From: Bolinopsis microptera
Lineage: Eukaryota > Ctenophora > Tentaculata > Lobata > Bolinopsidae
NCBI RefSeq assembly: GCF_026151205.1
Contig: NC_087082.1
Coordinates: 11,603,997-11,667,996 of the forward strand
Direction: 5' to 3'
DNA: 64,000 bases
This document shows, in pieces, positions 1-64,000 of the stretch. The notes under the pieces are model-generated. The model ran no database searches. It worked only from the letters and a program-made list of their open reading frames with translations, and was not told the origin of the DNA. Made by a program: the position numbers and the translations under genes. Each line of letters starts with the position of its first letter. Position 1 is the first letter of the stretch.

Positions 1-1572
1 GATTATGGTCTGAAGTGGTATTTATTACCTTAGATCGATCAACGTGATAAAAAATGTTGTTTGTTGAATCATTCATCCTGGCCGTTGGAGCATACAAAAC
101 TTTAAGTTTTCGCGATATTTGTCAGATGAGGTTTAAATTCTGTCGTAAAGTGCTGATCTACACATAACAGCGTGGCATTTTCCTATTAAGAGTGCAATGC
201 CCTTGTGAGGGATTATTACTATTTTTATCATGTATTTTTAAAGAATAAAATTTGTCATTAGAACCACCCGGGCACCGTCTCGGTTTACAATCAATAGTGT
301 TGATTACAGCCTCCTGTAAACTTATCAAGAAGGATAAGATAATTTGTTGCATCCAACAGCTTTGCTTTACCTTTGATGGTCGAATCTTGTTTTTATGAAA
401 TTTTAAAAATTCCTAAAAAACCAAAAGATGCTTTCTCTTTACCTTCTACTTGACACTCATTGATGATTGATGATTAATGCGGCTTATTGTTTATAAAACA
501 CTAACTAGTACTGTACCAGTATAGAGACTAATAATATTGAAACTGGTACAGAGACTGGTACAGAAAATGAGTGGTACATTCATGAAAATACCTCACCTGT
601 CAACACAGATAAAGTCAGTAGCATCGTTCCACACTCTGCAAAGCTCAAGAGACAGCTCAGTAGCTTCAGATCTAAGGAGGCCAATGTTAGTCTTACATAT
701 TTACATATTTTTATCAAACACCTCAGTTTTGGGCATTTGGAAGTTGCTATAAGAGACAGAAGGCGGTGCACGAGACATCTCATTTTGATTAATCGGAATT
801 ATTGTGTGATGCAAAAAACTGTAACGCGCCAATATTTGACACATTTCCACGTCAATCGTGCACTGCTCTCCCACAAATAGCCACACTTTTCAGCTCAATA
901 TGCAAGAATGCATATTATGCATATCATGCATGCTTGTACTTTTAGTGTGTTACCTGCATGCTGGTCGTTGTTTTACCAACCTTAACGTTAACTTACCGTT
1001 CACATTCCAGATATCAGCTAGGCTTTATCACCAAAAAACCCGAGATCTTCTTCAAAAAGAGTCGCGAGCAGACATGTCAGGGACCTATCGGAGCGAGGTT
1101 ACTAATCAGATACTAGTTGTCAGGCTGATTTTCAGTGTAACTCCCTCTCTCACTATAGTAGCCACTTTATAGCCACTTCAAACAGGTCAGTCTTATCTTT
1201 TATATTCTAACTATTCGGGGATCTACCCGGCGGTAGCTTTTTTGTTATCAGTAGTTAATGCGCAGAAAGGGTAATTGTAGTCAGTTATGAGTCAACACTC
1301 AACACTCAATTGTCAGGTTGGATTTTGTGGTCGAGCAATAGGGGCCTTAGTTTCGATAACTTAGCAAAGGAGGAAAACCAACTTAATGTACTAATAAACA
1401 GTGTTTTTGATATAGGTTGAAGCTACCGCCTATAAATATAATTTACTCCTAAAACTTGAGCTATTCTGGGTGGAGCACTGTTAGATAGAGATTCTAGGTT
1501 TTTGGCTCTATCACCCAGCACCCTCTGCCAGCTATCACATCAAGGTAGGAGGACTCTAGGAGGACGTTATAC
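1..1572. other. Left flank, no gene recognised
   Basis: This stretch lies downstream, on the minus strand, of the last visible aminotransferase exon and is probably intron of that gene. I looked on the minus strand for the next conserved family segment, the SEAND motif that follows the NSG motif, and did not find it, so the gene probably continues beyond base 1. Short open frames here have no recognisable content. Confidence 0.5.
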
Positions 1573-4512
1573 CCGGAGTTAACGAAGAAGACGGTATCAA
1601 GAGGAGCGGGGAAGAGGGAGGTAAGCTGCTGGGAGTAGGTGGAGTTAAGGTGGGAGAGGTAGCGACTGTTGGTGTTCAAGATACCCATCTGTTTGCATGC
1701 TGCTGTGACCACTTCCGGGTGGCAGTGTCCCACTGAAAATAGCGTAAAATTGTTAGATTGGAATAGAGATTTTAACTCGGTCAGGGAGGATAAGTAAACC
1801 CTTAAACCTTGGTTAAGTTTTAACTTTTTATACGTTTTGGGTGTTCCAGGATTGGTGGTTTAGATTGAAGTGGTAACTTTCTTTGCTCATTTAAGGCGCT
1901 GCATCATACTTTTCTGCGGTGCCACCAAGATACCATCCTGTATGAACATTGCATGTGGTTTCCTGTTATCAGCCGATCAATTGGTAGCCATGTGCCTGTT
2001 GGAAATGCCAGCTCACCAAAATGGATAATTGACCGTATGTCAATTATCCGGTGGTATGGTTCATGGTTGTCAGTTACCGAAGTTAAATGTTCCATGAACA
2101 GTCGGTAATCGACTGGGTGCCAGTGGCCTCTTGTCGAATATGAGACATTCTTTAATAGGTTGCATCTTTGACAAGTTCTCTTGAATTATTGCATTCTTTC
2201 TCAATTGAACTGCTCAGCAGTCAGCGCAATTTCGTTTAAATATAACGACTTTCTGCTTGAATATAATCACAGAAAGCTTGAGATGCAAATAGAGCTAGAA
2301 GTTTGTAGCCGCCAGATTATGGAATTTAAATCTTCGTGTTTGGCATACGATTTTAATTTTAATTTAATATATTATGTTCATATGCTCATTATTTTGATAG
2401 TTGTGTTGACTGCAGTTATTGTTGTATGTGAGACGGTTTTCCCAATTAAATACACTTTAAGTGTTTAACAACAGTGAGATCGATTGTCATTTATTCAACT
2501 CAAGTGGATTAACTGTTTTCCAGCGAAAGTCAAAATCACCGTACTAATATAAAAAAAGAATCCTTCGTTGAGATTGATTTCGACAAATCGCAAAGCCTCT
2601 TTATTACAATTTTCAATTTTCATTGATTTTGACAAAGTACAAAATCGGTATATACCATATAAGGAGTCGGGAAATCACACCCGAACATTGCATTGATCTA
2701 TAAATATAAATAAGGTAATGTGACTTTATTTCACTTCGAACAGCAGTTACTAATTTATATTACTAAGAAAAGTTAACAAATATAACTAAGAATAGTTATC
2801 AGACACTGACCATGACAGACATTGTTGATGCAGTCCAAGTACTCGTTGTCTTCTTCGTCGTACATGTACTGTCCCTTTGCTCGCACGATTTGCAGTGGGT
2901 TGGGGTCGTAAAACAGGATACAGGCATTTCTGAAAGGATATATTTCTAAAAACTAAGATATTTTACTCGGTATTCAGATTCTCAGATTGACAAATTCGCT
3001 TAAATACTTCAACTGATAGTTTGTAATCGCCAACGTCATTAACTGCTAGCGATTTGATCGGGTATTCAGCTGCATCGTATTTCTGCTTGTCATTTTGACA
3101 TATGGCTAAGTCGTTAAGTCCATCAAATCTATTAGTTAGTTCTTAAAACGTAGTGGTCGGCACAACTAATAATCATTTAACTTTAACGTAAGCGTTCGAC
3201 TATTTGGATTTTATCATTTTGATAAGTCTATTTTTATATCCGTGACTCAAATTTCGAGGACTAAATCTTTAACTTTAACGCAAGCGTTCGACTATTTAAA
3301 TTTTATCATTTTGATTCGTCTATTTTAATTTATACCGTGACTCAAATTTCGAGGGATAAATCTTTGATTGGTTCTAGTTCTAAAGCTTTATTTTCCCAGT
3401 TAACTATATTAATATACATGGTTTAAGTCTTAAACTATTTTCTTCCTAAGGTTGACTTGGAATCAATGTGGGATACTTTCAATCCATCTGTCTCACAGGT
3501 ATATATGGTCATGAGTACATCCTCTGGAAAAACCTCGAAGACAGAAAGACAGACCTAGAAATCAATTAAAGTATTAGCGAAACGTGGAGGATTCAGGAAC
3601 AGCTCAGCAGGATTTGGCACAGCCGCAAAATCACGACCCAAACCAAAATCGGATCCACAAAGCAGCTGTGTTGACTAAATAACTGCTTTATGGAAATATG
3701 GATTATGGAAATGAGGTATGAAATACTCAAATACTGCTCAGACAGCAGATGAAAGATTTGAGGTGCTCCATCAAAGATGCTAAGATGCTTGAAAATAATC
3801 CTGTAGAAGGTCTAGAAGCAGCCAGCAGGCCTCGCGAGATCTGCTGGTTATCAGGTGTCGACACGTACAATATGGCTAATGATGCTGCTGAACAGCAAGC
3901 AATAAATGAATAAACAAGGTTAATTAATCATTGGACGGGTGCCGTATGCAGGAACAAGGAGCTACTGTGTGGTCCACTCCAGCGAATAGGAGGACACCTT
4001 TTCAAGTGCAAGTAAGTACTATTTTATACCGCATGTCTTCGAATAGATACATTTTCTCACAAAAACCTCAAACTTTGATGAGGCTGATATCTTGATCGTA
4101 AGACTGACATTCATTTGATTAGTCCAGTTGTTCATATACAAGCTGATTGGTTGATCGCTGTAAAATAAAAAGGCACCTCTTTCAGTGGAGAGACTGAGAT
4201 ATACTTCACTGATGAAAATACTGCACTAGACTATAACAGTGAAGGTAAAAATAGAAGTCCGATACAAATTTGATAACGCTGGTTTGATTCAGAGCTTCTG
4301 TGTGGACTTTTTCCACATATTGATATAAAACTGGAGGAAAGAGTCTTATTTTTACTTTACTTTGTTATATTCCTAATTTCCTATACAAAAAATAAACTTT
4401 CAAATCGTGAAAAAAATCGTGAGAACTTACGCGACGTGCTTCTTTCGGAGCCTGTATATCTCATCTTTGCTTAAACTGCCGCCAAGCTTCTTCTCTTCTG
4501 TGTAACTGATAT
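1573..4512 (-). CDS. Class III PLP aminotransferase, ETNPPL/PHYKPL-like (partial, 3 exons seen)
   Basis: Three minus-strand exons join in frame: 4512-4431, 2929-2811 and 1732-1573. Each has AG before and GT after it, and the phases match: the Ala codon is split GC|A and the Val codon G|TG. The product reads RLRKKHVANAC, then a segment with IVRAKGQYMYD and EYLDCINNV, then GHCHPEVV, LNTNSRYL and VFFVNSG. This is the N-terminal part of the AGXT2-like family (ethanolamine-phosphate or phosphohydroxylysine phospho-lyase), which are PLP-dependent fold-type I enzymes. The NSG motif lies just before the conserved phosphate-binding region. The PLP lysine and the C-terminal half are not in the window. 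No start codon is assigned, because the first exon seen begins with a split codon and an earlier exon must lie above 4512. The family assignment is strong; choosing between ETNPPL and PHYKPL is not possible from this part. Confidence 0.85.
3179..3365. repeat. Tandem duplication, 92-bp unit, two copies
   Basis: A unit starting AACTTTAACG and ending CTCAAATTTCGAGG...TAAATCTTT occurs twice, at about 3179-3270 and 3271-3365, with a few substitutions and small indels. It lies in the intron between the first two visible aminotransferase exons. Confidence 0.85.
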
Positions 4513-6879
4513 CTGAAACAATATGAATCAGACAACATACCACTATTTTCTTTGCTTTTTAAATGAGTTTCTGTAACTGACAACTAAAGTGACATTCTTT
4601 CATGAATATTCTTTTGTGTGAATATTCTTTTATGAGCATTCATTATCATTTAAATCAGTTTGTGATAGTTTAACATCGGAATTGGAGCCCCCGATATATT
4701 CAGCGCCCTTTCTTTTACTCCAGAACCGTTTATTGCCAAAGCAGAGCCATTAATTTGCTCATAGCCAAGTGTGAGTATTTTAATCAGACTTGAACGAAGC
4801 CTATCTGATGTATTTACAAATAGTAATACTAGTTCTGAGTACTACGTTAGAACACGACAAGTACACTTTGACTTATAATAGTAGGTCTTTTTCGGGCAGT
4901 AAAGCTTCAGTGTAATCTATCGCATTTCTTGTGGTAGGGAACACGCCTCCACTAATCCCAAAATGCCCTGTACGTGATATAAACTCCTAGTCCAGCTTCT
5001 GTTTACAGTTCTCATTAGAGGATTAAGCGCAGATCGAGATCCCCAGAGTCTGCGGCCGCGGCCCCTTCATCTATGCTTATTAAGGGTTGTACCCTCGATA
5101 ACATCATTAATGTTACTCGATGAACGACTCCAGAGATGCAGCAGTTTCAAGTCAATCTAACTAGTTTGATTACCGTCTTATAACTTTACTGCCGCAAATA
5201 AGTAGAATTGCAGACAATTCTAAGAATTGTTTAGATTTACAAGGTGCTTAGCATTTTAACCGTCTGAACGTTATCTGCTGACCCATTGTCTGTTAAATAT
5301 GAATAAAAGAATTCTGTCCAACATTGATCGAGGAATTCTCAGGTTAGACGGATATTGTTATGGATGATTTACCCCCAGATCACAGATATGTGATTGTGCT
5401 CATCAGCATATTGTATTCATGCCGGTCGTGAGTGCCGTGACTAACATTTATTCGTTGTCGCATCGACTTGTGTGGAGGCTATTCTAGATCCTTCATTTAT
5501 TAGGTAGTCGTTGCCACTTTATTGATATTTTGCTAAGTAAAACGTCTCTTAACCGGGCCTCCCTCTATGCCGATCATTTCCTTCGAGACTTCGATGCTAA
5601 GTCGGAAAACAATTCAAAAATAGAATTGTCATCCCAATTGTCATAGCTTCCCTTCGTCGTGAAACTAAAATCAGCTTAATTTATTTGGTGACATTGCTGT
5701 CTGAGACTGACGGCTCGGAGAGGTTATGATGCGGGCGTGACGATCACTATTTTGCCGTATCTCATTATCGATCATTACGTTTGTAAAACTTACCGTTAAA
5801 GTACGTCAACACAGGATTATCAAATTCTTCGTTCGTTAGATATGATGTTAAGCCTCTAAAAGCTTGAAATTGCAAGAACATTAATTATTTGTCTGTTCGG
5901 GTAGGAAATATTTTAAGGGCAATATTTGTCCTACGGATTATCTTACTCTGACAATTGGATGAGGTTTAGTCAATGTACACGTAGACTGCCCTGCTGGAGG
6001 TTCCAGTCTATATTATTACTGTCTATAAGTATAAGTGAGTTGCTGCAGACAAGAGGGTAGCCTGCTGTTGGGGGATTGTCAGGAACTTTGTCGAGGAACA
6101 ATCCTAGAGCTGACTTTAATAGTGAGAGATCTTTGAAAATGTTGACGAATTCTAGCAGTACTCAGTAGGTTCCAAAGAGTTCTCATACAAAGTTGTAGAT
6201 TGGATTGAGCAATTAGTTTTTGAACTATTGTGAATTGTGATCCCAGTCGCGTTCATATCGGCAACCTTTATTTTCACTTTGATCGTCGATATAAGCTATT
6301 TTTAACTTCATTTAATGCCAAAATCTGTATAAGTATTCTTTGAAAGTTATATTTAACATGATTGAATTTTCTATCGGCATGATAGTCATTTATAAATAAT
6401 ATTAATAAGCTATTCAAATACCGATTGCTTCATCACTATTTAACCAAATAAAATCTCAGACGCTTAAACGAATTAAATATTCATTGGGCAAATTCACATG
6501 TCAAATTTGTTCTCCATGCAGGCGGCGAATTTTGGTATGAAGAATCAATTCATGTTTGCAGTCAGTTCATTATGTTATCTTCTAATTTCTTAGTGGTTAG
6601 AATTTAGACAAGTGCTAAATTAGCGTGTTTGATTGAAACAATTTTTCTCCGAGCAGTTCTTTCTGATGGAGCTGTACTTATTATTCATGAATAATAGTTA
6701 TCATGGAAATAGTTAGTCTCAGATTATTATCAATAACTATCATCGCCTCATATTATTATCAGCAAAATCTACTAAACGGTGACTCCAAACATCATAACAC
6801 GCCTAAAATTGAACACGGCCATATAAGCGAATATCTTCGTACTTGCTCTTGGAGTAAATTCTCGTGCAGCAGACACTGA

Positions 6880-6892
6880 GGGGGGGGGGGGG
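6880..6892. repeat. Poly-G tract (13 G)
   Basis: An uninterrupted run of 13 G in AT-rich sequence. Runs of this kind mark the ends of at least two mobile elements elsewhere in the window, but no matching inverted partner was found for this one. Confidence 0.9.
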
Positions 6893-7447
6893 AAATCATA
6901 GAGTTTTTTAAATGCGCCTGAGGTCAAAACAGCGAAACATTCAGTTTCAACCATGCCTTTAAAAAAGTTTAAAGTTTATGGCAGGACTACCGAAAGCTGC
7001 ATCATGTCCAAATTTTGTTAGCAGATGCTATGGGTATTAATGGCGAACATAACGCCGTAGGCGAAACGGTTTTGATGATTTTGCTTTTGCAAAAGGCTTA
7101 GCTGAGCAATTGGCACTAGAAATCATTTTCAAACACAGTTTCAAGAACGGTTCAATAATACGGTTCTAAATCCAGCAAGATTTTGGCTTTGCTGTGCCAA
7201 TTTAGGGGTCGAACAGGATCGATAAAGTCCTGACAATTTTGAAAATATACCTACAGTAATTAGGTTTCAAAAAGGGTGCAAAGAGGAAGAATCTGGAATT
7301 TTTTTTGGAAAATTTGCTTTAAGAAATGAATTCTAGCAATGAGGAATATAAGTTTCGACTACACTTTAGCAGTAAAGCAATTTTGATAATGCAATGGCGG
7401 ATAGGCCAAATTAGGCCAACAAATTGGGCCCATTTCCACGATTTTAT

Positions 7448-7481
7448 GGGGGGGCCGGGGGGGTCGCCCCCGCCCCCCCCC
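7448..7481. repeat. G-run/C-run hairpin-forming tract
   Basis: Two 7-G runs separated by CC are followed by TCG and then two C runs separated by G, so the G and C halves can pair. A flank reading CTCTTCCTACACCCC follows. This may be the abutting or collapsed ends of a poly-G-capped element, but no matching second end was found. Confidence 0.6.
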
Positions 7482-10400
7482 TCTTCCTACACCCCTAGCG
7501 TAGAGAGTTCAGTATTCACTGTTATTCATTATGCACACTTATCATTTAGTATCGTATGACCATCTTTTAGAGTTGTGAGTTGTGACTTATATCCTATTAT
7601 CTTATTACTGAACAAGTTTTAAAGACCCGAGAACTTAAAGTTGTATCGTCCCATTATTTCTGTATTTGGTTTGCAATTCTATCGCTCACATATTCGTGCG
7701 GGGCCTTACTACTCAACTATAATCAATAATAGTCTTTTCTTGCGAGAGTCTTTTCAGCTTATATTATGAAAACAAGTAAATGTGTCAGATAAGAAAGGGT
7801 AGCGTTCCTAAAGAATCAATATCTTCCCGGATACGGAATATGAGATACCTCCCTCTCCAGTGAGAGGCTGTCTCTCGACAGCCTAGAAAATATGGGTTTG
7901 CCAGCGAAACACGTGGGTAATGGCCACTGGCGGGTGGTATAAATATTTAATATCAGCTAAGCGTGCGTGAAATAGCGGCGCGCGCAATAATGTCGTGGTG
8001 AACAATAAAAAAGTGAAGTTACATTATATGTTCATTGCTGCGCCTTCCTGTTATGCAGGTGTGCAGTCCCAATCAGATGTGCAGTCGCAAACTGTTTTGA
8101 ATTGCAAGGCCGAAAAGAAATGGTTTTAAACAATTAAATGAATTAAGAGTGATTTTTGTATATTATCAGTCTTCTAACTATCTCACTATATCGAAAGTTT
8201 GAAGAAAATCGTAGGGTTCTGGGTAAAATCTCCAGATATACGCAACAACTCTGCAACAGGTGCACACGCGCGTTTATTTTTCCAACTTCACCGATTTACA
8301 TAGTTTATTTTCTTAATTTTTCGAAGTATAATTTTCAAAGTGTAATGTTTATTTATTAGCGCTGTCTCATTCGATTACGAAATCGGAAAAACGATATTGT
8401 AAGTCTAACTCATGACATTGTGAGTAAGAAACATCAGCGAATGAGACTCCTTTAGCAAATTTGCACTCTGAATCAGCGTGAAAATCACGTTTTGGTAAAC
8501 ACCGCCGAGTTGTGCCGTTATACCTCCACAAATGACCACTATGGAGTAAAATTATATTCGCCCTTCTAGTCGGCAATTTGTTGCAATAACTCAGTATCTC
8601 ATATCACGTAACAATAACTTCAATAAGACCTCTGCTGTTTTGAAAAAACTGCGATCCATAGCTGTTATGGGCAATCAAAAATTTGAAAAGTACTTAACGT
8701 TATCATGATACATACTTGTGTTGTGTGCAGCGGTCTCATGCAGTTTACAGAGGCCCACAAGTTTATTTATCTTTAAATAGGTACATATTTATATTCTTAT
8801 ATCGTGTAAGCATATCCTACAATTTACTTATTCACTATCACGGAGCAATTCACTACCAATGAGCAATCTCACCTTCAAATCTGATCAAATGATCAGATTT
8901 GGCTCAGTCCACTCTTGAAGAAGCTCTACATAAGTCCCACGTGGTTCAACACTAATTAATTAGTAGTTCAGGTTTCTGGTTAATTTCTTGTGTTACCCTG
9001 GATTTACCATAACATAGCATATCGCATTCGTTCATATAGCGTTTACCCCACTATATCCCAGTATTTTCGCACTAGTACCCCACAGTGAACATGATATGTA
9101 TCCTTCAGTTTGCAATTTTCTGTTCCCCAGAGGTAGTATACAGTTTCTATACAGCGGTTTAGACAGTTTACTTGTTATAAAAACATGTCCTGAATTACAT
9201 CACTTAGTTTAATATTTAATCAGCTAACTCTATGCTGATTAAACATGTGCTTAAACATGTGATAATTTCGGTGGACAGAATATAAAATAACGATTAGATA
9301 TTTGACATAATATCTAAATCTGAGTTTTATATAAATCTCGACCACCATAACTTGCCTATGTAGAATTACCCAGCTACCCGAGCAAAACTGGTATACGATG
9401 GGTTAAAATCTTCAGCTTAATAAACATTAATCAACATTTTAGTGAGGAAGTACTTTGTACTCCAAATCGAGATTCATTTCCGTATAAAGCAAGTGATCGT
9501 GCAAGAATCACTATCTTTGATGCCTTACTGTGCTTGTCAACCTTTAGCAGACATCTATCACTCGCACTAAGTTTGATTTCGGTGCATCTTTTGACGTTTT
9601 CATTTTAATGAATTCTAGGGTTAGTAAACTTGAAGTAAACGAACACAAGTATATTCATTATTATGAACCCTTATACCACATGGTATCAATTCCTGCCACC
9701 TATTAGAGTATTACGGATACCCCTGCTTTTTGAAAATAGGACTTTTAACGGGGGTTAATTTTCCATTTTATTTTACCGCATGGGCTACACATAATTTCTA
9801 GAGTACTAGCTTGGGATGTACCGAGTGCCGAGTGCTTGGGCGAGTTGTTAATTAAGATTTTCGTCAACTCATTCACCGTTTGACTGCGGGATACATAAAA
9901 ATCATGTGATCACTCTTTGACCTCTATGTTCAATTGTTTTCTGAATGAATAGTTTTATTATCAACAAGTTCAGTAATCAGTAGTTATATCATAGTTTTAT
10001 CTAATGCCACCTCATAGCGAGAACAATGTTTCACTAACAGTAACCTCATTGAACCGTTCATTATTATAGGTAATATCATAAGTAAGATGTCATTAGTATT
10101 GAGTTATAATTATATTGTAGTAAGTGTTTCCTAGTATATTGCGAATAAGCACTGTTCGTAGTTTGTTTTAGGTTTGCTCGATATTCATGTTAACAATAAC
10201 ATCTTCAGAAACATCTGAAACATCCAAAGAATCAAGATTCCCATTGCTTAGCAAGGATATTCCATTGAGCAGTCGCCGCATCAAACTAGTCCCCAGAAAA
10301 GTCAGACTTTAAAGTAAGATGCAATTAATATATTGATACGTTTTAGATATACGAGAAGCCGCAAATTCCAACCTCTCAATGTCTCAATACCCTAACATCT

Positions 10401-13400
10401 GATATCTCAAAGATCAGGTACTATAACTAACTTATAACTAACTTGTAACTAATACCTACCTGTGGTTATGGTCACTGCTCCTACGTAGAGATTCTAGTTC
10501 TCACGACAGAATACTTATAATCTAACTAACTTAAAGTACCCCAAAAGGCGTATATAATAAGGTATGCGAGGTTGGAACTGGAAGAATGCATTTATCTGCC
10601 CGACAACTCCGCATCCCGCCAGATTCATTTAAATGGGATTTGGAGCTCGGCGTATTGGGTGACACTTCTATTTATCCTCTGCGAAAATATGTACGTAATT
10701 AATGGACCAGTCGGCTTTGCAATTCACCTTGTCCCATTAGATAATGGTATTTCTCTATAATTAGTCTCGTGATAACGGTTTTATTCATGCCACCTGCCTG
10801 ATTAGTTTAATACAGTTCGCACTTTGCAATTTCCCTTATCTTGATTAACTGATAAGACAGCGTCCTTCAGTCCGCTTTTTCTACGTCACAAACATTTCTT
10901 GTTCAACTTGGGCCGGAAACATATAATATTCCATGTATTTTTCTAATGTGCAATGTGGTATTCCATCACAATAAATCCAGTGCGTAGCTGGCTCGAATTA
11001 AGATTGTGCAGTTCATGGTTTGTTATAATTAGCAAACAAATAACCGCGTACAATACAATGTTTGGTGGGAATATCTGGATTATGGTTGGTGGCCAAATTA
11101 ATTATAAACGGTTTTCTTTGAGTAAGTTTCCAGCAGAAATATGGCCACTTAGTTTCAGGGATCTCTTGCCAGTAACATTACTCCCAAGACCAGAGGGAGA
11201 GGTGGGAACATAGGAGTTATTTTTTGCAAATAGAGTATCAACTTTATGAAGTCAGTTTTTAAAACTTACATCCAATCGATACTAAGTGGTTTAAGATGAA
11301 TGAAGTTACAGTGGTGGATCCATTTTTTTCGAAATATTTTTAAGGGCCCAGAGGTTTTGAACAAAAAAGATTGTAAGTCAGAGCCTTTAAAATACCGACT
11401 ATCATCAAAATAGGGACTACGTAATTTTACATATTTATATATATCATGATAACAAAATATTGACAATAATATTAATATGATATCGACCACTATCACTTGA
11501 CAACTAAGAGTTTCGCCGCTATTTTATTGCTCTCATGGTTTGTAGATATTCAATGAAGCATTCACTTGATGGTTCGGTAATTGTCATATATCAGATCACC
11601 ATGATCACTTGCCCTTAGAATTTCAATATTCATCATCATTAAATGATCAAGGATCAATCATCATTCTAACGATCATGACTTGTTCACCACAATTAATCTA
11701 ATATCACAAATGCTCACCTGTCACCTTGTAACCGCATGAATTACGACCCTGCGGTTTTCAGCTACGTAAACTTTGCTTGCTTTCCTCTTCTGATGAGATG
11801 GTGCACGTGTTTTTGTCCCGGACACTCGAATGAACAAGGCACGTCACGTGATAATTGTAATAATGCACTCGTCGAGATATTATGTCAACTGTTTTGTTGG
11901 GGGAGAGAGAAAGTTCCATCATGGTAATGATCATCATAGTTGGCAGTTAGGCATTGTGGCCGGGGATCAGTGCTGGATCAGTGGTTTTCCTCCTGCCAAG
12001 ATCGACTCAATATAAAGCGGTGTCGGATCGGAGAGCTTCAATTGTTAGATTTTGTTGAGCTATCAGATAAGCCGGTTAATACTGTTAATATAGCTAGCCA
12101 TTCTTTGAATTTACACAGACCTTCCTTTGTGATCGGTTGAACTGAGCTGTCAATTTTCAATTTTATTGGGTACCTTTTAACAAATCAAGTCTGAGTTTAA
12201 CAGTACGGGAGGTCTTTGAGAGCTATTTTGCTGCCGAGTCATATCATTTTGCTGACAACTTTTATCATATTGCATCCGGTAGGTTCTGATCATGCACCAT
12301 AGAGATATGATCATAAGTTCGGGTTTGCAACTAAGTTAACCGACAAAACCTACATGTCGTTGCTTCACCGCTTCAGCTGTCCCGCCAAAATGCGCTAATA
12401 GTCAAACTTCAAACTTGTCAAACGTGTGAATCCGACGTACGACGCCCCTTAAATATATCTTACGATCATAGTCACCTGTCAGATTTGATGAATACCACCA
12501 CCCACCTACCATGTCTGATTTGATAGATACCACAATGACCTCCCATGTTATTATCTTAGATGTTATGATCTTATTATCAAATTATGCTCATGATGGCTGT
12601 TGAGTGTTGGGCCAATATCCGGTAACAATCACCATTCAGTCAGTCACACCGTTATCTTGACACACAACCTACGTTTACTATTTAATTTTTGACGACCTTA
12701 GATTGTGACTTAATTCAACCCTAAAACCTGGATCGAGACTTTGGTGGTTACTTGCCGAGACTTGCAGCACAACTTTTACGACATGTCGCACTGATCTTTA
12801 TTCCTTTTGCAGAATTATTTTTCAATAACCTTAGCTCTCTTACATAGTGATAGGATGCTCTTTAATTTGATGTATTTAATAGTATTTTAGGTGGGTGTGT
12901 TCACTAATAACTATATAATTTACAATATAGCAAATATAGCAAATATAGCATAAGCATGGTCGTGACAGTAAAACCGTATTATACTTATGCAGAGATATTC
13001 GTTAAACACATGTTGATGTGGTAACTCTCAATCTGTTTCAAGAGCTCGATCTTTAGTTCATTTAACTTTTCAATGGTGTGTTGGCAGTAAAATGTCTGAT
13101 CGTGTCACACCAAAGCTGCAAAATAATTATGTAGTTAAATTGATATTTCTTAATTCGCCCACAGCATTCATCTAATCATGAGCAAATAGATTATTTTTGA
13201 CTAGACTTCACCATCAAACTTATAAAGTTATAAACTACAATTCTTAATATAAATATTTAATAATTATTTTAAATGAAGGATGGCTATTGGCTGTCGCGAA
13301 TAAAACTTGGTATCTATAGAAGCTTCATATTATTACTACTACCTGGGTAAACGTTAAAATCATATGTTTAAACGAGCATTTCTTTATATGCTCCATCTTT

Positions 13401-14501
13401 AATTTATTTTATTTTAAAAGGTTGTGTACAACAAAATTCTAACTTTATATTCTCTCAATGTGGCAGTAAACTAGTAAAGTTGTCAAATGTTTATTATATG
13501 TATTATTATAAGTAGTAGCGAACGATCCATATTACTAAATTTACCGGGAATATCTTCGTGGTCAACTGAATAATATAGATCATTGATTCTTTAAAATTTA
13601 TTTTTATATATAATGTGAATGATCTATTGATATTGTTTGAGTATGTGATTATCATAATATAAATTTATGTAATATCCTATTGAGGCTCATGTCACCCCAT
13701 TGCGGGTTTACTACTACTACTAATTGACAATTACTCGACCATCAAAACTATCAACTCTAAGTTTGAAGGTTTGATATCTAGGGTTACTTTAAACTCTGAT
13801 ATTCTTCATCGGCTCGTCTGGTCCTATAACATTCGTGACAGAAATTTATGATGAATATGCCTAATTTGTAATTATCCTTCAAATATATTGTCAATAAATG
13901 CCATTTTGTTATTTTGTCGCATCAATAACTCAGCATTGCGATCATTCGGGTGCAATAAACATCTAGTCGCTAGCATGAACAATAATAACGTTTCTGAAGC
14001 TTTCTTTTTTCTTTGTGGGTGGTAAATGGTAATGGCATCACGTGAACCTGGTTCATTATGGTTCACGGTGAACCATAATGAGAGTTGATTTGATCTAATA
14101 GGCGGTTGCCATTAGAGTGATGCTTGCGCCACAATTTGCCTCCATATATGGTGCTAATCTGACTACCCTCACAAATTCAATTTGTTCGAGATTTGACATA
14201 AAATTCAGGCACTGGCATAATATGTTAGTTAGACCTTTCCATTCTTCCTTGTGGCAATTTTACGCCCCTATTGAAATACATTTTGGAATTTGGATTTAAT
14301 TTTAATATAATTTGCGTAATGTGTATAACTATAATATTAGTCCAGCTTTCGTTTAAAGGACTTTCATAAGATGATAAGTGATAACGACATACCTGGACTT
14401 AAATCCTCATTTCGTGCTGATTTATTAAAAATATATTTCACCTTATATCTAATCCACTTGAGAAATGAATCACAGCTTAACCCTGTCCACCAATAGTTAC
14501 C

Positions 14502-15747
14502 ATGGAAATCACCAGCGCAGAGCACGTGTGTATAGTCGCGTGGTGTCTGGTTTGTGGTGTTGTATCAATAGTGGGCAACACAGCTGTACTTCTGGCAGCT
14601 TCAGTCTACAGAGCCATACGACTTGACAAGATCGCAGTGATTCTCATTACCAACTTAGCTGTTGCAGGTACGCACAAATTAGTTATATTTAACCGATGAG
14701 TTCTTTTAAATTTTGGCATTAAATAAGCATTATAACTAACGTTGAAAATCGATATTCAGCAAGGAAGATATATAAAAAAAAGATTAGTAAACGAATAATA
14801 TTTATCGTTGACTATCCTTAAAACTAACCACTCTCTTTTCAGACCTGGTCATGGCTCTGTCCGTCATAATACCAACTGCTGGAACTGCCATGTTCAACAA
14901 ATGGCTGTGGGGGAACATAATCTGCGTAATGACAAACTACACAGAGAGTTACCTATCCACTGCCTCCATCCTCCTCCTCTGCTCACTGAACGTCACCAAG
15001 CTCACCAGCCTCCTCTTCCCCTTCAGAGCCAGGACCAGGACCAAACGGACTGGCTACCGAATAGTGTGTGGCATCTGGGCACTCTCCCTGCTTCCCATCA
15101 TTCCAGACTTCTTCTTCCGGAGGGACGTCTCCTACAAATCTTCAGTGTTCCGGTGTGATGCTGCTGACCTTCCAAGTGTGGATAAATGGCTGGATCCCAT
15201 TAAATCTACCCTTCTGGTATTCGTACCACTCGGAATCATTTCTATCTCGACTATATGGCTCATTTTCTTCGTCCACAAGGTCCGAGGACTACAGAAGCAA
15301 AGTGTGATCACTTCAATTCTCATCTCACTAGTCTTCATGGCTTCTTTTGTTCCTTTCGGGATAATCTTAGTACTCGGGGCCAACTTTGACATTCAGAATC
15401 CTTTCCACATGGGTTCATACAAGATAGCGCTATTTGCTCCTTTTTTGAACTTTATGGCAAATCCTTTGATATATTTAATATCCATAGCTAGTTTTAGAGA
15501 ATTTCTTGTTAAGAAAGTATTGCACGTAAAGGGATGGAATGCAGATAGGGACTGTAATTCCGTGAGCAGGGAGTTGTCTGCAAGTAGAATGTCCTCCCAG
15601 AACGTGCTCAGTAGTTTGAGACGTACCAATGCTCTGAGGCAAAGTAGTGTAGTGAGCACTGATATGTTAAAGCAAAGCAGTATGATTAGTACTGACATTT
15701 TACAAGGTAGCGTCGTAAGCACTGATGTTCTCAAGACTGATGTTTAA
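14502..15747 (+). CDS. Class A (rhodopsin-like) GPCR, two exons
   Basis: Exon 1 is 14502-14667 and exon 2 is 14843-15747, separated by a 175-bp GT-AG intron that splits the Asp56 codon. The joined protein is 356 aa with seven hydrophobic segments. Family landmarks are present: N26 in GN (TM1), NLAVADL with D56 (TM2), C83 before TM3 and C160 in extracellular loop 2 (the usual disulfide pair), W134 (TM4), P184 (TM5), FVPFG (TM6) and NPLIY at 262-266 (TM7). The G-protein-coupling DRY motif at the end of TM3 is replaced by TKL (107-109). The last 40 or so residues hold about three short repeats of the form SSVVSTDxLKQ, rich in Ser/Thr and plausible phosphorylation or arrestin sites. The ATG at 14502 starts just before TM1, giving a very short extracellular N-terminus. 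The ligand is unknown. Confidence 0.93.
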
Positions 15748-17940
15748 AATGAACCAGGAATTTTGGAGAAAACTTTGTTTAGTTGTAACGTTTTGAAAGT
15801 TTTTCTCTTATGCTTTTAGGTGATGATATTATTGCTGCTTGTATTTATACTTTTTAGCTGAATTTACCATGTGTTACAACTTACAAAACTTGTCATCGTT
15901 ATTTGTTCAAGATGGGTGGTTCACATGACTCATGTTATCATGTGAAACTGCTAATATCTATCAAAATTATCATCACAAATTTAATAATTGATGTTTTAAC
16001 TTATCAAAAACAAAAGAAGACAATATACAGTATGCACCTTGTTCCTCAGTCTACAATATTACCTGGCCTAAAATGATGACCATGACTACAATGATATACC
16101 CAGTGCCCACCAGTGAACACATGCCCACCAGTTCTATAATATATAACTTTATCAATTTCAAACATCCCAGTTGCATTAAATTGGCTGCCCCTACCCCAAT
16201 TAACCTGTCACAATGTCCAATAACCTAGTCACGTGATGACAATATCACAGCAGCCCACGAGAAGTAATGACATTAACAGTGTGAGGAATGTAAGGGAGAA
16301 GGATACAGCTATACAGGATCGTGGGCAGTGTCAGCCTAGATTTGGCTGTTTCCACAGTATACGTGAGTACGAGACGGCTTTGTCAGACATGGACATCTGG
16401 GCTGTAACAATTTAATTTTGCAGATATCAATAAAAGCGTGGGATGATATTATCAGCTGATATCAGGGCTGCCCGCCATGCCGTCTAGACTGTCTAGTGCA
16501 CCACGTACTTCCACAAGTACAGTTAAACAGCTCAGCATACTGCTTACATTGTGGTGCCCACGTAATGTAACACGGATAATAATTCCTAAAAATTAGTCTG
16601 AGCTGGCCATTCGTAGAGTCTGCAGACTACAATTATACTGCTGTAGCAAAGTATTTGCTCAAACCTTCCAGAAAAATGTCTTGTCGATACATTTACACCA
16701 CAGCAGCGAGTAAAAGTATTCAGTCAGTGTGTAGGAAACAGTCGTTGAGTTGCACTTTATGCCACGTGATTACTTGAGTAGACTGTGCTCAATGTTATGC
16801 TTATGATGATGTAGCTTAATAGTTCTGTTATTCAATTTATTTTAAGATAAGTGAAGTCAACTTTGAGTTATATACCTCCAAGAATATCTTTTGTTCTAAA
16901 CAGATCTAAAGTATTATAATTATCACAATAAGTAGTATCACGTGGTATTTTGCTTGCTATCCAACAATACCACCTGCATTCTGCCTTTGTATTATTATAT
17001 CAGCGTGTGAGTCACAATGACTATTAAGCATAATATTTTAATCGGTAGTATTTGTAAGTTGAAAAGTTCGCAATCACAATACTACTGTTCACGAACAGTC
17101 TACTAATCTCGCGTGAAATGTTATTTGTCTTTGACATCAAGAATTATAGAAAAATCGAGAACAGTTTTCTATGAGCTACGTTTTAGTGCGTGGATTTTCA
17201 TGTGACGTCAAAAGGAACCAAGAGTCATGGTCAAGACTCAATGGTTACCGGATAATTAGAATTCCTTCGTACCACTGGTATAATTATATTAGCTAAAGAT
17301 TTAAGAATATGCAACACATGCATTGAATGACGTCAGTTCATTGTGAGTTCATTTAAAGACTCGGACCAATCAGACGGTTTATGAATGCGCTATTAACGAA
17401 GGATGGAAGCCTACGGATCCGCTTCAATAATTCCATAGTATGTAAGTAGTAATTCTTAGTGTTATTATACAGACTCCGCATACTATACGGGGGAAGTATA
17501 TCGTAAATTGATACTGTAACACATACCGTACAAATACAATATATGTGGTGTGTCACAGTGATAATGTATTATCAAAATCCGTTTACCAAATTGACTCATA
17601 GTTATCGCTCACCTGTGCTCACTGTACGGAAACTCCTTTTATGAGATTGGCATTTTTCCAGTTGTCTTGAGGAATATCTTATGACAAATAGGGCGGTACG
17701 ATGAACATTCATGTTTCATAAAGTTGATAAAATCTCAAGGACAATTAGTATAAAAACGTTAAAATCATAATAAATTTCTGGTGAAGGTGGCTTCTAATAG
17801 AGAAAAATGATTGCTCCTTTAGAAAATAATTTTTTATTATGAATGAAATAATGGAAATGTCGTCAGTTCAACATTAGTTTGGTACAGAGATTTAGAATCA
17901 CGATTGTGAACTCTGAAAATGACGCCCTTATCACGGTTTC
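15748..17940. other. GPCR 3' flank and intergenic region
   Basis: No gene is recognised. An AATAAA-type signal occurs near 16428, about 680 bp after the GPCR stop, and could end a 3' UTR. A 60-codon open frame at 16233-16415 ends just before it but has no recognisable content. Confidence 0.4.
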
Positions 17941-18161
17941 TATGTGTATTTCGAACTCGCAACCTCCAGGCCAGTACTCAGTAGACAGGCGGATTAACCG
18001 ACTGAGCCACTGAGCCACGAGTGTATACGCCTGGGGTTGCGTCCCGACTATACTGCAGGGAAATCTGTACCGAAAGGACCGTGGCCGAAATGCAATTAGA
18101 AAGGGAAATCGGCTCCCCGACTGCGGTCGACCAAATTATTATTATTATTATGTGTATTTCG
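17941..18161 (-). mobile_element. tRNA-related SINE-like element with 13-bp flanking direct repeats
   Basis: Read on the minus strand, 18017-17953 contains an A-box match (TGGCTCAGTCGG) and, about 50 bp on, a B-box-like GAGTTCGAAATAC, the two internal pol III promoter blocks of a tRNA gene. The spacing and missing acceptor pairing argue against a working tRNA. The same 13-bp word TATGTGTATTTCG occurs at 17941-17953 and 18149-18161, as expected for a retroposon TSD. An (ATT)n run lies at 18136-18150 against the right repeat. Orientation is unclear, because the microsatellite sits at the end opposite to the usual SINE tail. Confidence 0.5.
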
Positions 18162-18284
18162 CTTGGCGAACCTAACCCAGACACTCGATCCCAACAATTT
18201 TAAATGTGCTGTAAAGTAGTACGTAGAAAGATCGACGAAAAACCGTTAAAATTGTTAATAATTGAATTGGAACCAAATTTAACA

Positions 18285-18292
18285 AAAGATAA
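18285..18292. repeat. Target-site duplication, left copy (AAAGATAA)
   Basis: AAAGATAA abuts the left GGCACTATCC terminus of the palindromic element and is repeated exactly at 20973-20980 after the right terminus. An 8-bp TSD is typical of hAT and P superfamilies. Confidence 0.9.
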
Positions 18293-20972
18293 GGCACTAT
18301 CCGTCGCGGAGTAGAGTCCGCGGCGGAGCCGCCGGACTCCGAGCGGACTCCGGCGGTGCTCCGCCAAAATGTATTTACACTGGACTCGAGTACATTTTGG
18401 CGGACTCCGAGCGGAGCCGAGCGGACTTTAAAGTCCGCCGCGGACTCCGAGCGGCTCCGCGGCGGCTCGGCGGAGTGTCCGCCGCGGACTAAGCCACTAG
18501 GCGGACTCCGGTCCGCCGCGGACTCCGGCGGAGTGCTTGGCGGACTCCGCCGGACCTCTCCGCCAGACTTAAATCCGGCGGAGTACGGCGGAGCTTGGCG
18601 GAGTCCGCCAGCTCGGCGGACTCCGCTCGGAGTCCGCCGGACTCCAACAGAGTCCACTGACTTCCGACTTCCGACTTCCGACCCTCGGCTAAATTTGTCA
18701 CGTGACATACAACATAGCCAATAGCATTTTCCGATATTGTGGTCAGATGAAAAGGTCGCTAGTGATAAACCTTAACCATTACCCTCACAATGTCAATAGT
18801 GTACAACTCTAGTCCTAACTTTGACCCTATAATGTATAAACGTTGACCCTAACCCTCCACCAAACCGCCAGCAGCGAAATATCAATGTCATTGACTGGTC
18901 ACGTGACCAAAACAATTTTTGTCATATTATCTCATATAGGGAAGCGTTTTTAATTTTACCCTACACGTTGCATGTGGCGTCATTCGGCCGGATCCCAGCA
19001 AGCAAAAATACGTCGACCATCACAGGACGACGCCAGCACTCTCTACGCTCTTCGAGCTCCGATCGTCCAGTGACGAAGTAAGGACGAAGCCTGAGGTCCT
19101 CAGGTAACATCGACCACCGATTGAAAATTCAGAGATTTTTTGACATAAAGGTCAAATGTAAAACTAAAATCTTGATGTTAATTGATTGACGACGCGACGT
19201 CAATTTTTGAGCACAGCGCGAGCGCATGCGGAAAAGGACCGCGTAGCTAGTCAAGATGTTGATAAATATTTGGCTTGTGGCGCGATGTGTTGCTCTAAGT
19301 CTAACTATAGCCCTCTCGCTTGCAGTTACTGGGCCGCGCTCAGCCTGTCATTCCGCCTAATCTCTATTAACAACATTAAAGCCTGGGGTCCTCAGGTAAG
19401 CTTGCAGTAGCGCGCGACCGCCGGAGGCGGAAATGACCTGGTTAGCTAGGTAAACGCGATGTGCCTTGTAGGATGAAATCCTACTAGCTGACGCCACTCG
19501 CAGCTGTGCTGCTCGCTGTACGTCAGCGATCGAAATTTATACGCGTATCACCCGTTAAGATGTGCCACCCGACGTGCCACACAATTTTTCTCCAAAAAGG
19601 TATGACAAATTTGGTATTGTGAAAATTCTCACAGTCTCTAGAAAACAGTGGTACAAAATTTTTTTAAATCCAAGCAACTTTATTTTTATCGTGCACCCCC
19701 TATAAGAAGAAACCTAGCCAGAGTGGAAGTCGGCGCCCTCATAAAATTTTTGGAGAAAATCGCTCGCGCTCGCCAAAATTTGTTGGACCAGGACGATGTC
19801 CTAGCCTGGCAGCTCATTGCGCGTCGCAACGAGCTTTGTTGTTCGTCGACGTGCGACGAGCAACGAGAAAAATTGCGTGGCGCGTCGGGTGGCACATCTT
19901 AACGGGTGATACGCATATAAATTTCGATCGCTGACGTACAGCGAACATCACAGCTGCGAGTGGCGTTAGCTAGTAGGATTTCATCCTACAATGCAAGGCA
20001 CATCGCGTTCATCTAGCTAACCAGGTGCTTTCGCGCCGCTGCGGGCGCGCTTGTTCCACAAGTCATTTCCGGCGGTCGCACGCTACTGCAAGCGAGAGGG
20101 CTATACTTAGAGCAACACATCGCGCCACAAGCCAAATATTTATCAACATCTTGACTAGCTACGCGGTCCTTTTCCGCATGCGCTCGCGCTGTGCTCAAAA
20201 ATTGACGTCGTCAATCAATCAACATCAAGATTTTAGTTTTACATTTGACCTTTATGTCAAAAAATCTTTGAATTTTCAATCGGTGGTCGATGTTACCTGA
20301 GGACCTCAGGCTTCGTCCTTACTTCGTCACAGGACGATCGGAGCTCGAAGAGCGTAGAGAGTGCTGGCGTCGTCCTGTGATGGTCGACGTATTTTTGCTT
20401 GCTGGGATCCGGCCGACTGACGCCACATGCAACGTGTAGGGTAAAACTAAAAACGCTTCCCTATATGAGATAATATGACAAAAATTGTTTTGGTCACGTG
20501 ACCAGTCAATGACATTGATATTTCGCTGCGGACGGTTTGGTGGAGGGTTAGGGTCAACGTTTATACATTATAGGGTCAAAGTTAGGACTAGAGTTGTACA
20601 CTATTGACATTGTGAGGGTAATGGTTAAGGTTTATCACTAGCGACCTTTTCATCTGACCACAATATTGCAAAATGCTATGTTGTATGTCACGTGACAAAT
20701 TTAGCCGAGGGTCGGAAGTCGGAAGTCGGAAGTCAGGCGGACTCCGAGCGGAGTCCGCCGAGCTGGCGGACTCCGCCAAGCTCCGCCGGACTCCGCCGGA
20801 TTTAAGTCTGGCGGAGAGGTCCGGCGGAGTCCGCCAAGCACTCCGCCGGAGTCCGCGGCGGACCGGAGTCCGCCTAGTGGCTTAGTCCGCGGCGGACACT
20901 CCGCCGAGCCGCTCGGAGTCCGGCGGAGTCCGGCGGCTCCGCCGCGGACTCTACTCCGCGACGGATAGTGCC
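18293..20972. mobile_element. 2.68-kb long-inverted-repeat (foldback) DNA element
   Basis: The element begins GGCACTATCCGTCGCGG and ends with the exact reverse complement. The arms stay matched for more than 1 kb each (about 18293-19600 and 19865-20972) around a loop of roughly 260 bp. From the ends inward each arm has a GC-rich block of short GGCGGACTCC-type repeats, a CACGTG-containing stretch, ACCCTAACCCT-like sequence and an AT-rich centre. An exact 8-bp TSD flanks it. No transposase is encoded, so it is non-autonomous, and the TSD length suggests hAT or P mobilisation. The left arm alone carries a 73-bp insertion at 19327-19399. Open frames inside are low-complexity translations of the GC-rich repeats. 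Confidence 0.9.
19327..19399. mobile_element. 73-bp insertion in left palindrome arm, 9-bp TSD
   Basis: The left arm reads GCTTGCAGT, then 73 bp starting TACTGGGCCGCGC and ending CCTCAGGTAA, then GCTTGCAGT again at 19400-19408. The right arm (near 20080) has the site once, uninterrupted. This is a clean insertion with a 9-bp TSD, the length usual for Mutator-type elements. Both its ends match those of the longer element at 26454-26811, so it looks like an internally deleted relative. Confidence 0.8.
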
Positions 20973-20980
20973 AAAGATAA
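20973..20980. repeat. Target-site duplication, right copy (AAAGATAA)
   Basis: Exact direct repeat of 18285-18292, immediately after the right terminus of the palindromic element. Confidence 0.9.
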
Positions 20981-23708
20981 GTATAAGCTTACCCTCTTCC
21001 TCGTCATTTTTCCAGACCAATAAGCTCATGAAGTTCATCAAGAACTGCACTCCAAGTAAGATCATCTTTATTGCTTGCTAAAGTGTATAGGGTTATATTA
21101 GGCTATTTTTATTTTTAAACGAATGTATTTACATACCATAGTATAGATATTGCAGAATATGTTAACTTCTGTTTAACTTACCAACTTATCCAATTTGCAT
21201 AAAAATGGTTTATTTACCATATTAATACATCTTTACGTACATATTCTACAATGCTATATGCCCGCGTGCGTTTTGATATTAAATCTGTAGTTAGCAAGAT
21301 TACAGAAATAGCGTATTAACTGCGGTAAACGGATTGGGAAACAAACTAACCCCTTGCAAAATCTCTTCGTCTTATTAAATTGAACAGTTGAACTTGAGGT
21401 CTCATGGTTTAAGAAGTGTTCGATTCTAACACGGTAAAACATGTAGTATTTAAGTATGTAAAAAGTATGTCAAGTGTGTCAATACGAGTCGTAAATGGAG
21501 ATCATTAGTGTGATTAGTGTGAAGCTGTAGTAATTCCCATCCATTAAGATATAATCACGTATGTCGTATAGTTTAATGTCGTAGTGTCATACTGACGAAT
21601 CATAATATTCAAGATTCGAGACGTATTGTACGGTTATAATTTAATGAGTAATTATCTTAAATTTTCACTGATTTGTGAGCCATCTATTAGGTACACGTAA
21701 TATTTTACACATTGTATTATAATAGAAAGCATGCATGATCACAGGGAGGAAGTTAATGGTATTCTGTGATTGGACTGATTGCCGGTTTTTATTGCACTAA
21801 AAATATCCATCCTAACCATCCTAAACACAACGTAATCATTAAATAAACGATCATAATGTTACGCCAATAATCTTTGCACGTGCACGTTCCATTCTCGTTA
21901 CCAAGCAACTTCCAAATTTTAACCTAATTTGCACGTGGGCGAAATACATCTAACTTATAATTCAAAGTTGTTTGTTTTTAGTATGACCGCCCTAGTGAAA
22001 ATTGAGCGAAAACAAGAAGATGGCATGTAATGACTAATGCGAACGTGCAAAGATTATTGGATGGCGTTTTTGTCGGTTTTTTCTGTGATTACGTCATGTT
22101 TGATTGTTGGTCTGTTTTGCATAGTAATCGGCTGTATCTCTGGTAAGGATAGAAATTTTGTAATGTGATAAAAATTTACCATTAAAAAATAATGTGACCA
22201 CATACTTTCTAGTACATAAAACAGAAATCTTTGAATTATAAAATAAATTATTAAATCTATACTAGTTATAATAAACAGGTTAATATATTAACAGGTTAAG
22301 GTAACTCTACAATATGCACAAACAAGACAGAATTAATAAAAATGCTATTATTAGAAGAATTATGTAGCATTATGTAGACGAATTATGTAGCATTCGCAAG
22401 TACGATAACATAACGTTATATCAGTACTACAAAATTGTTCTATAAGGTGCGTAATAACAACAAAAAAAAAGACCGGTTCTGTCGAAATGGTGAAAAATGA
22501 GAGTCACGTTTCCAAATTGGTTAGGATCACAAATCGCTTTGAAGATAAGATTATCAGCACGCAGGATTTAATTTCCTAGGTGACTTTCCATGGTGGAGGG
22601 GTTATCGAATAATTTTATAATCAACTTGCATATGATATTAGCCAGGAACTAAGTTCACATCAGGTTTAAGTTTCATTCAGTTGTAGGTGATTGCTAAAAT
22701 AAAAGGTTTGAGCTCCCATTCCTACTATCGAAAATAAACAAGACTTGGGCAATATATAATTAAGATTGATAAGAAGCTTAAACAACATAATATTTGAACA
22801 TTAAAGTTAAAAATTTAAGAATTGGTCAAAGAGTGGGCTTGTTTCTGAGACGTCTTTAAAGCTACAGCAATGGAACAACTCATCAATTACCTTCAAAGTT
22901 TGTTAGAAATTGGAGTAATTGGAGGACTTAGGGTGGATATGGTTCTACGGAGACAGCGCTTCCATACTCAGATGTTGAAGCTGCCTTAAACGAAGTTGCA
23001 AGTAAGGGGATGACATGTATAGGATGCTGATTTGTCATAATGTTACTTTCATTTAATATAAGAGGCAGGTTCGTTTTGATATTTAAGCTAAATGGAAACT
23101 GTCCAACAGCACTGCTAGTTTTCTGAAACTAGGATTTAATTGTTTGTGGTGGCAGTGGTATTCAATTTACTCAATGTAGTAATATACAGTATTAAATGAA
23201 ATGAGGTATTTATATCTGGCTTTTACAGCTGTTTTGCTAATAGTACATGTTTACTTAAGCCGGGATCATGCTTTTCTTTTGTGCATCCGTAAGTGTCGCT
23301 GTAGCCGCCAAGTACCATCTCCTCCATACTTTCACTGATTGTCCTACTATAAGGTGGGGTATTGGTGTTTGACCCATCTTTCGTTGTTGATCGTTGAGAA
23401 TGTTAATGTCAGTTGGTCAATTTAGTCTTTTACAAATGATACGAACCAATATCGGATGAAGAATAAAGATAACATCCTGCATATATTTAGTGTTAGAATG
23501 TATTATACATCATTAAATTACTCAATCACAATATGTCCTTGACAATACGATTAACCAGCTCACACAAAGAAAGGTGGTTAACAGTGCCAGAGCGGCTGGC
23601 TTGAGTGATGTGAGCGAAAGTGAACAAATGTGCAAATAAATAAGGTAAGATTAAATCAAAACTAATTTCATTTTAGATCACACTAAGCAAAGTAAAGGTA
23701 AATACCCT
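20981..23708. other. Intergenic region, no gene recognised
   Basis: AT-rich sequence with only short, unrecognised open frames and no tandem array or inverted repeat obvious by eye. Confidence 0.45.
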
Positions 23709-23712
23709 TTAA

Positions 23713-24477
23713 GACCACAGTGGGCGTCCGAGGTTGAAAAAATATTTTTTGCCAGTTGGCAGACCACGTACTACTTGACGCTTGCGCACCACCACTAGCC
23801 CCCCATAGCGCCTAGTTTGTCATAAATTGAGGTTAACTATTGCCTATTTAATCATTTAACCTCGCAAATAACCGGTTCTTAACATTTTGTTGCTCTCATC
23901 ACAATTTAAACTTATCCATGGGTATCAATTGGCCATCCAACATGAAAAGAATTATTACATATATGCATTTTATTTGTTGGAAAATTGAGGTTAACATATT
24001 TTCTCAAAAACCAATCTTTTGGCTCTCCTGAAACCACCTTTAAAACCTATCTTCTCCTAGAGAATAGCCACAATCAGTTAAAATGCAAAAATTTTTAAAA
24101 TTTTGCTCCTTTTTATGACGTTAACTTTTGACAATTTTGTGATGCGCACTCATGGTTAACCTCATATCTCAGCTCTGGAGCAAAAAATCAAAAATCGCTA
24201 CATTATACTATTGGACAAGACCTTGACAGACACTGTTGCCAAGTTACAAGGTCCCATCATGTCGTAAACTGTGAAAGAAGATAGATTTTAAACAAAATTG
24301 CATTTGAAGTTTTCATTTACAATAGAATTACAGATAAACCTCAAAATGTTACGCGCGATATCTACAGATGGGAAATTTTTTTTGGTGGGAACAAAAGCAT
24401 TCGAATACTTAGATTGAGCTCTACAACATATCTCAAAATTGACCTCGGACCCCCCCCCCCCCCCCCCCACTGTGGTC
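23713..24477. mobile_element. TTAA-bounded non-autonomous DNA element (765 bp)
   Basis: The left end reads TTAA then GACCACAGTGGGCGTCCGAGG; the right end read inward on the minus strand is TTAA then GACCACAGTGG, a run of G, then GTCCGAGGTC. The TIR is thus GACCACAGTGGG plus GTCCGAGGT, with different G-run lengths at the two ends. TTAA is present at both edges (23709-23712 and 24478-24481), suggesting a piggyBac or Kolobok TSD, although a TA TSD with a longer TIR is also possible. No coding region is seen inside. Confidence 0.75.
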
Positions 24478-24485
24478 TTAATGTA

Positions 24486-24783
24486 ATGTAGGTATGAGGC
24501 ACTAGTTGTTTCTGTTATGATGTATAACTCTAGCTGCTGGGCTCCTCCTAAGTCAGTGTTAGAGAAACTTGATGTTGTTCATAAGCGTCATCTTAGAAAA
24601 ATTTTGAATTATCGTTACCCTAACATTATTTCTAACAATAACTTGTATAAACGCTGTAATGTGGAACCATTATCAGCAAGAGTGGACATAAATCGATGGA
24701 GAATGTTGGGTCATGTTTTGCGTGGACCTACTGATGGTCACGGCCAGCCTATTATAGCTTGCATGTATTTGTTAAGTTTTTAG
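24486..24783 (+). pseudogene. 5'-truncated LINE, reverse transcriptase C-terminal fragment
   Basis: The open frame includes YEALVVSVMMYNSSCW, then LEKLDVVHKRHLRKILNYRY, NNNLYKRC and RWRMLGHVLRG, ending at a stop at 24781-24783. This block is the conserved region downstream of the RT fingers and palm in non-LTR retrotransposons, where cysteine-tryptophan and LGHVLR motifs recur. The RT catalytic core, endonuclease and ORF1 are absent, so this is a dead 5'-truncated copy. It starts within a few bases of the right end of the TTAA element, so the junction may have formed by insertion. It differs from the LINE family at 39-57 kb. Confidence 0.75.
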
Positions 24784-24843
24784 CTATCTGTTGTTTAGAA
24801 CTTTAGAAGAGAACCAAATCAGGATGATCTTGAGTTAGTATAG

Positions 24844-25907
24844 CTTGTAACGTTGCTTGTTGGAATACGCCTGTAAAATCTCTAAAAAGTGTGTTTCTAG
24901 AGCAAAACGTGCAGTTTTGCTAGTACCGTAGTTATGATTTTCAAAAAAGTGGAATTTGTACGTTTCAAAAAGTACAGCAATACAAAGATTCACTGGATGC
25001 TTTGATACAATTTCTTTGTTTAGATCGTTCGACATTATAACCAGTAGTATCTCGAAGCGCACAGCTGTGATAAGGTGTAAGAGTGATTATCTATCTAGAT
25101 TGAACTTCAAATAAGAGCTAGAGGCTTTATGAAAGAACGTACTTGGTGTTAAAACAATCACAACTCTGCTTTTGGAGATTGACTTACTATGAACTTCATT
25201 TTGGATATGGGATCTCAGTGTGGGGAGTACACATAGCCATGTGTATACGCGTACTGCGTGACGCGCTTGTTGTCGGCGGTCGCACGCTACTGCAAGCGAG
25301 AGGGCTCTGGTTAGAGCAATGTGGGGAGGATGATGATAAATCAATCAACACTCGACTGTCACGTGACTTTTTCTTGTAACGTTGCTTGTTGGAATACGCC
25401 TGTAAAATCTCTAAAAAGTGTGTTTCTAGAGCAAAACGTGCAGTTTTGCTAGTACCGTAGTTATGATTTTCAAAAAAGTGGAATTTGTACGTTTCAAAAA
25501 GTACAGCAATACAAAGATTCACTGGATGCTTTGATACAATTTCTTTGTTTAGATCGTTCGACATTATAACCAGTAGTATCTCGAAGCGCACAGCTGTGAT
25601 AAGGTGTAAGAGTGATTATCTATCTAGATTGAACTTCAAATAAGAGCTAGAGGCTTTATGAAAGAACGTACTTGGTATTAAAACAATCACAACTCTGCTT
25701 TTGGAGATTGCCTTACTATGAACTTCATTTTGGATATGGGATCTCAGTGTGGGGAGTACACATGGCCATGTGTATTGTATACGCGTACTGCGTGACGCGC
25801 TTGTTGTCGGCGGTCGCACGCTACTGCAAGCGAGAGGGCTCAGGTTAGAGCAATGTGGGGAGGATGATGATAAATCAATCAACACTCGACTGTCACGTGA
25901 CTTTTTC
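24844..25907. repeat. Tandem duplication of about 530 bp
   Basis: CTTGTAACGTTGCTTGTTGG starts both copies, at 24844 and 25373, and CACGTGACTTTTTC ends both, at 25373 and 25907. The copies are nearly identical; the second has 5 extra bases (TGTAT) near 25780. Minus-strand open frames appear twice for this reason and are not evidence of a gene. The 3' part of each unit shares GGCGGTCGCACGCTACTGCA with the palindromic element at 18-21 kb. Confidence 0.92.
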
Positions 25908-26453
25908 AACCCGTTCTCTAGCTGGCCCTGAACGAATATTTTAAACACTAACCCTCTTATATCTGATCCGAACTCTAACCCTTACCTAACCCAATCCCTA
26001 ACGCAAAAGCATATAACACTAACCCTAATAAGAAATTCTACCAATTGCAATTTCTTTATATACATTATACGGTCATATCACGTGATCAAGACAGTTTTCG
26101 CCAATATCTCACCAGGGGAGCATTATTTAACCTTATGTTGTATGTCATGGAAGGTGATTCTGCACTGTCGGGGCCCTTGGCCTTTTTAAAAAATCTCGAG
26201 ATTCGATCTTGAAGAGTAAAATTTAGCACGCTCATCCAAACAATTAAAATGTTAACCATTTAAAGCTAATGATATCAATACAATATGATCGGAGTAAAAA
26301 TCACAATGCTAAATGCAAAATTACGCAATTTTATATATTTTTGAGCGGTGCTCAGCGCGTCATTCTGTTACCTGGCACTGCACGCCTGCAGTCCATATAA
26401 TGTGTGGCGATCGCGATCTTCAAGCATCTCGCATTTAAAATTTAAAGGTCAGT
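25908..26453. other. Intergenic, degenerate CCTAA-type repeats
   Basis: No gene is seen. Between about 25950 and 26030 the words CTAACCCT, CCTTACCTAACCC and CACTAACCCTAA recur in irregular order, resembling degenerate telomere-like or microsatellite sequence. Confidence 0.4.
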
Positions 26454-26811
26454 TACTGGGCGGCGCTCAGCCTGTCATTCCGACGAATCTAATTATTCGG
26501 GCTGAGTAAATTACAACCTCCATCGCCCTGAAAAAAGTGCGAATGCTTATTGGATGTTAGAGCGCACGTGACTTGCATTCACGTGATCGATCAGAACCAA
26601 TTACAGCCGCGCAAAAGATCACGTGCACGCCAACTACCAATAAGAAAGAAGAGACGTATGCGCTACAAGAGCCGCGCGATGAGTTAGATTGTAAAATTTA
26701 ATCTGATTATTTGATTGTAAAATCGCATAAACGCGCCTATTTGCGCGTTTTAGAGGGTTCGATTACGACAGGCTATGTTCATGAACATAATAGCCTGGGG
26801 TCTCCAGGTAA
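26454..26811. mobile_element. 358-bp short DNA element with 9-bp TSD-like flanks
   Basis: It begins TACTGGGCGGCGCTCAGCCT and ends GGGGTCTCCAGGTAA, matching both ends of the 73-bp insertion at 19327. The flanks are AAGGTCAGT (26445-26453) and GAGGTCAGG (26812-26820), matching at 7 of 9 positions, consistent with an aged 9-bp TSD. The interior holds several CACGTG-type sites and no coding potential. It is probably a non-autonomous Mutator-like family. Confidence 0.55.
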
Positions 26812-27716
26812 GAGGTCAGGAGCAAGCAATAAACTAGCAAGTTTAGCGTTAGGTAAATCATTTTGCCATAATTTCTTGCTCTTTTTACCGCCGTGAGGCG
26901 GGCGCGCGCTACTGCAAGCACAAGGGCTCTGGATAGAGCAAATGCTGTTGTATTATGTCCTTGTATCCTTGTTTCACTCTCAGACTGTGGATAATTGCTT
27001 GTTATTGTTGTTTTCTTTCATGATCGTTTCACTGTAAAGCTATTTTCAATTTTGCTACATGCAAGATCCTATTGAACGTGTCAAGAAAAGTTGTTTTAAT
27101 TAGACCGTAGTCTCTTTTCATTGTGATCCAGCCAGTGCTACTTATGACAAGGAATTAACTGCATCGAATCTTCATTCCTTAGAACATAAAATGCTGCGAC
27201 TATAATGTTTCGGAATTGCTCTCAACACTTTAAAATATGTTGCAAATATTATTTGGTTATTCATTAACACAAAAAACGGACGATAATGATCTTAAGATTG
27301 TTATGAATCATTTCATAAATGTAAATGAAAGAAGAGTAACATAGTTTGGGTTGCTACACGCTGTATATCTTTCGTGCGACGTGCACGCGCGCGATCAAAA
27401 GGGGTTACAGCGTGTGTCAAAGTTTGGGAAATAAAATAAAATATAAATGGGTTCATTGTAAAATGATTTTTGATAAGCAATGGTTGTTGTTAACTTGTCA
27501 AGTGTTTAAATTCTACGATGCATGACATTAACTTGTGCTTGCTATCTTGTACCTAAGTGCCAATAAAATGAATGTATATGTGATGAACAACAATAAAAAC
27601 CTAAGAAAAAATTTAATTACGATATTAAAGATTTGAAATGAAAAAGTTCAGTGTTTCGGGATTTGAAATATGGCAAACTAGGATTGCCCCCCCCCCCAAT
27701 AAAGTTACCAAACATA
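26812..27716. other. Intergenic region
   Basis: No gene is recognised. Near 26903-26930 is another match to the CGCTACTGCAAGC...GAGGGCT...TTAGAGCAA words shared with the palindromic element and the tandem duplication. A 9-C run precedes the mariner-type MITE. Confidence 0.4.
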
Positions 27717-27718
27717 TA

Positions 27719-28485
27719 CAGGGTGGGCCAAAAGTCAGTACCCATACGTTGGCCTTAATAGCTCCGCCGTGTTTTATATTTGAGAGCTGTTGCTTTGCAG
27801 ATGGCATACTGTACTTACTGGTTCGAGGATTCCGTCGTCAAAATTTGAAAATTCGAATATTTTAGACCACGCCCATTCAATATTAAAACACCTATATTGT
27901 TTTCTCTGAACATGCTGAACGCCTAATTTTTTCAGAGACGGTAGATTGTCAAATGTTGCATATGATCTGAAAACATGAGGCAAAACGGATTAGAAATGAC
28001 GAAGTTATCAAGCATGTTCTGTATCTCGTTAACAAAATTGACTGGGTGATTATGTGACACCGTGACACGACACCTTAATTGGGCACCCTTAACAATTCCC
28101 ATAATGTTTAACGGGGTAGTTAACGGGGTCACCTTATCACGTGATTAGGTAAACCAATCACCTGATCACACGTAATGAATAAACTCGTTATGCTTCATAT
28201 CTCGGTCATCTGAGAAGCTACAGTTCTAATTCTTTCAGGACAAACGTAATTCGAATGGCCAAACACAATTCAATAACATTTAGCTTGATCCGACTATCCA
28301 AACTATCAAATAAATGTGAAAATGAACCTCTATTTGAAAAAAATGAACGCGAATATTTTTCGAGTTGACAAATTCCTCGAACCAGTGGTGGTACTAAGTC
28401 ATACCAGAAAGAAGTATTTAAATTGGGCACTCAGTGACTGAGCTATAAAGGCCAACGTATGGGTACTGACTTTTGGCCCACCCTG
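27719..28485. mobile_element. Mariner-type MITE (767 bp, TA-flanked)
   Basis: The ends are CAGGGTGGGCCAAAAGTCAG and its exact reverse complement, flanked by TA at 27717-27718 and 28486-28487. The inverted match continues through GTACCCATACGTTGGCCTT, about 38 bp in all. CAGGGTG...CCAAAAGT termini with TA TSDs are characteristic of Tc1/mariner elements. No transposase with a DDE/D signature is visible, so it is non-autonomous. Confidence 0.88.
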
Positions 28486-28559
28486 TAGCTTTTTTATAAT
28501 TAATATAGGATCGAGTTGAGCAAAATATTTGTTTTCCTATGAGCTGTGCTACTAGTACA

Positions 28560-29317
28560 TAGTAAGTAAGTAAGTAAGTAAAGATTGTGACATAACATCA
28601 TCACAAGTGTCTACAAAATATCATTGCACTAAATAGAAAAATAATTTAAATAAATATGTATATAATATAAATTTCCATCAACATTAAAAATTTATCAAAT
28701 TCAACTTTATTAATAAATAAAATCTAATACATTATTTATAAATAATTCATTAATACTTCCCAGTGGAATAAAAATTTACAAAACGCTTCTTTGTCACAAA
28801 AGGATGGAACCAAAGATATTCATTATGTCTCTCCTTATTGCTTAAATAACTGGATCCTTCAATTTTAACTAAAACTTCATTGGAAACATTCCAAAAATAA
28901 ATATCATTTACACTGTTTTTAGAAATAATTTCTTTCTTAAATTCTTCCAATCTAACTTTAAAGCTTAAAACTGTCGAGCAGTTCTTGACAAGGAATGACT
29001 CGCTCCGGTAGAAAAGAAGACTGAAGATTCTTCACTTTAGTTACACTCTTACTACATCTATTGGTTGAAACAAGATTAAGACCAGATCTGCTCATTCTGA
29101 ACAAACCTGATCCATATTCAGTCAAACCACTAGTTACTTTAAAAGCTTCAATAAAAGCTACTGCTATGGAGATTTTGGAAAATGTTTGTTTACTCACGAC
29201 AGGATATAAATCAAGAGGCTTGCATATAATGAACATATTGACATGGGTGCAGAGTTGAGTCTGTACGGAACCTAGTAGTTTCAGTTCCTTGTTTAACTTG
29301 CCGTACAGCAAGGACAT
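28560..29317 (-). pseudogene. Decayed LINE 3' end with tetranucleotide tail (probable)
   Basis: Two minus-strand open frames (29317-28958 and 28950-28750) are offset by a frameshift. The joined text includes a segment close in layout to the end of CR1-type ORF2: SKSVTKVKNLQSSFLPERV, then DSFKL, then RLEEFKKEI, comparable to the common FFxxRVxxxWNxLP...SLxxFKxxL pattern. Downstream on the minus strand, after about 170 bp, is a (CTTA)n tail (28560-28580), like the short-repeat 3' tails of CR1/L2-type LINEs. The conserved WN pair is not intact. The identification rests on this pattern and the tail, so it is tentative. Confidence 0.45.
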
Positions 29318-30400
29318 CCACTACTTGACAGGATTAGGTTGAGCTTGTTTGTATAATACAGCACACGATTGTTAAATTGACTTTGTGCTTAAAACAACAC
29401 CGTTTTTGTCTATTTTTAATTCATGTGTCTGTGATATTCTTAAATTTAATGCCATTCATACTGCTTAAATTTAGTTTTCAGTATTCTTTTAAAAAAATTT
29501 CTGCCGAAATTACCTATTTAGAGCAGATTCATGTGGACATGTCTTCATGAATAAACAATGAATTCCTTTTTCACCAATAAATGATTTTTAATTGTAAAGC
29601 ACTATTGTATAACCATAATATAGTCAGAACTAACTTTAGTACTTTCTTATTAGTTCGGATACAACTACTCTGGCTTCACTTCTATAATTTGATCGGAATA
29701 TTCCCAATTGTTCTCTAAATCTAGCAATTTTCAACCCACTATGAGTGACACTGGTAATGTGACAACATTTGAGCAGACTGACCTTGTGGTTGACAATGGA
29801 TCCTTCCAGATGAAAGTTGGTTTTGCTGGAGATGAGGCTCCTAAAAACGTATTATCATCTGTAGTTGGACACCCTAAACACGAAACTGTATTGAATGTGG
29901 AGAAACAAGATTGCTATGTAGGAAATGAAGCACAAAGCAAAAGAGGAATACTAGCTCTCAATTATCCATTAGAAGGAGGTGTAGTTACGAATTGGGACGA
30001 TATGGAGAAGATCTGGCATCACACGTTTTACAATGAGCTGTGTATTGCCCCTGAGGAACACCGAATTATTATGACAGAGCCTCCACTCAATCCTAATTCA
30101 AACAGAGAAAGGATGACTCAAATCATGTTTGAAACCTTTAAATTTCCTTCATTCTATGTTGCCAACACAGCCCTCCTCTCTATGTACGCTTCAGGAAGGA
30201 CCACTGGAGTTGTTGTGAGTTCTGGTTATGATGTGTCTCATATTGTTCCTATTTATGAGGGTTACAATCTTCCTCATGCAACTTTATCTGTAGGTTTTTC
30301 TGGGAAAGAGCTCACAAATCACATGAAGAAACTTCTTGGTGAGGGAGCTTACCAATTCACAACCATGTCTGGGTCAAGTGAGATTTGCAGAGACATTAAG

Positions 30401-30405
30401 GAGAA
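30401..30405. repeat. 5-bp TSD (GAGAA), left copy
   Basis: GAGAA precedes the CACAGTGGTCC terminus and recurs at 31665-31669 after the other terminus. Actin-like gene 2 has the site once (AAGGAGAAGG), which proves insertion. Confidence 0.92.
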
Positions 30406-31664
30406 CACAGTGGTCCACCAGGCTATAATTGAACCAAAATCGAGTATCATGAAATTCTGTTTATTTATTTGTTATTTATCATAAATTATCAGCCGGTACA
30501 TATGCTGAAGACGATAATTAAAAATCTTTCAAAATGTGGAAATGATGTACGATAATATCAACGATTTTTTTACACAGTCCGAAATTCAAGCAATTGGCAG
30601 TAAAAATTGGCCTACATCTGACTGGATATTCATAAAGCAGTCTATATTTGCATTCACTTACTCTTGTTGTTGCTGTTGTACGTGTTGAATACCTGTCTAA
30701 TGAAAAAAAATTCATGTTGATATCTATTTTGGTTGATTTTTCATTTACCCTCAAATTTTATACCCACTTTTTAACTAAAATTTTGGTTTTAAAATAAAAA
30801 AATGTTAGGTAGTGCGCTCGAGTGCACCTAAACCACCTATGGCATCCTAAAGTTCAGATAATTATCTAACTAGCCATAAAAAATTCAACCTGGGACAAGC
30901 TGGGACTTTTTTTTAAATCAGCCACGCCCATATTTGGTCCCAATTATCCCAATTATGCAAAATCACCTTAACAAGCTCAAAACCATGCTTTGGGGTGCTT
31001 TACTTGTAGCTTCTAGTCTCCTGAACACAAATATAAAGTGTTATCATAATTTGATTAAAATTGGCTGAGTTATGAGCAAAATACTATATGACCATATTTG
31101 GGCATACGCGCCAATTTTGATAGATTTTTATAGATTTTAGCCCATAATTTGGCCAATTATCAATATTTTTGGATGAGACAAATGTTATATGTTAGGTAAG
31201 CCTATACTGCACATTCTCTATGAATATCAGCTCAATATCTACCTAACTGTGGATTCTGTGTTCAAATAATGGCAAAAAATGAACAAAATTGCCCATATCT
31301 CAGTTCGCGACATTCGCGAAACTGATGTTGCTCAAAATAATATAACTCAATAGGGTTTCAATATTTTTTAATGAAATTTTCAGAATCAACGTAGAATTGC
31401 CTGAGGACTTTCAGTTGTGGAGTAGAATTTTGAGTCAGGCCTTTTAAACAAATTTAGCGGCCAAATTCTAAAATTTTCAGGGTATTTTTGGAAAAAATCA
31501 ATTTTTTGATTTCTCATTTTCAGCCCTTCTGGTATATTTTGAGGTCTTCTAAGTGCTTTTAAACGTCTTTTTGGGCGAAAATACTCCAGGAAACATATCC
31601 TGAGACAACAAAATGACCTAGAAGGGGTCTATTATAGCCTGACCCCCCTTCGCGGACCACTGTG
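30406..31664. mobile_element. Transib-like non-autonomous element (1259 bp) inside actin-like gene 1
   Basis: The perfect terminal match is CACAGTGGTCC / GGACCACTGTG. A second inverted match, AGGCTATAAT, lies 7 bp inside the heptamer CACAGTG at the left end and 17 bp inside it at the right end, the right having an extra G-rich stretch. The TSD is GAGAA (5 bp), confirmed against the uninterrupted paralogue. Established: Transib and RAG-type transposons have CACWRTG termini and 5-bp TSDs, and CACAGTG is the consensus V(D)J RSS heptamer. Inferred: this element is a Transib or ProtoRAG-related MITE. No transposase coding is seen; other superfamilies with CAC-ends cannot be excluded. Confidence 0.75.
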
Positions 31665-31669
31665 GAGAA
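31665..31669. repeat. 5-bp TSD (GAGAA), right copy
   Basis: Direct repeat of 30401-30405, followed by GGTTTGTTACG as in the uninterrupted paralogue. Confidence 0.92.
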
Positions 31670-32705
31670 GGTTTGTTACGTTTCTCCAGACTATGAAGAG
31701 GATATGCGGTCTGCTGTACTAAGTTCTGACACTGCTGAAATTCAATATGAGCTACCTGACAGTCAGATTATAACTATCATGAAGGAGAGATTTAGATGTC
31801 CAGAAGTTCTGTTCCAACCTTCACTGGGAGGGAAAGAGTCTCCAGGAATTCATGAAATCTGCTACAAATCCATCAAGACGTGTGGTGCAGAGATCTGGAA
31901 GGACCTTTATGCTAATATTGTCCTCTCTGGAGGCACTAATTTATTGCCAGGTATGGCAGAGAGGTTGCAGAAAGAGATTTCTAATCTAGCTCCTCCATAT
32001 TTGAAAGTTAAAGTCATTCATCCACCTGAGAAGAAATATTCTGCATGGACAGGGGGTTCAATACTCGCTTCCCTGTCAACTTTCAAGGAAATGTGGATAA
32101 CCAAAGAGGAGTATGAAGAAGCCGGTCCAAGAATAGTCCATCAGAAATGTTTCAGATAATTTCTCAATATTCAGTCCAATTATTCAGTCCAATTATTCTG
32201 TAGTGTGTTCATAGTGAAAATATCAGTGGGAGACACTTAAACAAACTTTAAAACTTTTGAAGACATTGAACATTGATTTTTTAGAAGAATGGCAGATTTT
32301 GCTGTTAACTTAAATATATTTGGATGCAATTCTTTTTTCTGACTACCCTGTCCTTAATTCTGATTTTATCATATTATTTGGTAACTCGAATGGCATATTT
32401 CCAACTGGTCAGTCTAACTGTTTCAATTAAATTGTAGGTTTATATTTTCACTCTATGATATAATTTTATATTCAAAACTATGCCTTTAAATTAGACTCAT
32501 TAGAGCAAAGATGTAGGCAAATATTTTCTTAAATTAATAGTGAATCGTCTTTACGCTATAAATTTAAAGCTGTGGCACTCTGCAAATAAAGTTCAAAGAA
32601 ACACACAGGAACTAACCTAAGTACTTTCTTGATAGTTTGGACAATGGATAATGAAAACAAAACAACCGTGGTTTCACTTCTATAGTTTGGACCTTTCCTA
32701 CGGCT

Positions 32706-33860
32706 ATGACTGACAGTGAGACAACATTTGAGCAGACTGACCTTGTGGTTGACAATGGATCCTTCCAGATAAAAGTTGGTTTTGCTGGAGATGAGGCTCC
32801 TAAAAACGTATTATCATCAGTAGTTGGACACCCAAAACACGAAACTGTATTGAGTGGGGAGAAACAAGATTGCTATGTGGGAAATGAAGCCCAAAGCAAA
32901 AGAGGAGTACTAGCTCTCAATTATCCATTAGAAGGAGGTGTAGTTACAAATTGGGACGATATGGAGAAGATCTGGCTTTACACGTTTTACAATGAGCTGT
33001 GTATTGCCCCTGAGGAACACTCGATTATTATGACAGAGCCTCCACTCAATCCTAATTCAAACAGAGAAAGGATGACTCAGATCATGTTTGAAACCTTTGA
33101 ATTTCCTTTATTCTATGTCGCCAACACAGCTCTCCTTTCTCTGTACGCTTCAGGAAGGACTACTGGAGTTGTCATAGATTCTGGTTATAATGTTTCTCAT
33201 TCTGTTCTCATTTATGAGGGTTATGTTCTTCCTCATGCAACTAAATGTATAGACATTGCCGGGAAAGAGCTCACAAATCACATGAAGAAACTTCTTGGCG
33301 AGGGAGCTTACCACTTCACAACCATTTCTGGGTCAAGTGAGATTTGCAGAGACATTAAGGAGAAGGTTTGTTACGTTTCTCTAGACTATGAAGAGGATAT
33401 GTGGTCTACTGTAAGTTCTGACACTGCTGAAAATCAATATGAGCTACCTGATGGTCAGATTATAACCATCATGAAGGAGAGATTTAGATGTCCAGAAGTT
33501 TTGTTCCAACCTTCACTGGGAGGGAAAGAGTCTCCAGGAATTCATGAAATCTGCTACAAATCCATCATTGCGTGTGATCCAGACCTCCGGCAGGAAATCT
33601 TGAATAAGTTATTCGCCAATATCGTTCTCTCTGGAGGCACTAATTTATTGCCAGGTATGGCAGAGAGGTTGCAGAAAGAGGTTTCTAATCTAGTGCCTTC
33701 ACATTTGGATGTCAAAGTCGTTCATCCACCTGAGAAGAAATATTCTGCTTGGACAGGGGGTTCAATACTAGCTTCCTTGTCAACTTTTAAGGAAATGTGG
33801 ATAACCAAGCAGGAGTATGAAGAAGCCGGTCCAAGCATAGTCCATCAGAAATGTTTCTGA
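32706..33860 (+). CDS. Divergent actin-like protein, intact
   Basis: An intronless open frame of 384 aa, close to conventional actin length (about 375). Conserved blocks are [106 protein letters not shown] and IVHQKCF. Unlike true actin, the P1 loop has Phe where Gly15 is invariant (DNGSFQIK), the P2 loop reads DSGYNVSH instead of DSGDGVTH, and the catalytic Gln137 position is Thr (VANTALLS). It probably binds nucleotide poorly, hydrolyses slowly or not at all, and may not polymerise normally. It is tandem with the disrupted paralogue upstream, and 5' flank words (AAGTACTTTCTT, TTCACTTCTATA) are shared, so the duplication included the promoter region. It could be an orphan actin or actin-related protein. 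Confidence 0.93.
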
Positions 33861-34550
33861 TAATTTATTACGTTTCTGATATTCATTATATTCCGTCCAA
33901 TTATTCTGTGTTTAAAATGAAAGAATCTACTTCAAGCAAAGTTCAGGAACGCTATTGGAGATACCCAAACAATTTTTAAAATCTTTAAGTTACGAAGTAT
34001 TGAGTGTCTTTTAACAGACAAATTTTAGATTTTTGTGAAAGTTTATTTTTAGCAATTCTTATCGTCTACCAGCTGGTTCCGAAAATTTTATGATTGTTTT
34101 TGTCAATGGTTTGAATTTGTAAATGTGCTTTGAGGTTTGTTAAAGAACTTTAAAATATTAAAATAAGTATTAAACCCAAAAATGCTTTCCCCAAGAAATT
34201 CAAGCATTTAGTGAAAGTAACGTGTACACAGCTTCAACCCCCACAATTTCCATTTTTCTTGAAACTATGTCATGTTATCTTAAAAAATTCGACACATTTT
34301 TCCCGTCATAATATCTTAACAGCTTCTGATAGTAATAATAATATAGATATTATCTCTTTAAACTCTTCATCTTTAATGTCTTCATTATCCCGGATAATAA
34401 TAATATATCCACTCTGTAGAATGTCCATTACAAGCGGTAATGCTGAAGGAATGACATCTCAGCTCACCCGTCCCCTCAACTCCCTCATCACCCTTTGTCT
34501 AACACGGTTATCAAGACAGAACGAGACACATGGTGCAGCACCCTCCCACA
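33861..34550. other. Actin-like 3' flank, no gene recognised
   Basis: A 120-codon open frame at 34211-34573 starts with a non-AUG codon, has no recognisable domain and runs into the 33-bp array. I do not consider it a gene. Confidence 0.45.
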
Positions 34551-34877
34551 TATCCAACCATGACATAAGGTGAGTTATTCACATATCCAACCATGATATA
34601 GGGTGAGTTATTCACATATCCAACCATGATATAGGGTGAGTTATTCACATATCCAACCATGATATAGGGTGAGTTATTCACATATCCAACCATGATATAG
34701 GGTGAGTTATTCACATATCCAACCATGACAATATAAGGTGAGTTATTCACATATCCAACCATGACATAAGGTGAGTTATTCACATATCCAACCATGATAT
34801 AGGGTGAGTTATTCACATATCCAACCATGATATAGGGTGAGTTATTCACATATTATCCAACCATGATATAAGGTGAG
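34550..34877. repeat. 33-bp tandem array (ten or so units)
   Basis: The unit CATATCCAACCATGATATAGGGTGAGTTATTCA repeats head to tail with small variants (GACATAAGG, GACAATATAAGG). Because 33 is divisible by 3, the minus strand stays open and gives an 11-residue repeat, NNSPYIMVGYV. This is a by-product of the array, not evidence of a protein. Confidence 0.93.
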
Positions 34878-35275
34878 ATATTTGGTTCTTTGGTTGAGGA
34901 GGCGGATCATCGTTGTGAAGTACTGTACTACTCACGAAGTACTGTACACGATGTTTTCAACCCACGAGTCAGAGAGCAAGCTCAACTGACGGCTCCCAGA
35001 TGACGTATGCACATGTAGATGAATCGGTCTGATCAAGTAGTTGGTTGGGCTGTGATTGTATCGACCATGAGTACCAAGCAAGCAGATATTTGAATTGACT
35101 AGATTTCCACTGGTAAGCAATTCGGAAAATCATGGGCCGGCATAGTGCCGGGGCAGGTATGATCCGCCAGCCTCCGAGTTACATGCCTGGTGCTCTACCA
35201 ATTGAGCTATCGACCCAATTCAGCTCAGGAATTTCTTGCAAGCCTATCAGTAAGCAATCGTGCTGTTATCTCAAG
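34878..35275 (-). mobile_element. Insertion in the 33-bp array carrying a tRNA-like sequence
   Basis: About 400 bp of unrelated sequence splits the 33-bp array and is bounded on both sides by AAGGTGAG, part of the repeat unit. On the minus strand, 35216-35147 resembles a tRNA: GGGTCGA, then TAGCTCAATTGG (A-box, 11 of 12), a D-stem GCTC/GAGC pair and an anticodon-loop-like CATGTAA (TGT, Thr). The T-arm lacks TTCRA and the acceptor end does not pair, so it is a tRNA-derived pseudogene or SINE head, not a functional tRNA. Confidence 0.45.
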
Positions 35276-35370
35276 GTGAGTAATTAACATATCCAACCAT
35301 GATATAAGGTGAGTTATTCACATATATCCAACCATGATATTATAAGGTGAGTTATTCACATATCCGATCA
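35276..35370. repeat. 33-bp array, right remainder
   Basis: About three further units of the CATATCCAACCATGATAT...GGTGAGTTATT repeat resume after the insertion and decay by about 35370. Confidence 0.88.
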
Positions 35371-35412
35371 TGATATGAATAAGGTCAGTTTTCACTTTTA
35401 TTAGCATAGTAA

Positions 35413-35757
35413 CCAATGCTAGGGTAGTAGCATAGTAAACTGTAAAATTAGTAATACGTGTAAATATGGTTCCTACTGCTATATATAGTGAGTGCAAATG
35501 CTAGGGTAGTAGCATATTAGTACGTGTTAATATGGTTCCTACTGCTATAATAGTGAGTGCAAATGCTAGGGTAGTAGCATATTAGTACGTGTTAATATGG
35601 TTCCTACTGCTATAATAGTGAGTGCAAATGCTAGGGTAGTAGCATATTATTACGTGCTAATATGGTTCCTACTGCTATAATAGTGAGTGCAAATGCTAGG
35701 GTAGTAGCATATTAGTACGTGTTAATATGGTTCCTACTGCTATAGTGAGTGCAAATG
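35413..35757. repeat. About 65-bp tandem repeat, five copies
   Basis: The unit runs from GCTAGGGTAGTAGCATATTA through GTTAATATGGTTCCTACTGC to ATAGTGAGTGCAAAT. Copies are nearly identical with small length changes (TATATATAGTG, TATAATAGTG, TATAGTG). Confidence 0.9.
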
Positions 35758-37305
35758 CCTGAAGGTTATATCAGTCATACTAAAACTACCGATAAAAACG
35801 GATCTGCTAGAATTTTTTATTCTAGGTACGATTTCCTTCATGTATACAATATACATGTGGGGCTATATATATAATGGATCAATTCTAAACGGCAAATGTG
35901 TCATTAGTACTGTATGCATAGTATACTGCAGATCAATGTATTGTATCATAACATGATAGGTATATATACTATATACCTACACGTGGGGTACATATATCTT
36001 AACCTTAGTCTTAACATACAGAACTACATCTCCCACATTCTCAGCATTCCATTATAACAGAGACTTAATACAAGCAGCAGCAGTCCCCACATGCTGCATC
36101 TCTACCGCGCAGGAAATCATTATCCACGCCTATTACCTACACTAGCTGTGTGTGTCCTGGTAATTACCTCTCTACTCGCCCTGAAGAGTGAGAGTACAAC
36201 TGGGTGTAAGCTTACACTTTCCAAGCATGCTCTCCCTCCTGACGGGTGGTGAGAAAACGATATCTACCTGGGAGGAGGGGAAGAGGTAGCTCCGTGATTT
36301 AGCATAATTGTCTGGGTGTGTATAACAATGGGTCTAACACCCCCTCAGTAATTACTTTTAACAAGATCCAGTTGATCGTGTGTTCTCTCTCTCACCTTAT
36401 TATGGTCGACTTGGTTGTGTATCTTTCTGGTTAAAACAGATGTGTTGTGGTACACAAAAATTTGTCGAAAACAATTCCTTACTAAACAAAAACAATGAAG
36501 GTTAAAGAATTTCAAGTATTTTGCATTCAAAAGATTATTTTGGATCAGGAGGGGCTTTAGTAAGATTTATTTTAAGATGTTTCCAGATACCACGTGATAG
36601 CACTAATCATCTTCAATAACAAGATGCGGTGTTTACTGTTTACTCGCACTACAATAACTCATTATGTAGCATGGTACATCATCATAAAGTGTCGTGAGCA
36701 ATATTGATTATATATAATACCTACTTCAGTGCTTTCTATTTTTCTATACTCGTAACTCATCTTCAATATATTTGCATAGTGTTCTTACACTCAGTGTGTA
36801 TCACAAGACACTGATGAAACTCTCATTTGGGCACGCGATATTCGTAATTATCGATACAGTACTAGAGCGAATAAAGTTGATAATTCCCTGTTCCCACTTC
36901 ATCATTATAATCATTAATCAGTGTTTCTGATATCTGAATATCCTTTAATAATCTTAACGTATCTATTTAGAAGGAGTCGAAACAAAATCAAGTGGTTGAA
37001 ATTCTTTTCAGGCGAACTCTTTAGTATCAATTATACAACAGAGTTGTATGTCTGACATGTATGAAACATTGAATACAAGTTACTGTAGGTCAATTCTAGA
37101 ACTTTTATTCTTAATATTCCAAGTGACTGCTACATTTCGTGCTGTTCTGTTAGTTTAACTTGATACCATCTGGAGATCATAGTGGTTGTTCCTGTTGATT
37201 AGAGCATTTAATATATTATATAAATTATAGGTGCATAGTACTGTAAGTTAGTAAGTTACACTAAATATAATAGAGTGATTGTGAAGAAATAGAATTATTA
37301 TATAA
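35758..37305. other. Intergenic region
   Basis: No gene is recognised. Imperfect palindromic stretches of TATA-rich words (TATACAATATACATG, ATATATACTATATACC) occur near 35840-35990. Confidence 0.45.
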
Positions 37306-37699
37306 TAGGTAGTACGCCACTGCCCACTATGTGCTGTTATTATATAGGTAGTACGCCACTGCCCACTATGTACTGTTATTATATAGGTAGTACGCCACTA
37401 CCCACTATGCACTGTTATTATATAGGTAGTACGCCACCATCCACTATGTGCTGTTATTATATAGGTAGTACGCCACTGCCCACTATGTACTGTTATTATA
37501 TAGGTAGTACGCCACTGCCCACTATGCAAGTTGTTATTATATAGGTACTACGCCACTGCCCACTATGTACTGTTATTATATAGGTAGTACGCCACTACCC
37601 ACTATGTACTGTTATTATATAGGTAGTACGCCACTGCCCACTATGTGCTGTTATTATATAGGTAGTACGCCACTACCCACTATGTGCTGTTATTATATA
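37306..37699. repeat. 39-bp minisatellite, block 1
   Basis: The unit has CTGTTATTATATAGGTAGTA followed by CGCCACTGCCCACTATGTG, 39 bp, about ten copies. A G/A switch (CACTGCCC or CACTACCC) and TGTG/TGTA/TGCA variants distinguish units. Because 39 is divisible by 3, one frame stays open with a 13-residue repeat; I regard this as incidental. Confidence 0.95.
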
Positions 37700-37744
37700 G
37701 GGGGGGGTGTCACGTCCGTCTATGTCCGCTTGTCTCATAGAATC

Positions 37745-37860
37745 CAAAAAGGACAGGACATAGGCGGACATAGGCGGACATAGACGGACATAGGCGGACA
37801 TAGGCGGACATAGGCGGACATAGACGGACATAGGCGGACATAGGCGGACATTAATGGACA
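37745..37860. repeat. 10-bp tandem repeat (GGACATAGGC)
   Basis: GGACATAGGC and GGACATAGAC units repeat about eleven times next to the left terminus of the poly-G-capped element. The related 20-bp array near the right terminus (46812-47036) is in inverted orientation, so these form subterminal repeats. Confidence 0.9.
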
Positions 37861-37899
37861 CCTAAATTGCTAAATAAAATGTTAAATTTTTGCTGTTAT

Positions 37900-38010
37900 A
37901 GGGGGATCATGTTTTTTGTCCGTTCGGTACCCTATATTTTCAAAACGGACAAAAAATAGAGCGGACAAAAACGGACAAAAATGGACAAAAACGGACAAAA
38001 ATGGAAATAA
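37900..38010. repeat. CGGACAAAAA block preceding the TCC array
   Basis: GGGGGATCATGTTTTTTGTC, CGTTCGGTACCCTATATTTT, then repeated CGGACAAAAA units and AAATAACATTTAGATGC lead into the TCC array. The same block recurs at 51896-52032 inside the second poly-G-capped element, linking the two. Confidence 0.85.
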
Positions 38011-38019
38011 CATTTAGAT

Positions 38020-39209
38020 GCTTCCTCCTCCTACTCTTCCTCCTCCTCCCCCTGGGTCTTCCTGATCGTTCTCAGTCCTCTTCCTCCTCCCCTCCTCAGT
38101 CCTCCTCCTCCTCCTCGTCCTCAGTCCTCCTCATCAGTCCTCAACAGTCCTCCTCCTCCCCAGTCCTCCTCCTCCTCCTGAGCTCCCTCCTGGGTCCTCC
38201 TCCTCCTCTTCATCCTCCTCCTCTTCCTCCTCAGTCCTCCTCAGTCCTCCTCCTCATCCTTCTCCTCAGTCCTCCATCCTCCTCCTCAGTCCTCCCCCAG
38301 TCCCCCTCCTCCTCCTCCTATTCAGTCCTCCTTCTCCTCCAGGTCCTCCTCCTCCTTCTCAGGCCTCCTCAGTCCTCCTCCTCCTCCTCCTCCTCCTCTT
38401 CCCTCTCAGTAATCCTCCTCAGCCATCCTCCTCAGTCCTCCTCAGTCCTCCTCCTCAGTCCTCCTCCTCCTGGGTCCTCCTCCTCCTCTTCATCCTCCTC
38501 CTGTTCCTCCTCGGTCCTCAGTCCTCCTCCTGGGTCCTCCTCCTCATCCTTCTCATCAGTCCTCCTCCTCCCCAGTCCTCTCCCAGTCCCCTCCTTCTCC
38601 TCCTATTCAGTCCTCCTCCTCCTCCTCCTCCTCAGTTCTCCTCAGTCCTCCTTCTCATTTCTCCTAAGTCCTCCTCCTGAGTCCTCCTCCTGAGTCCTCC
38701 TCCTGAGTCCTCCTCCTCCCTCTCAGTCATCCTCCTCAGCCATCCTCCCCAGCCATCCTCCTCAGCCATCCTCCTCAGTACTCCTCAGTCCTCCTCCTTC
38801 TCAGTCATCGTCAGTCCTCCTCCTCAGTCCTCCTCCTCAGTCCTCCTCAGTCCTCCTCCTCCTCCTGGGTCCTCCTCCTCCTCCTCCTCCTGGGTCCTCC
38901 TGGGTCTTCCTGATCCTCCCCAGTCCTCTTCCTTCTCCCCTCCTCAGTCCTCCTCCTACTCTTCCTCCTCGTCCTCAGTCCTCCTCATCAGTCCTCAACA
39001 GTTCTCCTCCTCCCCAGTCCTCCTGCTCATCCTGGGGCCTTTTCCTGGGTCCTCCTGGGTCCTCCTCCTCCTGGGTCCTCCTCCTCCTGGGTCCTCCTTC
39101 TCCTCCTCAGTCCTTCTCCTCCTCCTCCTCAGTCCTCTTCCTCCTCTTCCTCCTCCTCCTCCCTCTCAGTCATCCTCCTCATCCTTCTCCTCAGTCCTCC
39201 ATCCTCCTC
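38020..39209. repeat. TCC-rich polypyrimidine array, left of LINE 1
   Basis: Dominated by TCC triplets punctuated by CAGTCCTCC, GGGTCCTCC and CAGTCATCC words. It is the left part of an array split by LINE 1: its end CCATCCTCCTC continues, after the LINE, with CTCAGTCCTCCCCCAGT, exactly as in the uninterrupted copy near 44070. Long Ser/Pro/Leu open frames are translations of this array. Confidence 0.95.
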
Positions 39210-39322
39210 TTAGATGCATACCAAAGCAACAAGTCCCTTGAGCAAAATGTGGACCTGCTAGGTAACTCTAGAACTATCCTTCAGAAACACCTAGCTAATT
39301 TGCGGTAAAGCTTCTCCAGTCT

Positions 39323-40492
39323 ATGGATAGCGACTATCCAGTTCTTGCGGAACGAATTTCTACCCTAAAAAGCGGAAACCACCTAACCAAGGCGGTAGCT
39401 GCTACGGCGATTGTGCAGTTTATCCAAGACGCACGTGCAATTCGCTGTCTGAAGTGCAAGGCCGACTTTACCCCCTACTCCTCGGACAACTCGCCCAGCG
39501 AAGTAATATGCTGTCGTTGTAAGAGACCCGGTCACCGTGGTTGTTATACTGACACGCATGTTGACGAGGAAATAGGAGTTGTATTTCTGTGCGGCGAGTG
39601 TCTCTCCAGCTGGAGTCAACCGTCACCACAGCAAACGGAGCAAATTCTCCCTGTTACTGACCAGAAGGATGTGATAAGCAACAACATATCTATTAAGTCC
39701 GATGTGCAGGCTGAATCTGATTCTACCATCAATGCAGAAACCACTGCTAACGATCTGAAAACTAACACGGAGGACAAAGAGATCAAGTCTCCAATCAACG
39801 AAGTTTACGATCGCAACATACCAGTTTGTCCTTTACTCTTGAAACAGGAATGCCCGCATGGCATTACTGGACTTACTGATGGCAAGTGCCAACACTACCA
39901 TCCCACGTGGTGCAAGCGATTTATGCGGAACGGTCCCGGAGGCAAAGATCGTCGCCGCGGTTGCAATCGTGGAGATAGCTGCCGCTACTTCCATACCCAA
40001 CTTTGCCAAAATGGTCTTGTCTCTAACTTGTGCCTAAACAATGAATGCAAGCTCATTCATATTAGAGGTGTAAAGCGCATCAGCAGCGACAAACCACCCA
40101 CTAAACCTGTTCCAACAGGAAAGAAAGGGGATGTCCCTCCTGCTCAAGACAATCACAAGCGCAGCAGGAAGAATACATCAACTTCGAAGCCGCCTCAAGA
40201 GAAAAATACTTCGAAATATTTTAGCAACAAGGATTTTCTCCAGCATTTGGACCAATTGAAAGCGGATTGGTCGAAAGAGATGTCGTGCATGATTCAGAAA
40301 TCACTCGAATCAATGATGGCCTCTCATCTACCTCCGCAAACAAGCCCGAACCCCCAGTTATATCTTCGTCCGGGTGTTCAGTACTCAACTGCAGTTCAGC
40401 AACCCTACCAACAAGCCCCTCATCTTCCCCAGGGCTACCCTGCACAGCACCTGCAACAGCCTGCTCTCTACCAACCGCTGCTGGGAAAGTAG
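39323..40492 (+). CDS. LINE 1 ORF1 protein (PHD-like and CCCH zinc motifs)
   Basis: 389 aa. Residues 43-95 have a Cys/His pattern CLKC...CCRC...HRGC...CGEC like a PHD or RING-type finger. After a polar linker comes a Cys/His-rich block at about 170-250: CPHGITG...CQHYHP, then C-x16-C-x5-C-x3-H (CNRGDSCRYFH), then CLNNECKLIH, resembling CCCH RNA-binding fingers. The C-terminal quarter is basic then Gln/Pro-rich. ORF1 proteins of non-LTR elements bind the element RNA in the RNP; the zinc modules here probably do this. The ATG at 39323 opens the frame about 110 bp into the element. The last 268 bp overlap the -1 frame used by ORF2. Confidence 0.9.
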   Translation: MDSDYPVLAERISTLKSGNHLTKAVAATAIVQFIQDARAIRCLKCKADFTPYSSDNSPSEVICCRCKRPGHRGCYTDTHVDEEIGVVFLCGECLSSWSQPSPQQTEQILPVTDQKDVISNNISIKSDVQAESDSTINAETTANDLKTNTEDKEIKSPINEVYDRNIPVCPLLLKQECPHGITGLTDGKCQHYHPTWCKRFMRNGPGGKDRRRGCNRGDSCRYFHTQLCQNGLVSNLCLNNECKLIHIRGVKRISSDKPPTKPVPTGKKGDVPPAQDNHKRSRKNTSTSKPPQEKNTSKYFSNKDFLQHLDQLKADWSKEMSCMIQKSLESMMASHLPPQTSPNPQLYLRPGVQYSTAVQQPYQQAPHLPQGYPAQHLQQPALYQPLLGK

Positions 40493-43400
40493 ACCTCAAA
40501 TCAATACTCCCGATCTCCTCAACATTTCTTCTTAACATACAAGGAATGAATCCTGGGATAAAGAACCAGCAATGGAAGTTGAAATCTCTCCACGAGAATT
40601 TAGCAACCAGTCCGCTCCACACCCCCTTCTTTATTCTGACTGAGACTCATCTGAAGCCATACCATGTTGAAGCAGAGACGTGTATCCCTGGCTACAGTAC
40701 CATCAGAGCTGATCGAGACAAACGTGCTCAAGGCGGTGTAGCTATCTTCCTACACCACTCTATACCTGCTGACACGACAAAAGTGTACTCTAACTCCTAT
40801 TGTGAAGTTGCAATGGTTCACATCGCTAGCAGTAACTTTCTCCTTGTTGGCGTGTACCGCCCTCCACAGGCACCATTCGACAAATTTGATGACTGTCTGT
40901 GTGTGATCCAAGACTTTATAGACCACCTCCCTGGCTCTCCTGAACTCTACATTGCAGGCGACTTTAATTTGCCGTTTGTAGACTGGTCCAGTAAGTCGAT
41001 CAAACCAAACTCCAGCAAATCGGCTTCCGACACGAACTCGGGACTAGCCTTTATGGAGTTCATATCTTCAAACTTCCTAGAGCAGCTAGTCGATGAACCC
41101 ACTAGGAAGGACCAAAACATCCTTGACCTGATCCTATCAAACAACTCCGACTTAATCCACGGTTTATCAGTGTCAAAGACGGAGAAATCAGACCACGACA
41201 TAGTGACCTGTACTCTCCTCCACCCGCAGTTCCTACTTGAGCAACCAGCAAGGAAAGAGTACAGTCCTGCCACAGCACTTGATGACATCAACTTCAATGC
41301 TGCTGACTGGGCCTTGGTTAACAAGGAACTCACTACTGTAGACTGGTCGACAGTAACCAACCCTTCAACTAGCCAAGATGCTGCATGGGATATGTTTGAA
41401 GGGATCCTTGTGCAGATCTGCAAGAAACACGCACCTTCTCATAGCCACAATCGTCAAGCCGCAGAATCTTCAAAAGTCCCAAGGTCAAGGGTGGCTCTCC
41501 TTAGAAAGAAAAAGCGCCTTAATGCCAGGATCAACTGTATTAAATACAGATTTTGTGGCCCTTCTCCGCCTCGCAATAATGTCAAGCTTCGCAAGCTGGA
41601 TGAAGAGAGGGCTGCTGTCGAGATGCTCCTTAAAGCGGACATTAAACAGCAGCGAGCCAGAGAAGAACTTGTTGCTCTTAGTAAGATCAAGACTAATCCT
41701 AAGGCGTTTTATACCTTCGCAAAGAGGTTTAAAACCCCTGCTGCATCTGTCGGACCCCTATTGGATAGTGATGACAAGCTCCAGTCTGATCCAGCCACTA
41801 TGGGTAATATCTTACAGGATCAATATGCGAGTGCTTTCAGTGACCCTAAAAAGGCAAATCTAGCCGAAGTCCGGACGTCCAAGGTCATAGAGCAACCTCA
41901 TTCTATCACAGACATCGACTTTAATGAGCAAGATATCCTCGACGCCATCAAAGCGATGAATCGTTTCTCAGCAGTCGGACCTGACAAGTTCCCAGTCCTA
42001 ATCCTCAAGGAATGTGGAATTGTCCTAGCTCCTGTGATAACCAAGCTTTGGAAAGCTTCGCTAAGCTCTGGTGAAATAGCTACAAAATTCAAGAACCAGA
42101 GTATTATCCCCCTTTTTAAAAAGGGGAAAAGGTCGATTGCTGCCAACTATCGACCGGTATCTCTAACATCCAACCTCATAAAGATGTTCGAGAGGGTCGT
42201 CCGCGCTAAGCTGGTTGACTACATTGTAGCTCAAGACATCATCAACCACGATCAACACGGCTTTCAAGCTGGAAGAAGCTGTCTTACTCAACTTCTTCAC
42301 CACGTCCAAGACATCATGGATGACTTAGATGGTGACGAAAATGCTGATATTCTGTATCTTGATTTCAGCAAAGCCTTCGATAAGGTAGATCACGCTATAC
42401 TATTGAAGAAGCTCCATATGTACGGTATCCAGGGCAACGCCCACCGCTGGCTGGAAAGCTTCCTCAGTGGAAGAACCCAACATGTCGTTGTCGATGGTAT
42501 TGAATCTCTCGTCATAATGGTGCTAAGTGGGGTACCACAGGGCACTGTGTTAGGCCCACTGCTATTTATTTTGTATATCAACGACCTGTTCCTAGTTGTA
42601 AGACATTGCAAAGTAAAAGTGTTTGCTGATGACTCCAAGCTCCACAAAAACATCAGCTCCCCGTCCGACTGCAAATGTCTCCAGGAAGATCTCTGTGCAG
42701 TAGTGCGATGGGCAGTAGCAAACAACATGGAGCTAAACGAAAGTAAGTTCCAACTTCTCCAGCATGGTAAGAACCCTGAGCTAAAGAAACCCTACATTTT
42801 ACCATCTGGTGCATCGATATCTTCTGATGATGTCGTGAAAGATCTCGGTGTGTATGTTGACAGTGATCTCTCCTGGCGTGAACACATCACAAGAAAGTCT
42901 TCTGAGGCAGCGAGCAAAGCTGGATGGGTACTGAGAACTTTCTCTACCAGAGACAAAGACACGATGATGATGCTCTTCAAGACATACGTCCGCTCTATTA
43001 CCGAGTATTGTTGTGCTCTCTGGTCGCCTCACCTGCAGTGTGACATAATCATGATTGAGTCGATCCAACGCTCATTCACTGCGAAAATAGCAGGATACAA
43101 GCATCTTAGCTACTGGGAGCGCCTGAAGCAGCTTGATCTCTACTCCCTACAGCGCCGCCGCGAGAGGTACATGATCATCCTTGTCTGGAAAATTTACTAC
43201 GGTGAGATTCCCAACAGTGTAAACATTTCTTTCCAACACTCTCAAAGAAGAGGAGTTACATGTCTTCGTCCTCTTGGCGGATCAAAATACAAAAGCATCA
43301 ACACCATGAGGTTCCATTCTTTCCCTTCAGTGGCCTCTGCTTTGTATAACGTTGTGCCTCACGACATCAAGTCTATCCCAACCTTGCCAAAATTCAAGGC

Positions 43401-43506
43401 AGCACTTGATCGCTTTCTCCATACCGTCCCCGACACCCCTCCTACCCCTGGATATACAGGGGCAAATGGCAATTCAATCTTGGAATGGGCTGTGAGCAAG
43501 ACATGA
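40225..43506 (+). CDS. LINE 1 ORF2: APE endonuclease plus reverse transcriptase
   Basis: An open frame of over 1080 codons from just after the stop at 40222-40224 to 43506. Order: a Ser/Pro-rich leader; endonuclease with LLNIQGMN, LTETHL, GGVAIF, AGDFNLP and SDHDIV; reverse transcriptase with NYRPVSLTSN, QHGFQAGRSCLTQLLH, YLDFSKAFDKVDH, GVPQGTVLGPLLF and VFADDSK (catalytic Asp pair); then a C-terminal region with SLQRRRERY and a helical tail. All catalytic motifs look intact. No ATG occurs in this frame before the endonuclease LLNIQ motif; the first is at about 40547 (MNPGIK), which would cut off the catalytic Asn. Translation may depend on ORF1, by -1 frameshifting or re-initiation. Confidence 0.93.
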   Translation, partial: QQGFSPAFGPIESGLVERDVVHDSEITRINDGLSSTSANKPEPPVISSSGCSVLNCSSATLPTSPSSSPGLPCTAPATACSLPTAAGKVDLKSILPISSTFLLNIQGMNPGIKNQQWKLKSLHENLATSPLHTPFFILTETHLKPYHVEAETCIPGYSTIRADRDKRAQGGVAIFLHHSIPADTTKVYSNSYCEVAMVHIASSNFLLVGVYRPPQAPFDKFDDCLCVIQDFIDHLPGSPELYIAGDFNLPFVDWSSKSIKPNSSKSASDTNSGLAFMEFISSNFLEQLVDEPTRKDQNILDLILSNNSDLIHGLSVSKTEKSDHDIVTCTLLHPQFLLEQPARKEYSPATALDDINFNAADWALVNKELTTVDWSTVTNPSTSQDAAWDMFEGILVQICKKHAPSHSHNRQAAESSKVPRSRVALLRKKKRLNARINCIKYRFCGPSPPRNNVKLRKLDEERAAVEMLLKADIKQQRAREELVALSKIKTNPKAFYTFAKRFKTPAASVGPLLDSDDKLQSDPATMGNILQDQYASAFSDPKKANLAEVRTSKVIEQPHSITDIDFNEQDILDAIKAMNRFSAVGPDKFPVLILKECGIVLAPVITKLWKASLSSGEIATKFKNQSIIPLFKKGKRSIAANYRPVSLTSNLIKMFERVVRAKLVDYIVAQDIINHDQHGFQAGRSCLTQLLHHVQDIMDDLDGDENADILYLDFSKAFDKVDHAILLKKLHMYGIQGNAHRWLESFLSGRTQHVVVDGIESLVIMVLSGVPQGTVLGPLLFILYINDLFLVVRHCKVKVFADDSKLHKNISSPSDCKCLQEDLCAVVRWAVANNMELNESKFQLLQHGKNPELKKPYILPSGASISSDDVVKDLGVYVDSDLSWREHITRKSSEAASKAGWVLRTFSTRDKDTMMMLFKTYVRSITEYCCALWSPHLQCDIIMIESIQRSFTAKIAGYKHLSYWERLKQLDLYSLQRRRERYMIILVWKIYYGEIPNSVNISFQHSQRRGVTCLRPLGGSKYKSINTMRFHSFPSVASALYNVVPHDIKSIPTLPKFKAALDRFLHTVPDTPPTPGYTGANGNSILEWAVSKT

Positions 43507-43583
43507 TAACGGAGACACCGGTGGTGGAGACGCAAGATGTCTTGGCCTGGGCGTGCTAGCCCGAAACGAACCCAAGGTAGGTA

Positions 43584-46500
43584 CTCCTCCTCAGTCCTCC
43601 CCCAGTCCCCCTCCTCCTCCTCCTATTCAGTCCTCCTCCTCCTCCTCCTCCTTCTCAGTCCTCCTCAGTCCTCCTCCTCCTCCTCCTCCTCCTCCTCTTC
43701 CCTCTCAGTCATCCTCCTCAGCCATCCTCCTCAGTCCTCCTCAGTCCTCCTCCTCAGTCCTCCTCCTCCTGGGTCCTCCTCCTCCTCTTCATCCTCCTCC
43801 TGTTCCTCTTCGGTCCTCAGTCCTCCTCCTCCTGGGTCCTCCTCCTCATCCTTCTCATCAGTCCTCAACAGTTCTCCTCCTCCCCAGTCCTCCTCCTCCT
43901 CCTGGGGCCTTTTCCTGGGTCCTCCTGGGTCCTCCTCCTCCTGGGTCCTCCTCCTCCTGGGTCCTCCTTCTCCTCCTCAGTCCTTCTCCTCCTCCTCCTC
44001 AGTCCTCTTCCTCCTCTTCCTCCTCCTCCCTCTCAGTCATCCTCCTCATCCTTCTCCTCAGTCCTCCATCCTCCTCCTCAGTCCTCCCCCAGTCCCCCTC
44101 CTCCTCCTCCTATTCAGTCCTCCTCCTCCTCCTCCTCCTTCTCAGTCCTCCTCAGTCCTCCTCCTCCTCCTCCTCCTCCTCTTCCCTCTCAGTCATCCTC
44201 CTCAGCCATCCTCCTCAGTCCTCCTCAGTCCTCCTCCTCAGTCCTCCTCCTCCTGGGTCCTCCTCCTCCTCTTCATCCTCCTCCTGTTCCTCCTCGGTCC
44301 TCAGTCCTCCTCCTCCTGGGTCCTCCTCCTCATCCTTCTCATCAGTCCTCCTCCTCCCTAGTCCTCTCCCAGTCCCCTCCTTCTCCTCCTATTCAGTCCT
44401 CCTCCTCCTCCTCCTCCTCAGTTCTCCTCAGTCCTCCTTAGTCCTTCTCATTTCTCCAAAGTCCTCCTCCTGAGTCCTCCTCCTGAGTCCTCCTCCTGAG
44501 TCCTCCTCCTGAGTCCTCCTCCTCCCTCTCAGTCATCCTCCTCAGTCATCCTCCTCAGCCATCCTCCCCAGCCATCCTCCTCAGCCATCCTCCTCAGTAC
44601 TCCTCAGTCCTCCTCCTTCTCAGTCATCGTCAGTCCTCCTCCTCAGTCCTCCTCAGTCCTCCTCCTCCTCCTGGGTCCTCCTCCTCCTCCTCCTCCTGGG
44701 TCCTCCTGGGTCTTCCTGATCCTCCCCAGTCCTCTTCCTTCTCCCGTCCTCAGTCCTCCTCCTACTCTTCCTCCTCGTCCTCAGTCCTCCTCATCAGTCC
44801 TCAACAGTTCTCCTCCTCCCCAGTCCTCCTGCTCATCCTGGGGCCTTTTCCTGGGTCCTCCTGGGTCCTCCTCCTCCTGGGTCCTCCTCCTCCTGGGTCC
44901 TCCTTCTCCTCCTCAGTCCTTCTCCTCCTCCTCCTCAGTCCTCTTCCTCCTCTTCCTCCTCCTCCTCCCTCTCAGTCATCCTCCTCAGCCATCCTCCCCA
45001 GTCCTCCTCCTTCTCAGTCCTCCTCAGTCCTCCTCCTGAGTCCTCCTCCTCCTCAGTCATCCTCCTCAGTTCTCCTCCTCCTCCTCCTAGGTCCTCCTCC
45101 TGGGTCCTCCTCCTCCTGGGTCCTCCTTCTCCTCCTCAGTCCTTCTCCTCCTCCTCCTCAGTCCTCTTCCTCCTCTTCCTCCTCCTCCTCCCTCTCAGTC
45201 ATCCTCCTCAGCCATCCTCCCCAGTCCTCCTCCTTCTCAGTCCTCCTCAGTCCTCCTCCTGAGTCCTCCTCCTCCTCAGTCCTCCTCCTCAGTCCTCCTC
45301 CTCCTGGGTCCTCCTCCTCCTCTTCATCCTCCTCCTGTTCCTCCTCGGTCCTCAGTCCTCCTCCTCCTGGGTCCTCCTCCTCATCCTTCTCATCAGTCCT
45401 CAACAGTTCTCCTCCTCCCCAGTCCTCCTCCTCCTCCTGGGGCCTTTTCCTGGGTCCTCCTGGGTCCTCCTCCTCCTGGGTCCTCCTCCTCCTGGGTCCT
45501 CCTTCTCCTCCTCAGTCCTTCTCCTCCTCCTCCTCAGTCCTCTTCCTCCTCTTCCTCCTCCTCCCTCTCAGTCATCCTCCTCATCCTTCTCCTCAGTCCT
45601 CCATCCTCCTCCTCAGTCCTCCCCCAGTCCCCCTCCTCCTCCTCCTATTCAGTCCTCCTCCTCCTCCTCCTCCTTCTCAGTCCTCCTCAGTCCTCCTCCT
45701 CCTCCTCCTCCTCCTCTTCCCTCTCAGTCATCCTCCTCAGCCATCCTCCTCAGTCCTCCTCAGTCCTCCTCCTCAGTCCTCCTCCTCCTGGGTCCTCCTC
45801 CTCCTCTTCATCCTCCTCCTGTTCCTCCTCGGTCCTCAGTCCTCCTCCTCCTGGGTCCTCCTCCTCATCCTTCTCATCAGTCCTCCTCCTCCCTAGTCCT
45901 CTCCCAGTCCCCTCCTTCTCCTCCTATTCAGTCCTCCTCCTCCTCCTCCTCCTCAGTTCTCCTCAGTCCTCCTTAGTCCTTCTCATTTCTCCAAAGTCCT
46001 CCTCCTGAGTCCTCCTCCTGAGTCCTCCTCCTGAGTCCTCCTCCTGAGTCCTCCTCCTCCCTCTCAGTCATCCTCCTCAGTCATCCTCCTCAGCCATCCT
46101 CCCCAGCCATCCTCCTCAGCCATCCTCCTCAGTACTCCTCAGTCCTCCTCCTTCTCAGTCATCGTCAGTCCTCCTCCTCAGTCCTCCTCAGTCCTCCTCC
46201 TCCTCCTGGGTCCTCCTCCTCCTCCTCCTCCTGGGTCCTCCTGGGTCTTCCTGATCCTCCCCAGTCCTCTTCCTTCTCCCGTCCTCAGTCCTCCTCCTAC
46301 TCTTCCTCCTCGTCCTCAGTCCTCCTCATCAGTCCTCAACAGTTCTCCTCCTCCCCAGTCCTCCTGCTCATCCTGGGGCCTTTTCCTGGGTCCTCCTGGG
46401 TCCTCCTCCTCCTGGGTCCTCCTCCTCCTGGGTCCTCCTTCTCCTCCTCAGTCCTTCTCCTCCTCCTCCTCAGTCCTCTTCCTCCTCTTCCTCCTCCTCC

Positions 46501-46800
46501 TCCCTCTCAGTCATCCTCCTCAGCCATCCTCCCCAGTCCTCCTCCTTCTCAGTCCTCCTCAGTCCTCCTCCTGAGTCCTCCTCCTCCTCAGTCATCCTCC
46601 TCAGTTCTCCTCCTCCTCCTCCTAGGTCCTCCTTCTGGGTCCTCCTCCTCCTCCTCCTGGGTCTTCCTGATCCTTCTCCTCCCTCTCAGTCATCCTCCTC
46701 AGTCATCCTCCTCAGTCATCCTCCTCAGCCATCCTCCTCAGCCATCCTTCTCAGCCATCCTCCTCAGTACTCTTCAGTACTCTTCAGTACTCTTCAGTCC
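43584..46800. repeat. TCC-rich array with 1535-bp higher-order repeat
   Basis: The array resumes after LINE 1. Marker words recur at an exact 1535-bp offset: CCTGGGGCCTTTT at 43901/45436 and 44837/46372, and CAGTCATCGTCAG at 44621/46156. Two long near-identical units therefore lie between about 43.6 and 46.65 kb. The strand is almost pure pyrimidine apart from CAG and GGG punctuation, so it can form triplex (H-DNA). Open frames in it on either strand are low complexity. Confidence 0.93.
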
Positions 46801-46811
46801 TCAAAATCTTT

Positions 46812-47036
46812 GTCCGCTAATGTCCACCAATGTCCGCTAATGTCCACCAATGTCCATCCAAGTCCGCCAATGTCCGTCCGGGTCCGCCAATGTCCGTCCG
46901 AGTCCGCCAATGTCCGTCCGAGTCCGCCAATGTCCGTCCGGGTCCGCCAATGTCCGTCCGAGTCCGCCAATGTCCGTCCGAGTCCGCCAATGTCCGTCCG
47001 AGTCCGCCAATGTCCGTCCGTGTCCGCCAATGTCCC
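46812..47036. repeat. 20-bp tandem repeat (GTCCGCCAATGTCCGTCCGA)
   Basis: About eleven units, the leftmost degenerate (CTAATGTCCACCAATGTCC). The unit is not a multiple of 3, so all three frames on both strands carry similar repeating peptides, a clear sign of array rather than gene. It is related to, and inverted relative to, the GGACATAGGC repeat at the other end of the composite element. Confidence 0.93.
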
Positions 47037-47114
47037 AAAAAACACGTCCGTTGTCTCATAGAATCCAAAAAGGACAGGACATAGGCGGACATAGACGGAC
47101 ATGACACCCCCCCC

Positions 47115-48069
47115 TATATAGGTAGTACGCCACTGCCCACTATGTGCTGTTATTATATAGGTAGTACGCCACTGCCCACCATGTACTGTTATTATATAGG
47201 TAGTACGCCACTGCCCACTATGTGCTGTTATTATATAGGTAGTACGCCACTACCCACTATGTACTGTTATTATATAGGTAGTACGCCACTGCCCACTATG
47301 TGCTGTTATTATATAGGTAGTATGCCACTACCCACTATGTGCTGTTATTATATAGGTAGTACGCCACTGCCCACCATGTACTGTTATTATATAGATAGTA
47401 CGCCACTGCCCACTATGTGCTGTTATTATATAGGTAGTACGCCACTACCCACTATGTACTGTTATTATATAGGTAGTATGCCACTGCCCACTATGTGCTG
47501 TTATTATATAGGTAGTACGCCACTACCCACTATGTGCTGTTATTATATAGGTAGTACGCCACTACCCACTATGTACTGTTATTATATAGGTAGTACGCCA
47601 CTGCCCACTATGCACTGTTATTATATAGGTAGTACGCCACTACCCACTATGTACTGTTATTATATAATAGGTAGTACGCCACTACCCACTATGTGCTGTT
47701 ATTATATAGGTAGTACGCCACTACCCACTATGCAAGTTGTTATTATATAGGTAGTACGCCACTACCCACTATGTACTGTTATTATATAGGTAGTACGCCA
47801 CTGCCCACTATGTGCTGTTATTATATAGGTAGTACGCCACTGCCCACTATGTACTGTTATTATATATAGGTAGTACGCCACTACCCACTATGTACTGTTA
47901 TTATATAGGTAGTACGCCACTACCCACTATGTGCTGTTATTATATAGGTAGTACGCCACTGCCCACTATGTGCTGTTATTAATATATAGGTAGTACGCCA
48001 CTGCCCACTATGTACTGTTATTATATAGGTAGTATGCCACTGCCCACTATGTACTGTTATTATATAGGT
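47115..48069. repeat. 39-bp minisatellite, block 2
   Basis: About 24 units of the TATATAGGTAGTACGCCACT family, with single A/G and TGTG/TGTA/TGCA variants, one TGCAAGT variant and a few TA insertions. It is the right-hand continuation of block 1 and ends at ATATAGGTA, where LINE 2 begins. Confidence 0.95.
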
Positions 48070-48219
48070 AACCTAAGCTTTTGAATACGTTTACATTTGC
48101 ATAGCTCTCTTATCTAATATTTCTATTTGAGATAAGACTGGCTCATCACTGTGTGCGTGTAATTGTTCGACGGATTTTTACACACTATACACAATACAAG
48201 TACACGGTATCTGTAAACT

Positions 48220-49580
48220 ATGTCAACTGTCATTCCAAATTTCGATGAAAAGATACGGCTTATTATTGGTAATCTTTTGAGTAAAGCAGATCCACTCTCC
48301 AAAACACTCCTGACTGCTTTTGACTCGTCTAAAGATGTGTCCGATAATCAGACTGTACTCGGTGGGCCCCGTTTTCAGTTAGCTACATTGAACGCTTGTG
48401 CTCTTTTTCTCAACATCAAAACTGAGGAGCCTAAAGGCAACCGTATATTTTCAAATAAGCTTTCACTCGCCAAGAGAATCATACTCGAGATTCAGTCACT
48501 GTACCCTGCCATCTGTCCGGATTGTGATATCGAATACTCGACTCAGTTTGATTCTGTTACAAAACCTGCCGCATGTTGCTTTCTTTGTTTGCAAGGCTGC
48601 CATGATTGTGATTCTTTTGAACCACGTGTGTCTTCAGCTACTTCTGTTTGGCTTTGCAAAGCATGTTATGAAACCAACTTATCAAATCAGTCAAAGGCGA
48701 AATCCAAGGCCCCTAGTAAATTGGCCTCTAAACAGCAATCTGGTGCAAACACTCCATCTTCCCAGAACCAGAAAAAACAACATGTCTCCCTTGATCAAGA
48801 TGAGCTTCAGAAAAAGCTTTCAATCGTCAAATCACAGGAAGATGAACAACATTCAGTAAATGACGATAAATCGCAGCTGCCCAATTTACGGCTTGATGAG
48901 ATCTGCAGCTTGCTAAAACTTGGAAAATGCCCACACGGTGTCAGTGGTAAAACGCCAAGTAATGATCAATCAGCATGCAAAATGTTCCACCCTCCACGCT
49001 GCTCTAAGTTCATTAAAAAAATAGTACCCACAGAAAGTTTGGCTGTAGGCGTGGTGATAAATGCAAATTTTTTCATCCCCAACACTGTCCAACATCCTTG
49101 TCTGATAAGTCTTGTTACGATGAGGAATGCTTATTAGTTCACACTGTTGGTACTAAACGACACAAACCCAAGGAGCGTGATTCCTACAGAAGAGACATCT
49201 CTGATAACAGAACTTCCAATGATCAGAAAAATAAAGAGAATAACAACAATAAAAGGACGCGCTCTTCTTCTCAGTCTCATACTAAGTCAACACCCCATCA
49301 TGAGAACAAGGATTTTTTAGAGATTCGATCCCTTCTGACGAACTTCCAGACCACTTTTCAGAAAGAGATCGAAAACATAAAATCCAGTATTGTGACTCAG
49401 GAGAACAGAATTGCCTCGCTCTTCCCCAGTGCCAACCAGCACATCATCAGGCAGTTCGTCCCTCACGGTCCTCCAAGCCAGAACATCATGTTCCAACATC
49501 CTGTTCCCCAGTTCCAACCGCAGAGTCGTTTTCCTCCTCCCCAAGCGAACTGGTCGAACATTCTAGCATCTGGCTGCTAA
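48220..49580 (+). pseudogene. LINE 2 ORF1, frameshifted at an A7 tract
   Basis: Frame 1 (48220 to about 49020) gives a PHD-like finger (CPDC...CCFLC...CHDC...CKAC), a charged linker and CPHGVSG...CKMFHPPRCSKF. At a run of seven A near 49014-49020 the homologous frame shifts by -1 and continues to 49580 with GCRRGDKCKFFH, then CYDEECLLVH, a basic stretch and a Pro/Gln-rich end, matching the CCCH block of LINE 1. The original frame runs on only to 49137. A one-base slip in the homopolymer (mutation or assembly error) explains it; position and context give no reason to think it programmed. Confidence 0.85.
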
Positions 49581-51049
49581 ACATTCAATCATTTAACCCT
49601 AGCGCCCATAGCACCTCCAGATGGAAAGCCTCTTACCTTGAAGACGAATTAAGAAAGGAACAAGCCAAGAACCACACCGTTCCATTAATCGCCTTAACAG
49701 AGACATGGCTTAAGTCTTACATTGAGGATGCTCAACTTGAAATTCCGGGTTACTCTCTGTTCAGAAGTGATAGAGAAGCTAGGGTTGGAGGTGGAGTTTT
49801 ACTTTATACACATGATGAACTCCCCATAACTAACGTCCAGACATATGATGATAGATACTGTCAGGCTTTGATGTGTACCAGCGAATCTGAAAAGTCAATC
49901 ATTTGTGTTCTATATCGCCCGCCCGAGTGTCCAGTTCCCAGTTTTAAATCATGTTTGGACTTCATTGACCAGTACATTGCCAGTGGCGATGGCGAATACC
50001 GGCTATCACTTCTTGGAGACTTTAATATTCCCCTCATTGGCTGGTCCACTAATTCTATCTTACCCGGTGGTTCCTCATGTTCAACTTACAGTGCAGCTCT
50101 TTTACTTGACTTCATGTCTGAGAATCTATGTACTCAACATGTGCTGGAACCCACCCGACTCAGAAATGTATTAGATCTGTACATTTCAAACTCAGAGGAT
50201 CTAGTTTCTCACGTCTCTATTTTGGACACTCCACTATCAGATCACAGACGTGTAGAGATATTTTTGTCTTACAATCCTTGTTCTCCTACTCATTCAGATC
50301 CTCCGGATTTCATTGATTCTTCGTTTAGAAGCTTAGACTTTAATAAAGCAGATTTTTCATCGATCAATGATATGCTCTCATCTGTTGACTGGGCTCAACT
50401 CATCAACCTTTGCGACAAAGAGGATTTTCCAGAGCTATTCACTCTTATTACTCTACAAATCTGCCAGATTGGCTGTCCGAAGAAGATCCCTCCCAAAACC
50501 CAAACTCGCTCATCTGTGCGCATCCCCTCTCGCAGAAAACGAAAGCTTCAAACCCAGCTAGAGGCTGCAAAAATTAATCCTCATAGCCCTCCCACACAGA
50601 TTGAATCTTTGAACCGGAAACTTGCTCTCGCTCATATGGATATTCGTGATGCCATCAACCAGGATCTCCTGTACCGTGAACAGCAAGCCGTAAGCAAGGT
50701 AAAAGAAAATCCCAAGTATTTCTATAGTTACGCTAAGAAATTTTCGAAAAAGAAAAGCAACATCAGCATGCTTTTTGATGGAAACGGTGCCATCAAATCA
50801 AATCCAAAAGATATTGCCAACCTCTTGCAGAATCAGTTCTTGTCAGTATTCAGTGATCCTTCGAAAACTCGGATCGACTCTGCTTCTTTCAGTCCCCCTC
50901 CAATCAAGCATCCTTTTACTGACGATATGCTGAATTTCTCCGTGGACGACATCATTAAGGCCATTGAAGACATCAAATCTAATGCTGCATCAGGTCCTGA
51001 CGAAATTCCAGTCACCCTTCTCAAGAACTGCAAGAAAGCCCTAGCAGAA
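49304..51049 (+). pseudogene. LINE 2 ORF2, 5' half (endonuclease, start of RT)
   Basis: Open from just after a -1 frame stop at 49301-49303. The first 277 bp overlap ORF1. It then encodes the endonuclease with LLNIQSFN, LTETWLK, GGGVLLY, LGDFNIPLIGW and SDHRRVE, and a linker leading to CKKALAE, where the element at 51050 interrupts it; the chimeric frame reads on to 51163. As in LINE 1, no ATG precedes the LLNIQ motif. At 49313-49319 the ORF1 frame reads GAT TTT TTA, giving T_TTT_TTA, a canonical -1 slippery heptamer, 10 bp after the -1 frame opens. Confidence 0.85.
49313..49319 (+). promoter_or_regulatory. Candidate -1 ribosomal frameshift site (T_TTT_TTA)
   Basis: In the ORF1 frame the codons are GAT TTT TTA, so tRNAs on TTT TTA could re-pair after slipping one base into ORF2. 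The homologous site in LINE 1 (40234-40240) is T_TTT_CTC, which is not canonical. A downstream pseudoknot was not assessed. Confidence 0.35.
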
Positions 51050-51129
51050 GGGGGGGGGGGTCCAACTACAAAAAATACGAACGCACCCCTAAAATTTCAA
51101 ATTCGTATTCGTATTTTTTCGTATTTTTT

Positions 51130-51895
51130 CGTATTTTTTACAAATCGTCATTTTGATAAATAGAAGATCACACATCTTCGTAATTAATCAGATCTAAGCT
51201 CAACTTAGCAGTGAAGAAACGTTAAAATAATATGTAAACCATCATGTTTTATACATAAAACCTGGGGGTGCAACAAAAAAACGATGAACCCACACAAAAT
51301 TTTGAAATTCGCTCCCTTTTTATCGTTTTTTTATTAAAATTTGGGATATATATTGTGATCCATTTTATGTTTTATTGGAAATTGGTCCATTTAACTGAAT
51401 AATGTATAATCATTGAACAGCTATAAACTTGTTGTAGATCTTTACCCGTTTTCCGATGTGAGGGTTGATGAGGCCAAAATCGGAATAGGAAAAATCGGAA
51501 AATTGAGAAATTTACAGAATCGATCTCTAAAACCTCTTAGAAATGATATAATTCAACCAGAACCCCTACATATAATATGCTATATTGTGATGAGAAAACG
51601 AACCAATTGGACATTCAAATATTATTTTTTATGTGTTTTTCCACTGCAGGGGCTAGTATGCTCACTACTAGTTGAAGTTGTCACGTACTCCTAGACCCGA
51701 GTGCTTTGGCCTCTTGTGAGATCGATTGTTTCTGCTCATTGATTTTATCCCTGCTACTTGTTATTATGTATTAGTACAACACTAGGTACCGGGTTATATT
51801 TTGTGGTCCGGTCTTTAAACATACCATAATATCACTAATACACTGCACCTTAAATGTATAGTCAAGTTCATTTGTATCGTGACACATGCTTGGCT
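51130..51895. other. Unique left interior of the poly-G-capped element
   Basis: AT-rich sequence with a 93-codon open frame (51413-51694) that starts non-AUG and has no recognisable domain. Nothing else is seen. Confidence 0.4.
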
Positions 51896-54345
51896 GGGGG
51901 ATCATGTTTTGTGTCCGTTTTTGTCCGTTCGGTACCCTATATTTTCAAAACGGACAAAAAGTAGGGCGGACAAAAACGGACAAAAACAGACAAAAACAGA
52001 CAAAAAATGTTATGGAAATAACATTTAGATGCTTCTCTCCTCCTCCTCTTCCTCCTCCTCTTCCTCCTCTTCCCCCCGCCCCCAGTCCTCCTCCTCCTTA
52101 TCCTCCTCCTCCTCTTCCTCCTCCTCCTTCTCCTCAGTCCTCCTCATCCTCCTCCTCAGTCCTCCTCCTCCTCCTCCTCAGTCCTCCCCGAGTCCTCTTA
52201 CTCCTCCTTCTCCTCAGTCCTCCCCCTCCCCCTCCTCCTGAGTCCTCCTCCTCTGGAGTCCTCCTCCTCCTCAGTCCTCCTCCTTCTCCTCAGTCCTCCT
52301 CCTCTTCACCAGTCCTCGTCCTCAGTCCTCCTGAGTCCTCCTCCTTCTCCTCCTGAGTCCTCTTCATCCTCCTCCTCAGTCCTCCTCCTCCTCCTCCTCC
52401 TCAGTCCTCGTCCTCATTGTCCTTCTCCTCTTCCTTCTCCTCCTCATCAGTGATCCTCCTCCTCAGTCCTCACCAGTCCTCCTCCTCTGCAGTCCTCCTC
52501 AAAACGGACAAAAAGTAGGGCGGACAAAAATGGACAAAAACAGACAAAACAGACAAAAAATGTTATGGAAATAACATTAAGATGCTTTCCTCCTCCTCCT
52601 CCTCCTCCTCCTCCTCTTCCTCTTCCTCATCCTCCTCCTCCTTTTCAGTCCTCCTCCTGAGTCCTCCTCCTCTGGAGTACTCCTCCTCCTCCTCCTCCTC
52701 CTCCTCCTCCTCAGTCCTCCTCCTCCTCCTCCTCCTCAGTCCTCCTCCTCCTCCTCAGTCCTCCTCCTCTTCGCCAGTCCTCGTTCTCAGTCCTCCTCAT
52801 AGTCCTCCTGAGTCCTCCTCCTTCTCCTCCTGAGTCCTCTTCATCCTCTTCATCCTCCTCGGACTCCTCAGTCCTCCTACTCCTATTCAGTCCTCCTTCT
52901 CCTCCTCAGTCCTCGTCCTCATTGTCCTCCTCCTTCTCCTCTTCCTTCTCCTCCTCATCAGTCCTCCTCATAGTCGTCCGCGTCCTCGTCCTTAGTTCTC
53001 CTCCTCTGGAGTCCTCCTCCCCCTCCTCCTCCTCCTCAGTCCTTCTCCTCAGTCCTCCTCCTCCTCAGTCCTCCTCCTCAACAGTCCTCGTCCTCAGTCC
53101 TCCTCATAGTCCTCCTGAGTCCTCCTCCTCCTCCTCTTCCTCAGTCCTCTTCATCCTCTTCCTCAGTCCTCTTCATCCTCCTCCTCAGTCCTCCTCCTAT
53201 TCAGTCCTCCCCCAGTCCTCCTCCTCCTCAGTCCTCGTCCTCATTGTCCTCCTCCTTTTCATCTTCCTTCTCCTCCTCATCAGTCATCCTCCTCCTCAGC
53301 CCTCCTCAGCCCTCCTCATCCTCCTCCTCACCAGTCCTCCTCCTCAAAGACTGACAAAAACAGACGAAAAATGTTATGGAAATAACATTAAGATGCTTCT
53401 CTCCTCCTCCTCCACCTCCTCCTCTTCCTCTTCCTCTTCCTCTTCCTCTTCCTCTTCCTCTTCCTCTTCCTCTTCCTCTTCCTCTTCCTCATCCTCATCC
53501 TTCTCCTCCTCTTCAGTCCTCCTCCTGAGTCCTCCTCCTCTGGAGCCCTCCTCCTCCTCCTCCTCAGTACTCCTCCTCAGTCGTCCTTCTCCTCCTCCTC
53601 CTCAGTCCTCCTCCTCCTCCTCAGTCCTCCTCCTCCTCAGTCCTCCTCAATCCTCCTCCTCCTCCTTCTCCTCCTCAGTCCTCCTCCTCCTATTCAGTCC
53701 TCCCCAGTCCTCCTTCTTCACCTCAGTCTTCGTCCTCATTGTCCTCCTCCTTCTCCTCTTCCTTCTCCTCCTCAGTCCTCCTCATAGTCGTCCTCGTCCT
53801 CCTCCCTTCGTCCTCGTCCTCCTCGTCCTCCTCCTGAGTCCTCCTCTTCTGGAGTCCTCCTCCTCCTCAGTCCTCCTCCTACTCGTCAGTCCTCCTCCTC
53901 CTACTCATCAGTCATCCTCCTCAGTCTCCTCCTCCTCCTACTCCTCAGTCCTTCTCCTCCTCCTCCTCCTCCTACTCCTAAGTCCTCCTCCTCCTCAGTC
54001 TTCTTCCTCGTCCTCCTCATCCTTAGTCCTCCTTCTCAGTCCTCCCCCAGTCCTCCTCCTCATCAGTCCTCCTCCTCCTCCTCCTCAGTCCTCATCCTCC
54101 TTCTCCTTCTTATCAAGTTATCAGTCCTCCTCCTCAGTCCTTCTCATAGTCATCCTCCTCCTCCTCGCTCTCGTCCTCCTCCTCAGTCCTCCTCGTCCTT
54201 AGTCCTCCTCCTCGTCCTCCTCCTCAGTCCTCCTCGATCGTCCTCATTCCTCCTCAGTCTTCCTTAGTCCTCCTTAGTCCTCATCCTCATCCTCCTCATC
54301 CTCCTCACCAGTCTTCCTCCTCAGTCCTCCTCAGCCTCCTCCTCA
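51896..54345. repeat. Three tandem modules: GGACAAAAA block, hairpin, TCC array
   Basis: Each module has GGACAAAAA/CAGACAAAAA units, then AATGTTATGGAAATAACATT (a perfect 8-bp stem around GGAA), then AGATGCTT, then several hundred bases of TCC-rich array. Modules begin near 51900, 52500 and 53345. The third contains a pure (TTCCTC)n run at about 53420-53490. The first matches the block at 37900-38020 in the other poly-G-capped element. Confidence 0.9.
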
Positions 54346-55014
54346 AAACACGGGTGTACAAGGGCAGAGACACCAGCCTCAAGAAACTTAGGAAAGCACT
54401 CAGGGAAGGCATCGACATGGGGAAGGATATGATTCGTGCTCACACAAAGCTGTCCGGGTGCGAACTCGATATACCTACTGAACCCGACTGTTACACTCTA
54501 GTTGATGATGATGACAGGGAAGAGGCTGAGCTTGAGGCTCCCAATGATGATGATGATGATGATGAAATGGAGATTTATAACCAGTCAACTGGAGTTCTCA
54601 CAACCGACGGATGTTGGTACCATGTTGATACTGCTGCTGAGAAGTTCATGAACGACGGTCGGTCATCAATGGTAGGTCATACACGCCAAAGGAGAATCAA
54701 AGGCTACAGTATCGCCAGGGTGTCACTTTCTCGGCCATTTGAATCGCTTGGAAAAGACTGTAAACGTGTATCTGTTGGTGACAAGGGCTGGTTCTACAAG
54801 AAAAAATTCAAGCAAGCTGTCAAGTTCCGCGGGTAGGCTCTGTTCATGTCAACATCGCATATATTCAGCAAGGGTGACAGGTCGTCTGTCTGCCATGTAC
54901 CCATGAACTCCTTTTGTTCTACCCATCAGAACTATCATGTTTGGGTGAGGTCTGATGTAGATGGTAAGATTTACCTATCAAAAGAAGTTTTGAAGATCAC
55001 TAAGAGAATTTGAA
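54345..55014 (+). pseudogene. Unrecognised coding remnant with an in-frame TAG
   Basis: A non-repetitive open frame emerges from the TCC array at about 54345 and runs to a TAG at 54834-54836; the same frame then stays open to a TGA at 55012-55014. The first part has KKLRKALREGIDMGKDMI, a TEPDCYTLVDDDD acidic stretch with six more Asp, then DGCWYHVDTAAEKFMND and GDKGWFYKKKF. The second part has GDRSSVCHVPMNSF and NYHVWVRSDVDGKIYL. Composition is protein-like and unlike the surrounding array. There is no ATG at its start, so it is a 3' exon or truncated gene. It may be a remnant of the host element's own protein or a captured fragment. I do not recognise the family. Confidence 0.55.
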
Positions 55015-55560
55015 GTTTTTCTTTATTTTTAATCCTAAGGAATTTAAGCTGTTACTACTTACTATAATAACCATGACTACTTTGTGTAATAAGTTTATCT
55101 AAAGAAAGATCTGATAGAATATTAATATGAATGTGCCATATATAGTCTTATATATTATAATATATATTTATAATGGGTTCAGCCGAAGCTGATTAAATTC
55201 CGTTTTAGGGACCCAACTTACCAGATTTTAAAAGTATGCGTATTTGGCAATGATATTCTGTGATGTAGCATTCAAAGACCTTTATAAATCCCAATTAATA
55301 CATCATAATATCTGAATTGTGATAATATCCCAGTGATTTTGACATTTACGCTTACGTGAGATTGACAAGCAGCTAAACTCCAATTATTAATTAGTAGGTA
55401 ATCGTAGTATTGTATTTTCATTTGTTCACCAGTTTTGCTGCGTCTTATTTATCTTCTCTGATGTCATACAGTGTAATATACAAAGATACAACGGAGAATA
55501 CCAATGGATTTATAGATCCATTTCTCTGGGAAATTTCGTTATTTCTAGAGTAAAAAAGTT
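55015..55560. other. Right interior of the poly-G-capped element
   Basis: AT-rich, no coding signal seen, with a short TATA-rich palindromic stretch near 55140-55170. Confidence 0.4.
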
Positions 55561-55657
55561 TGGTAAAAAATACGAAAAAATACGAAAAAATACGAACGCA
55601 CCCCTAAAATTTGAAATTCGTATTCGTATTTTTTGTAGTTGGACCCCCCCCCCCCCC

Positions 55658-57200
55658 AGCAGAACCAATGCACATCATCTGGTCCCGCTCTTTAGTTACT
55701 GGGGAGGTCCCTAGTTTCTATAAGTTCTCACACGTATTTCCTCTCCACAAGAAGGATAGTCGAGCCAAACCAGCTAACTACCGACCTATATCACTCACCT
55801 CTCATGTGGTTAAAGTATACGAGAGGGTGATAAGAAAAAAGCTGGTAAACTATTTGGAGATCAATAACCTCATCTGTAGTAAGCAGCACGGATTTAGATT
55901 TGGCCGGAGTTGCCTTACTCAACTTCTCCACCATTTTGATGACGTTTTGGATTCTCTGAGCAACAATTCAGATTTTGATTCAATATACCTCGACTATGCC
56001 AAGGCTTTCGATAAAGTCGATCACAAACTCCTACTGAGAAAGCTCCAACTCTATGGAATCCATCCTAAAATCATAAAGTGGATAGAATCTTTCCTCTCAG
56101 ACCGGAAACAAGCAGTTGTTGTTGACGGTCATCTGTCCATCCTTGCACTGATAATCAGCGGAGTTCCACAAGGTACTGTTTTGGGGCCGATCCTTTTCTT
56201 GATTTTTATCAATGATATCGAACATTGTATCATGCACTCTATAATTCGATGTTTTGCTGATGACACTCGCATATCCATTGCTATCAAATCGGAGCATGAC
56301 GTCAAGCTCCTCCAAGAAGATCTGCAAAATGTCATTGACTGGTCTGAAAGAAATAATATGGCCCTTCACAAAGACAAATTTGAGTACATGTGTCATAAAT
56401 TCAACCACCAATATGTACTATCTGAACTTCCATTTGTGGTTGAACACTATCAATACTCAGTTTCCAAAGACACTATACTTGAGCCAATACATCAGCTCAG
56501 GGATTTAGGCGTCATAGTGTCAAGTGATCTCTCTTGGTCCCCTCACATACGAGCCATTGCAGATAAAGCTCGCCAAAAAGCATCATGGGTTCTCAGTGTA
56601 TTTCACACACGATCTCACTCCATCATGCTGACGCTATACAAATCAATGGTTCGAAGTCTGATTGAATATTGCTGTCCATTATGGCATCCCTCAAAAATCA
56701 GCGATATCCAAGAACTGGAGAGTGTACAGAAAGCATTCACCGCCAGAATATCAGGAATGCGCGATCTCCACTACTGGGATCGCCTGGTCTATCTATCTCT
56801 GATGTCTCTTCGACGAAGGCGGGAGCGATTCATCATTCTCCATATGTGGAAAATCCTCCACGGAAAGACCAGCAATGATCTGAACGTTCTATTTGTTTCA
56901 CGCCCAAGGCTTGGAAACCTTGCAGTAATTCCATCAAAACGTAGAACCAGTTCAACAGCAAACCTCACCTTGTTTGACAACTCATTTGCAGTTCAGGGAC
57001 CTAAATTGTGGAATGCAATCCCCTACCATCTGAATGTCATTCAAGATCTAGAGCACTTCAAAGATAAGCTCACAAAGTTCATGTTGTCTCTCCCTGATAA
57101 GCCGCCGATCAGGGGATATACTCCTCCAAATACGAACTCTCTGCTGTGCTGGCGCAACGAGCGAGACTCTACTTCGCTATGGGGTGGTCAGAAGATGTGA
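55658..57200 (+). pseudogene. LINE 2 ORF2, 3' half (reverse transcriptase and C-terminus)
   Basis: Resumes in the same frame after the TSD with EPMHIIWSRSL. RT motifs are complete: NYRPISLTSH, KQHGFRFGRSCLTQLLHHF, YLDYAKAFDKVDH, GVPQGTVLGPILF and CFADDTR. The C-terminal region has IEYCCPLWHPS, YLSLMSLRRRRERF and PPIRGYTPPN, parallel to LINE 1. There are no internal stops, so the insertion appears to be the only lesion in ORF2. Confidence 0.9.
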
Positions 57201-57255
57201 TGGCCCCGTCAAGTCTTGACGAAACTCAACATAGGTCACATAGGTCACATAGGTA

Positions 57256-58878
57256 GGTAGTATGCCACTGCCCACTATGTACTGTTATTATATAGGTAGT
57301 ATGCCACTACCCACTATGTGCTGTTATTATATAGGTAGTACGCCACTACCCACTATGCACTGTTATTATATAGGTAGTACGCCACTGCCCACTATGTGCT
57401 GTTATTATATAGGTAGTACGCCACTGCCCACTATGTGCTGTTATTATATAGGTAGTGCGCCACTGCCCACTATGTACTGTTATTATATAGGTAGTACGCC
57501 ACTGCCCACTATGTGCTGTTATTATATAGGTAGTACGCCACTACCCACTATGTGCTGTTATTATATATAGGTAGTACGCCACTGCTCACTATGTGCTGTT
57601 ATTATATAGGTAGTACGCCACTACCCACTATGTGCTGTTATTATATATAGGTAGTACGCCACTACCCACTATGTGCTGTTATTATATATAGGTAGTACGC
57701 CACTGCCCACTATGTGCTGTTATTATATAGGTAGTACGCCACTGCCCACTATGTGCTGTTATTATATAGGTAGTACGCCACTGCCCACTATGTGCTGTTA
57801 TTATATAGGTAGTACGCCACTGCCCACTATGTGAGCTGTTATTATATAGGTAGTACGCCACTACCCACTGTGTGCTGTTATTATATAGGTAGTACGCCAC
57901 TGCCCACTATGTGCTGTTATTATATAGGTAGTACGCCACTACCCACTATGTACTGTTATTATATAGGTAGTACGCCACTACCCACTATGTGCTGTTATTA
58001 TATAGGTAGTACGCCACTGCCCACTATGTGCTGTTATTATATAGGTAGTATGCCACTACCCACTATGTGCTATTATTATATAGGTAGTACGCCACTACCC
58101 ACTATGTGCTGTTATTATATAGGTAGTACGCCACTGCCCACTATGTACTGTTATTATATAGGTAGTACGCCACTGCCCACTATGTGCTGTTATTATATAG
58201 GTAGTACGCCACTGCCCACTATGTGCTGTTATTATATAGGTAGTACGCCACTACCCACTATGTGCTGTTATTATATAGGTAGTACGCCACTGCCCACTAT
58301 GTACTGTTATTATATAGGTAGTACGCCACTGCCCACTATGTGCTGTTATTATATAGGTAGTACGCCACTGCCCACTATGTGCTGTTATTATATAGGTAGT
58401 ACGCCACTGCCCACTATGTGAGCTGTTATTATATAGGTAGTACGCCACTACCCACTATGTGCTGTTATTATATAGGTAGTACGCCACTACCCACTGTGTG
58501 CTGTTATTATATAGGTAGTACGCCACTACCCACTATGTGCTGTTATTATATATAGGTAGTACGCCACTGCTCACTATGTGCTGTTATTATATAGGTAGTA
58601 CGCCACTACCCACTATGTGCTGTTATTATATATAGGTAGTACGCCACTACCCACTATGTGCTGTTATTATATATAGGTAGTACGCCACTGCCCACTATGT
58701 GCTGTTATTATATAGGTAGTACGCCACTGCCCACTATGTGCTGTTATTATATAGGTAGTACGCCACTACCCACTATGCACTGTTATTATATAGGTAGTAC
58801 GCCACTGCCCACTATGTGCTGTTATTATATAGGTAGTACGCCACTATGCACTGTTATTATATAGGTAGTACGCCTCTA
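57256..58878. repeat. 39-bp minisatellite, block 3
   Basis: About 41 units of the same family as the blocks at 37.3 and 47.1 kb, including TATATATAGG and TGTGAGCTG variants. A segment around 57520-57840 closely resembles 58440-58760 in its order of variants, suggesting a duplication inside the array. The array ends in degenerate units at CCTCTATGCACTG. Confidence 0.95.
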
Positions 58879-59595
58879 TGCACTGCGCTTGCTCGCTAAG
58901 GTTTTGATAAGTTTATTAAGGTAACCCAATACTAGCACAGTAAAACTCGATGATCTGTGAAGAACAACTTCTGAACAAAAAACTACAGTCATGAGTCTCA
59001 CAAGTGCTAAAATATAGTGGTAAAAGCACTGTAACACGTATTAAAACTGGTTACATTTCCACATAAACAACTGGCGGTTAAGTTGCTAGGATCACATCAT
59101 GAAACACCATGCGTTTTCCGGTTAAAACTGGGGATATTTTTGCCTTATTTAGCCTAAAATACAGTGACTAAATAGTTCCAATATGCTGAAGATTGTGCAG
59201 TACAGTAGTATGTTTTACAATAAATATCACACCAGTCATTATTAGAATGAGAAGTAAACATGATGGAAGTCAGTTTGTTAACCACACTACAGAACACTTT
59301 GTGAGAGTGTAACTGTTTGTCAGGCTCCGTCTTCATGTGCTGTGCCATACTTCAGGAACTGGACATCTGTTATTGTGGTCAGACTCTACTAAGAAAATAT
59401 ATGTTATGAACTGTGGACTGCATAAGTTCCAGCGTATATTATAATCTGTATCAAGGGTTGAGGTCAAGAAATTTCTGCAGACTTTGAAATCCGTATCTAA
59501 ATTCTAAAGGTGCAGTTCTTATTATAGTTATAATTATATCATAACACCTTAGTTGGTTTTAGCAGCGAACACTTAGCTCATAACACACGTGTATT
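58879..59595. other. Intergenic region
   Basis: Only short unrecognised open frames are present. Confidence 0.45.
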
Positions 59596-59611
59596 GAAGG
59601 CCGTGCAAATT

Positions 59612-59815
59612 GGAGCAGTTACCAGCAGTCACACAGCAGTAACCAGCAGTCACACAGCTGTAACCAGCAGTCACACAGCAGTAACTAGCAGTCACACAGC
59701 TGTAACCAGCAGTCACACAGCAGTTACCAGCAGTAACACAGCTGTAACCAGCAGTCACACAGCAGTCACACAGCAGTTACCAGCAGTAACCAGCAGTAAC
59801 ACAGCTGTTGTGAAC
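59612..59815. repeat. 21-bp minisatellite (GCAGTAACCAGCAGTCACACA)
   Basis: About nine units with a CAGCAGT/CAGCTGT alternation and partial units at the right end. The 21-bp period keeps frames open on both strands (VTSSHTA repeats on plus), which is incidental. A (TC)n run follows at about 59853-59867. Confidence 0.93.
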
Positions 59816-60326
59816 TAAGATGCGCCTTTTAACACCTCGTACCCAACACCCCCTCTCTCTCTCTCTCGTGTCCAGTCTAACCACCCTAATTATAGTGGTA
59901 ATTACTGTAATCAGATAATTGACACGGATTATACCTGGAACCCTGCAGTCGGCAAACTAAATGATGTCCAGATATTGGGGTACTCCGGATGACGTTTAGA
60001 GAAGTTACAACTTCTTAACTGCACACAGCTGCTGAATTTATGCATGGCTCGGTTTTGCAGTAAACAGGTTACAGTTTGCTCTGTAATCCAGCTCTAAATC
60101 TCATGAGGCTTCACCGGTCCTGGATCAGGAGCCAGCGTAGTACTGCTGATAGATTGCGTTAAATTTAAACGGGAAAGTACCCTTGCGTCACTTTAAGTTT
60201 ATCGCTAACTGCTGTAAACTGATCAGTGCGAAATTGGCTCTGGGAATATTTACGAACCTTACTTTATTAATTGTACTATTTATATTCCCCAAAGTACCTC
60301 TTTATTTAACACGTGCTATTCCTCAG

Positions 60327-63300
60327 AGTTCCAGTTCGCAATGGTCAGACCTCAGCTGGGGATCACATCAAGACGCTCTTTGACTGTGATCTTCCCACTG
60401 ACAAAGAAAATGAAACTTTCGTCAAATGTCTGGAGAAAGCGCAGCTGCAGGGTCCCGGCATCAGATTCGTCGTTATAGGTTATTAACATTTTCAACGTAC
60501 ATAAGTTCCTATCTAATTAAAAATAATATTATTAGTATTGCATTTATATAAGCATGTACCTAGCCTTTGGTTTGCCATTTATCCCAAACTGACAAAAATA
60601 CCACTTATGAATCTATGAATTTTATTTGAGGTGTTCAATCCTCGTCACTGTTAAAAAGTAAAACATTTACTGACCGCAATGTACTCTAGATCCGTAAAAT
60701 ACCTGCTTACCTGTAATTTGTGTACCTGTCATTTTAGAGATAATCATTTTGTCTAGCAGGCGTCACAATCATGATAACATGACGTCTGATGATATCAGAC
60801 AAAACAGTTACACTTAAATTATGGCAGGTTCAGAAAACTACGTAGGTAAATGGTTAAACGGAGGGCGCCGAGGTCACGGTTTGAACTACAAGTGTTTTGC
60901 TCAACAGTTTGTAGGCAGTCCTGTTGGACCCGGTCAGAGGAACTTCTTCGAGCAGACACTTTTACTGGGCGAGGTGAGTTTTGTTTTACAACGACTGCTT
61001 ACCACATAATAGTAAAGTACAGTTAGATAATATGTATACTGTCAATCTTATTAACCGTTATTTTCCCCTTTTTAATGGGATGCATGCTTATTCAGAGTAT
61101 GTTAATAAAATATGTAAACATGTAGATGGTAACCATGGTAACCATGGTTATAGAAACAGCAGTATTATCCTGGGTCACCCTATTTTCTTGTGTTTCAGGT
61201 GCAGTATGACGACATCACCAAGCAGCTCGATGATATGGCACAAGCTGAGGGAATCGAGCAAACTAACATTAAATACGGTGATAATAAGGTAACTAGATTC
61301 TAAACATATTTAACATTTTGATAGTCTATTGACACGGATGTTTTACTGCTCGCTTGGTAATATATAAATATATATTATAAGTCGAGTAAAACTATCAGGA
61401 GACTTAGCCTGCTACTCCCAGGTTTTGTCGTGGTGTTCCTCTTTGTCATTTCATGACTGTCCCTGTAACATTGCTAATACTGTTAGATGTAACTATGTTC
61501 CGTTTGTTTCGTTTGTTCCGTTATTCTTTTTCCTTCCTCTTTTCCTTGTCATCCCCTTTAGTTTTAAGATTCTTGCTATAAATGGCTACAGCTAACACTA
61601 TTAATGCTAAGTACCAAACAACAAGTGGGAGGTGGATCGTTGGTATACCATTAAATCGATTTAACACCGCAATTCCAGTCGCAAGCCTGGGACCACTACT
61701 AGCATAGTCACAACATCTAGAAAGCTGCCATATAGCCTGACTGACAATTTTCTCGACTGACTGACAATGTTTCTTCTTTTCCCCATTTAGAATACAAAGA
61801 TTAGTACATTTTAGCTTATGATTAATATTATATTTTTACCTATAGTTTACCTAGATTAGATACCTACATGTGACCACCTGCTGTGGTAGTTTCTTAGTTC
61901 TTACGTCTTGTAAAATGTAACATATTTATCGTAAACTTGACATGCCTTAGGCCTAATGAGTATCAGTAATGTTATGCAATTGATATGCATGGTTTTTATC
62001 AGTAACAATGTAATTGACATTCATGGTTGGGTATGATCAGTAACAGTGTTACTGACACTACGCATATAATATATTATATGTACTCAGATCGTTAAGGGGA
62101 CATAATATACAAAAAGCTTTTATGTCCTGACCATGCTGTTAACTTCATATTAAGAAAGTATACATCAAAACAATAAGATTTGATACATTAAAAATTATAT
62201 TTGATGGTACTACTACTCACTTTCGAAAAAATAAATATTTTGTTTTTTTATACCGATCTTTCAATTATTTTATACGTTTTTTGGCTGATATTTTTACTGA
62301 ACATTATTTACAATCCGTACAAAAAGCCCTTAAAAGGATTTTATAATTAAACAATAAATGACGAAGTTACAGACCAAACAAGGTCGAGAAAAGCAAAATT
62401 GAAATTTTTGCAAAAAATCAAAGTTGTATATTTTACCAATCACCCAGGTCATAAGATATCGCTTCAAAAATTCTTGTGAGTGTAGCTGATAATCATATCC
62501 AACTTTTTGGAACAGGATTTCTCTCAATTTTGAGTTTTAAGGTATCAAATCTGGCCTCAAACGACTTAGTAAAATTCATCGTAAAAAAGGCCCAACAATG
62601 GCAGATTTAAGGCGTAAAATGCCTCTAACTCAAAAAGTATCAGTCTTTTTGAAATACTTTTTACAGATTCGTGATCAGCTTGGTAAAACGAATCTTTTAG
62701 TACCAAATTTATAGTAGTTAAAGACACAAAATTTGTTTAAAAATTTATACAAAATTTGTGTTCGAGCTAGAAAATTATTTAAGACAATTTGTCTTCTAAA
62801 ATCACCTATTTGGTACTAAAAGATTCGTCTTATCAAGCTGATTACAATTCTGTAAAAATTATTTGATGTATACTTTCTTAATATGAAGTTAACAGCATGG
62901 TCAGGACATTTAAAAAGCTTTCTGTATATGTCCCCTTAAACGTATTATATAATTTGTCGCGGTGGGTAATTTCAAAGACTAAGAGACGCTTATCATTTGA
63001 ACTGTTTCATCAAAGAAGTCTAACCAGATTGGGCAAGAATCAAGATTGTCAGATCAAGTTGGACTTTAGAGGGTGCTATAATTCATGTTTAATTGATACG
63101 GAGGTAATTAATGTTAACGTAATTGATACGTAAGTCTCAATGGTTCATATCAGAGTATACACTGTGCTTGATAGAGGTTCACTCTTCATTTTATAAGTTC
63201 GAGGGTAGTTCAAGATAAAGAGCGAGGTAATGATATTCATGATACTGTGACTGTTGAGTGGTGGTGTACCTATCGTTTTACAGCTTTCCACTTAAAATGT

Positions 63301-63672
63301 GCTTTATTGATCTATAGCGGTAGAACCTTGATACTGTGCCAATTATAGTCGGTGTGATGGAGTAAGCGTTACAGGTACGAGCAGGACGTGATATCCCCTG
63401 CCTCCCCCCACCCAGTGATAAAGAATAAGTTAACTCTGGCGTTTTGTTCTGTTATGTAGCTTAGTTCCCAGCGGTTATGTAGCTTAGTTCCCAGCTGTTA
63501 TGTAGCTTAGTTCCCAGCTGACCCAGTCCTTTCCTCAGGTGTATGACCGGATGGTGGAAGAAGCCAGTATCAGATGTCAGAGGAGGCTGGCTAATATTGT
63601 GAGGTGCATCGCCCGCTGTTCTCTCCGACCTATCTGTATATCGGGGGGTAACGAGGACATCCTCGGTTTAGG
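60327..63672 (+). CDS. Unrecognised multi-exon gene, partial, runs off the right edge
   Basis: Four phase-compatible plus-strand exons: 60327-60478, about 60833-60973, 61199-61288 and 63539-63672. Each has an AG before and GT after it. Exon 1 contains NGQTSAGDHIKTLFDCDLP and ends RFVVI with a phase-1 G. Exon 2 contains YVGKWLNGGRRGHG and NFFEQTLLLGE. Exon 3 is QYDDITKQLDDMAQAEG...KYGDNK. Exon 4 is YDRMVEEASIRCQRRLANIV...CISGGNEDILGL. Exon 2 could instead start at the ATG at 60821, making it a first exon. Joined, exon 1 to exon 2 reads VVIGSENYVGKW in frame. It appears to be a soluble protein with no signal peptide or membrane segment in the part seen. I do not recognise the family. Further exons lie upstream, downstream or both. 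Confidence 0.6.
62096..62935. mobile_element. 840-bp TTAA-flanked MITE in an intron
   Basis: TTAA at 62092-62095 and 62936-62939 flanks inverted termini GGGGACATA...CAAAAAGCTTTTATGTCC. The inverted match runs for about 75-80 bp through TGACCATGCTGTTAACTTCA to GTATACATCAAA. A second inverted pair (TTGGTAAAACGAATCTTTTA around 62680-62700 and its complement around 62815-62840) lies inside. TTAA TSDs fit piggyBac or Kolobok. No coding is seen. Confidence 0.88.
63455..63522. repeat. Short tandem triplication (TTATGTAGCTTAGTTCCCAG)
   Basis: A 21-bp unit repeats three times just upstream of the exon at 63539. Confidence 0.9.
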
Positions 63673-64000
63673 GTGAGATATTATATTAATTCAGGTTTTT
63701 TTCTGCTAGATCAGAAGGAAGCGCACTAATTTCGATCCCTTTTATTTTTAACAAAATTTTCATAAAAGTTAGTTGAATTACATACACAAATACACAGTTT
63801 CCTCGTAATGTGGTATCGTGTTTTTTGACAAAACTTTGAGAAGAATTGACATATTATTCAAAACTCATCTGCTGATCTGTACATTCCGTGATGTAGAACT
63901 GCCATGTTCCATTGAAGATAGTCGTCGTGTCTCATCACTTCAGACGTTTTGTTATGATTACGTACTTCTACTCAACTACACAAATTGAATGTAGATGAGT
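63673..64000. other. Right-edge intron sequence
   Basis: Begins with the donor GTGAGA after the exon at 63539-63672. No coding is seen to the window end. Confidence 0.5.

Follow-up and report, generated by a model that had tools for sequence, protein, structure and literature searches.

An asymmetric insert splitting an actin-like gene of the ctenophore Bolinopsis microptera is probably a non-autonomous Transib element

How V(D)J recombination arose from a RAG/Transib transposon has long been a question, and the ancestor of the immune V(D)J system is commonly placed in the RAG/Transib group. A current question within this field is whether the synapsis of unlike pairs of ends arrived with RAG2 or earlier. 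In ctenophores, six Transib-like proteins have been described by Tao et al. 2022 (PMC9435367), and all Subgroup I Transibs of that study, for which a legend names Mnemiopsis and Pleurobrachia, combine asymmetric ends with a type I C-terminal tail, Subgroup II Transibs having a different tail. The available text of PMC8355894 describes 12/23-like asymmetric Transibs in fly and mosquito, and asymmetric Transib ends are thus already known and not new in kind. The available text of PMC8289069 gives spacers of 27 and 31 bp for ProtoRAG and names the ends of HzTransib as symmetric. We found no Transib reports for Bolinopsis in the open-licence literature.

In the window, i.e. the whole stretch of 64,000 nucleotides analysed here from the genome of the lobate comb jelly Bolinopsis microptera, an insert (F1) interrupts one of two adjacent genes, both of which Pfam assigns to actin. 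The features of this region are:

29741..30405, plus strand: 5' part of the disrupted actin-like gene (Pfam Actin, 7e-66 on 29744-30403; ORF 29708-30484)
30401..30405, no strand: left target site duplication GAGAA (compare the empty site of the paralogue, 33351-33380)
30406..31664, plus strand: F1, 1,259 bp, probably a non-autonomous Transib element (12 near-full-length genomic places including the window; no transposase gene)
30406..30412, plus strand: heptamer CACAGTG of the short-spacer end
30413..30419, plus strand: 7-bp spacer GTCCACC
30420..30429, plus strand: second end word AGGCTATAAT
30919..31489, no strand: F1 interior, element bases 514-1084 (identity of about 81-87% with the arms of palindromic repeats at other genomic places)
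31631..31640, minus strand: second end word AGGCTATAAT of the opposite end
31641..31657, minus strand: 17-bp spacer GTCCGCGAAGGGGGGTC
31658..31664, minus strand: heptamer CACAGTG of the long-spacer end
31665..31669, no strand: right target site duplication GAGAA
31670..32159, plus strand: 3' part of the disrupted actin-like gene (Pfam Actin, 6.6e-55 on 31674-32156)
32706..33860, plus strand: intact actin-like paralogue, 384 aa (Pfam Actin, 2.6e-126; empty site 33351-33380)

The preliminary description of this stretch had reported perfect inverted ends and a duplicated GAGAA, and both are borne out: the element has perfect 11-bp inverted ends (CACAGTGGTCC / GGACCACTGTG) and GAGAA stands on either side of it, at 30401-30405 and 31665-31669. 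Its claim that the neighbouring paralogue reveals the insertion point also holds, as the empty site GACATTAAGGAGAAGGTTTGTTACGTTTCT, the 30-base junction without the element, is unbroken at 33351-33380 of this adjoining gene. Removal of the element and of one GAGAA turns the split gene into a single open frame of 1,155 nt, in which 1,049 of the 1,143 bases aligned with the paralogue are identical (91.8%). The F1 insertion is a gene disruption with an empty site in the adjacent paralogue; the frame of the 5' part continues for about 25 codons inside the element and then reaches a stop (ORF 29708-30484). Further downstream in the window, a tandem repeat occupies positions 34511-34849, and its minus-strand frame repeats NNSPYIMVGYV.

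At up to one mismatch, the 11-bp end word matches twice in the window, both matches being the element ends. Shuffled windows contained a mean of 0.83 matches, and 26 of 100 shuffles gave two or more, so that the word, taken by itself, has no significance in the window; a chance origin of the ends is rejected by their pairing, by the duplication and by the other copies, and not by the word count. Inside the heptamers, the second word AGGCTATAAT follows after 7 bp at one end and after 17 bp at the opposite end, exactly the distances given in the preliminary description. The longest frames within F1 reach about 80 aa, and the element therefore encodes no transposase.

Searching the genome (264,652,675 bases in 232 contigs) for F1 recovered at least 12 near-full-length copies, including that of the window (L001-L012), and at least three partial ones (L013-L015); copies were matched at ≥94% identity across the aligned part, and these counts are lower bounds. 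Exact 5-bp direct repeats flank all 12 near-full-length copies, one of them uninformative (C-tract). In 11 of the 12, CACAGTG is present at both ends, followed by spacers of 7 and 17 bp. The twelfth copy (L008) has the 17-bp spacer at one end, lacks the first 10 bp of the other and has kept its duplication. One partial copy, L014, retains its two ends and is flanked by a 5-bp duplication. Pairwise divergence between the 12 copies ranges from 0.4% to 5.2% (median 3.4%), and the window copy differs from its nearest relative by only 0.7%, from which we infer that F1 moved recently.

The 5-bp length that the preliminary description had read from a single duplication recurs in 41 of 42 elements (including the uninformative C-tract copy), comprising F1 (12/12), L014, elements with other end types (27/28) and a complete element on contig C3 described below. 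This count covers the listed elements among 44 pattern matches together with the F1 copies from the genome search, leaving out L013 and L015 (each with an end lost or decayed), the incomplete L060, L061 and L062, and 26 unpaired ends. The exception among the 42 is the element bounded by L114/L115, where, at one of the junctions, two additional bases come after CTATG.

Element bases 514-1084 of F1 match the arms of palindromic repeats, mostly at 81-87% identity, and F1 is thus a mosaic. These repeats (L016-L030) have arms of about 550 bp, and most have GC-rich borders. As the parent of F1 they were rejected, since their arms end at element base 514 (516 once), with mostly GC-rich borders and without CACAGTG in the borders printed. 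Two longer F1-type copies were also found. One of them (L060, C2:22286100-22296090) has 270 bp in common with F1 and then runs into exactly 5,000 N, which probably represent a gap in the assembly with a longer element hidden in it. The other (L062, on C10) shares 285 bp with F1 at 87% identity, followed by an ORF. This ORF was considered as a possible F1 transposase: it belongs to no Pfam family, the protein database contains no relatives of it at E≤0.001, and the genome gives one weak match (34%), in whose surroundings (L067) no Transib-like frame was recognised by eye. Downstream of the ORF lie what by eye are retroelement insertions. Positions 8646-9545 of L062 (together with L070, L071 and L072) contain a Cys/His-containing 100-aa frame without detected relatives, and after it come two stretches with 94-97% identity to one place on C11 and another on C12; exon capture may explain them, or they may be fragments of an autonomous element of unknown kind.

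The spacing of heptamer and second word extends well beyond F1. Ends with the exact heptamer and second word, separated by a gap of any length, numbered 29, and a wider search (CACAGTGGNC, a gap of 1-25, then AKGCTANNWT, allowing spacers of 4-28 bp) returned 144, with no hits for the reversed-pattern control in either case. Among the 100 ends listed of these 144, the distance is exactly 7 or 17 bp in 96 (7 in 50 and 17 in 46), the remainder being 16 (two ends), 8 (one) and 26 (one). Convergent neighbours within 10 kb form 37 listed pairs, 36 of them 7/17 and one 7/16; short/short or long/long combinations are absent from these 37, and 26 ends have no listed partner. Asymmetric ends, a trait of the Subgroup I Transibs, are thus present in 37 of 37 listed pairs. 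In addition to the F1 type (GTCC...AGGCTATAAT), the ends fall into a type F2 (elements of about 1,108 bp, GGCT...ATGCTAGCAT, plus a GGCTGGG variant) and a type F3 (about 909 bp, GGCC...AGGCTATATT), and the long element on C3 is a further member of this set and kin to F2. The 28 elements of other types (all non-F1 listed pairs except C3) have exact 5-bp duplications in 27 cases. One F3 element matches F1 at 82.5% over the first 40 bp, and the 17-bp spacers of F1, F2, C3 and F3 differ from each other at 3 to 8 of 17 positions. Copies of one type do not count as independent, nor does C3 from its relative F2, which leaves about three independent types as evidence for fixed spacing. In one F2 element (L133, C6:16641900-16644893) there is an interrupting insert whose frame of 562 aa by eye resembles a Penelope-type reverse transcriptase.

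The element at C3:4782663-4786589 is complete (3,927 bp), with TATCT on either side, CACAGTG heptamers at both ends and spacers of 7 (GGCTACC) and 17 bp (GGCTGCGCGGGGGGGTC). It contains one of two loci that exceeded the cut-off in a Pfam RAG1 profile search of the genome, the same search giving 0 of 14 in control genomes. Its apparently intact transposase gene consists of two exons separated by a GT-AG intron and encodes a protein of 649 residues (P0001 = LOC134813500), which matches Pfam RAG1 at 1e-12 (47.4 bits, cut-off 25). Compared with PDB sequences, P0001 matches HzTransib at 5.6e-23, amphioxus RAG1L at 3.4e-12 and RAG1 at 1.2e-8; HzTransib, from Helicoverpa zea, is presumably a Subgroup II member. 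P0001 has D, D and E motifs (GFDGSGGH, RLTAMDRK and SEGGIEACNK). In alignments of its paralogue L073 (see below), the second and third motifs lie opposite acidic residues of RAG1, and the first opposite an Asp of HzTransib and RAG1L. We take the RAG1 counterparts to be D708 and E962, assuming our numbering of the mouse RAG1 stretch. An AlphaFold model of P0001 (pLDDT 82, pTM 0.75) returned 49 PDB matches at E≤0.001 in Foldseek, all 49 being RAG1, RAG1L or HzTransib. The C-terminal tail CKHCDMRGHSRRWC fits the motif Cx2Cx3GHx4C given in the available text of PMC7204232. A second gene is absent from the C3 element, its other frames of at least 60 aa reaching at most 119 aa, with the longest antisense to the transposase.

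The one F2 element compared (L132) is 99% identical to the C3 element over the first 499 bp and 92% over the last 37 bp, a likeness typical of gene-less derivatives, which shows how such copies arise in this genome. Between F1 and the C3 element, BLAST aligned nothing at E≤1e-3; compared by eye, the two have in common the heptamer, parts of the spacers and of the second word, and then AAAATCGA. The preliminary description had pointed to a Transib or RAG1-like transposase between matching ends. This expectation was confirmed for the heptamer and the 7/17 spacing by the C3 element and not for ends of exactly F1 type, between which no transposase was found in the F1-type copies examined (L060 and L062 included). 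With P0001 as query, tblastn gave no match in L060, L061, L062, L068, L132-L134, L001 or the window, and the readable parts of these stretches therefore lack a C3-type transposase.

The second RAG1/Transib-like gene (L073:1471-3680, C2:19700386-19702595) is a paralogue of P0001 with an open frame of 571 codons. The Cx2Cx3GHx4C tail is absent, as is an exact CACAGTGG from the L073 stretch, and a lone inward-facing CACAGTG at L073:3975-3981 has neither second word nor partner. About 250 bp away lies what by eye looks like an oxidoreductase gene. L073 may represent either a copy in decay or a transposase that was domesticated; as a partner of F1 it was rejected for the absent tail and for having no recognised pair of ends.

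What we observed directly are the copies, their duplications and the structure of their ends, the empty site, and a complete related element whose transposase gene is apparently intact, and we read the insert, with a probability of roughly 0.93, as a non-autonomous Transib cut-and-paste DNA transposon mobilised in trans by a RAG1-related DDE transposase with a 5-bp stagger. The original suggestion of a Transib/RAG-type element thus gains from the 5-bp duplications in 41 of 42 elements and from the RAG1/Transib transposase of the related C3 element. In the proposed mechanism, with cutting chemistry taken from Transib and RAG biochemistry, the transposase supplied in trans would bind the heptamer CACAGTG and the second word at each end, cut beside the heptamer and join the element to its target with a 5-bp stagger, which would produce the 5-bp duplication. 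We infer that it is a transposase of the C3 type that moves F1. The short (7 bp) and long (17 bp) spacers are about one helical turn apart in length, which could let the same two protein contacts lie on one side of the DNA at both ends. The spacer difference may have a functional role, and our hypothesis is that the 10 bp act as a helical-phase device.

The likeness to CACAGTG might be a coincidence in a cut-and-paste element of another superfamily with ends starting in CAC. Such starts are known from other superfamilies, and F1 itself has no transposase; given 5-bp duplications in 41 of 42 elements and a RAG1/Transib transposase enclosed by ends with the same heptamer and 7/17 spacing, we regard this explanation as extremely improbable. 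Slightly less remote, and still very unlikely, is a RAG-like derivative of the RAGL/ProtoRAG type, moved by a RAG1L-RAG2L pair instead of a single-gene Transib. It would account for the Cx2Cx3GHx4C tail of P0001, which Martin et al. (PMC7204232, available text) treat as defining for RAG1L, and for vertebrate RAG1 being the top Foldseek match by E-value. The same type I tail is, however, common to Subgroup I Transibs (Tao et al., PMC9435367), and the C3 element carries a single gene between its ends instead of a RAG1L/RAG2L pair. P0001 is also nearest to HzTransib, with 84.5 bits vs. 48.9 for RAG1L in the sequence comparison and 203 vs. 127 bits in the profile comparison.

Accepting the insert as a non-autonomous Transib, it is a separate matter whether its asymmetry does anything, and we consider the odds about even that the 7/17 arrangement is inherited and without a role, common to these elements by descent, with any two ends able to work together. 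As copies within a family are not independent, the end types reduce to roughly three (F1; F2, its variant and C3; F3), and the available text of Martin et al. (PMC7204232) describes invertebrate RAGL proteins as fairly insensitive to end asymmetry. Against a role-less asymmetry, the spacings of 7 and 17 were kept while the long spacers came to differ at 3 to 8 of 17 positions, none of the 37 listed pairs is short/short or long/long, and asymmetric ends improve the activity of ProtoRAG according to the available text of PMC8289069. That 7/17 represents a working rule of pairing short with long ends, used by a Transib transposase without a RAG2 partner in a near-basal animal lineage, is a tentative proposal to which we give somewhat less than even odds. 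If true, the logic of the 12/23 rule, with ends one helical turn apart and only unlike pairs used, would predate both RAG2 and the nonamer. With their simple end difference, recent copies and a complete relative whose transposase is apparently intact, the elements of Bolinopsis microptera offer a clean natural system for studying whether spacer asymmetry has a role, presumably without RAG2.

Among known systems, the Subgroup I Transibs agree in having ctenophore hosts, asymmetric ends and a RAG1-like transposase with a type I tail (here that of C3). They differ in species, sequences and, compared by the main-text description, in the exact 7/17 spacers, and the window element is gene-less. HzTransib (PDB 6PQN series) is the closest solved protein to P0001 by sequence, with a fold in common, whereas its symmetric ends set it apart from F1 and C3. 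ProtoRAG and other RAGL elements have in common with the Bolinopsis elements a CAC-type heptamer, 5-bp duplications and the Cx2Cx3GHx4C tail, and ProtoRAG also has asymmetric bipartite ends (27/31); in contrast, they have a RAG2-like gene and other spacer lengths, and the ProtoRAG heptamer is CACTATG.

With the 12/23 recombination signal sequences (RSS), the elements have in common the heptamer consensus CACAGTG at 7 of 7 positions (consensus from the available text of PMC8289069) and one short and one long end about one helical turn apart (10 vs. 11 bp). Unlike RSS, these are ends of a mobile element and not signals of gene segments, the spacers are 7/17, and the second word does not resemble the nonamer ACAAAAACC: an A-rich nonamer at 12 or 23 bp was not encountered, the words being AGGCTATAAT, ATGCTAGCAT and AGGCTATATT at 7 or 17 bp. 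The parallel drawn earlier with 12/23 spacing therefore stands insofar as the asymmetry is constant across several end types, and falls short in that there is no nonamer and 7/17 is not 12/23. For these reasons, and because asymmetric ends have already been published, the resemblance to RSS is not unique and does not prove a 12/23-type rule. Judged from the RAG1-related transposase, the heptamer likeness would reflect homology, and the likeness in spacing is best described as an analogy.
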